Both the position numbers and the translations under genes were made by a program. Below the pieces are notes generated by a model that saw nothing but the letters and a program-made list of their open reading frames with translations, searched no databases and was not told where the DNA came from. This document shows, piece by piece, positions 1 through 59,525 of a DNA stretch of 59,525 nucleotides (positions are counted from its first letter, which is position 1; every line of letters starts with the position of its first letter). The DNA comes from Planosporangium mesophilum (lineage in GTDB: Bacteria; Actinomycetota; Actinomycetes; Mycobacteriales; Micromonosporaceae): the NCBI RefSeq assembly GCF_016863255.1, contig NZ_BOON01000058.1:1-59525 (forward strand), in the 5' to 3' direction.

Positions 1-1139
1 CCACTCTACCCGATGTCTCAACCTGTTCCAAACGGACCTCGGATCCAGCTGAAACGGTCACGCCATCGGGCGCCAGTCAAGGCCGGCGCTGTCCGCGCCA
101 CCCGCCTGGATTGGCCCGCCACCTCCGGAATTCGATCTCCGGCGGCCCCGCGGGCAAAGAGAAAGTTACGCCCGCCCAACCATGATCGTCAAATCCGACG
201 ACCTTGTCCTGCGTCACATCCCAGCCACGACCGTCCGAGATGGACGATCCGTTGGCCGGTGACCAGGACGCCAGGTGGGCGAACACCATCCTCAACCCCG
301 ACCGGGGGAACTTCATTCCCCTCGACCGGCAGTCCAACCCGCATCGAGCAGCAGCCCGACACCGAGCAGAGGACCCTCACATCAACGCCGTGGACCAGGA
401 AGTCATTCCCGCAACCGGCAACCGCGACCGCACGGACACAGCCGTACGAGCGAGCGACTGAGAGTTCAACTCCAACCGCCGGAACTTCATTCCCGCGGCC
501 GGCGCCCCGACCCTGTACCGAGAAGACCCGGCACCGGATCCGACGCTTCTACGTCAACGCCGCAGTCCCCGGAACAATTCCCCCGACCAGACGACCGCCG
601 GACGGGCGAACCCGCACCGGCGGTGGAAGTGGTTCAACACCGCCTCTGTCCCCAGCATTCCCCGCATCCGTGCAGGGAGATGGCAAGGTCACGACGGCAG
701 ACCACATGCATCGTCAACGCCATTGGCCGGGTAGACGTGTCCTGAGCTGGCGCCTAAGGACTCAACACCGAACACGCGGATATGGTTCCCACGACCGGTG
801 CCCGGTCTCGTGCCGAGTGACTCGGCCCGGTCCGGGCTGCCTGTGTGTCAACGCCGTTTCCTCGGGAGACATCCCCGGACCAGCGGCCCGCTGATGCGGA
901 CCAGCCGTGCGGTCGGAACGACGCAGGGAGGTCAACGCCGACGAGAGAACGCTCATTCCCGCGTCCCGCCCGGGGCCGCCGGAAGCTCGGCAATGCCCCG
1001 GTCGACGCCGAACGAGTAGCGATCCTGTTGAGATCCAGAGCTTGTCGGCAGGCACGCGCGGGGCGCACGTCCGGCCGCCCTGGGCGACCGACGATCCGAT
1101 TCGCTGCCCAGTGCACCCGTTGACCGGGAACCGGCAGGG
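1..1139. other. Non-coding region left of ndh
   Basis: No convincing gene lies here. The open frames that cross the region have no family resemblance, are rich in Arg, Pro and Thr, and overlap each other in several phases. What is visible instead is a regularly spaced motif array at 292-959, described separately. Weaker, possibly decayed copies may exist near 18 (TCAAC followed by GGATCC 18 bases later), 714 and 1002. Bases 1-291 otherwise show nothing recognisable. The region lies downstream of ndh, on the strand that reads out of the window to the left, so any transcript started here would serve a gene beyond base 1. Confidence 0.6.
292..959 (-). promoter_or_regulatory. Array of eight GGAAT-N18-GTT promoter-like units
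   Basis: Read on the minus strand, eight units match GGAAT or a one-base variant, exactly 18 bases, then GTTGA. Plus-strand positions of the -35/-10 pairs are: 315-319/294-296, 405-409/384-386, 489-493/468-470, 577-581/556-558, 657-661/636-638, 785-789/764-766 (GGAAC), 871-875/850-852 (GGGAT) and 955-959/934-936. Unit starts are 80-90 bases apart, except one 128-base gap holding a decayed copy at 714 (GGACA with 19 bases). Outside the two boxes the spacers differ, apart from a common CGGY just before GTTGA. The published SigR/SigH consensus of actinobacteria is GGAAT-N18-GTT, so the simplest reading is a ladder of ECF-type promoters all firing leftward. A decayed tandem repeat with another role is the alternative. 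Confidence 0.6.
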
Positions 1140-2519
1140 TCAAGAGACTTCCACGCGAGTAGCCGGGTCCTCTGCTGCTCTCCGCAACACCGTACGGGCG
1201 AGCACCTGCTGGATGGTGGCGGTCCGCTGGGAACGGCCGCGACCGATGAAGCTGACGAACCAGTGCAGCACTGCGGTGACGCGGTTCTTGAAACCCACCA
1301 GGTAGAGCAGGTGGACGGCGAGCCAGAGCAGCCAGCCGACGAAGCCGGACAGGCGCACCTTGCCGACACTGGCGACGGCCGAGAACCGGGAGATGGTCGC
1401 CATGCTGCCCTTGTCGTGGTATTGGAAGGGCTGCCCGGTTGGCTTGCCGTTCAACCGGCGGACGATCTGGCCGGCGGCGTGCTGGCCGCTCTGGATGGCG
1501 ACCTGCGCCACACCGGGCAGTCGGTTGAGGCTCATCAGGTCGCCGACGACGAACACCTCCGGGTGCCCGGGCAGGGAGCAGTCCGGTTCGACCATGACCC
1601 GGCCGGCCCGGTCGGTCTCCGCGCCGGCCGCCCGGGCCAGCAGCGGGCCGAGCGGGGACCCGGCGACGCCGGCAGCCCAGATCTTGGTCATGGCCTCGAT
1701 GCGGCGGCGGTTGCCTGCCGAGTCGACGACCTCGATGCCGGTCTCGTCGACGCCGACCACGGTGGTCTGCAGCTCGACCTCGATGCCGAGGCGGTGCAGC
1801 TGGCGCAGCGCCCGGGTGGACAGGTGATCGCCGAACGAGGGCAGGACCGCCGGCGCACCGTCCAGCAGCAGGACCCGCGCGTTACGCGTGTCGATGCGGC
1901 GGAAGTCTCCGGGTAGGGCGCGGTGAGCCAGCTCGGCGATCTGCCCGGCCATCTCCACGCCGGTCGGACCGGCGCCCACCACGACGAAGGTCAGCCAGCG
2001 ATCGACCACAGCCGGATCGCTTTCCAACTCGGCCAGTTCGAACGCCCCGAAGATCCGCCCACGCAGCTCCAGCGCGTCGTCGATGCTCTTCATACCGGGC
2101 GCGTGTTCGGCGTACTCGTCGTGGCCGAAGTACGACTGGGTGGCGCCGGCAGCGACGATGAGGCTGTCGTAGCCGACGGTGTAGGTGGTACCGGTGGTAC
2201 CGGGTGCGGTGACGGTGGCGGTACGGGTGGCGAGGTCGATGTCGGTGACCTCGCCGAGCAGTACCCGTGCGTTGCGCTGCCGGCGCAGGATCTCGCGGGT
2301 CGCCGGAGCGATCTCACCTTCTGACAGGATGCCGGTGGCGACCTGGTACAGCAGTGGCTGGAACAGGTGGTGGCCGGTGCGCGCCACGATCGTCACATCC
2401 ACCGGTTCCCGGCGCAGTGCCTTGGCGGCGAACAGGCCGCCGAAGCCCGACCCGATGATCAGCACCCGGTGGCGCGGGCTCTGACGGCCGTCCTGCCCTG
2501 GCGAGCTCCCGTCATCCAT
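1140..2519 (-). CDS. ndh: Type II NADH dehydrogenase (NDH-2)
   Basis: Predicted single-subunit, non-proton-pumping NADH:quinone oxidoreductase of the inner face of the membrane, 459 residues. It has two Rossmann motifs: GSGFGG at residues 23-28 for FAD and GAGPTG at 182-187 for NADH. The VFVVGDLMSLN segment near the end is the usual FAD-contacting GD motif, and the hydrophobic C-terminal stretch (FVGWLLWLAVHLLYLVGF) is the membrane anchor of the family. An upstream ATG at 2567 would add 16 residues, but the ATG at 2519 is preferred because GGGAGAAGG sits just before it and the extra residues match nothing in the family. It reads leftward into the motif array. Confidence 0.93.
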   Translation of the reverse strand: MDDGSSPGQDGRQSPRHRVLIIGSGFGGLFAAKALRREPVDVTIVARTGHHLFQPLLYQVATGILSEGEIAPATREILRRQRNARVLLGEVTDIDLATRTATVTAPGTTGTTYTVGYDSLIVAAGATQSYFGHDEYAEHAPGMKSIDDALELRGRIFGAFELAELESDPAVVDRWLTFVVVGAGPTGVEMAGQIAELAHRALPGDFRRIDTRNARVLLLDGAPAVLPSFGDHLSTRALRQLHRLGIEVELQTTVVGVDETGIEVVDSAGNRRRIEAMTKIWAAGVAGSPLGPLLARAAGAETDRAGRVMVEPDCSLPGHPEVFVVGDLMSLNRLPGVAQVAIQSGQHAAGQIVRRLNGKPTGQPFQYHDKGSMATISRFSAVASVGKVRLSGFVGWLLWLAVHLLYLVGFKNRVTAVLHWFVSFIGRGRSQRTATIQQVLARTVLRRAAEDPATRVEVS

Positions 2520-2595
2520 GCGCCTTCTCCCGTCTTTCGTCCCGGTCGTTTCCACTGGGGTACCCATGCGGCGCCGTTACCCCACTGCCCCGGAC

Positions 2596-2614
2596 GGTGA
2601 TGGTCCCCATCACC
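2596..2614. promoter_or_regulatory. Perfect 8-3-8 inverted repeat, operator candidate
   Basis: GGTGATGG and CCATCACC are separated by three bases. It lies about 80 bases before the ndh start, in the divergent region between ndh and the SDR gene at 2849. No T-run follows, so a repressor site is more likely than a terminator. The regulator is unknown. Apart from this and the repeat at 2672-2690, nothing is recognised in 2520-2848. Confidence 0.4.
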
Positions 2615-2671
2615 TCCTGGAAGGCACGAACCGGCAGGTCAACTTGGGACAGCAATCACATTCCGGACGGT

Positions 2672-2690
2672 GGCGGACCGGCGGTCCGCC
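2672..2690. promoter_or_regulatory. Second perfect 8-3-8 inverted repeat
   Basis: GGCGGACC and GGTCCGCC surround the centre GGC. It has the same geometry as the repeat at 2596-2614 but a different sequence, and sits 76 bases away, centre to centre, in the same divergent promoter region. It may be an operator for one of the two genes or a leader hairpin of the SDR transcript. Confidence 0.35.
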
Positions 2691-2848
2691 GCGCTTGAGG
2701 TTCAAATCCGGTCTCCGGAGTGCCCTCCGGTACCGGACACCGCCCCGGGGTGGGCAGCGTCCTTGCGGGAGCAGGCGCCATGCCAGGACCCACGGCCGGA
2801 CAGTACCCAGCACGGGCCGGGGAATGTGGGGGGCGTTGAATAAGGCTT

Positions 2849-3673
2849 ATGGCATTTGACCTTGAAGGGCGGGGCGCGACCGCGGTTGTCACCGGTGCGT
2901 CCTCGGGGATCGGCGCGGTGTACGCCCGTGAGCTGGCCAAACACGGGTGGAACCTGGTACTGGTCGCGCGCCGTGGGCAACGGCTGGACGACCTAGCCGC
3001 TGGACTGTCCGGCATCAAGGTGGAGACCGTCACGGCGGACCTCGCCAAGCAGGACGACCTGGACCGCGTCGCGGAGCGTGTCGCCGAGGACGATGTCGCG
3101 CTCCTGGTCAACAACGCCGGGATCAACGGGTACGGGTCGTTCACCGACGTCGAACCCGGGGTGCTGCAGCAGGTGATCGCCGTGAACGTCGTCGCGCCCA
3201 CGTTGCTCACCCGGGCCGCGGTGCCCGGCATGCTCGACCGCGGACGTGGCGCGGTCGTCAACGTCGCGTCTCTGCTCGCCTTCGCCTCGGCGATGCCGCC
3301 GAATCCCCTGCCGTACCGGGCGACCTACGCCGGCACCAAGGGCTACGTCGTGACGTTCACCCGTACCCTCGCGGCCGAACTCGGTGATCGCCCGGTGCAA
3401 CTTCAGGTGCTGTGCCCGGGACTGACCGCGACGGAGTTCCACCTGACCACCGGCATGGAGTCGGTCGGCGGCCGTGAAGCGCGAGTGCACGGCGACGGTG
3501 GCATGCCGGCCGACGACGTTGTCGCAGCGTCGCTGGTAGGCCTGGAACGCGGTGAACTGGTCTGCGTGCCCGGCCTTGCCGATCCGGCCGCGCTGGAGCA
3601 ACTCACCGATGTTGAGGCCCTCCTACGAGCCGCGAGCAGATCCCCTGGCAGGGCGCCGCGCTACCGCGCATAA
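2849..3673 (+). CDS. Short-chain dehydrogenase/reductase
   Basis: A 274-residue classical SDR, predicted to be a cytosolic NAD(P)-dependent oxidoreductase of unknown substrate. The coenzyme motif TGASSGIG is at residues 15-22, NNAG at 88-91 and the catalytic Tyr160-x-x-x-Lys164 in YAGTK. The catalytic Ser is Ser147 or Ser141, in a segment slightly longer than usual. ARR at 40-42 after the second beta strand suggests NADP(H) preference. The start codon follows AAGG closely, a modest ribosome binding site. It is transcribed away from ndh and converges with the methyltransferase at 3763. No neighbour names a pathway. Confidence 0.88.
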   Translation: MAFDLEGRGATAVVTGASSGIGAVYARELAKHGWNLVLVARRGQRLDDLAAGLSGIKVETVTADLAKQDDLDRVAERVAEDDVALLVNNAGINGYGSFTDVEPGVLQQVIAVNVVAPTLLTRAAVPGMLDRGRGAVVNVASLLAFASAMPPNPLPYRATYAGTKGYVVTFTRTLAAELGDRPVQLQVLCPGLTATEFHLTTGMESVGGREARVHGDGGMPADDVVAASLVGLERGELVCVPGLADPAALEQLTDVEALLRAASRSPGRAPRYRA

Positions 3674-3733
3674 CCCCGGGCGCGGGCGGCCGCTCTCGGA
3701 CGCGACGGTCACGCCCGAGGGCCGAGCGCCTTC

Positions 3734-3758
3734 GCCGGCCACGCCAGGCGTGGCCGGC
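3734..3758. terminator. Bidirectional hairpin between convergent genes
   Basis: GCCGGCCACGCC and GGCGTGGCCGGC form a perfect 12-bp inverted repeat around one base. It lies between the convergent stops at 3673 and 3763, so it can serve both transcripts. There is no T-run, as is common in high-GC actinobacteria. Confidence 0.7.
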
Positions 3759-3762
3759 GCAG

Positions 3763-4383
3763 CTACGCCGGTCGCAGGACAGCGACGAGAAAGTCTGACC
3801 GCTCGGTGAAGGGACGTAGGTCCCAGGTCGACAACAGCAGGTCGGTCAGCAGCCCGCTCGCTTCGACGTCGGTGAGGAACTCCTCGACGTCATAGCCCCG
3901 TGCGGTGCCGAACCCCACGACGACGCGGCCGCCGTCGCGCAGATGTACTCGCATCCGGCGGAGAATGTCGCGACGGGTACTCGGGGCGACGAACGTCATC
4001 ACGTTGCCCGCGCAGACAACGGCGTCGAATCCCTCGACGATGCCCCGAGCCGGAAGGTCCAACTCCGACAGGTCCCCGACCAGCCAGCGCGGGCCCGGAT
4101 GATCCTGCTGAGCCGCGGCGACGAGTACCGGATCGAGGTCCACGCCGACGACCTCATGGCCAGCCGCGGCCAGAAACGATCCCACCCGACCCGCGCCGCA
4201 ACCGGCGTCGAGGACTCGTGACCGCCTCGCGAGCATCGCGTCGATGAAACGCGCCTCGCCGGCCAGGTCCTCGCCCGCGCTGGCCATCGACCGGAAACGC
4301 TCGATGTACCACTGCGAATGACCCGGATCGGCCTCGATGAGCTTGATCCACCCGTTCTGTTCACCCACGTCGCCCATCCTCAC
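3763..4383 (-). CDS. Class I SAM-dependent methyltransferase
   Basis: A small methyltransferase of about 206 residues. Motif I, DAGCGAGRVG, lies in the first third, the acidic end of strand 2 is GVDLDP, and the motif-IV segment FDAVVCAGNVMTF follows. The substrate is not predictable. The frame stays open much further upstream, but the extension is a shadow over the DevR-like gene. GTG at 4383 is preferred because AGGA lies seven bases before it, while the ATG at 4377 has GAGG directly abutting it. It is divergent from the regulator at 4540. Confidence 0.82.
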   Translation of the reverse strand: MRMGDVGEQNGWIKLIEADPGHSQWYIERFRSMASAGEDLAGEARFIDAMLARRSRVLDAGCGAGRVGSFLAAAGHEVVGVDLDPVLVAAAQQDHPGPRWLVGDLSELDLPARGIVEGFDAVVCAGNVMTFVAPSTRRDILRRMRVHLRDGGRVVVGFGTARGYDVEEFLTDVEASGLLTDLLLSTWDLRPFTERSDFLVAVLRPA

Positions 4384-4539
4384 ACCATTATCCTGCCCGG
4401 CCACATCCAGGCCCTCGGTCACGAACGGCCGTGCGATGTCAGGCTCCGGAGCCCAGCATTGCGGGCCTGAACACCAGGACATACAGCCCACCCGGTCGCG
4501 GCGGGCCCGGCCCGGCGGCGCATGGGGTACAAACGACGC

Positions 4540-5175
4540 ATGATCCGGGTGTACCTGCTCGACGACCACGAGGTCGTCCGGCGTGGCCTGCGCGACCTGC
4601 TCGAGGCCGACGGCGACATCGAGATCGTGGGCGAGTCCGGCTCGGCGCTCGACGCCGGGCACCGCATCCCGGCGCTGCGCCCGCACGTCGCCGTGCTCGA
4701 CGCCCGACTGCCCGACGGCAGCGGCATCGACGTCTGCCGCGACATCCGCTCCGTGGACCCCACCATCCAGGCGCTGATCCTCACCTCCTACGAGGACGAC
4801 GAGGCGCTGTTCGCCGCCATCATGGCCGGCGCCGCCGGCTACGTCCTCAAGCAGATCAAGGGCACCGACCTCGTCGACGCGGTCCGCCGGGTCGCCGCCG
4901 GCCAGTCCCTGCTCGACCCCGCCGTCACCGCCCGCGTGCTCGACCGCATCCGCCGCGGCCCCGACCAGCCCGACGAGCTCAAAAACCTCACCGAGCAGGA
5001 ACGACGCATCCTCGCCCTGATCGCCGAGGGGCTGACCAACCGCGACATCGCCCAACGCATGTTCCTTGCCGAGAAGACCGTCAAGAACTACGTGTCGAGC
5101 CTGCTGGCCAAGCTCGGCCTGGAGCGGCGCACCCAGGCCGCCGTGCTGGCGGCGAAGCTGCTCCACAAGCGTTAG
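4540..5175 (+). CDS. DevR/DosR-like NarL-family response regulator
   Basis: A 211-residue regulator with a receiver domain (DD at 8-9, phospho-acceptor Asp54 in [10 protein letters not shown], the signature Lys in YVLKQIKG) and a C-terminal LuxR-type HTH ([20 protein letters not shown], then [17 protein letters not shown]). The resemblance to mycobacterial DosR/DevR is close along its whole length, including Asp54 at the same number. DosR responds to hypoxia, NO and CO through the DosS/DosT haem kinases. No sensor kinase is adjacent. An in-frame ATG at 4522 would add six residues, but the 4540 start matches DosR. A link to the CO dehydrogenase genes far downstream is possible but untested. 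Confidence 0.88.
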
Positions 5176-5264
5176 ACAGAAATTGCCGCGGCCGTCCGGA
5201 CCGCGTCGCGGGATACGGACGCCGCAGGCCGCGTAGACGGCGCGGCAGCGGGTAGCCGACCGGC

Positions 5265-6236
5265 ATGAAACTCGGGTACTTCCTGTCGTGCGAAGAGTAC
5301 TCACCCGGCGAGTTGATCGAGCAGGCCAAGCTGGCCGAACAGGCCGGCTTCGAGGCGCTGTCGATCTCCGACCACTACCACCCCTGGCTGGAGGAGCAGG
5401 GTGAGAGCCCCTTCGTCTGGTCGATGATCGGCGCCGTCAGCCAGGTCTGCTCGCTGCCGATCACCACCGCGGTGACCGCACCGACGGTCCGCATCCACCC
5501 CGCGATCATCGCCCAGGCTGCCGCCACCAGCGCGGTGCTCACCGGCGGAAAATTCACCCTGGGCGTGGGTACCGGCGAAGCCCTCAACGAACACATCCTC
5601 GGCGACCCCTGGCCGCCGGCGGTGGTGCGCCTCGCCATGCTCGAAGAGGCCGTCGACATCATGCGCAAGCTGTGGGAGGGCAGGTTCGTCACCTACCACG
5701 GTGAGCACTACGCCGTGGAGCACGCGAGGATCTACACGCTGCCCGACGAGCCGCCGAAGGTGTACATGTCCGCCCTCGGGCCGAAGTCCGTCACGGTGGC
5801 CGGGCGAATCGCCGACGGGTACATCGGCATCGAGCCGGACCGCGAGCTGGTGCAACGGTTCCGCGACAGCGGCGGCGGCTCCAAGCCCGCCCAGGGCGGG
5901 TTCAAGGCGTGCTTCGCGCGTACCGAGGACGAGGCGGTGCGGATCGCGCACGAGAAGTGGCGCAACATGGCCCTGCCCGGTGAGCTGGCCGTGGTCCTGC
6001 CGTCACCCCGCCACTTCCAGCAGGCGAGCGAACTGGTCGAACCGGAGATGGTCAAGGACCTGTTCGTGCTCGGCCCCGACCCCGGCCGGCACCTGGCGAT
6101 GATCGAACAGTACGACAGGGCCGGCTTCGACGAGGTGTACCTGGCGAACATCGGCCCGCACTACCGCGAGCTGTTCGACCTGTACGCCAAGGAGGTCCTG
6201 CCTCGCGTGCGACGGCGGGAGACGGTCGGCGCCTGA
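5265..6236 (+). CDS. F420-dependent oxidoreductase, G6PDH-like (LLM family)
   Basis: A 323-residue TIM-barrel protein of the luciferase-like F420-dependent family. It follows F420-dependent glucose-6-phosphate dehydrogenase (Fgd) from the first strand (KLGYFLSCEEYSPGEL) through SDHYHPW, GVGTGEALNEHILG and the LPRVRRR tail. In Fgd the SDH and GTGEALNE segments contact F420. The substrate here is uncertain, because the phosphate-binding region of Fgd is not clearly kept. No strong ribosome binding site precedes the ATG. It is codirectional with the upstream regulator and with the dehydrogenase at 6312, spaced by 89 and 75 bases. Confidence 0.85.
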   Translation: MKLGYFLSCEEYSPGELIEQAKLAEQAGFEALSISDHYHPWLEEQGESPFVWSMIGAVSQVCSLPITTAVTAPTVRIHPAIIAQAAATSAVLTGGKFTLGVGTGEALNEHILGDPWPPAVVRLAMLEEAVDIMRKLWEGRFVTYHGEHYAVEHARIYTLPDEPPKVYMSALGPKSVTVAGRIADGYIGIEPDRELVQRFRDSGGGSKPAQGGFKACFARTEDEAVRIAHEKWRNMALPGELAVVLPSPRHFQQASELVEPEMVKDLFVLGPDPGRHLAMIEQYDRAGFDEVYLANIGPHYRELFDLYAKEVLPRVRRRETVGA

Positions 6237-6311
6237 CCGCGGACACCACCTCGACCGCCTCACCGCCGCTCTCGTTGGACACCCCGCCGGGCGTACTGAT
6301 GCAATCGGCCC

Positions 6312-7367
6312 ATGACGAACCACCGCATCGCGCTCATCCCCGGAGACGGCATCGGGGTCGAGGTCCTGCCGCCCGCCCAGCAGGTCCTGGACACCGTCGG
6401 CCGGCGCCACGGCATCGGGTTCTCGTACACCTCGTACGACTGGTCCTGTGAGCGCTACCTGCGCGAGGGTGCGATGATGCCCGAGGACGGCCTGGACCAG
6501 CTGCGCGAGGCGGACGCGATTCTGCTCGGCGCCGTCGGCTACCCCGGCGTGCCGGACCACGTCTCCCTGTGGGGACTGCTGATCCCCATCCGTCGCGGCT
6601 TCCGCCAGTACATCAATCTACGACCGATCCGGGTCTTCGAAGGGGTGGAGAGCCCGCTGCGCACCGCCGTTCCCGGCCAGGTCGACTTCGTCGTGGTACG
6701 GGAGAACGTCGAAGGCGAGTACAGCGAGATCGGCGGCCGGCTGAACAGGGGAACGCCGGAGGAGCTGGCCGTGCAGGAGGCGGTGTTCACGCGGGCCGGG
6801 GTCACCCGGGTCGTCGACTATGCCTTCAGGCTCGCCGCCCGTCGCCGCGGACGGCTCACCTCGGCCACCAAGTCCAACGGCATCATCCACACCATGCCGT
6901 TCTGGGACGAACTGGTCGCTGAATGCGGCGCAGCCCACCCCGACGTCAGCTGGGACCAGGAGCACATCGACGCGCTGGCCGCCAAGTTCGTGCTTGACCC
7001 CACCCGCTTCGACGTGGTCGTCGGCTCCAACCTCTTCGGCGACATCCTCAGCGACCTCGCGGCTGCCGTGGCGGGTTCGATCGGCATCGCCCCGTCGGCC
7101 AATCTCAACCCCGGGCGCGAGTTCCCCTCGATGTTCGAACCGGTCCACGGCTCCGCTCCCGACATCGCGGGCCGCGGCATCGCCAACCCGCTCGGCGCGA
7201 TCTGGTCGGCGGCGCTGATGCTCGACCACCTCGGCCACCCCGAGGCGGCCAGGAACGTCACCGACGCCATCGCCACGGTCCTGGCCAAGTCGGATGTCCG
7301 CACCGGCGACCTGGGTGGCGCGGCGACGACCGCCGAGTTCACCGACAGACTGCTCCAGCTCCTCTGA
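6312..7367 (+). CDS. D-malate / tartrate dehydrogenase (decarboxylating)
   Basis: A 351-residue member of the isocitrate/isopropylmalate dehydrogenase superfamily, closest in pattern to E. coli DmlA and tartrate dehydrogenase. It would oxidise and decarboxylate D-malate or related 2-hydroxydiacids with NAD and a divalent metal. Visible family segments are IPGDGIG at the N-terminus, AVGYPGVPDHVSLWG, the substrate-binding VRENVEGEYS, the Lys of ATKSNG, the metal-binding SNLFGDILSD and the coenzyme segment EPVHGSAPDIAGRGIANP. DHVSLWG is typical of the malate/tartrate subgroup rather than LeuB. Length is normal. Confidence 0.9.
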   Translation: MTNHRIALIPGDGIGVEVLPPAQQVLDTVGRRHGIGFSYTSYDWSCERYLREGAMMPEDGLDQLREADAILLGAVGYPGVPDHVSLWGLLIPIRRGFRQYINLRPIRVFEGVESPLRTAVPGQVDFVVVRENVEGEYSEIGGRLNRGTPEELAVQEAVFTRAGVTRVVDYAFRLAARRRGRLTSATKSNGIIHTMPFWDELVAECGAAHPDVSWDQEHIDALAAKFVLDPTRFDVVVGSNLFGDILSDLAAAVAGSIGIAPSANLNPGREFPSMFEPVHGSAPDIAGRGIANPLGAIWSAALMLDHLGHPEAARNVTDAIATVLAKSDVRTGDLGGAATTAEFTDRLLQLL

Positions 7368-7557
7368 GGGGCTACGACGGCGGAGCCGTTCGCAGTGCCT
7401 CGAACGGCGACGCCGTGGTCTGAACGCACCCGCCGTCACGCAGCGAGTTGACCATCACGGTCAGTGACGTTCGTGAATGATGCCAGCGATTCTGGCGACG
7501 CCGAGTAGCTTTCCAAGTACCTCGTGAAGTGGTCCTCAAACGAAGTGGTCGCCGGCA

Positions 7558-7586
7558 TTGGCGGGACAGTCTGCAACCGTTATGGT
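7558..7586 (+). promoter_or_regulatory. Candidate housekeeping promoter of the riboswitch transcript
   Basis: TTGGCG (7558-7563) and TATGGT (7581-7586) are exactly 17 bases apart. A start near 7593 would give a leader of roughly 170 bases containing the riboswitch at 7635-7743. Nothing else was recognised between 7368 and 7557. Confidence 0.5.
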
Positions 7587-7634
7587 CTGTGCCGATCATC
7601 GTTGGCAGGTCGCCGGAGGCGGCCGCGGTGGTTG

Positions 7635-7743
7635 CCGCCGAGTCACCACAAGGGTGAGCCGGGGACCCAGGTCGTTGGGGTGAGTCCGCAGCGTGCGGTA
7701 GGGCGTGTTCCGGCCCGAACCCGTCAGCTAACCCGGCAGGCGG
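7635..7743 (+). promoter_or_regulatory. c-di-AMP riboswitch (ydaO/yuaA class)
   Basis: Signature stretches of the ydaO/yuaA class occur in order: CCGGGGACCCAGG, TTGGGGTGAGTCC, GTAGGG, then CCGAACCCGTCAGCTAACC and GCAGGCGG. CCGCC at 7635-7639 can pair with GGCGG at 7739-7743 to close the outer stem. In actinobacteria this class sits before cell-wall hydrolase and resuscitation-factor genes, as here. The ribosome binding site (7751-7757) begins only eight bases after the closing stem, so control could act on translation or by attenuation. Exact ends are approximate. Confidence 0.92.
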
Positions 7744-7764
7744 TGGATGCGAAGGAACCTGTAC

Positions 7765-8790
7765 GTGACGCTGTCCACCGCCCGTGTCCGATCGGCTCTG
7801 CCGGTAGCGGTGCTCCTGGCCGCGGCTGTCCTCATTGGACTATTGCCCGCCGGTCCCGTTCGCGCCGAACCCGGCACACCCGGCCCGGAAGGCGGCAGCG
7901 CGTCCCTGCGTGACCAGCTCGAAGCGGCGTCGCGCGGGTTCAACGACGCCGCAGCCCGTCTCGATGCGTCCAAAGCGCGCCACGCCCAGCTCACCGAACA
8001 GAAGCGGGTCGCCGAGGCCGAGTTGTCCCGCCTCAGCGACGAAGTCGGTGCGATTGCCGCGGCCGCGTACAAGGGCGGCCCGGTCGGCGGGGTGGCCGCT
8101 CTCCTCGACAGCGACTCCCCCACCGGGATGTTCGAACGCGCCCTCACCCTCGACATGCAGGCCCGTGTCAGCGACGGGCAGCTGCGCCGGGCCAGGCAGG
8201 CCCGTGAGGCGGTGGCCCGCCAGCAGGCTGCGCTCGACGCGGAGATGAAGACCCAGCAGGAACAGCTGACCGAGATGGACAAGCGCCGCAACGCCGCCGA
8301 GCAGGCCCTCGGCATCGTCGGCGCGACCACCGGCGGATTCGGCGGCACCAGCGGCGGACGCGCGGTCGCGGTGGCCCGCCGCGCCGACGGCACTCTGGCC
8401 CGGGAATCCTGCAACCAGAACGACCCGACCACCTCCGGCTGCATCACCCCGCGCACCCTGCACTCCCTGCAACAGGCCCGTGCCGCCGGCTTCACCCGGT
8501 TCACCTCCTGCTACCGCTCCGCCGAGGACGGCGGCGAGCATCCCCGGGGCCGCGCCTGCGACTTCTCCGTCCAGCAGAGCGGCTTCGGCGGCGTGGCCGG
8601 CGGCGGCGATCGCGACTACGGCAACCGCCTCGCCAACTGGCTGGTCTACAACGCCAGAGCCCTCGGCGTGCTCTACGTCATCTGGTTCAAGAAGATCTGG
8701 ATGCCCAGTACCGGCTGGCGCTCCTACAGCGGTGGCGGTGGCGATCCGTCCAGCGACCACACCAACCACGTACACCTGTCGGTGCAGTAA
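7765..8790 (+). CDS. Secreted coiled-coil protein with C-terminal peptidase-like domain
   Basis: A 341-residue exported protein. The signal peptide covers about residues 1-35 with likely cleavage after VRA. Residues about 45-190 are a heptad-rich coiled coil as in PcsB/RipA-type wall hydrolases. The C-terminal 130 residues hold two cysteine pairs and the metal-site-like motifs HPRGRACDF and DHTNHVHLS, resembling M15-type/ARB_07466-like peptidase domains. A role in peptidoglycan remodelling is inferred. GTG at 7765 is chosen because GAAGGAA lies seven bases upstream. The in-frame ATG at 7747 falls right behind the riboswitch without a ribosome binding site. Expression should respond to c-di-AMP. 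Confidence 0.82.
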   Translation: MTLSTARVRSALPVAVLLAAAVLIGLLPAGPVRAEPGTPGPEGGSASLRDQLEAASRGFNDAAARLDASKARHAQLTEQKRVAEAELSRLSDEVGAIAAAAYKGGPVGGVAALLDSDSPTGMFERALTLDMQARVSDGQLRRARQAREAVARQQAALDAEMKTQQEQLTEMDKRRNAAEQALGIVGATTGGFGGTSGGRAVAVARRADGTLARESCNQNDPTTSGCITPRTLHSLQQARAAGFTRFTSCYRSAEDGGEHPRGRACDFSVQQSGFGGVAGGGDRDYGNRLANWLVYNARALGVLYVIWFKKIWMPSTGWRSYSGGGGDPSSDHTNHVHLSVQ

Positions 8791-8919
8791 CGCACGACCC
8801 CATAGGCTCCTTGGCACACTCGAACGGGCCGCACCGTACGTGAGCTGCGCGGCGGACCGGTGGCGTCACAGCCGACAGGTGTGACACCGTCAAGATCATC
8901 TTACCGGCCGGGAGCACAC

Positions 8920-10203
8920 GTGAGCGACGACACCAGCGCCGTCACCGAGTCCACGACGGGGGCCGGCCACAGCCACCACGCCCGTCTGCCGCTGTCGGCG
9001 GGGGTGCGGCGGACCGGACTCACCGCGCTCGTCGCGGCAGCGGTGCTCACCCTCGCGGGCCTTGTCTGGCTGTGGCCGCACGGCGCATCGGGTACGGCGC
9101 AGCCGACCCAGCCCGACACCGAGCAGCGCATCGCCGCAACGGTCATGTCCCTGCACCCTGCTCCGTGCCCACCGGGTGAACCGGGGTTCCCTGCACCCGC
9201 CGACCGGGTGTCCTGCGGTACGGCACGGGCCACCCTCACTGAGGGTCCGGACGCCGGGAAGGAAGTCAGCACCGGCATGCCCGGCGGCCCGGGCGCCCCC
9301 ACCGTCAAGGTGGGCGACCGCATTGTTCTGATGCACCTGCCCGACAGCCCGAGCGGCGAGGCCTACCAGATCATCGACCACCAGCGGGGTCGGCAGCTGT
9401 GGGCGCTGGTCCTGGCGTTCGCCGTGGCAGTGATCGCCTTCGGCCGGTGGCGAGGCCTGCGCGCCCTGGCCGGCCTCGCGGTCAGCTTCGCGGTCCTGCT
9501 GCTGTTCGTCGTGCCGGCGATCCTGGACGGCCGCTCGCCGCTCCTGGTCGCGATCGTCGGGTCCGCGGCGATCATGCTCGTCGTCCTGTACCTCACCCAC
9601 GGAATCACCGTGACCACCTCGGTAGCCGTCCTCGGTACGCTCGCCAGCCTCACGCTGACCGGCGTACTGGCTGCCGTCGCCACCGGCGCCGCGCGGTTGA
9701 CCGGCGTCTCCGGCGAGGACACCACCTACCTCACGATCACCTATCAGCAGGTGAACATGCACGGCCTGTTACTGGCCGGCATCCTCATCGGGGCGCTCGG
9801 CGTACTCGACGACGTTGCCGTCACCCAGGCCTCGACCGTCGCCGAACTCGCACGAGCCAATCCGAGCCTGTCGGCCGGACAGCTCTACCGGGCCGCCGGG
9901 CGTGTCGGCCGCGCCCACATCGCCTCGGTCATCAACACGATCGTCCTGGCCTACGCCGGAGCCTCACTGCCCCTCCTCCTGCTCCTCGCCGCCGGCGACC
10001 GCCCCCTCGACGAGGTACTGACCAACCCCAATCTGGCCGAGGAGATCGTGCGCAGCGCCGTCGGCACCATCGGGCTGATCGCGGCCGTACCCGTCACCAC
10101 CGCCCTCGCGGCGTTCGCCACCACCCGCCACGGCGCACCCGGGCCGGCGCACGGCTCCGGACTCTTCCCCGCCCGGCGGTCACGCCCCGGGGAGGACGAG
10201 TGA
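8920..10203 (+). CDS. YibE/F-like multipass membrane protein
   Basis: A 427-residue integral membrane protein. One N-terminal transmembrane segment is followed by an outside domain of about 110 residues rich in Pro and Gly, then about seven hydrophobic segments containing the conserved stretch GVLDDVAVTQASTVAEL and later RVGRAHIASVINT, typical of the YibE/F family. The family's function is not established; transport has been suggested. The tail is Arg-rich and cytoplasmic. The GTG start has GGAG six bases before it; upstream in-frame codons lie in the spacer after the previous gene and lack one. Confidence 0.85.
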   Translation: MSDDTSAVTESTTGAGHSHHARLPLSAGVRRTGLTALVAAAVLTLAGLVWLWPHGASGTAQPTQPDTEQRIAATVMSLHPAPCPPGEPGFPAPADRVSCGTARATLTEGPDAGKEVSTGMPGGPGAPTVKVGDRIVLMHLPDSPSGEAYQIIDHQRGRQLWALVLAFAVAVIAFGRWRGLRALAGLAVSFAVLLLFVVPAILDGRSPLLVAIVGSAAIMLVVLYLTHGITVTTSVAVLGTLASLTLTGVLAAVATGAARLTGVSGEDTTYLTITYQQVNMHGLLLAGILIGALGVLDDVAVTQASTVAELARANPSLSAGQLYRAAGRVGRAHIASVINTIVLAYAGASLPLLLLLAAGDRPLDEVLTNPNLAEEIVRSAVGTIGLIAAVPVTTALAAFATTRHGAPGPAHGSGLFPARRSRPGEDE

Positions 10204-10285
10204 GCCCCGTCGTGGCCGCCGAGCGGGAATCTCGTCACGCTGCCCACATCGGTCGAGGCGTTTACGCGCCGCCCTGCGTGCAATA

Positions 10286-10612
10286 GTGACCGGTGTGACC
10301 ACACCGACCGGACGCGACCACGACCTACTGACGATCATCGCCGCGTTGCGCGCCAAGCCCGGTAAGGAGCAACAACTGCGCCAGGCGGCCGAGGCCGTCG
10401 TCGAGCCGACCCGCCACGAAGAGGGTTGCATCGCCTACCACCTGCACCAGGCCATCGACGACCCGACGGTGTTCTACTTCTATGAGAATTGGGCGGGGCC
10501 GGAAGCGCTGGATGCACACATGAAGACCCCTCATTTCCAGAATTTCGTCGCCACCGCGAACGACCTCCTCGCCGGCCCGATAGACATCCAGCGCCTGCGA
10601 AGGATCACCTGA
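10286..10612 (+). CDS. Antibiotic biosynthesis monooxygenase (ABM) domain protein
   Basis: A 108-residue protein made of one dimeric alpha/beta ferredoxin-like ABM domain. Family marks are LTIIAALRAKPGKEQQLRQA, HEEGCIAYHLHQ, FYFYENWAGPEALDAHMKTPHF and the closing strand IDIQRLRRI. Members include cofactor-free quinol oxygenases and YgiN-like proteins; the substrate cannot be told from sequence. GTG at 10286 gives a 12-residue leader before the domain, and GTG at 10295 is an alternative. Neither has a strong ribosome binding site. A strong hairpin follows. Confidence 0.82.
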   Translation: MTGVTTPTGRDHDLLTIIAALRAKPGKEQQLRQAAEAVVEPTRHEEGCIAYHLHQAIDDPTVFYFYENWAGPEALDAHMKTPHFQNFVATANDLLAGPIDIQRLRRIT

Positions 10613-10634
10613 CCCTCAGCGCACCAGCCGGTCG

Positions 10635-10669
10635 CCTTCACCGCGGCACCGGGCCTGCCGCGGTGAAGG
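10635..10669 (+). terminator. 14-bp hairpin after the ABM gene
   Basis: CCTTCACCGCGGCA and TGCCGCGGTGAAGG pair perfectly around a seven-base loop, 22 bases after the ABM stop. No T-run is present. Confidence 0.75.
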
Positions 10670-10724
10670 GCGGCGTCCGGACGGGTGCGTTTGCCAGCTC
10701 CCCCCGCACGGGTATCGGGTAGCC

Positions 10725-10994
10725 ATGGCAGAGCCGCATGTCACCCTCGAGCAGACCGACCTCGACCCGGCACCGGAGAAGTTGCGCGGACCGCTGGAGG
10801 AACAGCTCAGTTCGGCCCTGCAACGGGCCACCGAGGTCGTCTCCGACGACTACGACGGCGAGCCGGTCGACGAGGTCACCGACCGGCTGCTCTCCGAGAC
10901 TCGGGCAGCCTTGCACCCGGACATCGCCGATGCCTTCCAGCCCGATCCGGCGGAGCTGCGGCGGGTGGCCGAGGTGATCGTCAACCGGCACTGA
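10725..10994 (+). CDS. Small acidic protein of unknown function
   Basis: An 89-residue acidic protein without signal peptide or membrane segment. It is mostly predicted helix (EKLRGPLEEQLSSALQRATE, then DEVTDRLLSETRAAL). It has an isolated position between the terminator at 10635-10669 and the polycysteine leader. I do not recognise a family. The ribosome binding site is weak; codon use and GC skew look coding. Confidence 0.6.
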   Translation: MAEPHVTLEQTDLDPAPEKLRGPLEEQLSSALQRATEVVSDDYDGEPVDEVTDRLLSETRAALHPDIADAFQPDPAELRRVAEVIVNRH

Positions 10995-11081
10995 CCCAGG
11001 TGCCGCACACCGACGGCCTGTGTCCAACGACACCATGATCGGCCAGTCGGCCCACTTGCACGATCAGGTACCCTGACCTGC

Positions 11082-11159
11082 GTGAACATGGCGCTGTCGT
11101 TGGACCGGACCCCGCTCGCGGTCCGTGTCGTCGCCGCGCGCCGTATCTGCTGTTGTTGA
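11082..11159 (+). CDS. Polycysteine leader peptide of the ABC operon
   Basis: A 25-codon frame from GTG 11082 (or 23 from ATG 11088), ending Arg-Arg-Ile-Cys-Cys-Cys-stop. A -10-like TACCCT at 11069-11074 lies seven bases before the GTG, so the transcript may begin at the start codon and be leaderless. Leaderless short frames ending in consecutive Cys codons are known in mycobacteria as cysteine-responsive attenuators. Stalling at the Cys codons would change folding downstream, where GGACCG (11102-11107) can pair with CGGTCC (11119-11124) inside the frame. The following 145 bases before 11305 hold no other recognised element. Confidence 0.65.
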   Translation: MNMALSLDRTPLAVRVVAARRICCC

Positions 11160-11304
11160 CGATCAATCACCGAGGCCCGCGCCCCTGATACCCAGCGCCG
11201 CGCTGCCCGTCGTCATCAACGTCCGTTCCACCCTCTTTTGAGTACCCTCGTCACCGCACCGCCGCGACCGCGCGCTGCGGCTCCCACCTGCCTGGAGCAA
11301 GGAC

Positions 11305-12858
11305 ATGACCGCTCACCACCGGCCGTCGGCCGGTCGATTCCTCGCGCGCCACCTGCGCCCGCTCGGTGCGCTCACGGCCACCGCCGCCCTCACGCTGCTC
11401 CTGGCCGCCTGCGGCTCGTCGAAGGGCACCGGGTCGGCGGGCGCCGCCGACGCCGATGCGACGATCACGATCGGTTCGCTGAACGAGCCGACGACCCTCA
11501 ACGTGGTCAAGGGCGGTAACACCGGGCACGCCCAGGTACTGCTGCGCAACGTCGTCGAAGGACTGACCGTCCTGACCGACGACGGCAAGGTCGAGCCGCT
11601 GCTGGCCACGTCGTGGGACGTGTCGCCGGACGGCACCGGCTACACGTTCCACCTGCGGTCGGGCGTGACGTTCTCCGACGGCACCCCGCTGACGGCGAAC
11701 GACGTGGTGGCGGCCCTCAAGCGGGTGACGTCCGACGAGTCGACCAGCGCCCGCAAGAAGAACCTTTCGATCATGAAGACGATCGAGGCCCCGGACGACA
11801 GTACGGTCAAGGTGACCCTGTCCTCGCGGTCGCAGTCGTTCCTGTTCTACCTCACCGCCACCGGGGCTGCGGTGACGAAGCCGAACGCCGGCAACCCGGA
11901 GACGACGGTCATCGGCACCGGCCCGTACAGCCTGGGCGCGTGGAAGCAGGGCGACTCCATCACCCTGACCCGCAACGACAAGTACTGGGGCGAGAAGGCG
12001 AAGAACAAGGAGGTCGTGTACCGGTTCTTCAAGGACGCCACCGCCGAGAACAACGCGCTGCTCGCCGGTCAGCTCGACCTGGTCACCCAGGTGACCTCGC
12101 CGGACATGCTCGCCCAGTTCGACAAGCGGTCGGACTTCTCCATCGTGGAGGGCACGTCGACGACCAAGGAGCTGTTCAACTTCAACGACGCGGTCGCCCC
12201 GTTCAACAACCCGGACGTGCGGCACGCCATCCGGCAGGCCACCGACCGTAAGGCGCTGCTGAAGGCGGTGTGGGCCGACCGCGGCCAGGTGATCGGCTCG
12301 ATGGTGCCGCCGACCGACCCGTGGTACGAGGACCTGACCAGCATCGACACGTACAACGTCGACGGCGCCAAGCAGCTGCTGGCCAAGGCCGGGTTCGCCG
12401 GCGGGCTGTCCTTCACTGTCGACTACGTGCCGTCCGACTCGATCAACATCGTCGCGCAGGGGCTGAAGAGCCAGCTGGCCAAGGCCGGCATCACCATCAC
12501 GCTCAACCCGGTCGACGACGCCACCTGGACCGACAAGGTCTACAAGAACCACAACTTCCAGGCCACGATCATGACCCACGTCAACCAGCGGGACCTGGTC
12601 TGGTACGGCGACCCGAAGTTCTACTGGCAGTACGACAACCCGCAGGTGCAGCAGTGGGTCAAGGACTCGGAGGCCGCCGCGACGGCCGACGAGCAGACCG
12701 CGCTGCTGAAGAAGGTGGCCCGGCAGATCTCCGAGGACGCCGCGAGCAACTGGCTGTTCCTCGACCCCGCCATCAAGGTGGCCAGCACCTCGGTCAGCGG
12801 GTACCAGAAGAACAACACCACGGACAGCTTCTATGTCGCACCGATCACCAAGCGCTAG
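11305..12858 (+). CDS. ABC transporter substrate-binding lipoprotein (family 5)
   Basis: A 517-residue solute-binding protein of the oligopeptide/nickel class (SBP_bac_5). The signal peptide ends in the lipobox LLAAC with lipidated Cys36. The mature part follows the family pattern: an early GSLNEPTTLN strand, LATSWDVSPDGTGYTFHLRSGVTFSDG, then GTGPYSLGAWKQGDSITLTR. The ATG has GGAGCAAGGA directly upstream. It heads an operon with two permeases and two ATPases, nearly all overlapping. The ligand is unknown; the polycysteine leader argues for a sulfur-containing compound rather than general peptides. Confidence 0.92.
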   Translation: MTAHHRPSAGRFLARHLRPLGALTATAALTLLLAACGSSKGTGSAGAADADATITIGSLNEPTTLNVVKGGNTGHAQVLLRNVVEGLTVLTDDGKVEPLLATSWDVSPDGTGYTFHLRSGVTFSDGTPLTANDVVAALKRVTSDESTSARKKNLSIMKTIEAPDDSTVKVTLSSRSQSFLFYLTATGAAVTKPNAGNPETTVIGTGPYSLGAWKQGDSITLTRNDKYWGEKAKNKEVVYRFFKDATAENNALLAGQLDLVTQVTSPDMLAQFDKRSDFSIVEGTSTTKELFNFNDAVAPFNNPDVRHAIRQATDRKALLKAVWADRGQVIGSMVPPTDPWYEDLTSIDTYNVDGAKQLLAKAGFAGGLSFTVDYVPSDSINIVAQGLKSQLAKAGITITLNPVDDATWTDKVYKNHNFQATIMTHVNQRDLVWYGDPKFYWQYDNPQVQQWVKDSEAAATADEQTALLKKVARQISEDAASNWLFLDPAIKVASTSVSGYQKNNTTDSFYVAPITKR

Positions 12859-12867
12859 GAGCTGACG

Positions 12868-13818
12868 GTGCTCGGCTACCTCGTACGCCGGGTCGCCTGG
12901 CTGCTCGGCTCGCTGTTCGTGGCGGGCTCGGCGGTGTTCTTTCTGCTCCGGGTGCTCCCGGGGGACCCGGCCGTCACACTGCTGGCGGTCGGGTCCTCCC
13001 CCGACGAACTCAACGCGATCCGGCACCGGCTGGGCACCGACCGCCCCCTGCTCGACCAGTACGCCGGCTGGTTCGGCGGCCTGCTGACCGGGCACCTCGG
13101 CGACAGCCTGTTCACCCGGACGCCGGTGCTCGACCAGATCACCGGCCGGCTCCCGGTGACCGTGCCGCTGGCGCTGAGCGCCTTCGTCGCGTCGATCGTG
13201 GTGGCCGTACCCGTCGGCGTCTTCGCCGCGGTCCGGCGCCGGGGCCTGCTCGGCGTCGCGGTGTCCACGCTGGCGCAGCTCGGCATCGCGCTGCCCATCT
13301 TCTGGGTCGGGATCGTGGTGGTCTGGCTGGTCGCGGTGCAGGGACGGCTGCTGCCGCCGGGCGGGTTCCCCCGCACCGGCTGGCAGGACCCGGCGGCGGC
13401 GGTCGGATCGCTGGTCCTGCCGGTGGCGACGCTGACCATCGCGCAGGGCTCGGTACTGGTGCGCTACGTACGCTCGGCGACGCTCGACGTGCTCAACCAG
13501 GAGTACGTGCGCACCGCCCGCTCCCTCGGGTACAGCCTGCCGCAGGCGCTCCTGCGCCACGGGCCGCGTAACGGCGCCGCGACGGTCGTCAACATCCTCG
13601 GCATCCTGCTGGCCAGTTCGCTGCTGGGCACCGTGGTCATCGAGAGCGTCTTCGCCCTCCCCGGCCTGGGCTCGCTGCTGCTGGCGAGCGTAAAGGCGCG
13701 CGACCTGCCGGTCGTGCAGGGCACCGTCTTCGCAATGACGGCGACGGTACTGGTGATCGGACTCGTCGTGGACGTGACCCAGCGGCTCATCGACCCCCGG
13801 CTGGGAGGTTCGGCATGA
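12868..13818 (+). CDS. ABC transporter permease, DppB type
   Basis: A 316-residue inner-membrane permease with six predicted transmembrane segments. The N-terminus YLVRRVAWLLGSLFVAGSAV and the loop FLLRVLPGDPA are typical of DppB/OppB. The EAA loop is seen as EYVRTARSLGYS followed by an LLRHGPRN segment. It starts with GTG behind AGGAG, nine bases after the binding-protein stop, and its stop overlaps the next start (ATGA). Confidence 0.93.
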   Translation: MLGYLVRRVAWLLGSLFVAGSAVFFLLRVLPGDPAVTLLAVGSSPDELNAIRHRLGTDRPLLDQYAGWFGGLLTGHLGDSLFTRTPVLDQITGRLPVTVPLALSAFVASIVVAVPVGVFAAVRRRGLLGVAVSTLAQLGIALPIFWVGIVVVWLVAVQGRLLPPGGFPRTGWQDPAAAVGSLVLPVATLTIAQGSVLVRYVRSATLDVLNQEYVRTARSLGYSLPQALLRHGPRNGAATVVNILGILLASSLLGTVVIESVFALPGLGSLLLASVKARDLPVVQGTVFAMTATVLVIGLVVDVTQRLIDPRLGGSA

Positions 13819-14714
13819 CGACACCGCTGATCGAAGCGAGCGAGACGGTCGACGCGATCGCGGCGCCCACCCGGCCACGCCGGGGATGGCGCTCGCCCTC
13901 CCTGATCGTCGGCTCGGTACTGCTGCTCGTCGTCCTCGCCCTGGCCCTGGTTTCACTGGTGTGGACCCCGTACGGGCTGGATCAGGCCGATCCGGCCGCC
14001 CGGCTGGCCGGTCCGTCGGCGCAGCACTGGGCGGGCACCGACCGGCTGGGCCGCGACCAGTTCACCCAGCTCATGCTCGGTGCCCGGACCGCCGTGTGGA
14101 TCGGGGTCTCCTCGGTCGCGGTGGCGTTCGCGCTCGGTACCCCGCTGGGCCTGCTCGCGGCAGCCGCCGGCCGGCTGGTCGACGACGCGGTCGCCGGGGT
14201 CATCGACATCGTGATCGCCTTCCCGACGCTGCTGCTGGCGATGCTGCTGGTCACCGTCTACGGCGCGTCGACCACGGTCGCGATCAGCGCGATCGGGATC
14301 GGCGTGTCCGCCGAGGTGGCCCGGCTGGCCCGGATCTCGGCGAGCCGGGTGTTCACCCAGGACTACGTGCTCGCGGCGCGTACCTGCGGCACCTCGACGC
14401 CGGTGATCCTGATCCGGCACGTCCTGCCCAACATCTGGCACACCCTGCTGGTCCAGGCCACCCTCGCGTTCGGCGTCGCGGTCATCGCCGAGGCGTCGCT
14501 GTCGTACCTGGGCCTCGGCACGCCGCCGCCCGCGCCGTCGTGGGGCCGCATGCTCCAGGAGGCGCAGTCGACGGTGGGCGTGGCCCCGTGGAACGTCCTG
14601 CTGCCCGGCCTCGCCGTCGCCGTCGCGGTGGTCGGGGTCAACCTGCTCGGCGACGGCCTGCGGGAGATCGGAGACCCGCAACTACGCACACGAAGGCGGG
14701 CCACGGGCCGATGA
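13815..14714 (+). CDS. ABC transporter permease, DppC type
   Basis: A 299-residue permease partner of the preceding DppB-type protein. It has an N-terminal cytoplasmic stretch of about 40 residues, the HWAGTDRLGRDQFTQLMLGA segment characteristic of DppC/OppC, five to six membrane helices, and the EAA loop DYVLAARTCGTS before ILIRHVLPN. Both ends overlap neighbours by four bases, implying translational coupling. Confidence 0.93.
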   Translation: MTTPLIEASETVDAIAAPTRPRRGWRSPSLIVGSVLLLVVLALALVSLVWTPYGLDQADPAARLAGPSAQHWAGTDRLGRDQFTQLMLGARTAVWIGVSSVAVAFALGTPLGLLAAAAGRLVDDAVAGVIDIVIAFPTLLLAMLLVTVYGASTTVAISAIGIGVSAEVARLARISASRVFTQDYVLAARTCGTSTPVILIRHVLPNIWHTLLVQATLAFGVAVIAEASLSYLGLGTPPPAPSWGRMLQEAQSTVGVAPWNVLLPGLAVAVAVVGVNLLGDGLREIGDPQLRTRRRATGR

Positions 14715-15529
14715 CCGTACTGGAGACCAGCGGGCTGACCATCACCCTCGACGGCGAGCCGCTCGTGCGCGACGTCGGCTTCGAACTGGCCGCCCGCGAC
14801 CGGGTCGGGCTCATCGGCGAGTCCGGCTCGGGCAAGTCGCTGACCGCGCTGGCCCTGCTGGGCCTGCTACCGGCGGGCATGCGCGCCAGCGGCCGCATCC
14901 TCATCGACGGCCGGGACTACCTCGACGCGCCGGACCGGCAGTGGCGTCGGGTCCGCGGCCGCACGGTGAGCATCGTGTTCCAGGAGCCGCTGACCGCGCT
15001 CGATCCGCTGATGCCGGTCGGCCGCCAGATCGCCGGGCCGCTGCGGCTGCACCACGGCCTCAACCGCAGCGACGCCGAACGGCGCGCGATCGAGTGGTGC
15101 GACCGCGTGCACCTGCCCGACCCGGCGCGGCTGGTACGGGCTCTGCCGCACGAGATCTCCGGCGGCCAGCGGCAGCGGGTCGCCCTGGCGATGGCCCTGG
15201 CGTGCCGCCCGCGGGTGCTCATCGCCGACGAACCCACGACCGCGCTGGACGTGACCGTACAGGCGCAGATCCTCACCCTCCTCGACGAGCTGATCGAGGA
15301 GACCGGGGTGGCGCTGCTGTTCATCAGCCACGACCTGCCGGTCGTCGCCGGGCTGGCCCGCCAGCTCCTCGTCATGCGCGACGGCCGGCTCGTCGAGTCC
15401 GGCCCGGTCGACGACGTGCTGCGCCGGCCCCGTTCCGACTACGGCCGGCAGCTCGTGGCGAGCGCCGCCCGGGTGACCCGGCTGGCCCGCCCCGGCTCCG
15501 TTTCCGGCACCGGCGGGGAGGACCGATGA
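14711..15529 (+). CDS. ABC transporter ATPase, DppD type
   Basis: A 272-residue ATP-binding subunit. Walker A is GESGSGKS, the Q-loop lies in IVFQEPLTALDPLMPVG, the signature is ISGGQRQR, Walker B is VLIADEPTTALD and the switch His is in FISHDLPVV. It lacks most of the C-terminal oligopeptide/dipeptide extension, with the chain ending soon after RRPRSDYGRQL. The ATG overlaps the permease stop, and its own stop overlaps the next ATG. Confidence 0.93.
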   Translation: MTVLETSGLTITLDGEPLVRDVGFELAARDRVGLIGESGSGKSLTALALLGLLPAGMRASGRILIDGRDYLDAPDRQWRRVRGRTVSIVFQEPLTALDPLMPVGRQIAGPLRLHHGLNRSDAERRAIEWCDRVHLPDPARLVRALPHEISGGQRQRVALAMALACRPRVLIADEPTTALDVTVQAQILTLLDELIEETGVALLFISHDLPVVAGLARQLLVMRDGRLVESGPVDDVLRRPRSDYGRQLVASAARVTRLARPGSVSGTGGEDR

Positions 15530-16305
15530 CCGAGCCGATTCTCAGCGGCCACCAGCTCACCCGGCGGTTCCCGCGCCGCAGCCACCCGGCCCTCGACGGG
15601 GTGGACATCTCCGTGCGGCCAGGAGTCAGCCTCGGCATCGTCGGCGAGTCCGGCGCCGGGAAGTCGACCCTGCTGCGGTTGCTGCTCGGCGTGGACCGGC
15701 CGAGCTCCGGTGAGGTCCGCTTCGCCGGGCAGCCGCTCGACCGGGTACGGCCGCGCGAGTTCCGCCGGCAGGTACAGGTCGTCTTCCAGGACCCCCGGTC
15801 CTCGCTCAACCCCCGCATGTCGGTGGCGTCGATCGTCGGCGAGCCGCTGCGCTCGCTGCGGATCGGCGCGGACCGGGCGGCCCGCGCCGAGCGGGTCGCG
15901 GAGGTGCTGACCGCGGTGGGGCTGCGCCCGCAGGACGGGCGGCGCTACCCGCACGAGTTCTCCGGCGGGCAGCGCCAGCGCATCGCCATCGCCCGCGCGC
16001 TCGCTCCCGCCCCGCGGGTACTGCTCGCCGACGAGCCCGTCAGCGCCCTCGACGTATCGGTCCGGCTGCAGGTCATCGACCTGCTCAGTGATCTCGTCGA
16101 CCGGCTCGGGCTGACGCTGGTACTGGTCTCGCACGACCTGGCGATCGTCAGCCAGCTGTGCCAGGAGGTGCTCGTGATGCGCCACGGCCGCGTCGTCGAA
16201 CGCGGTCCGACCGCGGACGTGCTGACCCGCCCGGTCGACGAGTACACCCGTACCCTGCTGGCGGCCATCCCGCAGCTGCCCACCGACCTCCTGGAGGAAC
16301 AGTGA
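15526..16305 (+). CDS. ABC transporter ATPase, DppF type
   Basis: A 259-residue second ATPase. Walker A is GESGAGKST, the Q-loop is VVFQDPRSSLNPRMSV, the signature is FSGGQRQR, Walker B is VLLADEPVSALD and the switch is LVSHDLAIV. SSLNPRM is the usual DppF/OppF mark. It pairs with the previous ATPase to form the heterodimeric motor. It is coupled by four-base overlaps on both sides. Confidence 0.93.
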   Translation: MTEPILSGHQLTRRFPRRSHPALDGVDISVRPGVSLGIVGESGAGKSTLLRLLLGVDRPSSGEVRFAGQPLDRVRPREFRRQVQVVFQDPRSSLNPRMSVASIVGEPLRSLRIGADRAARAERVAEVLTAVGLRPQDGRRYPHEFSGGQRQRIAIARALAPAPRVLLADEPVSALDVSVRLQVIDLLSDLVDRLGLTLVLVSHDLAIVSQLCQEVLVMRHGRVVERGPTADVLTRPVDEYTRTLLAAIPQLPTDLLEEQ

Positions 16306-17072
16306 CCTTTGTCGATGAATGGCAGGCCTGGCACGCCCGCCGGGAGGCGGCCGTGTCGGCGCCGGGTGGCGACCTCACGCTGACCGGGACGCACTGGCTG
16401 GTGGGGCGTACCGAGATCGAGGGGTTGCCCGGCACCTGGTGGGTCGACGGGGGCGTCGTGCACGTCTCCGGCGCGGACGGCCACCTCCTGGCCGATGGCC
16501 GGCCCGTCAGCGCGGGGCTGCTCCATCCCGACCAGCGGCTCACGGTGGGCGACGTCGAACTGAAGATCATCCGGCGCGGCGACGACCTGGCGGTACGGAC
16601 GTACGACCCGCACGCGCCGGCCGTGGGCCGGTTCGGCGGCATCGACGCGTACGCCCCCGACCCGGCCTGGGTGGTGACCGCCGAGTTCACCCCGGCCGAC
16701 GCCGAGCGGACGCTGCGCCTCGCGCACAGCCACGCCGACCGGCTGGTCGACTACCCGGTGGTCGGCACGTTCGCGTTCACCGTGGACGACCAGCACGCCG
16801 AGTTGGTCGCGCTGTACACCGGCCACGAGGGCGAAGCGCACATCACGTTCCGCGACGCCACCAGCGGCCGGGAGAGCTACGGGGCGGCCCGCTTCCTGTT
16901 CCTGCCGCTGCCGGCGTCCGCGGGGCCCGTGATCCTGGACTTCAACCGGGTCACCCTGCCACCGTGCGCGTTCTCGGACGCCTTCATCTGCCCGCTGCCG
17001 CCGCCCGGCAACGTGCTGCCGTTCCCCGTGCGGGCAGGCGAGAAGTCGGTACTCGACCGGTCCGCCGAGTAG
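16302..17072 (+). CDS. DUF1684 family protein
   Basis: A 256-residue soluble protein of the DUF1684 family, of unknown activity. The N-terminal WQAWHARREA, the GTHWLVGRTEI stretch and the C-terminal block with PPCAFSDAFICPLPPPGN are the recognisable family parts. The GTG start overlaps the ATPase stop (GTGA), so it is an integral member of the importer operon. Two Cys in the conserved C-terminal block are notable beside a Cys-leader. A role in processing the imported compound is inference from position only. Confidence 0.8.
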   Translation: MTFVDEWQAWHARREAAVSAPGGDLTLTGTHWLVGRTEIEGLPGTWWVDGGVVHVSGADGHLLADGRPVSAGLLHPDQRLTVGDVELKIIRRGDDLAVRTYDPHAPAVGRFGGIDAYAPDPAWVVTAEFTPADAERTLRLAHSHADRLVDYPVVGTFAFTVDDQHAELVALYTGHEGEAHITFRDATSGRESYGAARFLFLPLPASAGPVILDFNRVTLPPCAFSDAFICPLPPPGNVLPFPVRAGEKSVLDRSAE

Positions 17073-17095
17073 ACGACGAGGCGGTCCGGCCGCTG

Positions 17096-18972
17096 TCAGC
17101 GGCCCGTGATGCTGCGAGCCGTCTCGGCGATGGTGAGGGCGTCGATACCGGCGGCCTTCAACAGTTCGTTGGGGTCGCCGGAGGCGGGCAGCGTGCGTAC
17201 GGCCAGGTGGGTGACCCGTATCCCCTCCTCGGCGCAGACGGCCATGACGGCCTCGCCGAGGCCCCCTTCCGCGTAGTGGTCCTCGGCCACGATCACCCGC
17301 CCGCCGGTCACGCGCGCCGCCTCCAGGATCGCCGGGCCGTCGATCGGCTTCACCGAGTACAGGTCGATCACCCGGGCCCGGATGCCGGCATCCGCGAGCA
17401 TGTCGGCGGCGGCGAGGCAGTTGTGCAGGGTCACCCCGGCGCCGAACAGCGCGACGTCGTCGTTGTCGCTGCCGCGAACCTGCTTGCTGCCGCCGATCGG
17501 GAAGCTCTCGTCGCTGTCGTACAGGACGGGGTACGAACCCCGCGTGGTGCGGATGTAGTTCACTCCGTCCCGGTCGACCATCTGGCCCACCAGCGCGGCA
17601 CAGGACACCGCGTCACTGGGGTAGAGCACCGTCGAACCGAGGACCGACCGCATCATCGACATGTCCTCCAGCCCCATCTGCGAGGGGCCGTCCGGGCCGA
17701 TCTCCACCCCGACGTGCGAGCCGGCCAGGGAGATGTCGGCCTGGGAGATCGCCGCCATCCGGATGAAGTCGTGCGCGCGGGTGAAGAACGCGGCGAACGT
17801 CGCCGCGAACGGCCGGTACCCGCGTACCTGCATCCCCACCGCGGCGGCGACCATCTGCTGCTCGGCGATGAACATCTCGAAGAACCGGTCGGGGTACGCC
17901 TTGCCGAACTCGTCGGTGTGCGTGGAGTTGCTGACCTCGGCGTCCAGCACGACCACATCGGTACGGGCGCCGAGGGCGAGCAGCGCGTCGCCGAACGCCT
18001 TGCGGGTGGCCACCTTGTCGCCCTTGTCGTAGGTGGGCAGCGTGACCTGCCCGCCGGCGGTCGTGGCGCCGGCGGGTGTCCCGAGCTCGGGGCGAGGGCT
18101 CGTCACCCGGATGTCACGGAGGCCGCCGAGCTCTGCCACGGCCTTCTCGGCGAGGTCCGGTGGCAGCGCCTTGCCGTGCCAGTTCGCCTCGTTCTCGACC
18201 TGCGGCAGGCCCTTGCCCTTGATGGTGCGCGCGAGGATCGCCGTCGGCCGGTCGATCCCGCGGACCTGCCGGAGCGCCTCGTCGACAGCACACAGGTCGT
18301 GGCCGTCGATGACGATGGCGTTCCAGTCGAACGCCTCGAACCGGCGCCGGTAGGCGTCCATGTCCCACTCCAGCTCGGTCGGCCCCCGCTGGCCCAGCCG
18401 GTTCACGTCCACGATCGCGGTCAGGTTGCGCAGCGGTAGTAGCCAGCCTTGTCGATCGCCTCCCACATCGACCCCTCGGCCATCTCACTGTCGCCGCACA
18501 GCACCCAGACCTGCAGCGGTAGCCGGTCGAGACGCTGGGCCGCCAGCGCCACGCCGACGCCGACCGGCAGCCCCTGCCCCAGCGAGCCGGTCGCCACGTC
18601 GACCCAGGGCAGCATCGGAGTCGGATGACCCTGCAGCCAGTTGCCGAACCGCCGGTACCCGTTCATCAGATCCTCGTCGGAGATGACGCCGACCGCCTTG
18701 AACACCGAGTACAGCAGCGGCGACGCGTGCCCCTTCGAGAAGATCAGATGGTCGTTCAGCGGGCTGTCCGGATTTTCCCAGTCGTAGCGCAGGTGCCGGG
18801 CGACGAGCACCGCTAACAGGTCGGCCGCGGACAGACTCGACGACGGATGCCCGGAGCCGGCGGCCGTGCTGGCACGTACCGAGTCCACCCGCAGTTGCGC
18901 GGCCAGTTCGCGCAGCCGATCCAGGTCCTCGCCGCCGAGCGTCGTCGTCTCACACCGGACCGCCGTCGTCAT
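17096..18972 (-). pseudogene. tkt: Transketolase interrupted by a frameshift
   Basis: Two frames encode one transketolase. The N-terminal part runs from ATG 18972 (GGAGG five bases upstream) and ends in YYRCAT-stop at 18421. The C-terminal part is open from 18466 and continues as LRNLTAIVDVN to 17096. One missing base near 18433-18436 would restore an uninterrupted protein of about 625 residues, the length of the short human-like transketolases. The break falls inside the thiamine-diphosphate motif, which begins GDSEMAEGSMWEA and ends at VDVN. Everything else is intact, including the pyrimidine-domain segments, so the mutation is recent, or a sequencing error, or recoded. Transketolase serves the pentose phosphate pathway. 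Confidence 0.8.
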
Positions 18973-19135
18973 GATCGCCTCCACAGGCCAGTCGCCGCGT
19001 AGCAACCGGCGACCGTGCTGCTTCGCCGGTCAGCTGACTCGGGTCACGCCTACCCTGGTCGGGGGGCGTCAACCGTCGGCCGTGCCGTGGCCCGAGGGCA
19101 CGTACGTTCAACCGGCCGTCCCGGTGCGGTCAATC

Positions 19136-19831
19136 TCAACGGTCGTCGGCCGTGTACCCGACACCCCGGACGGTACGCACGAGCGCGGCCGCGTCACCGA
19201 GCTTCCCACGCAGCGCAGCGACGTGCACGTCGACGGTCCGGGCCCCGGCATGCGCGGCGTACCCCCACACCGACGCGAGCAGTTCCTCGCGGCTGAACAC
19301 CTGCCCCGGCCGGGCCATCAGGTGTCCCAACAGGGCGAACTCGATCGGCGTGAGGGTGACCGGGCGACCGTCGACCTCGACCATGCGCCGGCCGGGATCG
19401 AGCGTGACCGGCCCGAGCCGACGTACCCGGTCGCCGTCCGGCGGCCCGGCGGCGCGCCGTAGCAGCGCCTTGACCCTGGCGACCAGTTCGCGCGGGCTGA
19501 ACGGCTTGGTGACGTAGTCATCAGCGCCCAACTCCAGGCCCACCACCCGGTCGGTTTCGTCGCTGCGCGCGGTGAGAAGGATGACGGGCGTCCAGTCACC
19601 CGCTTCCCGCATCCGGCGGCACACGTCGGTGCCGTCCAATCCCGGCAGAAGAATGTCGAGGATGCAGGCGACGGGTCGCAGCTTGCGGGCTGCGGCGAGG
19701 CCCGCCACACCGTCGTGCTCGACGTGTACGCCGAAACCGCCGCGGACCAGGTAGTGCCGGACCAGGTCGACGATCGGGCGTTCGTCCTCCACGACGAGCA
19801 CCAGCCCCTTGCCGAGGGCTCGCTCGCTCAC
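19136..19831 (-). CDS. OmpR/PhoB-family response regulator (orphan)
   Basis: A 231-residue regulator. The receiver domain has the acidic pair in VVEDERP, the phospho-acceptor Asp in CILDILLPGLDG, the Thr in LLTARSD and the Lys in VTKPFSPREL. The winged-helix effector domain carries LTPIEFALLGHLMARPGQVF and RTVDVHVAALRGKLG. It starts with GTG. No histidine kinase is adjacent, so the partner must lie elsewhere. It lies upstream of transketolase on the same strand with a gap of 163 bases, probably a separate unit. Confidence 0.9.
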   Translation of the reverse strand: MSERALGKGLVLVVEDERPIVDLVRHYLVRGGFGVHVEHDGVAGLAAARKLRPVACILDILLPGLDGTDVCRRMREAGDWTPVILLTARSDETDRVVGLELGADDYVTKPFSPRELVARVKALLRRAAGPPDGDRVRRLGPVTLDPGRRMVEVDGRPVTLTPIEFALLGHLMARPGQVFSREELLASVWGYAAHAGARTVDVHVAALRGKLGDAAALVRTVRGVGYTADDR

Positions 19832-19904
19832 CCTGCAATCATCCCGCGACGGCCGTCATGATCCGCGACAGATCCCGGGGCTGTATGAGCCGCGGCCGGT
19901 GTCC

Positions 19905-19930
19905 GGACCCGGCGTGGCACCACCGGGTCC
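19905..19930 (-). terminator. Hairpin downstream of the small secreted protein
   Basis: GGACCCGG and CCGGGTCC are separated by ten bases, just past the stop at 19950 on the minus strand. It could end that transcript before the regulator gene. Confidence 0.5.
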
Positions 19931-19949
19931 GTTTTCTACGGTCGGGTAC

Positions 19950-20405
19950 TCAACTGGTTGGCGGCGCCGTCGGCCTCAGCGTCGGGTGAGCGCTACGGAC
20001 CGCCATCAAGTCCTTGTGCAACTTTTGGTGGTCGGCCTTCACCGCCTGCAGCGCGGGCTGGGCGGCCTGGAGACCGGCCTGGTTCGTCGCCGCGTCGACC
20101 TGACGTCGGGCGGTGGTGGCGTCGGTGATCAGTTTGTTGAGGTCGGCGTCGAGCGTGGCCTTCTCCGCCGGGGTCAACGTCGAACTGGCGCTGACGCGCT
20201 GACGGGCGGTGGTCGCCCCGCTGATCGTCTTGGCCAGGTGCTGGTCGATCCGGCGCTTCGTCTCGGTGAACGACATCGGCGAGGCGCTGGCTCTGGTTCC
20301 CGGCGGCGGTGGTGGCGTGGTCTGTGCCGTGGCGGCGGTGGTGCCGGAGCCGAGCAACGCGGCTACGACCGCGCCCACGGTGATTGCTTTATGAGTCAGT
20401 TTCAT
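19950..20405 (-). CDS. Small secreted helical protein
   Basis: A 151-residue exported protein. The signal peptide MKLTHKAITVGAVVAALLGS runs to a likely cleavage after TAATA, followed by a Pro-rich linker. The rest is Ala/Thr/Lys-rich helix with repeated SGATTARQRVSA and TDATTARRQVDA segments, suggesting a helical hairpin or coiled coil. The tail is Pro/Thr-rich. No family is recognised. It is divergent from smpB; the 270-base gap between them holds a tandem 15-base repeat (20526-20555). Confidence 0.72.
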   Translation of the reverse strand: MKLTHKAITVGAVVAALLGSGTTAATAQTTPPPPPGTRASASPMSFTETKRRIDQHLAKTISGATTARQRVSASSTLTPAEKATLDADLNKLITDATTARRQVDAATNQAGLQAAQPALQAVKADHQKLHKDLMAVRSAHPTLRPTAPPTS

Positions 20406-20675
20406 CGGCAGGGACCCCCTCGAGGTCGAACCAGAAGAACGGCCGGTCCTTCCGTTCCGTACTCGGCACCCAGCCTTCCCACGAAATGCTCGTTTTCGAC
20501 AAAACCCACGTGAAGCTTGTGTAAGCGCGCCGCCGGTAATCGCGCCGCCGGTAATGCGGCACCATCCGGTACCGAAGAAGCCTCCGTCCGGTCAGGCCTG
20601 GTCGGTGTGGTGCGGGAGTAACCCGCAGTATCTTGTTTCCCGACGGATACAGGTTGAAGGTCACGGAGGGTCGTC

Positions 20676-21161
20676 ACGTCCAGGCAGACCGGTCGTACGC
20701 TCGTCGCCTCGAACAAGAAGGCGCGGCACGACTACACGATCCTCAAAACGTACGAAGCGGGCATAAAGCTGCTCGGCACCGAGGTCAAGTCGGTGCGTGA
20801 GGGCCGGGTCTCGCTGGTGGACGCGTTCGCCCACGAGCACGAGGGCGAGATCATGCTGTACGGGCTGCACATCGCCGAGTACAGCCATGGCAGCTGGACC
20901 AACCATCGGCCTCGCCGCACCCGCAAGCTGCTCCTGCACCGGGTGGAGATCGACCGGATCATCGAAAAGGTACGCGAGGGCGGCCTCACGCTCGTCCCCC
21001 TGTCGATGTACTTCAACGACGGCTGGGCGAAGGTCGAGCTTGCCCTGGCGCGCGGCAAGCGATCATGGGACAAGCGGCAGACCCTGGCCGAACGGGACGC
21101 CAACCGGGAGATCGCCCGCGAGATGGGCCGCCACCTCAAGGGGATCACCGGCGGTACATGA
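20676..21161 (+). CDS. smpB: SsrA-binding protein SmpB, apparent ACG start
   Basis: tmRNA-binding protein for trans-translation, 161 residues. Family segments are complete: [78 protein letters not shown] and the basic [20 protein letters not shown] tail. An in-frame stop lies at 20655-20657 and no ATG, GTG or TTG occurs in frame before residue 40. GGAGG at 20665-20669 sits six bases before an ACG at 20676, exactly where homologues begin, so ACG is the likely start. The first standard codon, GTG 20793, would cut off conserved sequence. It is not beside prfB/ftsEX, and no tmRNA gene was seen nearby, so it may be a second copy. Confidence 0.85.
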
Positions 21162-21297
21162 GCCCGCCGGGGCCCGATCGTTTCTGCTCGATGCGTCGAC
21201 GGGCCGCTGCAGATAGCCATAGATCCTTGACGATCGCTTCGCAGTGTTCCTAACGTCCGTGCCAACGGACCGTCCGTCCACTGTCGAAGGGACCGCC

Positions 21298-23547
21298 ATG
21301 ACCCGATCTCGTCGGCTTCCGGCCGCTCTCACCGCGGTGGTGCTCACCAGCACCACCGCGGTCGCGTTAGCGGGCCCGGCCACCGCCATCCCACCACGCC
21401 CACCGGACGAGTACCGGCCCGTCCGCGGACCGTCCGCCCCGGCCGACTACCGGTACCTGCAGAAGACCATGCGTGGCGAGACGCTGCCCCGGCACGCGTA
21501 CGCCACCGCCGCCGAGCAGGCGCGGCAACTGCCGACCACCGGCGGCGCGTGGAGGTCGGTGGGCCCGACCAACATCGGCGGCCGGATCACCTCGCTGGCG
21601 CTGGACCCGCGTCGGCCCGACACCGTGTACGCGGCCGCGGCCACCGGCGGCGTGTGGGTCAGCCACGACGCCGGGCAGCGCTTCGAGCAGGCCTGGCCGG
21701 CCGACCAGACGCAGGCGATGGGGGCGGTGGCGACCGCGGCCGACGGCACGCTCTACGCCGGTACCGGCGAGGTCAACCCGGGTGGTGGCGGCATCACGTA
21801 CGAGGGGACCGGCCTGTACGCCTCCCGCGACGGCGGCCGTAGCTGGCGGCTGCTGGGGTTGCGCGACTCCGGCGCGATCGGCGCTATCACGATCGACCCG
21901 GCCGACCCGAAGCGCCTGTTCGTGGCCGCGGCCGGCTCCCTGTACAGCCCCGGCGGCGACCGTGGCGTCTACCGCTCGACCGACGCCGGCGCGACCTGGC
22001 AACGGGTACTGGCCGGGGCGACGCCGTTCACCGGCGCGACCGAGGTGCTGCTCGACCCGGTCGACCGCAACCGGCTGTACGCGGTGATGTGGGACCACCG
22101 CCGCGAGCCGGACCTGCGCTCGTACGGCGGGGTCGGCTCCGGTGTGTACCGCTCGACCGACGGCGGGACGACCTGGACGCTGCTCACCGGCGGGCTGCCC
22201 GGCGCCGCCGCCGGCGTCGGCCGGATCGGGCTCGGGCAGGCGCCGTCGGGCCCGCGGCGGCTCTACGCGATCGTCAACACCGCCAGCGGGCCGTTCGAGG
22301 GCTTCTACGGCAGCGAGGACGGCGGCGACTCCTGGCGCCGGCTGCCGGACAACCCGGGGCTGGCCGGCTCGCAGTCGACCTTCGGCTGGTGGTTCGGCAA
22401 GGTGTGGGTCGACCCGGACTCGCCCCAGCACGTACACCTCGCGGGCGTACCGCTGATGACCACAAAGGACGGTGGGCGGACCTGGACCGCCGACACCACC
22501 ACGGTCCACGCCGATCAGCACGCGATGGCCTGGGACCCGCGCCGCGCCAACCGCGTCTACCTCGGCAACGACGGCGGCGTGTACCGCTCCGACACCGACG
22601 GCGACGGCGGCTGGGTGAAGGCCGTGCACGAGCCGTACACGCAGTTCTACAGCGCGGCGATCACCCCGCAGGACGTCACCCGGATCTCGGGCGGCGCGCA
22701 GGACAACGGCTCGGTGCGGTCCTGGCCCGGGCCGGGGTTCACCGAGTACCTCGGCGGCGACGGCGAGGAGAACCAGATCAACCCGCGCGACAAGAACAAC
22801 GTCTACGCCTGCTACCAGTACGGCAACTGCTTCTGGTCGACCGACGGCGGCGACACCATGACGTACTTCGCCAACAACGTCGCCGGTACCCGGCGCAACT
22901 GGTTCACTCCCCTGGTCTTCGACCCGAGGGACCCGACGGTCATGTACTACGGCGCCAACGTGCTCAGCCGCTCCGCCGACGGGGGTCGGACCTGGACGGC
23001 GATCAGCGGCGACCTGACCGGCGGCCCCGGGCGCGACCCGGTCTACACCAACTACGGCACGATCAGCACGATCGCGCCGGCCGGTGACGGCAGGACCGTC
23101 TACGTCGGTACCGACGACGGCCGGGTCTGGGTCACCCGCGACGCGGGCGCGAACTGGACCCCGCTGCTGTCCGGGCAGCCGTGGGTCACCCGCGTCGTGG
23201 TGGACCCGGCCGCGCCCAACCGGGTGTACGTGACGCTGTCCGCCTACCGGGCCGGCTCCGACACCCCGCACGTTCTGGGGTCGCTCGACGGTGGCCGGCA
23301 CTTCGTCGACATCAGCGGCAACCTGCCGCAGGCCCCGGTCAACGACCTCGTGATCGCGCGTGGGGCCACCCTCTACGTCGCGACCGACCAGGGCGTGTTC
23401 GTCAGCCACTCCGGCGGCTGGCGCTGGCAGCGGCTCGGAACGGGGCTCCCGCTGGTACCGGTCGACGACATCGAGTACGACGGAGACCACCAGCGCCTGG
23501 TGGCCGCCACGTTCGGCAGCGGGATGTACGAGACGCGGACGCCCTGA
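21298..23547 (+). CDS. Secreted BNR/Asp-box repeat protein (sialidase-like propeller)
   Basis: A 749-residue exported protein. The signal peptide covers residues 1-30, with likely cleavage after the GPATA segment. The body carries many Asp-box-like motifs (ASRDGGRSW, YRSTDAGATW, YRSTDGGTTW, SEDGGDSW, TKDGGRTW, SADGGRTW, TRDAGANW), the pattern of a VPS10/BNR beta-propeller as in xyloglucanases and sialidases. No sialidase FRIP motif is visible, and catalytic activity cannot be assigned. The ATG has GAAGGGA six bases upstream. It converges with the dehydrogenase at 23569, only 21 bases away. Confidence 0.85.
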   Translation: MTRSRRLPAALTAVVLTSTTAVALAGPATAIPPRPPDEYRPVRGPSAPADYRYLQKTMRGETLPRHAYATAAEQARQLPTTGGAWRSVGPTNIGGRITSLALDPRRPDTVYAAAATGGVWVSHDAGQRFEQAWPADQTQAMGAVATAADGTLYAGTGEVNPGGGGITYEGTGLYASRDGGRSWRLLGLRDSGAIGAITIDPADPKRLFVAAAGSLYSPGGDRGVYRSTDAGATWQRVLAGATPFTGATEVLLDPVDRNRLYAVMWDHRREPDLRSYGGVGSGVYRSTDGGTTWTLLTGGLPGAAAGVGRIGLGQAPSGPRRLYAIVNTASGPFEGFYGSEDGGDSWRRLPDNPGLAGSQSTFGWWFGKVWVDPDSPQHVHLAGVPLMTTKDGGRTWTADTTTVHADQHAMAWDPRRANRVYLGNDGGVYRSDTDGDGGWVKAVHEPYTQFYSAAITPQDVTRISGGAQDNGSVRSWPGPGFTEYLGGDGEENQINPRDKNNVYACYQYGNCFWSTDGGDTMTYFANNVAGTRRNWFTPLVFDPRDPTVMYYGANVLSRSADGGRTWTAISGDLTGGPGRDPVYTNYGTISTIAPAGDGRTVYVGTDDGRVWVTRDAGANWTPLLSGQPWVTRVVVDPAAPNRVYVTLSAYRAGSDTPHVLGSLDGGRHFVDISGNLPQAPVNDLVIARGATLYVATDQGVFVSHSGGWRWQRLGTGLPLVPVDDIEYDGDHQRLVAATFGSGMYETRTP

Positions 23548-23568
23548 CGCGCCGGGGCGGAGCCGGTC

Positions 23569-26400
23569 TTATCCGGTTACCTGATCGAGCAGTTCCAGCA
23601 GGTGGTGGTAGGTCTGGCCGGTGGCCCGGGACATCCCGATCTCGCAGGTGCGGTTGACGGAGGCGTGGGCGGCGTAGCCGCCGTCGGCGAGCGCGGCCGC
23701 CTCGCCGCGGGTCGCCGAGGCGGTGAGTTCGGGGTGCAGCAGGCCGCGGTCGCCCGCGAAGGCGCAGCACTGCCAACTGTCGGGGACGACGACGCGCTCG
23801 GCGACCGCCTCGGCGATGCGCGCGATCGCGGCGTCGAGCCCCAGCCGGACCGAGGAGCAGGTCGGGTGCAGCGCCAGGGACGGCAGCCGCCGGCCAGCGG
23901 GCAACCGCGGCAGGACGTGCTCGGCCACGAACGTCACCGCGTCGACGACCTGGATGCCGGGCACGGCGTCCAGCAGCCGGTGGAGGCCCTCGGTGCAGGA
24001 CGCGGCGTCACTGACGACCGGGAGCCGGCCCCCGCCGGTGGCGGCGGTGAGGACGTCGTGCACGCGGCGGCGCATCACCTCGTACCCGCCGGGCAGTCCC
24101 TTGGACGACCACGGGGTGCCGCAGCAGAGGTCCCCCACGCCCTCGGGGATGTGCAGCCGGATGCCGGCCTTGGCGGCCAGCGACCGCACCGAGGCCATGA
24201 CCCCCGGGCCGCCGTCGGCGGGGCCGAACATGGTGTTGAGGCAGGAGGGCAGGTAGACGGCGTCGGCGTCCGGTTGCGGCGCACCACGGCGCGGGGCGCC
24301 GCCGCCGGGCAGGTCGGGGCTCCAGGCGGGAACGACGTCGGGGTTGCCGATCGCGCGGGCCGCCCGGGTGGCGCCCTGCGCGAGCGGGGATGGCGCCGCG
24401 GCGGCGGCGTCGAGGGCGCGCCCCATCGCCCGGCTCGTGGTGTCCCAGTGGTTCGCGGCGGCGGTCCACACCCGCTGGGCCGTACGGCCGTTGTGCTCGG
24501 CGCGTAGTCGCTTGGTCAGGTCCCCGGTGTTGATCTGCACCGGGCAGGCGGTGGCGCACATGCCGTCCACGGCGCAGGTGTCCACGGCGTCGTAGCGGTA
24601 CTCCCGCTCCAGTTCCCGCGCGAGCGCGGTGTCGCCGGCCGCGCGGGCCGCGGCGAGTTCGCGCCGCAGGACGATGCGCTGCCGGGGCGTGGTGGTGAGG
24701 TCGCGGCTGGGGCACACCGGCTCGCAGTACCCGCATTCGACGCACCGGTCGACCTCGGGCTCCACCGTGACGACGGGCTTGAGGTGGCGCAGGTGCGCCT
24801 GCCGGTCGTCGGTGAGCAGGACGCCCGGGTTGAGGGTGCCGGCCGGGTCGCAGTGCCGTTTGATCTCGAGCATCATCTCGAACAGCTCGTCGCCGTACTG
24901 GCGGCGCACGAACGGGGCCATCACCCGGCCGGTGCCGTGCTCGGCCTTGAGGGTGCCGCCGCGGCCGAGGACCGCGTCGACCATCTCCTCGGTGAAGTCG
25001 GCGTAGCGCTGCACGTCGTCGCCGGCGCCGAAGTCCTCGTTGAGCATGAAGTGCAGGTTGCCGTCCTTGGCGTGGCCGAAGATGACGCTGCGCTCGTACC
25101 GGTGCCGGACGAACATCTCGTTCAGGTCGTCGCAGAGATCGGCGAGGACGGGCACCGGAACCGCGACGTCCTCCAGCAGCGCGACGGTACCGGTGGGGCG
25201 GGCGCCGGCGACGGCGGCGTAGAGGCCCTTGCGGATGTGCCAGAGCCCCGTTCGGCCGCGCGCGTCACGGCTGAGGCGCGCCGGCGCGGCGAGGCGCAGG
25301 CCGCTGAAGATCTGCTCCGCCTGCCGCTCCCGACCGGTGAGGTGCTCCGGGTCCGGTTCCTGCCACTCCACCAGCAGCGCGGCGTGCCGGTCCACTAAGA
25401 GGGTGCGCAGTACGTCGTCGGCCTGCGGGTCGGTCTGGGCGACCCGCAGGGACTCGGCGTCCAGCAGCTCCACGGCGGCGGGCGCGGCCGCCACGAGCTG
25501 CGGCATCGCCGACATCGCAGCGTGCAGCGTGGGGAAGATGACCAGCCCGGTCGTGGCGGCGGAATGCACCGGAACCGTCCGCAGCACCGCCTCGGCCACG
25601 AAGCCGAGCGTCCCTTCGCCGCCGATGACGAGGTGGGCCAGGATCTGCGCGGGCGACGTGTGGTCGAGGAAGCTGTTGAGCCCGTACCCCATGGTGTTCT
25701 TCAGCGAGAACTGCGCCTTGATCCGGCGTACCAGGTCCGGGGCGGCCCGGATCCGGTCGCGCAGCCGCTCCAGGGCGGCCGCCAGGTCGGGCTCCGTCGC
25801 GTGCAGCCGGGCGTCGGCGTCGGCGGCTGCGGTGTCGACGACGGTACCGCTGGGCAGCACCAGCACCATCGACTCCAGCGTCTGGTACGTGTTGGCGTGA
25901 GTGCCGCAGGTCATCCCGCTGGAGTTGTTGGAGATGACCCCGCCGATGGTGCACGCCGACTCGCTGGCCGGGTCCGGACCGAGCCGGCGGCCGTACGGGG
26001 CGAGGCGGGCGTTGACCTGCCGTAGGACGGCGCCCGGCTGGACCCGGACCCGGGCGCCGTCGTCGAGGACCTCGATGGCGCGGAAGTTGCGGCGGACGTC
26101 GACGAGCAGGTGCCCGGTGACGCCCTGCCCGCTGAGGCTGGTTCCGCCGGAGCGGAAGGTCAGCGGCACCCCGCGGGCGGCACCGACGCGCATCAGGGCC
26201 GAGACCTGTTCGGCGCTCTCCGGCACCAGCACCGCCTGCGGCGTGAGCAGGTAGTGCGATGCGTCGTGGGCCATGCCGAGCCGGTCGCTGGCCCGGGTCC
26301 GGGTCGTGCCCGGGGCCGCGGCTTCCAACGCCGCCAGCAGCTGCGGCTCGATGGGGGCCGAGCCGCGAGGGCTGGAATCGGTCGCGTTCATGTTCGTCAT
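23569..26400 (-). CDS. FAD-linked oxidase with Fe-S and CCG domains
   Basis: A 943-residue 2-hydroxyacid dehydrogenase of the D-lactate/D-2-hydroxyglutarate (YdiJ-like) type. The N-terminal FAD_binding_4 domain has FRSGGTSLSGQGVTG and IGGVISNNSSGMTCG. An FAD-oxidase C domain follows with the metal-site-like GHAKDGNLHFM. Then come two 4Fe-4S-like motifs (CVECGYCEPVCPSRD, CAVDGMCATACPVQI) and a C-terminal CCG region (DLCCGTPWSSKG, DSWQCCAFAGDRG). It would pass electrons to the membrane quinone pool. The ATG at 26400 is chosen; the frame further upstream reads into the divergent promoter region. An alternative ATG lies at 26391. Confidence 0.88.
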   Translation of the reverse strand: MTNMNATDSSPRGSAPIEPQLLAALEAAAPGTTRTRASDRLGMAHDASHYLLTPQAVLVPESAEQVSALMRVGAARGVPLTFRSGGTSLSGQGVTGHLLVDVRRNFRAIEVLDDGARVRVQPGAVLRQVNARLAPYGRRLGPDPASESACTIGGVISNNSSGMTCGTHANTYQTLESMVLVLPSGTVVDTAAADADARLHATEPDLAAALERLRDRIRAAPDLVRRIKAQFSLKNTMGYGLNSFLDHTSPAQILAHLVIGGEGTLGFVAEAVLRTVPVHSAATTGLVIFPTLHAAMSAMPQLVAAAPAAVELLDAESLRVAQTDPQADDVLRTLLVDRHAALLVEWQEPDPEHLTGRERQAEQIFSGLRLAAPARLSRDARGRTGLWHIRKGLYAAVAGARPTGTVALLEDVAVPVPVLADLCDDLNEMFVRHRYERSVIFGHAKDGNLHFMLNEDFGAGDDVQRYADFTEEMVDAVLGRGGTLKAEHGTGRVMAPFVRRQYGDELFEMMLEIKRHCDPAGTLNPGVLLTDDRQAHLRHLKPVVTVEPEVDRCVECGYCEPVCPSRDLTTTPRQRIVLRRELAAARAAGDTALARELEREYRYDAVDTCAVDGMCATACPVQINTGDLTKRLRAEHNGRTAQRVWTAAANHWDTTSRAMGRALDAAAAAPSPLAQGATRAARAIGNPDVVPAWSPDLPGGGAPRRGAPQPDADAVYLPSCLNTMFGPADGGPGVMASVRSLAAKAGIRLHIPEGVGDLCCGTPWSSKGLPGGYEVMRRRVHDVLTAATGGGRLPVVSDAASCTEGLHRLLDAVPGIQVVDAVTFVAEHVLPRLPAGRRLPSLALHPTCSSVRLGLDAAIARIAEAVAERVVVPDSWQCCAFAGDRGLLHPELTASATRGEAAALADGGYAAHASVNRTCEIGMSRATGQTYHHLLELLDQVTG

Positions 26401-26524
26401 CCCGTGGTGCTGTCGGCAGCAAGGTTGACGTGGATCGTAAGCCCCGGCCCGATCCGGCCCGCCGGGGCGTCGCCGGCCAGGACGTCGGCGACCCCTTGAC
26501 AGCCCCCTTCCGGCATAGCTCCAC

Positions 26525-26544
26525 ATATTGAAGTCTCTCAATAT
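26525..26544. promoter_or_regulatory. AT-rich palindrome, operator candidate
   Basis: ATATTGA and TCAATAT flank six bases. It is one of few AT-rich stretches in the window and lies in the divergent spacer between the FAD/Fe-S dehydrogenase and the secreted protease, 51 bases before the protease start. A TTGACA at 26496-26501 lies just upstream on the plus strand, which would place the palindrome over or after a promoter. Confidence 0.5.
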
Positions 26545-26595
26545 TCACGTACCGTGTGGGCAGGGCAATCCCCCTCAAGATCCAGGAGGCCACCC

Positions 26596-27819
26596 ATGCC
26601 CCTACGAAGACTGTCGGCCGCGGCGCTCGGTGCCGTCGTCATCGCGGCGGTCCAGCTCGCCGCCGTGGCGCCGGCACACGCGGCTGCCCGGGTGCTGTAC
26701 TACGACGCCAGCCGCGCGGCGGAGTTCGTCTCCGTCGTCAACCAGGGCGCGCAGATCTGGAACAGCCGGGTCAGCAACGTGCGACTGCAGCCGGTGTCGG
26801 CCGGCCAGCGGGCCAACATCACCGTGTACGCGGACAACGGCTGGCCGCGCACGTACTCCACGTCGCTCGGCAACGGCTCCTGGTACATGGGCCGCCAGGC
26901 GGTCGACCAGGGCTACTACCAGCCGCGCATCGCCGCGCACGAGTTCGGGCACATCCTCGGCCTGCCCGACCGCCGCACCGGGCTGTGCAGTGACCTGATG
27001 TCCGGCAGCAGCGCTCCGGTGTCGTGCACCAACGCGTACCCGAACAGCCGGGAGGCCGCCGAGGTCAACAGCAACTTCGCGAGCCTCCAGACGACCGGCG
27101 CCCGCACGTACGAGTGGGCCGACACCGCCGGGTACGCCGCCGCACCGGAAGACGCCGACGCCGCCTCGGACACCGACCCGTCACCGTTGATCGTCAACGG
27201 TCGGCCGGCGTCGCAGAACTACTCGTTCCTGGCGTACGTGTCCGGCTGCACCGGCTCGCTGATCAAGGCGAACTGGGTGGTCACCGCCAAGCACTGCTCG
27301 ACGCCGTCGTCGGTACGGGTGGGTAGCGTGAACCGCACCAGCGGCGGGGCCGTCGTGTCCGTCGCCGGCTCGGTCAGCCACCCCAGCATCGACGTCAAGC
27401 TGCTGCGGCTGGCCAGCTCGGTGAGCTACGCCCCGGCGCCGATCCCGACCACCGCGGGCGCGGTCGGCACCGCCACCCGGATCATCGGCTGGGGTCAGAC
27501 CTGCCCGACCCGGGGCTGCGGCTCGGCACCGGCCACCGCCAACGAGCTCGACACGTCGATCGTGGCCGACAGCCGGTGCGCGGGCATCAACGGCCCGTAC
27601 GAGATCTGCACCGACAACACCAACGGCAACGCCGGCGCCTGCTACGGCGACTCCGGCGGCCCGCAGGTGCGGATGGTCAGCGGCCGGTGGAACCTCATCG
27701 GCGCCACCAGCCGATCCGGCAACGGCAGCTCGGTCTGCGCCACCGGCCCGTCCATCTACGAGGACCTGCCGTCGATCCGCTCGTGGATCAACACCCAGGT
27801 GGGCGGCCTGCCCAGCTGA
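26596..27819 (+). CDS. Secreted snapalysin-trypsin fusion protease
   Basis: A 407-residue exported protein with two protease domains. The signal peptide spans residues 1-30 with AHA before the cut. Residues about 31-165 resemble snapalysin (M7), with the zinc motif HEFGHILGLPD at 115-125 carrying His115, His119 and Asp125, then the M7-like LCSDLMSG. Residues about 205-405 are a chymotrypsin-fold S1 peptidase with catalytic His233 (TAKHC), Asp266 (SIDVKLL) and Ser353 (GDSGGP). Both catalytic sets look complete. The linker is Ala/Asp-rich. Start is behind AGGAGG. One chain may work as two enzymes, or one domain may process the other. Confidence 0.9.
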   Translation: MPLRRLSAAALGAVVIAAVQLAAVAPAHAAARVLYYDASRAAEFVSVVNQGAQIWNSRVSNVRLQPVSAGQRANITVYADNGWPRTYSTSLGNGSWYMGRQAVDQGYYQPRIAAHEFGHILGLPDRRTGLCSDLMSGSSAPVSCTNAYPNSREAAEVNSNFASLQTTGARTYEWADTAGYAAAPEDADAASDTDPSPLIVNGRPASQNYSFLAYVSGCTGSLIKANWVVTAKHCSTPSSVRVGSVNRTSGGAVVSVAGSVSHPSIDVKLLRLASSVSYAPAPIPTTAGAVGTATRIIGWGQTCPTRGCGSAPATANELDTSIVADSRCAGINGPYEICTDNTNGNAGACYGDSGGPQVRMVSGRWNLIGATSRSGNGSSVCATGPSIYEDLPSIRSWINTQVGGLPS

Positions 27820-27831
27820 ACGGTCAACCCG

Positions 27832-27860
27832 CGGCGGGGTGACCCGGTGTCACCCCGCCG
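27832..27860 (+). terminator. 12-bp hairpin after the fusion protease
   Basis: CGGCGGGGTGAC and GTCACCCCGCCG pair perfectly around a five-base loop, 13 bases after the protease stop and between convergent genes. Confidence 0.8.
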
Positions 27861-27919
27861 TCCCGGTTGCCGCCCCTGCTCTCGGCGCGGCCCTTCGGCC
27901 GGTCCCCCGAGACGACGCG

Positions 27920-28588
27920 TCAGGTCAGCGACAGGACGCGCCCGAGCCCGCGCGGGCCTTCCTTCGCCGGGGGTGGCAGCAGGAGCACGTGCATCCCGGT
28001 GGTCACCGCGCCGGAGTCGGTGAGCGGGTTGTCGCCGACCATGAGGGTCCGCTCCGGGCGCACCCCCAGGTGCTCGCAGGCGGTGAGAAACGGCTTGGGA
28101 TCGGGCTTGCAGACGCCGTACTGGTACGACATCACGACGGTCTCCACGAACGGCGACAGTCCGAGCAGCTCCATCGCCGGGCGCAGGTCGAAGCCGGTGT
28201 CACTGACGACGCCGACCCGTAGCCCCCGCTCGCGCAGGGCCTTCAAGGTCGGGAGGGTGTCCGGGAACGCCTCCCAGGACCCGGCGTCGACGGTGAGCGC
28301 GTACAACGCCTCGCTCAGCCCGCGGGCCAGCCGCTCGCACCCGGCCACACCGTACAGCGCGGTCCACACCTCCCGGTGCCGGGCGTTCGACAGGTCCCGC
28401 CCCTTGGCCAGCTCCTCGGCGGTACTGCTGCGGTCGAGCACCCGCCGCCAGACCTGCCCGACCTCGTCCGGGTCGAGCGGGCCGGCACCGAGGTTGGCCG
28501 CCGCCCGGTGCAGCAGCGTCTCGCCGTTGCCCGACAGCCGGATCAGCGTGTCCCCCGCGTCGAACAGCACAGCCTCGAACCGACTCAC
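27920..28588 (-). CDS. HAD-superfamily hydrolase
   Basis: A 222-residue phosphatase-like HAD protein. Motif I is LFDAGDTLI, motif II VVSDTGFD, the motif III Lys is in CKPDPKPF and motif IV is MVGDNPLTDSGA. A four-helix cap lies between motifs I and II (subclass I). The GTG start at 28588 overlaps the stop of the upstream CDP-alcohol transferase (GTGA) and has GGAGG seven bases before it. A phosphatase coupled to a CDP-alcohol phosphotransferase could act on the phospho-lipid or sugar-phosphate product. The substrate is unknown. Confidence 0.88.
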   Translation of the reverse strand: MSRFEAVLFDAGDTLIRLSGNGETLLHRAAANLGAGPLDPDEVGQVWRRVLDRSSTAEELAKGRDLSNARHREVWTALYGVAGCERLARGLSEALYALTVDAGSWEAFPDTLPTLKALRERGLRVGVVSDTGFDLRPAMELLGLSPFVETVVMSYQYGVCKPDPKPFLTACEHLGVRPERTLMVGDNPLTDSGAVTTGMHVLLLPPPAKEGPRGLGRVLSLT

Positions 28589-29331
28589 CTCGACACCTCC
28601 TTCACCACCGCGCTGACCAGGAACTTCTGCCGGCGCACGGGGCGGGGCGGGCGGTACCACAGCCACCCGACGTCACGGCCGAAGGACTCGACGAGCAGGG
28701 CCAGCGACACCGCCACGGCGGCGGCCGTCAGCGGCCGGGGCAGTACGTCGGCGGTCGCGGCGACGAGCACGATGCCCTGGGTCGCCGCGACGACCTTCCG
28801 CCAGTAGCGCGGCGGCAGCGCCCCTCGCATCCAGGGCAGCACCCAGCCCGCCGCCACGAAGGCGTACCGCATCGCTCCGATCGCGAGCACCCAGGTGCCC
28901 ACCGGGCGCGCGACGTCGACGCTGAGGACCAGGATCAGGAACGCGTCGACCTCCATGTCGAAGCGCGCGCCGAGCGCGGAGACGGTACCGGTACGCCGCG
29001 CGACCGCGCCGTCGACCGCGTCGAGGACCAGCGCGACGCTCGCCAGGGCGACCAGCACTCCGACGGGCGCCGGGCGTTCGAACGAGTCCACCGTCAGCGC
29101 CGCCACGCCGCCGACGAGCGTGGCCCGGGTGAGCGTCACCCGGTCGGCCGGGCCCAGCGCACCGGCACCGGCCCGGGACAGGCCCGTGCTGAGAGCGGCG
29201 CAGACGACCAGCCCGTACCCGGCGCCCGTCAACCAGCCGGCGGCGCCGAGACCGACCGTGCCGGCCAGGGTCGCCAGCAGGGCAACCTGAAAAGTCAGTC
29301 CGATTATGGGACCCGTTCGAACCGCGGGCAC
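28585..29331 (-). CDS. CDP-alcohol phosphatidyltransferase family membrane enzyme
   Basis: A 248-residue integral membrane protein with about six hydrophobic helices. The family signature is clear: LDAVDGAVARRTGTVSALGA followed by RFDMEVDA, giving the four Asp of the metal site. It would move a phospho-alcohol group from a CDP-activated donor to an acceptor alcohol in the membrane. Start is GTG behind GGAGG. It is divergent from the dehydrogenase at 29416 and is probably part of the same locus, supplying a lipid or polyol headgroup step. Confidence 0.88.
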   Translation of the reverse strand: MPAVRTGPIIGLTFQVALLATLAGTVGLGAAGWLTGAGYGLVVCAALSTGLSRAGAGALGPADRVTLTRATLVGGVAALTVDSFERPAPVGVLVALASVALVLDAVDGAVARRTGTVSALGARFDMEVDAFLILVLSVDVARPVGTWVLAIGAMRYAFVAAGWVLPWMRGALPPRYWRKVVAATQGIVLVAATADVLPRPLTAAAVAVSLALLVESFGRDVGWLWYRPPRPVRRQKFLVSAVVKEVSR

Positions 29332-29375
29332 CGTACCTCCGTGAACATGGGTGTCACTTGATCGTGCACACGCAG

Positions 29376-29393
29376 GAACCGGCCGACCGGTTC
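29376..29393. promoter_or_regulatory. Inverted repeat in the divergent promoter
   Basis: GAACCGG and CCGGTTC surround CCGA in the 84-base spacer between the CDP-alcohol transferase and the BchC-like dehydrogenase. One bound regulator here could control both arms of the locus. Confidence 0.4.
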
Positions 29394-29415
29394 ACCATGC
29401 TGAGGAGGACGTCGA

Positions 29416-30411
29416 TTGAGGCGAGAGGCGCAGGCCTTCTGGCTCCACTCGCCGGGCACGGGTGAGCTCCGGGCGATGAGGCTGCCCGACCCCGGCCCGG
29501 ACGAGGTGCTCGTCCGGACCCTGTACTCCGGCATCAGCCGGGGCACCGAGACGCTGGTCTTCTCCGGCGGAGTACCCGAGAGCCAGTACGCCGCGATGCG
29601 CGCGCCGTTCCAGGAGGGCGGCTTCCCCGGGCCGGTCAAGTACGGGTACCTGAACGTCGGCGTCGTCGAGGCGGGCCCGCCGGCGTTGCGCGGCCGGACC
29701 GTCTTCTGCCTGTACCCCCACCAGACCGCGTACGTCGTGCCGGCCGACGCCGTGGTCTGCGTACCCGAGGATGTACCGCCCGCCCGTGCGGTACTGGCCG
29801 GCACGGTGGAGACGGCGGTGAACGCCCTGTGGGACGCCGCGCCGCTCGTCGGCGACCGGATCACCGTCGTCGGCGCCGGCATGGTCGGCTGCTGCGTCGC
29901 GCGGGTCGCCGCCCGGTTCCCCGGCGTACACGTCCAGCTTGTCGACGCGGACGCGACCAAAGCCGCCGTCGCCGCCGCGCTCGGCGTGGAGTTCGCCCTA
30001 CCGGCCACGGCAGAGCCGGGCCGCGATCTCGTGGTGCACGCGAGCGCCACCTCGGCCGGGCTCCAGCACGCGCTCGAACTGCTCGCGCCGGAGGGTACGG
30101 TCATCGAACTGAGCTGGTACGGGGACCGCGCCGTCAACCTGTCGCTGGGCGGGTCGTTCCACTCCGGGCGCCTGACCATCCGCAGCAGCCAGGTCGGCAC
30201 CGTCTCGCCGGCCAGGCGGGGCAGCCGCACGTTCGCCGACCGCCTGGCGCTCGCCCTGGAGCTGCTGCGCGATCGGGCGTTCGACGCGCTGATCACCGAC
30301 GAGTCCCGCTTCGAGCAACTACCCGACGTCCTCGCCCGACTGTCCACCGGCGACCTGCCGGGGCTGTGCCACCTCATCACCTACGGAGACAGACCGACGT
30401 GTTCAGCGTGA
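29416..30411 (+). CDS. BchC-like medium-chain dehydrogenase
   Basis: A 331-residue MDR-family oxidoreductase. The N-terminal [16 protein letters not shown] resembles BchC (bacteriochlorophyllide dehydrogenase) rather than classical alcohol dehydrogenases, and the usual Cys/His zinc ligands (GHE motif) are missing. The Rossmann motif is [10 protein letters not shown], followed by an acidic LVDAD. TTG at 29416 is used as start because GGAGG lies seven bases before it. It opens a seven-gene operon and overlaps the PTPS-like gene by 13 bases. The substrate is unknown, perhaps a heterocycle alcohol made by the neighbours. Confidence 0.82.
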
Positions 30412-30797
30412 CCGTCCGCGATTCCATGATGATCGCCCACAGTTTCCGCGGCGAGGTCTTCGGACCCGCACAGCGGCTCCACGGCGCGACGTACGTCGTC
30501 GACGCCACGTTCCGGCGCCCCGAGCTCGACGCCGACAACATCGTCGTCGACATCGGCCGGGCCGCGAGCGAGCTGAACGCCGTCCTCGGCGAGCTCACCT
30601 ACCGCAACCTCGACGACGAGCCCGCGTTCGCCGGCGTCAACACGTCGACGGAGGCGCTCGCCAAGGTGATCGCCGACCGGCTCGCCGAGCGCGTATCCGC
30701 CGGCGCCCTCGGTGACGGTGCCCGGGGACTGACGGGGATCAGCGTCACCCTCCACGAGTCGCACATCGCCTGGGCCAGCTACGAACGCGCCCTATGA
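30399..30797 (+). CDS. 6-pyruvoyl-tetrahydropterin synthase-like protein
   Basis: A 132-residue T-fold protein of the PTPS/QueD family. Recognisable parts are [12 protein letters not shown] (first zinc His14), QRLHGATY (His28), [32 protein letters not shown] and the closing [14 protein letters not shown]. The canonical HGHNY motif reads HGATY, so the third zinc ligand is Ala30. No Cys is present where PTPS and QueD carry the catalytic Cys. A changed reaction or non-zinc role is therefore likely. The GTG start lies 14 bases after GGAGAC inside the previous gene. The stop overlaps the glycosyltransferase start. Confidence 0.82.
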
Positions 30798-31858
30798 CGC
30801 ACGTACACGTCGTCCTGCCGAACGACATCGACGACCCGGCGACCCCGAGCGGCGGCAACGCGTACGACCGCCAGGTCTGCCGGGGCCTCGCCGCCCGTGG
30901 ATGGCGCGTCACGGAGCACGCCGTGCCCGGCGCCTGGCCTCGGCCGTCGGCCGCCGAGCGCGCCGGCCTGGCTCACGTACTCGACAGGGTTCCCGGCGAC
31001 GCCGTCGTCCTGCTCGACGGGCTGGTCGCCTCGGCGGTTCCGGAGATCCTGGTACCGGCGGCGCGCCGGCTGCGCCCGGTCGTCCTGGTACACCTGCCGT
31101 TGGACGACGCCTCGGAGCGTGAGGTCCTCACGGCCGCGCGTGCGGTCGTCACCACCAGCGCCTGGACTCGTCGCCGATTGCTCGACCTCTACCCGCTGCC
31201 CGCCGACCGGGTACACGTCGCGACGCCCGGAGTGGAGCCCGCACCGCTGGCGCCCGGCTCCGGCGCCGGCTCGGAACTGCTCTGCGTCGCGGCCGTCACG
31301 CCGCACAAGGGGCACGACGTGCTGGTCGACGGCCTCGCCAAGGTCGCGGACGCGCCCTGGACCTGCACGTGCGTCGGGGCGCTGAGCCGGGATCCGGCGT
31401 TCGTCGACCGGCTCCGCCGCCAGCTCGCGGAGGTCGGTCTCGCCGACCGGATCCGGCTGGTCGGCCCGCGCACCGGGGCCGACCTCGACGCCACGTACGC
31501 CGCCGCCGACCTGCTGGTACTGGCGTCGCGCGGCGAGACGTACGGCATGGTGGTGACCGAGGCCCTCGCCCGGGGCATCCCGGTGCTCGCGACGGCGACG
31601 GGCGGGCTGCCCGAGGCCCTGGGCAGCGCACCGGACGGCAGCCTGCCGGGCGTCCTCGTCGAGCCGGACGCTGAGCTGGCCGTCGGCGCCGCGGGCGCCG
31701 ACCCCGCAGCCATGGCCGACGCACTCCGTCGCTGGCTGTACGAGCCCGAACTGCGGCGCCGGCTGCGGCGGTCGGCCCGCGCCCGCCGGACCACGCTGAC
31801 CGGCTGGGCGGTCACGGCCGAGTTGATCTCGAATGTCCTGAAGGGAGTGTCCGCATGA
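30794..31858 (+). CDS. Glycosyltransferase family 4
   Basis: A 354-residue GT-B retaining glycosyltransferase. The N-terminal acceptor domain opens [21 protein letters not shown]. The C-terminal donor domain shows [37 protein letters not shown] with the E-x7-E pattern and ATGGLPEAL. It transfers a sugar from an NDP-sugar to an unknown acceptor in the cytosol. It is coupled by four-base overlaps to the PTPS-like gene and to the methyltransferase. Confidence 0.9.
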
Positions 31859-32664
31859 CCCGCGCCTTCGTCGACTGGCTCACGCTCCGGGAGGGCGCCG
31901 ACGCGGCCGCCCGCGCGCCGGAGCTCGTCGAACCGCTCCGCCAACGGTTGGCGGAGCGCTCCCGGCTGGTCATCCACGACCTCGGCAGCGGCACCGGATC
32001 GATGGCCCGTTGGCTGGCGCCACGGCTGCCCGGCCCCCAGAGCTGGGTCCTGTACGACCGCGACGCCGACCTGCTGGCGCGGGCCACCGCCGAGCCGGTC
32101 GCCGCCGCCGACGGCACGCCCGTCACCGTCGGGACGCGGCAGCGCGACATCACCCGGCTGACCGCGGACGATCTCGACGGCGCCTCCCTGATCACCGCTT
32201 CCGCGCTGCTGGACATGCTGACCGCCGACGAGGTCGAGCGGGTCGTCGCGACGTGCGTCGACGCCGGCTGTCCGGTCCTGCTGACCATCTCGGTGATCGG
32301 CCGGGTCGAGCTCACGCCGCCCGATCCGCTGGACGCGACGGTCGCCGAGGCGTTCAACGCCCATCAGCGCCGCACGACCGGCGGCCGGACCCTGCTCGGA
32401 CCGGACGCCGTCGACGCGTGCGTCGAGGCGTTCCGCCGTCGCGGCGTCGACGTCGTGGTCCGGTCCAGCCCGTGGCGGCTCGGCGCGGACCGGTCCGACC
32501 TGGTTGACGAGTGGTTGCGCGGCTGGCTGGGCGCCGCGTGCGAGCAGCGGCCGGAGCTGACCGACCGGGCGGCCTCGTACGCGGCCCGCCGCCTCGCGGA
32601 CGCCGCCGCGGGTCGGCTCGGCGTCGTGGTCGGCCATCACGATCTCCTCGCCGGCTGCACCTGA
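31855..32664 (+). CDS. SAM-dependent methyltransferase
   Basis: A 269-residue class I methyltransferase. Motif I is IHDLGSGTGSMARWL, followed by an acidic strand VLYDRDADLL and a motif IV-like region LITASALLDML. The C-terminal half has VEAFRRRGVDVVVRSSPWRLG. It may modify the glycosylated or heterocyclic intermediate of the operon. The ATG overlaps the preceding stop. A 56-base gap follows, the only real gap in this operon. Confidence 0.82.
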   Translation: MTRAFVDWLTLREGADAAARAPELVEPLRQRLAERSRLVIHDLGSGTGSMARWLAPRLPGPQSWVLYDRDADLLARATAEPVAAADGTPVTVGTRQRDITRLTADDLDGASLITASALLDMLTADEVERVVATCVDAGCPVLLTISVIGRVELTPPDPLDATVAEAFNAHQRRTTGGRTLLGPDAVDACVEAFRRRGVDVVVRSSPWRLGADRSDLVDEWLRGWLGAACEQRPELTDRAASYAARRLADAAAGRLGVVVGHHDLLAGCT

Positions 32665-32720
32665 ACCGGCGACGCCGACGATGCGTGTGTGGCAATAAGA
32701 CGATCCTTCCGGGAGACCTG

Positions 32721-33650
32721 TTGCGCACCGTGTTGACACCGACGTTCTGGGCCTGGGCCCGGCCGCTTGCGGGCTTGGGCATCCTCGCCGTGCTGCTGTG
32801 GCGGCTGGGCACCGGCCCGTTCCTCGCGGGCCTGCGCCTGATCGACGCCGGTACGCTCGCCGCGGCGCTCGGGATCGGCGTGCTGACCACCTACTGCTGC
32901 GCCTGGCGGTGGAGCCTGGTCGCCCGTGGCCTCGGGGTGCACCTGCCGCTGCGGGCCGCCGCAGCCCACTGCTACCGGTCGCTGTTCCTCAACGCGACGC
33001 TCCCCGGCGGGGTGCTCGGCGACGTGCACCGCGCGGTACGCCACGGACGGGACGTCGGCGACGTCGGCCGTGGCGTCCGGACCGTGGTGTGGGAACGCTC
33101 CGCCGGGCAGGCCGTCCAGGCCGCGATCGCGGTCGTCGTGCTGCTCGCGTACCCGTCACCGGTGCGGCCGTACCTGCCGGCAGTGATCGCGGTGACGGTG
33201 GTGACCGGCCTCGGGACCGTACTCCTGGCCCGGGCCGTGCCGAGCAGGCGCCTGTCACGGGCGCTCCGCACGGCGCTGGCGGACGTCCGGGACGGGCTGC
33301 TCGCGAGCCGCAACTGGCCGGGCATCGTGGTGGCCTCCGTCGTGGTCGTATCGGGCCACCTGGCGACGTTCGTCATCGCGGCGCGTACGGCGGGCTCGGG
33401 CGCGCCCCTCTCCCAGCTGGTGCCGCTGACATTGCTGGCGCTGCTGGCCATGGGGCTGCCGCTGAACGTCGGCGGTTGGGGGCCGCGCGAGGGCGTGGCC
33501 GCGTGGGCGTTCGGCGCCGCCGGCCTGACCGTCGCGCAGGGAGTCGCAACCGCGGTGGTGTACGGGGCGCTGGTGCTCGTCGCGAGCCTTCCCGGCGCCT
33601 GCGTGCTGATGTTTCCACGGAAGAGCCGGCCGAACGAAGGAGAGCAATGA
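32721..33650 (+). CDS. Lysylphosphatidylglycerol synthase-like membrane protein
   Basis: A 309-residue multipass membrane protein of the LPG_synthase_TM/AglD flippase-like family. Family segments include CCAWRWSLVARGLG, FLNATLPGGVLGDVHRA, VVWERSAGQ and LPLNVGGWGPREGVAAWAF. It lacks any soluble acyltransferase domain, so a lipid transport or flipping role is more likely than aminoacylation. TTG at 32721 is chosen because GGGAG lies six bases before it; in-frame codons further upstream fall within the methyltransferase or its spacer. Its stop overlaps the GTP cyclohydrolase start. Confidence 0.8.
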   Translation: MRTVLTPTFWAWARPLAGLGILAVLLWRLGTGPFLAGLRLIDAGTLAAALGIGVLTTYCCAWRWSLVARGLGVHLPLRAAAAHCYRSLFLNATLPGGVLGDVHRAVRHGRDVGDVGRGVRTVVWERSAGQAVQAAIAVVVLLAYPSPVRPYLPAVIAVTVVTGLGTVLLARAVPSRRLSRALRTALADVRDGLLASRNWPGIVVASVVVVSGHLATFVIAARTAGSGAPLSQLVPLTLLALLAMGLPLNVGGWGPREGVAAWAFGAAGLTVAQGVATAVVYGALVLVASLPGACVLMFPRKSRPNEGEQ

Positions 33651-34345
33651 GCCAAACACCGCCCGTCGCAACGGTCCGGACGCAGGTGACGGTACCGCTG
33701 CGGTTTCCCGACGGGTACGCCACGACCGCGCGGGTGTTCTCCTTCAACGGGTTGGTGGACGGCCGGGAACATCTCGCGTTCGGCCTGGGCGACCGGGCGA
33801 GCCTCGGCGACCGGGCGAGCCTCGGCGACCGGGCGCGATCGCAGCCGGCGGACGGGCCCGCGCCGCTGGTCCGTCCGCACAGCGAGTGCCTGACCGGGGA
33901 CGTGTTCGGCAGCCAGCGCTGTGACTGCGGCCCGCAGCTGAGGGAGGCGGTCGAACGCATCGCCTCCGTCGGCGGCTTCCTGCTCTACCTGCGGCAGGAG
34001 GGCCGGGGCATCGGCCTGTACGCCAAGCTCGACGCCTACGCCCTGCAGGACGGCGGCCTGGACACCTACGAGGCGAACGTGGCGCTCGGTCACGGCGAGG
34101 ACGAGCGCGACTACACCGCCGCGGCCCAGATGCTCGCCGCCCTGGGCGTGCGGCGCTGCGCGCTGCTGACCAACAACCCGGACAAGGACGAACAGCTCAG
34201 CCGGCTCGGGGTGACCGTGACCGGGCGCGTGCCGACCGGCGTGTACGCCTCCCCGACCAATGCCCGGTACCTGGCGGCGAAGGCGAGCCGCACCACCGGC
34301 GAGCCGGTCCGGTACCGGACGTCGACGTTCCCCGGAGCGGCCTGA
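33647..34345 (+). CDS. GTP cyclohydrolase II
   Basis: A 232-residue RibA-type enzyme opening the GTP imidazole ring to give a diaminopyrimidine. Zinc cysteines Cys81, Cys92 and Cys94 are in HSECLTGDVFGSQRCDCG. The catalytic RQEGRGIGL and LLTNNPDK segments are intact. The Tyr matching E. coli Tyr105 is kept (DAYALQD), unlike the Streptomyces variant reported to stop at the formylated product. The N-terminal strand region is enlarged by an 18-base repeat coding for LGDRAS. No riboflavin genes are adjacent, so it probably feeds a specialised route with the PTPS-like protein. The ATG follows GAAGGAG. Confidence 0.92.
   Translation: MSQTPPVATVRTQVTVPLRFPDGYATTARVFSFNGLVDGREHLAFGLGDRASLGDRASLGDRARSQPADGPAPLVRPHSECLTGDVFGSQRCDCGPQLREAVERIASVGGFLLYLRQEGRGIGLYAKLDAYALQDGGLDTYEANVALGHGEDERDYTAAAQMLAALGVRRCALLTNNPDKDEQLSRLGVTVTGRVPTGVYASPTNARYLAAKASRTTGEPVRYRTSTFPGAA
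33783..33836 (+). repeat. Three tandem 18-bp units inside GTP cyclohydrolase II
   Basis: Three near-identical 18-base units (33783-33800, 33801-33818, 33819-33836) encode GLGDRA, SLGDRA and SLGDRA in frame. Units differ at one base, with the last base of the third unit changed. The insertion lies in a loop just before the first zinc motif, so it can expand without a frameshift. Confidence 0.9.
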
Positions 34346-35970
34346 TGACGACGCCGGCCAAGCGTGCGACCACCGTCCTGGCCGGGCTGCTGGTGTTCAT
34401 CGCCCTCGTTCTCCCCGACCGGCTCGCCCATCTCACGCCGGCCGCGCTCGTCCGGATCCCGCTGGAGGGCCTCGTCGTCGTCGCGCTCCTGCTCGTCCTA
34501 CCGGCGCGCTCGGGGCGGATCGCGGCGGTGGCCGTCGGCGTCGTCCTCGGTCTGTTGACCGTCCTGAAAATCCTCGACCTGGGCTTCTACGAAGCCCTCG
34601 GCCGGCCGTTCGACCCGGTGATCGACTCGAAGCTGCTCCGTGACGCCGTGGATACTCTGGGGAGGTCGATCGGCGAGGGGCGGGCGGTCGCGGTCGCGGT
34701 CGGCGTCGTGGTTGCCGCCACCGCCATGTTCGTCCTGTTGACGCGCTCGATGCTGCGCCTGACCCGGATCGCGGTCCGGCACCGGAGCATCACGGGCCGT
34801 ACCGTCGCGGTGTTCGGGGTCGTCTGGCTGGCCTGTGCCCTGCTCGGTGCCCAGCTCGTCCCGGGCCTGCCGGTCGCCTCCTGGAGCACGGCCGCCGTCG
34901 TGGGCGACAGCGCCCGCCTGGCGCACGCGAGCCTGAACGATCCGACGGTGTTCGCCCGGCAGGCCACGGTTGACGCCTTCCGCGACACTCCGGCCGACCG
35001 GTTGCTGACCGCCCTGCGCGGCAAGGACGTCATCTTTCCCATCATCGAGAGCTACGGCCGTTCCGCGATCGAGGACCCGGCGCTCGCGCGGATCGTCGGC
35101 CCGGTCCTCGACGCCGGTACCCGTGAGCTGACCGCTGCCGGGTTCACCGCCCGGAGCGCCTTTCTGACCTCACCGACGTACGGCGGTGGGAGCTGGCTGG
35201 CCCACTCCACGCTCCAGTCCGGATTGTGGATCAACACCGAGCAGCGCTACGGCCAGCTCGTCACCACCGACCGCCTGACCCTCGCCGGCGCGTTCCGGCG
35301 CGCGAACTGGCGGACGGTCAGCGTCATGCCCGGTACGGCCGGAGCCTGGCCGGAGGGCCACACGTTCTACCACTACGACCAGGTCTACGCCGCGCAGGAT
35401 CTCGGCTACCACGGCCCGAAGCTCACCCTGGGCACCATGCCCGACCAGTACACCCTGTCGGCCTTCCAGCGCCTCGAGTACGGCAGGCCGGACCGCGCCC
35501 CGTTGATGGTGGAGGCGCCCCTCAGCTCGAGCCACGCCCCGTGGGCGCCGGTACCGCAACTGATCGACTGGAACGACGTCGGCGACGGCTCGGTCTTCGG
35601 CCCGGTGGCCGGCTCCACCGACCAGCCGGCCTCCGTGTGGCGCGACCCCGGTCGCATCCGCACCGCGTACGCGCGCTCCATCGCGTACTCCCTTAGCGCT
35701 CTCGTCTCCTGGGTGAAGACCTACGGCAAGGACAACCTCGTCCTCGTCTTCCTCGGCGACCACCAGCCCGCGGTCGTCACCGGCGAGTTCGCCAGTCGGG
35801 ACGTACCGGTCACGATCGTCGCCAAGGATCCGGCCGTGCTGGACCGGATCTCCGGGTGGGGTTGGCAGGACGGCCTGAAGCCCGGTCCGCGGGCCCCGGT
35901 GTGGCGGATGGATTCGTTCCGCGACCGGTTCCTGACCGCGTTCGGGCCGCAGGCCGAGCCCACCCGGTGA
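34345..35970 (+). CDS. LTA synthase/sulfatase-like membrane phosphotransferase
   Basis: A 541-residue protein with about five N-terminal membrane helices (to about residue 180) and an extracytoplasmic alkaline-phosphatase-fold domain. FPIIESYGRS matches the first metal-binding stretch, FLTSPTYGGGSWLAHSTLQSG the nucleophile region, and LVFLGDHQPAVV the late Asp-His metal pair. Related enzymes move phosphoglycerol or phosphoethanolamine onto surface glycans, or hydrolyse sulfate esters. It starts in the TGATG overlap with GTP cyclohydrolase II and closes the operon. Donor and acceptor are unknown. Confidence 0.82.
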   Translation: MTTPAKRATTVLAGLLVFIALVLPDRLAHLTPAALVRIPLEGLVVVALLLVLPARSGRIAAVAVGVVLGLLTVLKILDLGFYEALGRPFDPVIDSKLLRDAVDTLGRSIGEGRAVAVAVGVVVAATAMFVLLTRSMLRLTRIAVRHRSITGRTVAVFGVVWLACALLGAQLVPGLPVASWSTAAVVGDSARLAHASLNDPTVFARQATVDAFRDTPADRLLTALRGKDVIFPIIESYGRSAIEDPALARIVGPVLDAGTRELTAAGFTARSAFLTSPTYGGGSWLAHSTLQSGLWINTEQRYGQLVTTDRLTLAGAFRRANWRTVSVMPGTAGAWPEGHTFYHYDQVYAAQDLGYHGPKLTLGTMPDQYTLSAFQRLEYGRPDRAPLMVEAPLSSSHAPWAPVPQLIDWNDVGDGSVFGPVAGSTDQPASVWRDPGRIRTAYARSIAYSLSALVSWVKTYGKDNLVLVFLGDHQPAVVTGEFASRDVPVTIVAKDPAVLDRISGWGWQDGLKPGPRAPVWRMDSFRDRFLTAFGPQAEPTR

Positions 35971-35991
35971 CCGAGGGCGCGCCCCGGCGCG

Positions 35992-36960
35992 TCAGAAGGT
36001 GATGCCCAGCTCGGTCTCGACGACGGCCGCGGGGGATGCCACCCCGAAGCGCAGCGGGTCGCCGAGACTGGTGGAGCCCGAGGCGAAGTACAGGCCGACC
36101 GCCCGGTTGTCCGGCCCCACCACCAGCGAGCCGGAGTCTCCGCTCTCACCGAAGACGATCGACTGTGGGAAGTCGGCGCGGATGTGGATCTGGTTGGTGA
36201 AGGTCCGCAGTGTGGTCGGCACGAACCCCACCGCGGGGAACGCGGGGAAGTCGAGGATGACGCTGAGACCGGTGCCGGTGACGATGCCGAACGTCTGGCC
36301 GGTGGTGCGGCCCCGCTTCGTCACCAGCATCCCTGGCGTCGCGTCAACCGTCTTGAAGACCGGTCCGATGTCGACGATCTCCGGCACCGAGTCGAGCTCG
36401 AGCCGGCAGATGGCGGCGTCCACCGGGCCGCTCGGCGTGTTCTCCGGGAACGACCAGTCGGCGAGGGTACCGATCCGGTCTCCGGGCAACGAGCCGAGTG
36501 GGCTGGGCTCGGGCTGGACGATCTCGTCGCCCACCGCGCGGTTCGGGTCTACGCACAGCACGTGGAAGTTGCTCAGCCCGTAGAAGATCGACGGGTCTAA
36601 GGAATCCTGGACGACGGCCCCGAGGGTACCGACGTGCACGCTGCCGGTGGCGACGAAGCGGGACGCGGCGACCGAGCTGCCGCCCATGACCGGCCGGAAG
36701 CGGGTGGTGTCCGGCAACTGGGCGGTGAGCTGGAAGACCCGCTGGATCACCACGACCGGGAAGGGGAACGTGTCGACCGCCGCCTGGACCTCGAAGGGCA
36801 CGGACTCGGCGTCCGCGACGAAGATCCGTAGGGCAAGGTCCTCGGGATCGGGTGTCTCCTCGTCGCGCAGGCCGAAGTCGACGCCGGTGATGAGGCCGGC
36901 TTGCAGCAGCGGACCCTCCAGGGCCTCCTTTGCCGCGACGACCTCGGGCGAGATCTCCAT
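35992..36960 (-). CDS. Cytoplasmic trypsin-fold serine protease-like protein
   Basis: A 322-residue protein without signal peptide. Residues about 95-320 carry a chymotrypsin-like pattern: His in YGLSNFHVL, Asp in GPVDAAICRL and the nucleophile Ser in FGESGDSGSLVV. The N-terminal 90 residues form a separate alpha/beta region. The absence of a secretion signal and the form of the motifs recall intracellular trypsin-fold proteins such as plant Nal1. The ATG has AGGAGG close upstream. It converges with the sulfatase gene, 21 bases away. The substrate is unknown. Confidence 0.72.
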   Translation of the reverse strand: MEISPEVVAAKEALEGPLLQAGLITGVDFGLRDEETPDPEDLALRIFVADAESVPFEVQAAVDTFPFPVVVIQRVFQLTAQLPDTTRFRPVMGGSSVAASRFVATGSVHVGTLGAVVQDSLDPSIFYGLSNFHVLCVDPNRAVGDEIVQPEPSPLGSLPGDRIGTLADWSFPENTPSGPVDAAICRLELDSVPEIVDIGPVFKTVDATPGMLVTKRGRTTGQTFGIVTGTGLSVILDFPAFPAVGFVPTTLRTFTNQIHIRADFPQSIVFGESGDSGSLVVGPDNRAVGLYFASGSTSLGDPLRFGVASPAAVVETELGITF

Positions 36961-37060
36961 GACGCCTCCTCAACGCGCTGCCGCTCACGTTCGACGCTAG
37001 GGCACGCTCTCGCGTCATCCAGGTTTCCGTCGGCCAACCGACATCGGCGGTCGCAGGTGC

Positions 37061-37101
37061 CGGCCTGCCGTCGGGCCACGCGGGGCACCGACGGCAGGCC
37101 G
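37061..37101 (-). terminator. 14-bp hairpin downstream of doxX
   Basis: CGGCCTGCCGTCGG and CCGACGGCAGGCCG pair perfectly with a 13-base loop, beginning 30 bases past the DoxX stop on the minus strand and before the protease gene. Confidence 0.75.
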
Positions 37102-37130
37102 AGGTACGGGTCCCTGCCCCTGATCGACGG

Positions 37131-37586
37131 TCAGGCAGCGGACGCGCCGACCTCCTGCGGGTCGGACTGCTTCGACCGGCGGAGCCGGCCGACCAACGCG
37201 TCCACGCTGAACCGGCCGGCACCGAAGGCGGCGAGCAGCAGCGCGCCGATGCCCAGGGCGACCACCAACTCGAAGCCGCCTTCGGTGACGAACGGGCCCT
37301 TGGTCGCGTGGACGAGGACGAACGCGCCGGCCATGTCCAGGGCGAGGAGCAGCCCGGCAATCGGCACCGCCACCCCGAGGATCAGCGCGAGGCCGCCCAC
37401 GAGTTCGACCGTGGCGGCGAACGCGGCCGCAGCGGTGGGCGCGGGGATGCCCATCTTCTCAAATCCACCGGCCGTGCCCGTCAGACCGAACGTGGCCCAC
37501 TTCTGCCAGCCGTGGGCGACGAACACGATACCCAGGCCGAGGCGGGCGACGAGCAACGCGAGGTCACGCAGCGTGGTGTTGGTCAT
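37131..37586 (-). CDS. DoxX family membrane protein
   Basis: A 151-residue membrane protein with four predicted helices. Family marks are LARLGLGIVFVAHGWQKW, a Gly-rich segment with FEKMGIP, and ATVELVGGLALILG. DoxX proteins are linked to redox and thiol stress in actinobacteria. The Met at 37586 is preferred over the longer frame, because the extra 15 residues would cover the operator region. It is preceded by a promoter with two matching operators. Confidence 0.85.
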   Translation of the reverse strand: MTNTTLRDLALLVARLGLGIVFVAHGWQKWATFGLTGTAGGFEKMGIPAPTAAAAFAATVELVGGLALILGVAVPIAGLLLALDMAGAFVLVHATKGPFVTEGGFELVVALGIGALLLAAFGAGRFSVDALVGRLRRSKQSDPQEVGASAA

Positions 37587-37606
37587 GAGAAGCGACTCCT
37601 CCGGTA

Positions 37607-37660
37607 GTTGAGCTTTCAACAATCGGGGCAACCATACCGTGTCATGGTTGAGCGTTCAAC
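37607..37660 (-). promoter_or_regulatory. doxX promoter flanked by two operators
   Basis: The palindrome GTTGAGCTTTCAAC is at 37607-37620 and GTTGAGCGTTCAAC at 37647-37660, 40 bases centre to centre. On the minus strand, TTGAAC (37654-37659) and TATGGT (37631-37636) form -35 and -10 boxes with exactly 17 bases between. One operator thus overlaps the -35 and the other covers the early transcribed region. The TTGA-N4-TCAA form suits a MarR-type repressor, but none is encoded here. Confidence 0.7.
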
Positions 37661-37721
37661 AAAACCCTGGGTACTCGTCACTACCCGGAATCTCCCGACC
37701 TACCCGGACGTGCGCCGCTCA

Positions 37722-38639
37722 TCAGCGACGGCGACCGCCCCCGCACAACCAGGCGGTGAACCGGTCGAGGTCGTACCGGGGCCGCCAGCCTTGCGCGGTC
37801 GCACGGGTCGTGTCGAGGACCACGCCGTTGGCGAGCTGGTCGACCGCATACCGGGTGAGGGTCGGTGAGGTCGAGCTCAGCCGGCCCGCGAGGCGCGCCG
37901 CCGACGCCGCCGCGTAGGCCAGGCCCGGTGGTACGTGCACCAGCCGGGCCGGCGTACCCAGCGCGTCAAGGACCCGGCGGACCGCGTCGTCTCGCCGGTA
38001 CGCCGTCGCATCCGTGATGTTGTACGCGCCGGGCGGCCAGTCCAGCGCGGCCAGGCAGGCGTCGGCGAGGTTCTCCACGGCGGTCAGGCTGAGCATGGCG
38101 TCCGGGCCGGGCAGCAGGGCCACGCCGGCGCGTACCGCCCGGCGCAGCCGAGGCAGCAGGTGCGGGTCGCCGGGGCCGTACACGGCGCGCGGCCGCAGCG
38201 CGACCGCCCCGGCGGCCAGGGCGAGCGCCTCGCCGTCGGCCTTGGTCCGGCCGTACGCGGTGCGCTGGCCCCCGATCGGGTGCTCCTCGGTGAGCGGCTG
38301 CTCGTACCGGCCCGGCGCGTACACGCTCGCGCTGCTCACGTACACGACGGGCCGTCCGGCGGCCGCCGCCGTCAGCCGGGCGGTGCCGTCCACATTGACC
38401 CGCCGGAAGGCCGCCTCGACGGCGGCGCCCGGCGGTGGGTCGCCGACCGCGGCGGCGAGGTGCACGACCGCGTCCGCGCCGGCCAGGTCCGGGGTGTCGG
38501 CTGCTGCGTCCCACGGCACGTGGCGGCCCACCGGCCCCGAGCGCCGGCCCAGGCACACCACCTCGAAGCCGGCCGCCACGGCGGCGCGGGCCACCGCGGC
38601 GCCGCAGAAGCCGCTGGCCCCGGTCACGGCGAGGCGCAC
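37722..38639 (-). CDS. OleD-like NAD(P)-dependent reductase/epimerase-fold protein
   Basis: A 305-residue extended SDR. The coenzyme motif is TGASGFCG at the N-terminus, then VVHLAAAVGD, the catalytic Ser in VYVSSASVY and Tyr/Lys in AYGRTKADGE. Similar extended SDRs reduce the 2-alkyl-3-keto acid to a 3-hydroxy acid in olefin and beta-lactone pathways (OleD, NltD). That role is inferred from the OleA- and OleC-like genes in the same operon. It is the last gene, with its GTG start overlapping the P450 by 16 bases. Confidence 0.78.
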   Translation of the reverse strand: MRLAVTGASGFCGAAVARAAVAAGFEVVCLGRRSGPVGRHVPWDAAADTPDLAGADAVVHLAAAVGDPPPGAAVEAAFRRVNVDGTARLTAAAAGRPVVYVSSASVYAPGRYEQPLTEEHPIGGQRTAYGRTKADGEALALAAGAVALRPRAVYGPGDPHLLPRLRRAVRAGVALLPGPDAMLSLTAVENLADACLAALDWPPGAYNITDATAYRRDDAVRRVLDALGTPARLVHVPPGLAYAAASAARLAGRLSSTSPTLTRYAVDQLANGVVLDTTRATAQGWRPRYDLDRFTAWLCGGGRRR

Positions 38640-39697
38640 GCCGACACCTCCAGGACGGCCCAGCCGGGCAGGGCGCTGCGACGGTCGACCCGTGCCCGCG
38701 ACACGACCGGCCGGTACGGCGCGAACGCGGCGAGGGCGTCGGCGAGCTGGACGCGGGCCAGCCGGGCACCGGGGCAGGCGTGCGGTCCGGCGCCGAAGAC
38801 GAGCTGCGCGGTAGCGGCCGGCTGCGCGGCGGACACGGAAGGGTCCCGGTCGTGGGCGCGGGCGGCGTGCCGGGCCACCAGGATCAGCCGGTCACCCGCC
38901 CGTACCGGGCGGCCGCCGAGCGTACCGTCGGCGCCCGCCACCCTGGGCAGGAGAGGCGAAGGGGCCAGGACCCGCAGCAGCTCATCGGCGAGGGCCTCGC
39001 GCGTCGCCGGGTCGGCGGCCTGCGGCCACCGGCCGTCGTCGGCGCACCACGCTATGGCTCGGGGAATGGCCGCGGCGGTCGTGTTGACCGCCGCCACGGC
39101 GAGCATCGCGGCGCGCTCGTCGCCGACCAGCGCCAACAGTTGCCCGGCCGCCGTGGCGGCGGCGGACCGGTGCCGACGGGCCAACGGGCCGGGCAGGTGG
39201 ACGCGGGCCGCCGCTGCGGCCGCCACCCGGGCGGCGTCGGCGAGCCGCCGCGGCGCGAGGTCGAGGCCCAGCAGCTCGGCCGTGACGGCGCCCGCCAGTT
39301 CGAGCGCGACGTCCACGACGTCGACCGACCCGCCGTCCGCGAGCGGGGCCAGCCGGCGCTCCAGGACCTCCCGGCCGAGCGGTCGCAGCCGCTCGACCCC
39401 GGATGCGTTCAGCGCGGCCGCGAGCGCCCGCCGGGCGCCGCGGTGGTCGGCGCCCGCCTGGTCGAACAGGACGCCGTCACCTCCGCTCACCTCGCGGGCG
39501 ATGCCGCCGGTGGTGCCGGTCGCGGTCCGGTCCAGCGGCAGCCGGGTCAGGACCTCCCGGTACTGATCCGTGCCGTGCACGAGCACCGTCCGTCCGATCC
39601 GGACGACCGGGGCACAGCGGGTCAGGCTCAGCAGCGCGAACAGGGCGGGATGGCTGCGGGTGTAGACGGCCCGGTCACGGCGGCGCGCGGCGGTCAC
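38624..39697 (-). CDS. Cytochrome P450
   Basis: A 357-residue P450, slightly short for the family. The haem motif is FGAGPHACPGARLA with ligand Cys308, and the K-helix ExxR is seen in DELLRVLAP. The I-helix region reads LAVAAVNTTAAA, where the usual acid before Thr-Thr is replaced by Asn, so proton delivery may differ. It probably hydroxylates or otherwise oxidises the lipid product of the operon. Redox partners are not encoded nearby. GTG start overlaps the upstream stop (GTGA). Confidence 0.85.
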   Translation of the reverse strand: MTAARRRDRAVYTRSHPALFALLSLTRCAPVVRIGRTVLVHGTDQYREVLTRLPLDRTATGTTGGIAREVSGGDGVLFDQAGADHRGARRALAAALNASGVERLRPLGREVLERRLAPLADGGSVDVVDVALELAGAVTAELLGLDLAPRRLADAARVAAAAAARVHLPGPLARRHRSAAATAAGQLLALVGDERAAMLAVAAVNTTAAAIPRAIAWCADDGRWPQAADPATREALADELLRVLAPSPLLPRVAGADGTLGGRPVRAGDRLILVARHAARAHDRDPSVSAAQPAATAQLVFGAGPHACPGARLARVQLADALAAFAPYRPVVSRARVDRRSALPGWAVLEVSACASP

Positions 39698-41271
39698 GCG
39701 GCCACCTCCCGGACGTGCGCCGCGTCCTCGTGGGCCGGGAGGTAGCGGCGGTCCCAGTACCACAGCAGCGTCCGGCGCGGTCCCCAGGCGCGCAGCCGGC
39801 GCAGGCTGTTGTAGACCACGAGCCGCTCGTCGCGCACGATCCGGTCGGTGTGCCGGCGGGCCCGGTTGAGCAGCTCCACGTCCTCGGAGCCGGCGTGCAG
39901 CGGGATGCGGCTGGTGCCGCCGCAGCGCAGGTACAGGTCGGCGGTGATGGCCAGGTTGTGGCCGTGGCACAGCACGTACGGCGCGCGGTACTCCGGACGC
40001 CGGTGCGCCGGCCGCAGCCGCCCGTACCAGGCCGCCATCCGCACGGCGGCCGGGAACAGGTACCGCTCGGTGAGGGTCGGCTGCTCGTCGCGGCGCGGCA
40101 CGCTGCGCCCGCAGATCAGCTCCGCGCCCCCGGCCAGCAGTGCCTTCGCGCGGGCCACCCAGTCGGGTGCGGGCAGGCAGTCGGCGTCGGTACGGGCCAG
40201 CAGCACGGCGCCGTGCGCGACCGCGTACCGGAAGCCGGCGTCGGCGGCCGTACCCGCGCCGCGCTCGGCCTCGTCCAGCACGGTCACCGGGAACGGCGCG
40301 CCTGAGCCGAAGCGGCGGACCAGCTCGGCGGTGCTGTCGGTGGAGGCGTTGTCCACGACCACGAGCGAGAAGTCGAGGTCGGTCTGGAGGGCGAGCGCGC
40401 CGAGGGTCGCGCCGATGCTCGTGGCCTCGTTGTACGCGGGGACCACCACCCACAGCGGCCCGGTCACGGCCGTCGGGACCGGGGCGGGTACCGCGTCGGC
40501 GGTGGACGCCCACGCCGCGGCCCGCAGCACGATCCGGCAGGCCATGTTGCACCACACCAGCACACCCACGACCGCTCCGGCCGAGCGGTACAGCGTGGCG
40601 TGCAGCGCCGACGCCGCCGCGAAGTACGGGCCGGCCGCCACGGTCAGCACGTGCAGGGCGACGGCGGCTCCCGCTGCGGCGCGCAGCGCGGCCGGCCACC
40701 GTGGGCGGCCGTCGCCGCGCCAGGAGCAGCGCACCATCGCCGTAGCCAGCAGCACGGCCAGTACCGGCAGACTGAGCAGGACCCCCCACCCGCTGCCGCC
40801 GGCGGCGAGCGCGGTGGCGACGGTCGCCACCGCCATCGCCGCGAGCAGCACCACGCCCAGCAGCACGTCCCGGGCGGCGTCACGGACCGGGTTCCCGCTG
40901 CCGGCCGGCTGGCCGCACATCGCCCGTACCCCCGTGCGCAGCGCCCGGACCAGCCGCAGCGAGCCCCACAGCAGGGCGGCGACGAGGACGACCCGCAGCG
41001 CGACCGGCCCCGGCTGGATGCCGTCGACGGCCGCCGCGACGTGTTCGGGCAGGACGACCCCGGCTGCGCGGTGCAGCAACGCGGCGACGGTACGGCTGCT
41101 CACGCCGAGCCCGCCGAGCACCAGCGTGGCCAGCGCGACGAACGGCGCGGCGCTGATCAGCAGGGCGTACGTGAGCGCACCGGCGAGGGCGTCGCCGTTT
41201 GCTGACGCGTACCGGCGGTGCGCCACCATGACCCGTGCCCAGGCCCGCCGGGCAAGCATCCGCTTACCCAC
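39694..41271 (-). CDS. YihY/BrkB membrane domain fused to GT2 glycosyltransferase
   Basis: A 525-residue two-part protein. Residues 1 to about 255 have six hydrophobic helices in the YihY/BrkB style (GDALAGALTYALLISAAPFV, then LLWGSLRLVRALRTGVRAMCG). From about 265 the chain is a GT-A family 2 domain (LWVVVPAYNEATSIGATLGA, VVVDNASTDSTAELV, LLARTDADCLPAPDWV) closely similar to the stand-alone GT2 at 42721. The GTG start overlaps the OleC-like stop by eight bases. No break or second ribosome binding site was seen between the domains. The membrane part may export or anchor the glycosylated lipid. Confidence 0.82.
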   Translation of the reverse strand: MGKRMLARRAWARVMVAHRRYASANGDALAGALTYALLISAAPFVALATLVLGGLGVSSRTVAALLHRAAGVVLPEHVAAAVDGIQPGPVALRVVLVAALLWGSLRLVRALRTGVRAMCGQPAGSGNPVRDAARDVLLGVVLLAAMAVATVATALAAGGSGWGVLLSLPVLAVLLATAMVRCSWRGDGRPRWPAALRAAAGAAVALHVLTVAAGPYFAAASALHATLYRSAGAVVGVLVWCNMACRIVLRAAAWASTADAVPAPVPTAVTGPLWVVVPAYNEATSIGATLGALALQTDLDFSLVVVDNASTDSTAELVRRFGSGAPFPVTVLDEAERGAGTAADAGFRYAVAHGAVLLARTDADCLPAPDWVARAKALLAGGAELICGRSVPRRDEQPTLTERYLFPAAVRMAAWYGRLRPAHRRPEYRAPYVLCHGHNLAITADLYLRCGGTSRIPLHAGSEDVELLNRARRHTDRIVRDERLVVYNSLRRLRAWGPRRTLLWYWDRRYLPAHEDAAHVREVAA

Positions 41272-42721
41272 GACCGCTCCCCGTCAGCCTCGCCGCCAGC
41301 GCCGCCGCCGCGGCGCGGTCCGGTTTGCGGGAGCGGCCGGCCACCGGCACCGGGGCGAACACCACCGCGTCCGGCCGGGCCGCACCCATCCGGGCCAGCG
41401 GCGCGGTGAGCGACTTCCGGACGGCCCGCTCGTCGGCGCCCGGCTGCGGCTCCACCACGGCGACGAGCCGCTCGTCGCCGTCGCCGGCCGGCACCCCGAC
41501 CAGCAGCGCCAGGTTGACCCCGGATACGTGCAGCGCCGGCTCGTACAGGCCCGGATAGATGTTCTCGGCGCGGCGCAGGATCATGTCCTTGCACCGGCCG
41601 GCGAGCACGATCCGGCCGTCGGCGTCGAGGCGGGCCACGTCGCCGGTCGCCACCGCGTTCAGCGGCTCCTCACCGAGGTACCGGTGTGCGGCCGACGGGC
41701 CGGCGAGCAGCAGTTGGCCGGTCTCGTCCAGCGACGCCTCGACACCCGGGAGGGGTGCGCCGATCAGGTCGCCGTCACCGTCGAAGGAGGCCTTCTCCGC
41801 CGCCTCGACGGCGGCGGCGGGGAACAGTTCGGTCAGCGCGTACACGCCGTAGGCGGCCGTCGCACCGGCCGCCCGTACCCGGCCCAGCAGCGCCGCGCTC
41901 ACCGGGGCGGAGCCGCTGTACACGGATCCGGTGAAGCGGGCACCGGCGTCGAGCACGGCACGTAGCTGCGGCGGCGTCAGGTACGTGTGCCGCGGCCGTA
42001 CCCGGTCCAGTTGTACAGCGAGCCTGCGGGCCGACCGGGCCGGCTGCACCACGGCCGCCCCGGCGGCGAGCGACGGTACGAGCACGAAGAACGTCCCGCC
42101 CAGCACGACGTCACCGGGGCGGGGGCCGACCAGGCCGGTGACCGCGGCCATTCCGGCGTTGACGCTCGCGCGGGTGTGCACCACGGCCCGGGGCCGGCTG
42201 GTGGTGCCGGAGGTGAACACGATGACCGCGTCGCCGTCGCTGTCCGAGCGGTCCGGCACTCCGGCAGGCCCGCGCGGTGCCAGGGCGGGTGCGCTGCCGG
42301 GCAGCCGGCGGCCGACCGTCACGACCGGGCCGAGCCGGTCGAGCGCCGGCAGGGCGAGCCCGGCCCGGCCCGCGAGCCGCTGCGCCCAGCCCGCCACCGC
42401 CTGGGCCGCCGCGTCGGCGACCACGAGCGCGGGCCGGGCGAGCGCCAGCCGGGCGGTGAGCACGTCGGGGCCGGCCGACGGGTCGAGGACCGCCACGCGC
42501 AGTCCGAGCCGGTACGCCGCGAGCATGATGGCCAGTGCCCGCGGGCCGGGCCGTACCGCCACGCCGATGGTGTCGCCGGCCGCCAGGCCCCGGTGGTGGA
42601 GTGCGCCGGCGTACCCGGCGGCGAGGTCGGCCAGGTCGCCGCGCCGGATGCCCCGGCGCCCGAGGACCGCCGGCCGGTCGGGGTGACTGCGGCGCAGCGC
42701 CGCTTCCAGTCCGTCGAGCAT
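41264..42721 (-). CDS. OleC-like AMP-dependent ligase (beta-lactone synthetase candidate)
   Basis: A 485-residue member of the ANL adenylating family. The phosphate-binding loop FTSGTTSRPRAVVH starts near residue 169, the AYGVYALTELFP segment holds the A5 region, ATGDVARLDADGRIVLAGR is the hinge and the late Lys lies in GRSRKPDR. Beside an OleA-like thiolase and an OleD-like reductase, the fitting role is adenylation of a 3-hydroxy acid and closure to a beta-lactone. Simple acyl-CoA ligase activity is the alternative. It starts in a TGATG overlap with the GT2. Confidence 0.76.
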   Translation of the reverse strand: MLDGLEAALRRSHPDRPAVLGRRGIRRGDLADLAAGYAGALHHRGLAAGDTIGVAVRPGPRALAIMLAAYRLGLRVAVLDPSAGPDVLTARLALARPALVVADAAAQAVAGWAQRLAGRAGLALPALDRLGPVVTVGRRLPGSAPALAPRGPAGVPDRSDSDGDAVIVFTSGTTSRPRAVVHTRASVNAGMAAVTGLVGPRPGDVVLGGTFFVLVPSLAAGAAVVQPARSARRLAVQLDRVRPRHTYLTPPQLRAVLDAGARFTGSVYSGSAPVSAALLGRVRAAGATAAYGVYALTELFPAAAVEAAEKASFDGDGDLIGAPLPGVEASLDETGQLLLAGPSAAHRYLGEEPLNAVATGDVARLDADGRIVLAGRCKDMILRRAENIYPGLYEPALHVSGVNLALLVGVPAGDGDERLVAVVEPQPGADERAVRKSLTAPLARMGAARPDAVVFAPVPVAGRSRKPDRAAAAALAARLTGSGRG

Positions 42722-43458
42722 CAGCGCGGGTCCGGGCTCAGGCCGCCGCTGCCGCCGTCGAGGTACCAGCGCGCGGTGCGGACGAGGCCGTACGCCCGCA
42801 GCCGCCGGGTGGAGTTCTCCACCACCATGTCGCGGCTGCGGCTGATGGACGCCGTGGTGCGCCGGACCCGGTTGAGGAACGTCCGGTCGGTCGGTGACGG
42901 GCGGCGTGGCATCCCGCCGCAGCGCTGGTACAGCTCGGCGGTGATCGCCATGTTGTTGCCGGCGTGCATCCGGTACGGGGCGAGATATTCGCCGCGGTGC
43001 GCGGGGCGTAGCCGGCCGAACGCGGCGGCCACCGCAACCGCGACGGCGAACCCGGCCCGGGCGAGCGGGCCGTTCTCGTCGCGCCGGGCGGTGATCCGGC
43101 CGCACACCATGCCGGCGCCGCCGTTCAGGGCCGCCCGGGCGGCCGCCACCCAGCCGGGGCGGGGCAGGCAGTCGGCGTCGGTACGGGCCAGCAGCGTGGC
43201 ACCGGACTCGATGGCGTACCGGAAACCGGTGTCCACCGCGCAGCCGACGCCCTTCTCCGGCTCGATCATCAGCCGTACCGGCATCGGCGCGGTCGCGGCG
43301 AACTCGCGTACCACGTCGGCCGTGCCGTCGAGCGAGTTGTTGTCCACCACGAGCAGCGTAAAGTCCACATCGGACTGGGAGGCGAGGGCGTCGAGGGTGG
43401 CGCGGATTCGCCGGGCCTCGTCGTAGGCGGGCACGACCACCCACAGCGCTCCGGTCAC
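42721..43458 (-). CDS. GT2-family glycosyltransferase
   Basis: A 245-residue GT-A glycosyltransferase. WVVVPAYDEARRIRATLDAL opens the fold, LLVVDNNSLDGTADVV gives the nucleotide-binding acid, and LLARTDADCLPRPGWV carries the DxD-like motif. It is a paralogue of the C-terminal half of the YihY/BrkB-GT2 fusion two genes downstream, so two related sugars may be added. No membrane segment is obvious. GTG start overlaps the OleA-like stop. Confidence 0.87.
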   Translation of the reverse strand: MTGALWVVVPAYDEARRIRATLDALASQSDVDFTLLVVDNNSLDGTADVVREFAATAPMPVRLMIEPEKGVGCAVDTGFRYAIESGATLLARTDADCLPRPGWVAAARAALNGGAGMVCGRITARRDENGPLARAGFAVAVAVAAAFGRLRPAHRGEYLAPYRMHAGNNMAITAELYQRCGGMPRRPSPTDRTFLNRVRRTTASISRSRDMVVENSTRRLRAYGLVRTARWYLDGGSGGLSPDPR

Positions 43459-44474
43459 GCCTTCTCCCACGCCATCGTCATGACGCTGACGCCGCCGCCG
43501 AGCCCGACGAAGAGGACCCGGTCCCCGGCCGCGAGGGACGGCCACACCCGGTCGAGCTGTACGCCGAGGGTGGCGCTGGCCATGTTGCCGTGGTCGGCGA
43601 CGGTGATCTCGAGCAGGTGCCGGGGTACGCCGGTGACCTCGACGAAGCGGTCCAGGTAGGGCACCGTCACCTGGTGCACCAGCACCCGCGCGTAGTCGGC
43701 CCACTCCAGGCCGGTGCGGTAGCGCACGCCCTCCAGGACCGAGGTGCCGATCTTCTCGAACACGCCGCGCAGTTCCCGCCCGTCGCCGGTGAAGTACGTG
43801 TACTCGTCCCCGCGCGGGTGCCGGGATCCGCCGCCGGGAATGCCGCCGACGGTCCAGTGCTCGGAGTGGGTGTCGGTGTCCACGTCGAGGATCCCGCCCG
43901 CCTCGACCGCCTCGACCACCACCGCCGCGCCGGCGTCGCCGAAGGTGTACCCGGCGAAGGCCTCCCGCGCCTGGGTCAGGGAGTCGAGCCGGGGACGCAT
44001 GGACCGGGTCGGGGTCTCGCCGGTGACGACCAGCACCCGCCGGGCGCGGCCGGCCAGGATGTAGGTGCGGGCGGCGTCGATGCCGTTGAGGAAGCTGTTG
44101 CAGGCGTTGGTCAGGTCCAGCGCGTGGGCCCGCGAGCCGAGCTCGGCCTGCACGATGTGCGCGGTCGCCGGCTCCACCAGGTCCCGGGTGGCCGAGGCGA
44201 ACAGCAGCAGGTCGATGTCGAGCGGGTCGAGGTCCGCGGCGGCGAGCGCCCGCCGCGCGGCGCGTACGGCCAGCGTCGAGGCGTACTCGTCGGGCGCGGC
44301 CACGTGCCTGCGGCCGATGCCGCTCACCGCCTCGAACAGCCGCTCCGGCAGCCGCAGCCCGCTCGCCCGCTCGATGTCGCGCTGCAGCTCCGCCGTCGTG
44401 AGGACCCGCTCCGGCAGGTACGACCCGGTGGCGGTGATGCCGACCCGGCTGAGTGGTTGGACGGTTTCGATCAT
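43455..44474 (-). CDS. OleA-like thiolase (KAS III family)
   Basis: A 339-residue condensing enzyme of the FabH/OleA group. The catalytic triad is Cys125 (NACNSFLNG), His267 (LVHQVTVPY) and Asn297 (DHGNMASAT), with spacings identical to Xanthomonas OleA (142 and 30 residues). Glu101 in RDLVEPATAH sits close to the position of the OleA base Glu117. It would join two acyl chains head to head into a 3-keto acid. ATG 44474 with GGAAG upstream is preferred over ATG 44510, which lacks a ribosome binding site. First gene of the operon. Confidence 0.85.
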   Translation of the reverse strand: MIETVQPLSRVGITATGSYLPERVLTTAELQRDIERASGLRLPERLFEAVSGIGRRHVAAPDEYASTLAVRAARRALAAADLDPLDIDLLLFASATRDLVEPATAHIVQAELGSRAHALDLTNACNSFLNGIDAARTYILAGRARRVLVVTGETPTRSMRPRLDSLTQAREAFAGYTFGDAGAAVVVEAVEAGGILDVDTDTHSEHWTVGGIPGGGSRHPRGDEYTYFTGDGRELRGVFEKIGTSVLEGVRYRTGLEWADYARVLVHQVTVPYLDRFVEVTGVPRHLLEITVADHGNMASATLGVQLDRVWPSLAAGDRVLFVGLGGGVSVMTMAWEKA

Positions 44475-44773
44475 GTGCTCAGCTTCCGGGGCGGCGGGCG
44501 GGTCGGGCATGAGTACCGCAGCCTAGATGGGCCGGTCACGGTACTCAGCCGGGCACGATACGGCGGTCCGTCCGTACACTCGCCGCTACCCGATCGGCGC
44601 CGGTGACTGCCGGGTCAGACGACAAGTCCGGAAATATGCCCCGAGCCGCACCCTGCACCGGGAAGAGCCACACCTCTGGCACGAAAGCTCCCGATAGTCC
44701 CCGCTGTGACGTTTTGGCGAGCAGTGGCGCCATGACGACGTGACGTTTCTGTGGGATGAGCTGGAGTGTTGCG
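44475..44773. promoter_or_regulatory. Divergent spacer between the ole-like operon and the sigma gene
   Basis: No gene is seen. GTGACGTTT occurs twice, at 44706-44714 and 44740-44748, 34 bases apart, just before the ECF sigma start. These may be sites for autoregulation by the sigma factor or its partner. Nothing was recognised on the side of the OleA-like gene. Confidence 0.35.
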
Positions 44774-45424
44774 GTGACAGCGCATGAGCCGGCAGCGCTC
44801 CGGCCGACGGATCTGTCCCCGCTTCTCGCTGCTGCGCAGGGTGGCGACGAGGAGGCGTTCCGGGGCCTGTACCGGGCGGTGCAGCCCGGCCTGCTGCGCT
44901 ACCTGCGGGCCCTGCTGGGTGACGACGCCGAGGACGTGGCCTCCGAGACCTGGCTTCAGGTCGCACGGGACATCCGCACCTTCCGGGGCAAGGACGAGTT
45001 CCGGGCGTGGGTCGCGAGGATCGGCCGTAACCGGGCCATGGACCACCTGCGCTACCAGCGTCGTAGGCCCGCAGTGAGCACTCCGATCGAAGACCTGGTG
45101 GAGTTGCCTGCCGTGGTGGACACCGCCGACAGTGCCTCGGACTCGATCTCGACGGACGCGGCGCTGGCCCTGATCCGGACGCTGCCCCGCGACCAGGCCG
45201 AGGCGGTACTGCTGCGGGTAGTGGTCGGCCTCGACGCCGAGACGACCGGGAAGGTGCTGGGCAAGCGGGCGGGCGCGGTGCGTACCGCCTCCTACCGCGG
45301 ACTGCGCCGGCTCGCCGAAAGCCTCGACCAGCTCTCCCACCCTCACGACCAGTACGCCGGCCCGGCTGTGACGCCTCAGGGTGTGACAGACGCGAGTGCC
45401 AAGACGCCAGCAGGAACGAGATGA
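44774..45424 (+). CDS. ECF-type RNA polymerase sigma factor
   Basis: A 216-residue ECF sigma-70. Region 2 spans GDEEAFRGLYRAVQPGLLRY to FRAWVARIGRNRAMDHLRYQ, and region 4 is in IRTLPRDQAEAVLLRVVVGL with the GKVLGKRAGAVRTASYRGLR helix-turn-helix. The C-terminus has a short extra tail. GTG 44774 is chosen because GGAG lies seven bases upstream; ATG 44756 would add six residues. The stop overlaps the next start (ATGA), as with cognate regulators. Confidence 0.9.
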   Translation: MTAHEPAALRPTDLSPLLAAAQGGDEEAFRGLYRAVQPGLLRYLRALLGDDAEDVASETWLQVARDIRTFRGKDEFRAWVARIGRNRAMDHLRYQRRRPAVSTPIEDLVELPAVVDTADSASDSISTDAALALIRTLPRDQAEAVLLRVVVGLDAETTGKVLGKRAGAVRTASYRGLRRLAESLDQLSHPHDQYAGPAVTPQGVTDASAKTPAGTR

Positions 45425-46143
45425 TCAGCCAAACTGCCCTTCGCCTCGACCGCCGCACGGCCGAGCAGCTACTCGCGGGCGACCCGACAGCCGGACGCGA
45501 CAGTCACCCGCCACTGGCCGCTCTACTGACCGCGGCCGCCGCGCCCGGCCGCCCGGACGAGCTGGCCCGTGAGCGGGTCAGCATGGCGGCGTTCCAGACC
45601 GCCTGCCTCACCCCCGCCCCTCGACCAGGAAGACTGGACATGGTCAAAACCGCCGTGCTGAAGGTCCTCACGGTCAAAGTCCTGGCGATCGCTGCCGTGA
45701 CCGCTGGAACCGGCGGCGTGGCGCTGGCCGCGAGCACCGGAGTGCTGCCGAACCCGCTGGCCGGGCCCGCTCCGTCGGCCTCCTCCGGGCTGACCGTGGC
45801 GCACCCCACCGCCGGGTCGTCGCGCCACACGCATGAGGCCGGCCGTGACGACGCCACGAGCAACGACGCGGTCAAGGCTCCGTCACCGTCACTGGTCGGG
45901 CTGTGCCACGCGTACGGAGCCGGCAACAAGGCCGAGCATGGCAAGGCCCTCGACAACCCCGCCTTCTCCGTCCTGGCCACCGCCGCGGGCGGCAGGGACA
46001 AGGTCGATGCGTTCTGCCAGGCCCTGGTCGCCACACCCGCCGACGGCGGCGCCGCCAAGCCCGGCGGGAAGGCCGGCAAGGACCACCCCACCGGTCCGCC
46101 CGCCGACCACGGTTCGAAACCCGAGGCGAACCCCAAGCGCTGA
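45421..46143 (+). CDS. Membrane protein, probable anti-sigma partner
   Basis: A 240-residue single-pass protein. About 75 cytosolic residues start with DRRTAEQLLAGDPTAG and are followed by a hydrophobic segment (VKVLAIAAVTAGTGGVALAA), then a low-complexity outside part rich in Ala, Pro, Gly and Lys containing two Cys. No classical zinc anti-sigma motif is present. Translational overlap with the ECF gene and the membrane topology make an anti-sigma function likely. This layout is common beside actinobacterial ECF genes. Confidence 0.65.
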   Translation: MISQTALRLDRRTAEQLLAGDPTAGRDSHPPLAALLTAAAAPGRPDELARERVSMAAFQTACLTPAPRPGRLDMVKTAVLKVLTVKVLAIAAVTAGTGGVALAASTGVLPNPLAGPAPSASSGLTVAHPTAGSSRHTHEAGRDDATSNDAVKAPSPSLVGLCHAYGAGNKAEHGKALDNPAFSVLATAAGGRDKVDAFCQALVATPADGGAAKPGGKAGKDHPTGPPADHGSKPEANPKR

Positions 46144-46221
46144 CCACCACACCCCGCACGGCCAGCCAACCACCGGGGCGGACATCAGACGGCCGCGGAT
46201 CGGCCGGGACAAGGCCATGGA

Positions 46222-46644
46222 ATGCAGACAGACAAAGGCAGCACCGAGCCGGTGTTCGTGGATACCGCCGGCCGGCGTCGGCGCTTCGTCATGATCACCG
46301 GCGCCGCCGGTGGCGTGGTACTGGTCCTGACGCTGCTGGCGTTGCTGGCGGGCTTCACCGGGGCGGGGCCGCGGCACCTGCCCTGGCTTCCGGGATCGGG
46401 CGCCGGGCAGGCGCAGGAGGCCGCCGCGACCCCCCATCCGTCCGGCACGGCCGGGTTCGGGCGGCGAGCGCGACAGGGCACCTCGCCGGCCGCCGGCGTA
46501 CGGCTGCCGTCCATGGTGCCCAGCCCGGCCGTCGCACCCGCAGCGGACATCACCACGGCCAGCCCGGCTCCCCCCGAGAGCACGAACACGCACCGCCGGG
46601 TACCCACGCAGACCCCCGCCGCCCACCCGTCGAAGAAGAAGTGA
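46222..46644 (+). CDS. Single-pass membrane protein of unknown function
   Basis: A 140-residue protein with a short basic cytosolic N-terminus (GRRRRF), one transmembrane helix at about residues 23-45 and a Pro/Ala/Ser-rich outside tail ending in Lys-Lys-Lys. No family recognised. It lies 78 bases after the anti-sigma candidate and two bases before the deacetylase-glycosyltransferase gene, so it probably belongs to that unit, perhaps as an accessory of polymer export. Confidence 0.6.
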   Translation: MQTDKGSTEPVFVDTAGRRRRFVMITGAAGGVVLVLTLLALLAGFTGAGPRHLPWLPGSGAGQAQEAAATPHPSGTAGFGRRARQGTSPAAGVRLPSMVPSPAVAPAADITTASPAPPESTNTHRRVPTQTPAAHPSKKK

Positions 46645-46646
46645 CG

Positions 46647-48797
46647 ATGGCAGCGCATGTGGCGAGACGGGAACCGCGGGCGCACTGGCTGCTGCTGTGC
46701 CTGTTCATGCTGGTACTGCTCGGGGTGCTGTGCCTCAACGGGTACGTGTCGCACGTGGGCGCGGCGGGCACCGGCCCGGCCGCGACATCCGCCGCTGACG
46801 CCGCCCCGGCAGCGGTCACCGGCGGTGCGCCGGTCCAGCGGATCGGCGCGGACCGGACGGTGACCAGCCGCGCGATGCCGGCCAAGACGATCGCGTTGAC
46901 CTTCGACGACGGGCCGGACCCGCGGTACACCCCGAAGGTCCTCGACGTGCTGGCCCGGCACGGCGCCCACGCCACGTTCTTCCAGGTCGGCTCGCGGGTC
47001 AACGAGCACCCGGAGATCGCGCGCCGGGTGGTGGCCGGTGGTAACGAGATCGGCTCGCACACCTTCACCCACGTCGAGCCCGGTCGCACGCCCGGCCGGC
47101 AACTCGACCTCGAGCTGACCCTGACGAGCAACGCGATCGCCGCGGCCACCGGGCAGGTACCGGTGCTGATGCGCCCGCCGTACTCGTCGGAGCCGGCCGC
47201 GGTCACCGGCGACGACTTCACCGCGCTGCAACGGATCGGGTCGGCCGGCTATCTGGTGGTGCTGGCCGACCACGACACCGACGACTGGCAACGGCCGGGG
47301 GTCGACGCGATCGTGTCCCGTGCGCAGCCGGCCGGCGGGTCCGGTGCCGTGGTGATGATGCACGACTCCGGCGGGGACCGGTCGCAGACCGTGGCCGCCC
47401 TGGAGGTACTGATCCCGCGGCTGCAGGCGCAGGGGTACCGGTTCACCACCGTCTCCGGAGCGCTCGGCCTGACCAGCGCACCACCGGCGTCGATGGGTCA
47501 ACTGCTGCGGGGTCAGGCCCTGCGCTGGGCACAGCTCGCGGGCGCCTGGATGGCCCGCGCGATGACCGCACTGATGGTGGTCGCGGTCGTACTCGCCGGC
47601 CTGCGCCTGCTGGCGCAGGTGTGGTGCGCCTGGCTGCACGTGCGCCGGGAACGTCGCCAGAGGCGCGAGCCGTTGCGCTACCTGGGGCCGGTATCGGTGA
47701 TCGTGCCGGCCTACAACGAGTCGGCCAACATCGCCGCGACGGTCCGGTCACTGGTCGCCAGCGACTACCCGCAGGTCGAGGTCATCGTGGTCGACGACGG
47801 CTCCACCGACGGCACCGCGGAGATCGTGGAGCGGCTGCGGCTGCCCGGCGTGTACGTGATCCGGCAGGCCAACGCCGGCAAGCCGGCCGCACTCAACAAC
47901 GGGATCCACCACGCGCGAGGTGACCTGCTGGTGCTCGTCGACGGGGACACCGTCTTCGGGCCCGGCTCGATCGGACGGCTGGTCCAGCCGCTGCACGACC
48001 CCGAGGTCGGGGCGGTGTCGGGCAACACCAAGGTCGCCAACCGCAACGGGCTGCTGGGCCGGTGGCAGCATCTGGAGTACGTGATCGGGTTCAACCTGGA
48101 CCGTCGGATGTTCGACCTGGGCCGCTGCATGCCGACCGTGCCCGGCGCGATCGGCGCCTTCCGGCGGGCGGCCGTGATGGACGTCGGCGGGGTTTCCGAT
48201 CAGACCCTGGCCGAGGACACCGACTTCACGATGGCCGTGATCCGGGCCGGCTGGCGGGTGGTCTACGCCTCCGACGCGGTCGCGTGGACCGAGGCGCCGG
48301 CCAGCCTGCGGCAGTTGTGGCGGCAGCGGTACCGCTGGTGCTACGGCACCATGCAGGCGATGTGGAAGCACCGCCGCGCGCTGGTCCAGGGCGGCGCGGC
48401 GGGCAGGCTGGGCCGGCGGGGCCTGAGCTACCTGGTGCTGTTCCAGGTCCTGTTGCCGCTGTCGGCGCCGATGGTCGACGCGTACGGCCTGTACGGCCTG
48501 TTGTTCCTGCCGCTGACCAAGACCGCCACGGTGTGGGCCGGGTTCGTGCTGGTCCAGATGCTCACCGCCGGTCTGGCCCTGCGCCTGGACCGCGAAAGCT
48601 ACGGCCCGCTGTGGAGCCTGCCGCTGCAGCAGATCGTGTACCGGCAGCTGATGTATCTGGTCGTCTTCCAGTCCACGGTGATGGCGCTGCTGGGCGGCCG
48701 GCTGCGCTGGCACCGCATGGTGCGTACCGGCGCCGCCACCGCGCACGCCCGCGCGGTGACCGACGCCCGACCGGGTGACATATCAGTGGACGCGTAA
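46647..48797 (+). CDS. Polysaccharide deacetylase-GT2 fusion (PgaB/PgaC-like)
   Basis: A 716-residue membrane protein. After one N-terminal helix lies an extracytoplasmic NodB deacetylase domain: TFDDGPDP, HTFTH (metal His pair), RPPY and the MMHDSG motif. A second helix follows near residue 310, then a processive GT2 domain with VIVPAYNES, VVDDGSTDG, LVDGDT, EDTDF and the QRYRW motif, and a multi-helix C-terminus. It resembles the streptomycete mat enzymes that make a surface poly-N-acetylglucosamine-like glycan. The sigma gene upstream may control it. Confidence 0.87.
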   Translation: MAAHVARREPRAHWLLLCLFMLVLLGVLCLNGYVSHVGAAGTGPAATSAADAAPAAVTGGAPVQRIGADRTVTSRAMPAKTIALTFDDGPDPRYTPKVLDVLARHGAHATFFQVGSRVNEHPEIARRVVAGGNEIGSHTFTHVEPGRTPGRQLDLELTLTSNAIAAATGQVPVLMRPPYSSEPAAVTGDDFTALQRIGSAGYLVVLADHDTDDWQRPGVDAIVSRAQPAGGSGAVVMMHDSGGDRSQTVAALEVLIPRLQAQGYRFTTVSGALGLTSAPPASMGQLLRGQALRWAQLAGAWMARAMTALMVVAVVLAGLRLLAQVWCAWLHVRRERRQRREPLRYLGPVSVIVPAYNESANIAATVRSLVASDYPQVEVIVVDDGSTDGTAEIVERLRLPGVYVIRQANAGKPAALNNGIHHARGDLLVLVDGDTVFGPGSIGRLVQPLHDPEVGAVSGNTKVANRNGLLGRWQHLEYVIGFNLDRRMFDLGRCMPTVPGAIGAFRRAAVMDVGGVSDQTLAEDTDFTMAVIRAGWRVVYASDAVAWTEAPASLRQLWRQRYRWCYGTMQAMWKHRRALVQGGAAGRLGRRGLSYLVLFQVLLPLSAPMVDAYGLYGLLFLPLTKTATVWAGFVLVQMLTAGLALRLDRESYGPLWSLPLQQIVYRQLMYLVVFQSTVMALLGGRLRWHRMVRTGAATAHARAVTDARPGDISVDA

Positions 48798-48806
48798 AGC
48801 CTGGCG

Positions 48807-48837
48807 CGACCCTGCTCGCCGCCGGCGGGCAGGGTCG
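48807..48837 (+). terminator. Hairpin after the deacetylase-GT2 gene
   Basis: CGACCCTGC and GCAGGGTCG form a 9-bp stem around a GC-rich loop, starting ten bases past the stop. Confidence 0.7.
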
Positions 48838-48933
48838 AGGAGCGCCGGTGCAGCCGAGAAATCGGCTACACGCCGTAGAATGCGGATCTGGCACGGGGGT
48901 CCGGTCAGTCGTCGCTGCGGCTGAGGAGACGGT

Positions 48934-49881
48934 GTGACGCCGACCCAACTACGCGCCTTCGCCGCGGTGGTCCGGCTGGGTTCGGTCAAGCACGCCGCAG
49001 CGGATCTCCAGGTGTCCGAGGCCGCGGTCTCCCTCCACATCGGTCAACTACGCCGGGAACTCGGCGACAGGCTGTTCGTCCGTACGTCCTCGGGGCTGGC
49101 CTTCACCCCCGGCGGACTGCGTCTCGCCAGTAGGGCGACCGAGCTGCTCAACCTGCAGGATCGCACCATCATCGAGGTACGCCAGGCCGGCGGTGGCCGG
49201 CGGCTGCTCCGGGTGGCCACGGAGGCTCTGTTCGCCGAGCACGCCGCGCCCGGCCTGATCGAACTGTTCGCCGACCGCGCGAACGATCTGGACGTCGAGC
49301 TCAGCAGCCACGACCCCCGTCGTTTCGAGTCGCTCCTACTGACCCGTGCGGTCGACGCGGTGATCGGTCCACGACCGGCCAGCGTGGACGCCTCGATCGT
49401 CAGTACCCATTTCCTGAACTATCAGGTCGTCGCCGTGGCGGCACCGGACCACCCGATCACCAGGCTCCAGCCGGGCATCAACGCGCTCAGGGAGCAGACA
49501 TGGTTGCTCGGCCCGTCAGCGGCCTACCAGACGGGCGTCATCCCGGACATCCTGCGCCGGGTCAACGTACCCGAGGACCACCAGCGCATCTTCCAGAGTT
49601 CCGCGGCGGCGGTCGACGAAGCCAAGCGCGGCAAGGGGCTGGCCCTGGCCGTGTCGTTCGCCGTCGCACAGGACCTGGTACATGGCGACCTCCGGCGGGT
49701 CTCGCTCCAGGCCCAGGGCACCTGGAGCATCCTCACCCTCACGGCGCAGCAGGCGCCGCCGGCGGCGGCCGAACTGGCGCGGTTCGTCACCACACCCCGC
49801 GCGATCCAGGCCATGTTGCGTGGCTCCGGGGTGACCGTGGGCCACTTCAAGCCGTCGATCCACGTCACGCTCTGGACCTGA
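48934..49881 (+). CDS. LysR-family transcriptional regulator
   Basis: A 315-residue regulator with an N-terminal winged HTH (LRAFAAVVRLGSVKHAAADLQVSEAAVSLHIGQLR split over residues 6-40) and a periplasmic-binding-like effector domain. GTG start has GAGGAG five bases before it. It is tail-to-tail with the leftward coxL, 15 bases apart, which suggests it regulates the CO dehydrogenase genes, although it is not next to their shared promoter region at 53645-53884. Confidence 0.88.
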   Translation: MTPTQLRAFAAVVRLGSVKHAAADLQVSEAAVSLHIGQLRRELGDRLFVRTSSGLAFTPGGLRLASRATELLNLQDRTIIEVRQAGGGRRLLRVATEALFAEHAAPGLIELFADRANDLDVELSSHDPRRFESLLLTRAVDAVIGPRPASVDASIVSTHFLNYQVVAVAAPDHPITRLQPGINALREQTWLLGPSAAYQTGVIPDILRRVNVPEDHQRIFQSSAAAVDEAKRGKGLALAVSFAVAQDLVHGDLRRVSLQAQGTWSILTLTAQQAPPAAAELARFVTTPRAIQAMLRGSGVTVGHFKPSIHVTLWT

Positions 49882-49896
49882 ACAGCGACGCTGACA

Positions 49897-52265
<2,369 letters not shown>

Positions 52266-52269
<4 letters not shown>

Positions 52270-52769
52270 GGCGTACCGGCGTCGATGATCGACGTCCGGG
52301 CGCCGGCCTCTTCGGCGGCGGCCCACTGGACCGAGCGGACGATCGTGGCGTAGCCGGTGCAGCGACAGATCTGGCCGGAGATGGCCTCCCGGATCTCCTG
52401 CTCCGAGGGGCTTGGATTGAGATCGAGCAGGGCGCGGGCCGTCATCAGCATCCCCGGCGTACAGAATCCGCACTGCAGCCCGTGGCACTCCATGAAGCCG
52501 CGCTGGATGGCGTCGAGCTCGCCGAACTGCTCCAGCCCTTCGACGGTACGCACCTCGTGGCCCGCGGCCATGGCGGTCAGCACGGTGCACGACTTCACCG
52601 GCTCACCGTCGAGCCACACCGCGCAGGCACCGCAGTTGCTCGTGTCGCACCCCCAGTGGGTACCGGTCAGCGCGAGGTGGTCGCGCAGGAAGTGCACCAG
52701 CAGCAGGCGACCCTCGATCTCGGCGGTCACCTCCTCGCCGTTGACCGTCATCGTGAGCTGCACGCTCAC
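52266..52769 (-). CDS. coxS: CO dehydrogenase small 2Fe-2S subunit (set 1)
   Basis: A 167-residue iron-sulfur subunit. The plant-ferredoxin-type cluster is bound by GCDTSNCGACAVWLDG plus a later Cys in PVKSC. The helical domain cluster is in QCGFCTPGM and QICRCTGY. It relays electrons from the Mo site to the FAD subunit. GTG start. Overlaps both neighbours by four bases. Confidence 0.93.
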
Positions 52770-53644
52770 AACTCCCGGCCGTCGATGCGGGCAACCGCCC
52801 GCCGCAGTGCCCGCCGGGTCAGCTCGGCCGCGAGGTGGCGCTTGTAGTCGACGCTTCCCCGCTGGTCGTCGACGGGCGTGCAGTACTCCGCCGCGATGGC
52901 GCCGGCCGCGGCGAACAGCGTTTCCGACGGCGCCCGGCCACGCAGCGCCTGCGAGACCGCGGGGATCCCGGTCGTGTTCGGCCCCACGGCCGCGAGCCCG
53001 ACCCGGGCATCGGTGATCACAGCGCCGTCCAGCCAGACGGCGACGCCGCAGGACACCACCGCCCAGTCGCCGGCACGGCGCCCGACCTTCTCGAAGGCGC
53101 TGGAACCGCCTGCCCGCAACGGAATGCGGATCTCGGTGAGGATCTCGGCGGGACCGACCGCGGTCTCGTAGGGGCCACGGTATAACTCGGCCATGGTCAC
53201 GACCCGTTCACCGCCGCGCCCGCGGATCACACAGCTCGCGTTCAGGGTCGTACACACCGCGGAGAGGTCCTCGGACGGGTCGGCCTGGCACAGCGACCCG
53301 CCGATCGTGCCGCGGTTGCGGACGAGCGGATCGGCGATGACCCGCTCCGCGTCGTGGAAGATCGGTAGCGCCCGGCGTAGCTCGGGGCTGTCGAGCAGCT
53401 CGCGGTGGCGTGTCATCGCCCCGATCCGGATCCGGGTCGGCTCCACGCGGATGTAGCCCAGCTCGCCGTGCAGGTCGTTGATGTCGATCAGGTACTCGAC
53501 GTGCACCAGCCGCAGCTTCATCATCGGCAGCAGACTGTGCCCGCCGGCCACGATGCGTGCCGTACCGCCGAGCCGGTCGAGCAGCTGGATGGTGTGGTCG
53601 ACACTCGTCGCCCGCTCGTAGTCGAACGGGGCCGGCAGCTGCAT
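52766..53644 (-). CDS. coxM: CO dehydrogenase medium FAD subunit (set 1)
   Basis: A 292-residue flavoprotein. It keeps the canonical CoxM FAD motifs AGGHS (AGGHSLLPMMKLR) and TIGG (NRGTIGGSLCQADP). The C-terminal domain has the closing EYCTPVDDQRGSVDYKR stretch. ATG 53644 with AGGGG upstream is preferred over a longer frame. First gene of the leftward cox unit. Confidence 0.92.
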   Translation of the reverse strand: MQLPAPFDYERATSVDHTIQLLDRLGGTARIVAGGHSLLPMMKLRLVHVEYLIDINDLHGELGYIRVEPTRIRIGAMTRHRELLDSPELRRALPIFHDAERVIADPLVRNRGTIGGSLCQADPSEDLSAVCTTLNASCVIRGRGGERVVTMAELYRGPYETAVGPAEILTEIRIPLRAGGSSAFEKVGRRAGDWAVVSCGVAVWLDGAVITDARVGLAAVGPNTTGIPAVSQALRGRAPSETLFAAAGAIAAEYCTPVDDQRGSVDYKRHLAAELTRRALRRAVARIDGREL

Positions 53645-53884
53645 GTTCGGCCCCTCTCGTTCCGGTACGACCACTGCCCGGGAGATTCATTGGGCCCCCG
53701 GTCCCGGCATTTGTCAACCACGACCTCCGCGATGAGGTGAGCCGGGCCGCCGCCCGTCCGCGCGGCCGGACAGTGACTTAAGGACTTCTTTAATCATCGA
53801 TTGCGGGTTCGTGAAGGGGGGCGCACGATGACGCGCACTACCTGCGACAGCACCCATAGGGCACGGTCCGAGGAGGGCGTCGTC
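53645..53884. promoter_or_regulatory. Divergent promoter region of the two cox units
   Basis: No gene is assigned. An AT-rich segment at 53774-53803 stands out, with TTAA-N8-TTAA at 53778-53793 followed by TAATCATCGATT. A possible weak promoter for the rightward unit is CGGACA (53767-53772) and TAATCA (53791-53796). LysR-type T-N11-A sites are plausible but not unique here. An open frame from 53801 extends upstream of the small protein but is not preferred. Confidence 0.4.
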
Positions 53885-54130
53885 ATGGCGGTCGAATCGA
53901 GCGGACACCAGGGCAACCCACGGCTGTACGAGTTGATCGAGAACGCGCCGAAGACCGGCAAGAGCCCCACGATGTGGGCCTTCCCGCAGCTTGTCGAGTA
54001 CCTCAAGGTGGCCGCCCAGCCGGTGCGGGGACCGTGGCCGCCGCACCAGCAACCCCGGCCCGATCCGGAGGCGGAGTCGATGCCGCAGGCGGTGGCCGAC
54101 CCCTCCTACTTCACGCCACGCGAGAGCTGA
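53885..54130 (+). CDS. Small protein leading the rightward cox operon
   Basis: An 81-residue soluble protein. The N-terminal half (NPRLYELIENAPKTGKSPTM then WAFPQLVEYLK) looks ordered and the C-terminal half is Pro-rich. No Cys and no metal motif. ATG 53885 has GGAGGG seven bases upstream; longer frames start at 53801 or 53828 without as good a site. It is only 12 bases before coxM. I do not recognise a family. A CO dehydrogenase accessory role is inferred from position alone. Confidence 0.7.
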   Translation: MAVESSGHQGNPRLYELIENAPKTGKSPTMWAFPQLVEYLKVAAQPVRGPWPPHQQPRPDPEAESMPQAVADPSYFTPRES

Positions 54131-54142
54131 CCAGGAGGCAGG

Positions 54143-55018
54143 ATGTATCCGTCCCGGTTCCGCTACGAGTCACCGCGCTCGATCGACGAGGCGATCGCCC
54201 TGCTCCAGGAGGGCGGCGGCGAGGCGAAGGTCCTCGCCGGTGGTCAGAGCCTGGTACCGCTGCTGAAGTTGCGCTTCGCCGCACCGGAACTGCTGGTCGA
54301 CATCAACGACCTGCCGGGGCTGGGCTACCACACGGTCGACCCCGACGGCACCACCCGCATCGGTGCGCTGTGCCGGCACGCCGACCTCGAGCGCTCGACG
54401 GTCCTGCCGACCCGGCAACCGACGATGGCCGCGGCCGCTCCGCTCGTGGCCGACCCCATGGTTCGCAACCGGGGCACGCTGGTCGGCTCGTTGTGCCACG
54501 CCGATCCGCAGGGCGACTGGGCCTCGGTCGTCACCGCGCTGGGCGGCCACGTCGTCGCGCAGGGAGCCGGCGGGCGGCGCAGCATCCCGATGGCGCAGTT
54601 CGTCACCGGCCCGTTCCAGAACGCTCTCGGGTACGACGAGATCGCGGTCGAGGCCGTCATCCCGGCTCCGCACGGCAAGCCCGCCGGCGGGTACCTGAAA
54701 TTGGAGCGGCGGGTCGGCGACTTCGCCACGGTGGCCGTCGCCGTCGCCGTCGAACGGTCCCACAGCGTCGTCACCCGGGCCGGCATCGCACTGACCGGCG
54801 TGGGCGGCGCGACCATCAACGCCGTCGAAGCCGCGCAGGCTCTCGTCGGGCACCCGCTCACCGCCCGCACCATCGGCGACGCCGCCGACCTGGCCGCCCG
54901 GGCCGCCCAGCCCCGGACCGATCACCGGGGAAGCGCGGAGTACAAGCGCCAGGTCGTTCGCACCTTCGTGAAGCGCATCCTGACCGGCGTCAATGAGCCA
55001 ACCAGGAAGGCAGCCTGA
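54143..55018 (+). CDS. coxM: CO dehydrogenase medium FAD subunit (set 2)
   Basis: A 291-residue flavoprotein. The FAD motifs differ from the canonical form: [13 protein letters not shown] in place of AGGHS, and [14 protein letters not shown] in place of TIGG. The rest, including [12 protein letters not shown] and the C-terminal [10 protein letters not shown] segment, fits the family. AGGAGG precedes the ATG. It is followed at once by coxS and coxL. Confidence 0.9.
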
Positions 55019-55019
55019 C

Positions 55020-55550
<531 letters not shown>

Positions 55551-55570
55551 GCGAGACGGGAGCGATCATC

Positions 55571-57961
55571 GTGACGCAGGCACGGGACGAGATAAAGATC
55601 GGCGGGCTGGGCGCGAGCCGCAAGCGCGTCGAGGACAACCGCTTCGTCCGCGGTAAGGGCCGCTACGTCGACGACATCGTCCTGCCCGGCATGCTGCACA
55701 TGGAGATCCTGCGCAGCCCGCTGGCGCACGCCCGGATCACCTCGATCGACGTCAGCAAGGCCTGGCAGATCCCCGGGGTCAGGCTCGTCCTGACCGGCGA
55801 CATGATGGCGGCCCGCAACCTGGCGTGGATGCCGACGCTGTCCTACGACACGCAGGCGGTACTGGCCACGGACAAGGTGCGCTTCCAGGGCCAGGAGGTC
55901 GCCTGCGTGGTCGCCGACGACCCGTACATCGCCAAGGACGCGTGCGAGGCGATCGTCGTCGAGTACGAGCCGCTGCCGGTGATCGTCAACCCGGCCCAGG
56001 CGGTGGCCGAGGGCGCGCCGGTGATCCGCGACGACAAGGAGAACCAGCCCGACAACGTCGTGTTCACCTGGGAGGTCGGTGACAAGGCGGGCACCGACCG
56101 GGCCTTCGCGCAGGCCGACGTGGTGTCGACGCTCGACCTGCACTACCCACGCTCGCACCCCTCCCCGCTCGAGTGCTGCGGGTCGATCGCCGACTTCGAC
56201 CGGTCGACGTCCAAGCTCACGGTCTACATGACCACGCAGGCGCCACACATCATCCGCGCCGCGGTGGCGCTGGTCGCGGAGCTGCCCGAGCACATGATCC
56301 GCATCGTGTCCCCGGACCTCGGCGGCGGCTTCGGCAACAAGGTGCCGGTGTACCCGGGCTACGTCGCGTCGATCCTCGCCTCCATCCTGCTGGAGCGGCC
56401 GGTCAAGTGGATCGAGGACAAGACCGGCAACCTGATCTCCACCGGCTTCGGGCGCGACATCTACCTGCGCGGCGAGATGGCGCTGCGCAACGACGGCAAG
56501 ATTCTCGGCGTACGGATGTACACCGACTCCGACCACGGGGCGTTCTTCTCCGACGCCCAGCCGAGCAAGTTCAAGATCGGGCTGCTGCACTCGGCCTTCT
56601 CCTGCTACGACATCCCCGTGGCGCACCTGGTCAACCGGGGCGTCTACACCAACAAGGCGCCCGGCGGCGTCGCGTACCGGTGTTCGTTCCGGGTCACCGA
56701 GGCGATGTACTTCCAGGAACGCATGGTGCAGGCCGCCGCCGACGATCTCGGCATGGACCAGGCCGAGTTCCGGCGCCGCAACTTCGTACGCGACGACGAC
56801 TTCCCGCACCGCACCCCATGGGGGTTCCTCACCGACTCCGGCCAGTACGGCAAGTGTCTCGACGTCGGCCTGGAAGCGATCGGCTACCAGGACTTCCTCA
56901 CGGAGAAGGAGGAGGCGCGCAAGCAGGGTCGCCTGCTCGGCATCGGCATCTCGACGATGACCGAGCCGCTGGGCGCCGGCAACAGCCGCGAGTACGACAT
57001 CCTCGGCATCAAGATGTTCGACTCCGCCGAGCTGCGGGTGCACATCACCGGCAAGGCGATCCTGCGTACCGGCGCCAAGAGCCAGGGCCAGGGGCACGAG
57101 ACGACGTGGGCCCAGATCGTCGCCCACGAGCTGGGCATCCCGGCCGAGGACATCACCGTCGAGGAGGGCGACACCGACACCGCGCCCTTCGGGATGGGCA
57201 CCTACGCCTCGCGCAGCACCCCGGTCGCCGGGGCGGCCGTCTCGATGGTGGCGCGCAAGGTACGGGCGAAGGCCCGCAAGCTCGCCGCACACCTGCTCGA
57301 GGTGTCCGAAGAGGACATCGAGTGGGAGCTCGGCCGCTTCTACGTCCGCAGCGCGCCCGACCACGGCGTCACCATCCAGGAGTGCGCGATCGCCGCGTAC
57401 AGCAACATGCCCGACGGCATGGAGCCCGGACTGGAGAACGTCGCCTACTACGACCCGCCCAACCTGACCTGGCCGTTCGGCTGTTACATCGCGACGGTCG
57501 AGGTGGATCCGCAGACCGGCGTCTGGGACGTGCTGCGCGTCGTCGCGGTCGACGACTGCGGTGTCCGGATCAACCCCATGATCGTCGAAGGGCAGATCAT
57601 GGGCGGCCTCACCGAGGCGTACGCCATGGCCAACATGCAGTTCATCACCTTCGACGCCCAGGGCAACTGCGTGGGCTCGAACTACATGGACTACCTGCTG
57701 CCCACCGCCTGGGAGACCCCCGGCTACGAGCTGCACGAGGTCGTCACGCCGTCCCCGCACCACCCGATCGGCGCGAAGGGCGTCGGCGAGTGCGCGACGG
57801 TCGGCGGCCCGGCCGCGTTCGTCAACGCGGTGATGGACGCGATCCGGGACACCGGCGTCCGCAACATCGACATGCCGTTGCTGCCGGACCGGGTGTACGA
57901 GGCCCTGACGAAGCGCCACGACGTCTCCGGCGCGCCACCGGTCAGGACGGACGACGAATGA
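55571..57961 (+). CDS. coxL: Form I aerobic CO dehydrogenase large subunit (set 2)
   Basis: A 796-residue catalytic subunit. The active-site loop is the exact form I motif AYRCSFR at residues 368-374, with Cys371 as the copper-binding Cys. Moco stretches are DLGGGFGNK, SQGQGHET and GAKGVGECATVGGPAAFVNA. In this copy the residue in GVGEC keeps the catalytic Glu. GTG 55571 has GGGAG eight bases before it; the frame upstream overlaps coxS and is not used. Predicted functional CO oxidiser. Confidence 0.93.
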   Translation: MTQARDEIKIGGLGASRKRVEDNRFVRGKGRYVDDIVLPGMLHMEILRSPLAHARITSIDVSKAWQIPGVRLVLTGDMMAARNLAWMPTLSYDTQAVLATDKVRFQGQEVACVVADDPYIAKDACEAIVVEYEPLPVIVNPAQAVAEGAPVIRDDKENQPDNVVFTWEVGDKAGTDRAFAQADVVSTLDLHYPRSHPSPLECCGSIADFDRSTSKLTVYMTTQAPHIIRAAVALVAELPEHMIRIVSPDLGGGFGNKVPVYPGYVASILASILLERPVKWIEDKTGNLISTGFGRDIYLRGEMALRNDGKILGVRMYTDSDHGAFFSDAQPSKFKIGLLHSAFSCYDIPVAHLVNRGVYTNKAPGGVAYRCSFRVTEAMYFQERMVQAAADDLGMDQAEFRRRNFVRDDDFPHRTPWGFLTDSGQYGKCLDVGLEAIGYQDFLTEKEEARKQGRLLGIGISTMTEPLGAGNSREYDILGIKMFDSAELRVHITGKAILRTGAKSQGQGHETTWAQIVAHELGIPAEDITVEEGDTDTAPFGMGTYASRSTPVAGAAVSMVARKVRAKARKLAAHLLEVSEEDIEWELGRFYVRSAPDHGVTIQECAIAAYSNMPDGMEPGLENVAYYDPPNLTWPFGCYIATVEVDPQTGVWDVLRVVAVDDCGVRINPMIVEGQIMGGLTEAYAMANMQFITFDAQGNCVGSNYMDYLLPTAWETPGYELHEVVTPSPHHPIGAKGVGECATVGGPAAFVNAVMDAIRDTGVRNIDMPLLPDRVYEALTKRHDVSGAPPVRTDDE

Positions 57962-58929
57962 ACCGCGAACCCGTGAACCCTCCGGTCGACGGCTGGGACA
58001 TCCTCGACCTGGCCGGCGAGCTGTCGCGGCGCGGTGAGGATTTCGCGCTCGCGACGGTGGTGTGGCGCCAGGGCCCGTCCTCGGGCCAGCCGGGCGCGCG
58101 GGCGCTCATCACGACGGCCGGGCACCTCCACGGCTGGATCGGTGGCGCCTGCGCCGAGCCGGCGGTGGTACGCGAGGCCCAGCGCGTCATCGCCGAGCGG
58201 ACACCCAGGCTGCTGCTGCTCGGCGGCGCGGGCGACCCGTTCGGCGGGGCCGTACCGGAGGGCATGGTGGCGGTCCCCATCTCCTGCCAGAGTGAGGGCG
58301 CGTTGACCGTCTACATCGAACCTGTGGTCCCGACGCCGCACCTGACGATCGTCGGCCGCTCACCGATGGTCGGCACGCTGGCCGACCTCGCGCGCGCCCT
58401 CGGGTGGCGCGCGGACGTCCGGGACGGACCCGACTTCTCCGCGGCCGACCTGGACGCCCGCTCGATCGTCGTGATCGCCACGCAGGGGCACGGCGACGAA
58501 GAGGCGATCGAGAACGCGGTGTCGGCGTACCCCGCGTTCGTCGGGCTGGTCGCCTCCCGCAAGCGTGGCGAGGCGGTCCTGGGCTACCTGGCCGAGCGCG
58601 GGATCCCCCGGAACCTGCTCGAGCGCGTGCACGTACCGGTCGGGCTGGACCTCGGCCCCACCTCGCACCGCGAGATCGCGGTGGCGGTCCTCGCGCAGCT
58701 GGTACAGCTGCGGGTCGCCGGCAAGCTCACGCCCCCGGCGGCCCCGGTGGCCGCCGCTGCTGCCGTCGCGACCGACGTCCGTGACCCGGTCTGCGGCATG
58801 ACCGTCCGCGCCGACGCGTCGAGCCACCCATTCTCCTACGACGGCGCGACGTACCACTTCTGCTGCGTCGGCTGCCGTGACGCCTTCGCGAAGGACCCGC
58901 ACGCCCACCTCAGCACGCAGGAGGCCTGA
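57958..58929 (+). CDS. XdhC/CoxI-family maturation factor fused to a YHS domain
   Basis: A 323-residue protein. Residues 1 to about 265 are XdhC-like: an N-terminal domain with QGPSSGQPGARALI and GGACAEPAVV, and a Rossmann domain starting LTIVGRSPMVGTLADLA. The C-terminal about 45 residues are a YHS domain with DPVCGMTV and YHFCCVGCRDAF, giving four Cys for metal binding. XdhC proteins load sulfurated Moco into hydroxylases. A metal-binding YHS tail beside a Mo-Cu enzyme suggests a part in copper handling. The ATG overlaps the coxL stop. Confidence 0.87.
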   Translation: MNREPVNPPVDGWDILDLAGELSRRGEDFALATVVWRQGPSSGQPGARALITTAGHLHGWIGGACAEPAVVREAQRVIAERTPRLLLLGGAGDPFGGAVPEGMVAVPISCQSEGALTVYIEPVVPTPHLTIVGRSPMVGTLADLARALGWRADVRDGPDFSAADLDARSIVVIATQGHGDEEAIENAVSAYPAFVGLVASRKRGEAVLGYLAERGIPRNLLERVHVPVGLDLGPTSHREIAVAVLAQLVQLRVAGKLTPPAAPVAAAAAVATDVRDPVCGMTVRADASSHPFSYDGATYHFCCVGCRDAFAKDPHAHLSTQEA

Positions 58930-59513
58930 TGCTGATCAAGAACGGCTTCGAGGTGGCCCAGCCCGTCGACAAGGTCTGGCGCTTCTTCGACAACATCCCG
59001 CAGGTGGCGGCGTGCCTGCCCGGCGCGGCGCTGACCGAGGACCTCGGCGACGACAGGTACCTCGGCACGGTCGCCGTCCGGATGGGGCCGGTCAAGCTGC
59101 AGTTCGCCGGGACCGCCCAGATCAAGGAGCGCGACGACCGGGGCAAGCGCATCGTGGTCGACGCCGCCGGATCCGATTCCAAGGGCCGGGGCCAGGCCGC
59201 CATGCTGGTCACCGCGACCCTGTACCCCGCGCGCGGCGGTACCCGGGTCGACGTGACCCAGGACCTGCGACTGTCCGGGGCGGCCGCCCAGTACGGCCGC
59301 GGCATGATCTCCGACGTCACCGCCGTGCTGATGCGCGACTTCGCGACCACCATGCAGACCCGGATCGACGCCGCCGACCGGGGCCTGTCCCCGGACCAGG
59401 TCGGCGCGAGCGGGTCGGCCAGCGGCTTCGCGATCGCGCTGCGGGCGATGCGGATGGCGCTCGGCCGGGTGCTGCGGCGGTTCCTGCTGCCTTACCAGCC
59501 GAACCCGAGTTGA
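58929..59513 (+). CDS. coxG: CoxG-like SRPBCC protein
   Basis: A 194-residue protein. Residues 1 to about 150 form the SRPBCC/CoxG fold (FEVAQPVDKVWRFFDNIPQV, ACLPGAAL, GTVAVRMGPVKLQFAGTA). A C-terminal basic amphipathic segment follows (RMALGRVLRRFLLPYQ), which could attach it to the membrane. CoxG helps recruit CO dehydrogenase to the membrane and quinone pool. The ATG overlaps the previous stop (TGATG). Confidence 0.9.
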   Translation: MLIKNGFEVAQPVDKVWRFFDNIPQVAACLPGAALTEDLGDDRYLGTVAVRMGPVKLQFAGTAQIKERDDRGKRIVVDAAGSDSKGRGQAAMLVTATLYPARGGTRVDVTQDLRLSGAAAQYGRGMISDVTAVLMRDFATTMQTRIDAADRGLSPDQVGASGSASGFAIALRAMRMALGRVLRRFLLPYQPNPS

Positions 59514-59525
59514 GGAGGTCCGCTG
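59514..59525 (+). promoter_or_regulatory. Ribosome binding site of a gene beyond the window
   Basis: GGAGG at 59514-59518 directly follows the coxG stop and leads toward a start codon past the window edge. The cox operon therefore continues. Confidence 0.6.

Follow-up and report, generated by a model that had tools for sequence, protein, structure and literature searches.

Synthesis of rRNA sets growth rate, and its usual driver is the housekeeping sigma factor. Tandem promoters before rRNA (rrn) operons are known, and the rrnB P1 promoter of Escherichia coli is read by the heat-shock sigma factor. The locus described here resembles rrnB P1 in that an alternative stress sigma factor may sustain rRNA synthesis under stress, but rrnB P1 is one promoter and belongs to a different sigma family, whereas here we find an array. 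In mycobacteria, rrn operons located downstream of murA or tyrS have multiple-promoter regions (HMPR), with several promoters ahead of the operon (Mycobacterium kumamotonense, PMC10218544). Each M. kumamotonense operon is described with one or two promoters, classed as sigma-70 type, and the -35 box of one of them is likened to that of SigD; here, in contrast, a single ECF-type motif recurs in a long ladder. The motif itself, GGAAT-N18-GTT, is shared with promoters of SigR from Streptomyces coelicolor and of SigH from Mycobacterium tuberculosis and Corynebacterium glutamicum (PMC2375139, PMC10012870). In the available portions of these two papers such promoters are described at stress genes, while here the prediction from sequence is of as many as eight in series before rRNA operons. 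Among the open-licence papers listed as literature matches, none described arrayed ECF or SigR promoters at rRNA operons, and a precedent for a one-motif ECF-type promoter ladder at rrn did not appear.

We analyzed a ladder at the start of a 59,525-nucleotide stretch of Planosporangium mesophilum DNA (the window), which is the entire contig C58 of a 6.62-Mb draft assembly of 103 contigs (G000). On balance, we favor the view that the ladder consists of tandem SigR/SigH-class ECF promoters upstream of an rRNA operon that lies beyond base 1 of the window. If so, ECF promoter ladders before rrn would couple the supply of ribosomes in one actinomycete lineage to a redox sigma factor.

RESULTS

An array of eight SigR-type units at the contig end

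The minus strand of positions 292-959 carries eight units of the form GGAAT-N18-GTTGA, in which the first box is exact in six, GGAAC in one and GGGAT in one, while the 18-base separation and the GTTGA end are exact in all eight (Table 1). Start-to-start distances are 90, 84, 88, 80, 128, 86 and 84 bp, with a decayed copy inside the 128-bp interval. We compared these counts with 5000 dinucleotide shuffles of bases 1-1000. The relaxed pattern GG[AG]A[TC]-N18-GTT occurs eight times on the minus strand (shuffle mean 0.134, maximum 3), and GGAAT-N18-GTTGA occurs six times (shuffle mean 0.0018, maximum 1). Outside the array, we found no GGAAT-N18-GTT on either strand in the rest of the 59.5-kb window. 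The original prediction had proposed both an eight-unit ladder with N18 throughout and a decayed copy near position 714; with positions rechecked, both are borne out, the ladder far above the shuffled expectation.

Table 1. Features of the array and its surroundings in the window
Feature	Positions	Strand	Description
Candidate housekeeping-type rrn promoter	3-31	-	TTGGAA-N17-TAGAGT, at contig edge; assigned by eye
Array 3' flank	1-290	-	Common to the other three array contigs; partly shared with DNA upstream of relatives' 16S rRNA
Open frame	13-894	+	293 aa, overlapping the array
Candidate housekeeping-type promoter	163-195	-	TTGACG ... TAACTT; assigned by eye
Unit 1	292-319	-	GGAAT-N18-GTTGA, ECF/SigR-type; closest to contig end
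Inter-unit spacers	315-936	-	Six of them folded; in the presumed transcript, most could adopt a hairpin
Unit 2	382-409	-	GGAAT-N18-GTTGA
Unit 3	466-493	-	GGAAT-N18-GTTGA
Unit 4	554-581	-	GGAAT-N18-GTTGA
Unit 5	634-661	-	GGAAT-N18-GTTGA
Decayed ninth unit	714-742	-	GCGTTGA retained, GGAAT gone
Unit 6	762-789	-	GGAAC-N18-GTTGA
Unit 7	848-875	-	GGGAT-N18-GTTGA
Unit 8	932-959	-	GGAAT-N18-GTTGA
NDH-2-like pyridine nucleotide-disulphide oxidoreductase gene	1140-2567	-	Upstream neighbor of the array

Many open frames like the 293-aa frame that overlaps the array arise in GC-rich DNA. Tandem Repeats Finder returned six rows, none of them in the array region, and an Rfam search of bases 1-5000 gave a single match that lay outside the array and under the gathering score. 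We also considered a CRISPR array, which is ruled out, as the repeat copies are just 66-86% identical and not near-identical.

Boxes and their separation are conserved while spacers diverge

We compared arrays from genus Planosporangium (whose genomes here are P. mesophilum; P. flavigriseum TBRC 198, G022; a MAG labelled Dactylosporangium sp., G073; and G053) and from Micromonospora pattaloongensis DSM 45245 (G008). When we allowed separations from 8 to 30 bases in GGAAT-Nk-GTT, 50 of the 66 occurrences in nine Planosporangium arrays had k=18, with 16 at all other lengths together, and the reverse strand held two occurrences in total, neither at k=18. Similarly, 32 of 35 occurrences in seven M. 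pattaloongensis arrays had k=18, and the reverse strand had none at this length. In between-genome local alignments of the arrays, identity was 96.7% in the core boxes, 54.1% in the N18 and 60.6% in the remainder, a comparison that BLAST word seeds bias somewhat towards the boxes. Conservation extends to bases that were not part of the pattern used to pick units: across 52 units, G stands immediately before GGAAT in 96%, GG stands one base ahead of GTT in 88-90%, and GTT is followed by G in 94% and then by A in 73%.

The original prediction had named conserved spacers with drifting boxes as the pattern that would speak against promoters; the arrays of related genomes have the opposite, with the boxes conserved and the spacers not. 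We consider it likely that the units function as promoters. A non-functional growth of repeats, by unequal recombination between rrn loci, could account for the near identity of the P. mesophilum array contigs C58 and C83 (95% over 257 bp) and for the one decayed unit, but copies within the array are only 66-86% alike while boxes and spacing stay fixed, and we regard this explanation as hardly probable.

Arrays very likely lie before rRNA operons

The window array is one of four in the P. mesophilum assembly, all at contig ends and all directed off the contig: C58 and C59 carry eight units each, and C35 and C83 six each, for a total of 28. Moreover, all 18 matches to a two-unit pattern in this genome fall on these four contigs. 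Contigs break at repeated operons that an assembler fails to resolve, and a search of the whole assembly found no 16S rRNA. The ends of C35, C58, C59 and C83 look like collapsed rrn operons. Bases 1-300 of the window are 81-89% identical to each of the other three array contigs over 155-236 bp.

As a comparison set, we took the DNA upstream of 16S rRNA in 40 genomes that represent 20 other Micromonosporaceae genera; 54 regions were fetched and one of 317 bases (L109) was left out as too short, giving 53. With E up to 0.01, the 3' flank of the array in the window finds matches in 12 of these 53 regions; in L080, for instance, the match is some 575-650 bp ahead of 16S. On contig C35, about 15 bp separate the end of a tyrS match from the array's first unit, and the tyrS/array stretch matches 18 of the 53 regions, as is likewise the case for C4 of P. 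flavigriseum, where the gene beside the array is tyrS by NCBIfam, and for C273 of G073. This rrn-type tyrS neighborhood, present as well on C29 of G053, is absent from the window contig, where the NDH-2-like gene is found instead. The mycobacterial rrnB operon follows tyrS, according to the M. kumamotonense report (PMC10218544).

In M. pattaloongensis, the array stands directly before the rRNA leader: contigs C8, C13, C24 and C28 pass from the array into a boxA leader, and they match 41, 42, 41 and 43 of the 53 rrn-upstream regions, partly via adjoining genes. A further contig of this genome, C21, matches 13 of the 53. On the other side, at E 1e-10 none of the 53 regions is matched by C58, C59 or C83, by C15 or C56 of P. 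flavigriseum, by C523 of G073, or by C12 or C15 of M. pattaloongensis, which tells against the reading that we favor. We provisionally assign C58, C59 and C83 to rrn because of the flank that they share (window bases 1-300).

Taken together, the arrays are very likely placed before rrn operons, and an rrn operon probably lies beyond base 1 of the window, as judged from the shared flank and the tyrS synteny of C35. The original prediction had also suggested that the array might switch a gene lying to its left. This suggestion fits; the gene itself, given the shared 3' flank, the tyrS synteny and the boxA contigs of M. pattaloongensis, is probably an rRNA operon that is missing from the assembly.

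We considered that the units might instead act as a decoy, binding and titrating SigR holoenzyme while hardly transcribing. That 28 units are gathered on four contigs, which hold 17 of the 24 GGAAT-N18-GTTGA sites in the genome, would suit such a sink, but a decoy needs neither placement before rrn nor uniform orientation towards it, and the -10 box and the bases that follow it are conserved too. Thus, we consider a decoy very unlikely.

As a separate observation made by eye, a similar GC-rich motif (CCGGCAGG...CCGG...CCGGCCTG) often comes after the family's housekeeping-type rrn promoters, about 200-420 bp before 16S in the comparison regions (L065-L118).

SigR is the best candidate for the sigma factor

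The consensus of SigR has been published as GGAATN18GTT (PMC2375139) and that of C. glutamicum SigH as gGGAAta with cGTTgaa (PMC10012870); the array motif equals the SigR consensus. A SigR model search of P. mesophilum gave 17 matches, one of them above the cut-off (348 bits), and this match is adjoined by RsrA (97 bits). A GGAAT-N18-GTT site precedes the SigR match by about 290 bp, although it coincides with the beginning of a longer open frame, a point against the favored reading. The trxB gene of P. mesophilum has GGGAAT-N19-GTT 46 bp upstream. The reading of the units as SigR/ECF-type promoters, proposed at the outset, is thus supported by sequence and comparison: N18 on one strand, conserved boxes, a match to the SigR consensus, the presence of sigR-rsrA and the sites before sigR and trxB. 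While other ECF factors exist, SigR is the best candidate, and probably the right one, for the array.

If SigR is responsible, RsrA would release it under thiol-oxidative stress and perhaps also during spore germination, and SigR-RNA polymerase would start at many serial sites, adding transcription into the rRNA operon, such that ribosome synthesis could continue while the housekeeping promoters are weak. Early germination in S. coelicolor brings a roughly 10-fold increase in sigR expression (PMC4367926), a candidate condition besides thiol stress.

Several other sites of this type were noted in the P. mesophilum genome. The site at the start of the longer frame in the sigR-rsrA locus (L358:969-2319, contig C5) could point to autoregulation, or else to an alternative start. 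The stricter pattern GGGAAT-N17-CGTT occurs 17 times genome-wide. The arrays account for 14 of these; of the other three, one precedes a SigB-like sigma factor gene, another precedes a SecA gene and the last is elsewhere. Both gene assignments come from matches below model cut-offs, and SecA is truncated by the locus edge. Two SigR-type sites, 192 bp apart on the minus strand (L342:1309 and 1501, contig C5), lie upstream of the SigB-like gene, and the strict site before SecA is on the plus strand (L343:1502, contig C30).

Predicted hairpins in the inter-unit spacers

Folding gives a stem of four pairs or more in 28 of the 31 non-redundant Planosporangium spacers, compared to a fraction of 0.61 among shuffles; on the presumed transcript the mean z is -1.36 (standard error 0.21), against -0.55 for the opposite strand. 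The count for M. pattaloongensis is 14 of 18 spacers (0.66 of shuffles), with z of -0.75 on both strands, and in Micromonospora 7 of 12 do (0.51 of shuffles), with z of -0.43 and -0.48. All of these are single-sequence folding statistics, and an alignment of 36 spacers (MAFFT with RNAalifold) predicted no common pairs.

These hairpins raise the idea, also put forward in the original prediction, that each unit yields its own short RNA, here of about 50-80 nt and ending at its own hairpin. The excess of stems and the strand preference in Planosporangium are what one would expect of such RNAs, but no common structure emerges by RNAalifold, the M. pattaloongensis spacers have no strand preference, the Micromonospora signal is small, and the hairpins, by eye, have no T runs after them. 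We therefore hold short RNAs to be quite improbable as the function of the array, and retain tandem promoters directed into rrn as the favored reading.

Distribution of the array and a second use in Micromonospora

We scanned for the two-unit pattern and found it in 181 of 354 genomes of the family, in 12 of 44 genera, with some genomes having a single match. A scan across the class found it in 8 of 394 genomes, three of which belong to Micromonosporaceae; the other five had one match each, which we take as chance, and a reversed control gave one match. None of the 53 rrn-upstream regions from the 20 other genera holds a tandem pair within 1300 bp; therefore the array before rrn is known only from Planosporangium and M. 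pattaloongensis, a narrow arrangement that counts somewhat against the favored reading. In a position-weight scan of the same 53 regions, at a cut-off of 20.6 (the 10th-percentile training score) there were no hits in forward, reverse or shuffled sequence, at 9 there were 3, 1 and 7, respectively, and at 7.5 there were 4, 2 and 4, with a top single score of 15.2 (L070). The fourth Planosporangium genome, G053, has no two-unit match; a single intact unit follows tyrS, plus a decayed one by eye, which likewise fits less well with a ladder before rrn. Intact units thus number from 1 to 8 per array, and form a natural series in which tandem promoter number could be set against output.

Ladders of the same type were also found away from rrn. 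In three Micromonospora genomes, ladders of two to five rungs at the loci that we read precede dispersed genes for secreted-looking proteins, and one array of M. pattaloongensis likewise precedes such a gene. A contig scan gave at least 116 stretches, of which 80 are listed, 50 in Micromonosporaceae and 30 in unrelated taxa. Among the 50 listed Micromonosporaceae loci (within L218-L297), a muramidase-like motif follows in 24 and a C39-like motif in 7; another 17 have fewer than 700 bases downstream, and two, one of them in P. flavigriseum, have neither motif.

These ladders bear on the identity of the sigma factor. They precede cell-wall-type and not thiol genes, and this may point to another ECF factor with a consensus near that of SigR, one that would read the units and serve the resumption of growth (germination and wall remodelling) and not thiol stress. 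Consistent with this idea, 31 of the 50 listed loci are of the muramidase-like or C39-peptidase-like kinds, with 17 too short to judge, and many ECF-like stretches exist in the P. mesophilum genome, as seen from the 17 SigR-model matches, one of them above the cut-off. However, the array motif is that of SigR itself, and trxB in this genome has nearly the same site, differing by a 19-base spacer. We consider another ECF factor unlikely, if not negligibly so, and keep SigR as the preferred factor.

Tentatively, the two kinds of loci may be uses of one portable module of Micromonosporaceae in which SigR-type promoters recur about every 70-90 bp. This module would stand before rRNA operons in Planosporangium and M. 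pattaloongensis, bringing ribosome synthesis directly under a redox-sensing ECF sigma factor, with a transcribed hairpin in most Planosporangium rungs as a pacing or processing element, while in Micromonospora it would drive dispersed cell-wall hydrolases. If true, stress or germination would be tied to both wall opening and ribosome building.

As to the genes themselves, the Micromonospora loci L149-L167 have ladders before dispersed, multicopy genes of the muramidase-like and C39-peptidase-like types. The C39-like type matches Pfam Peptidase_C39_2, and the muramidase-like type, for which no Pfam or NCBIfam family matched, resembles solved muramidase-type chains (8b2h, E 4.6e-13). P. mesophilum has 10 matches to the muramidase-like protein, yet its two-unit matches are all on the array contigs.
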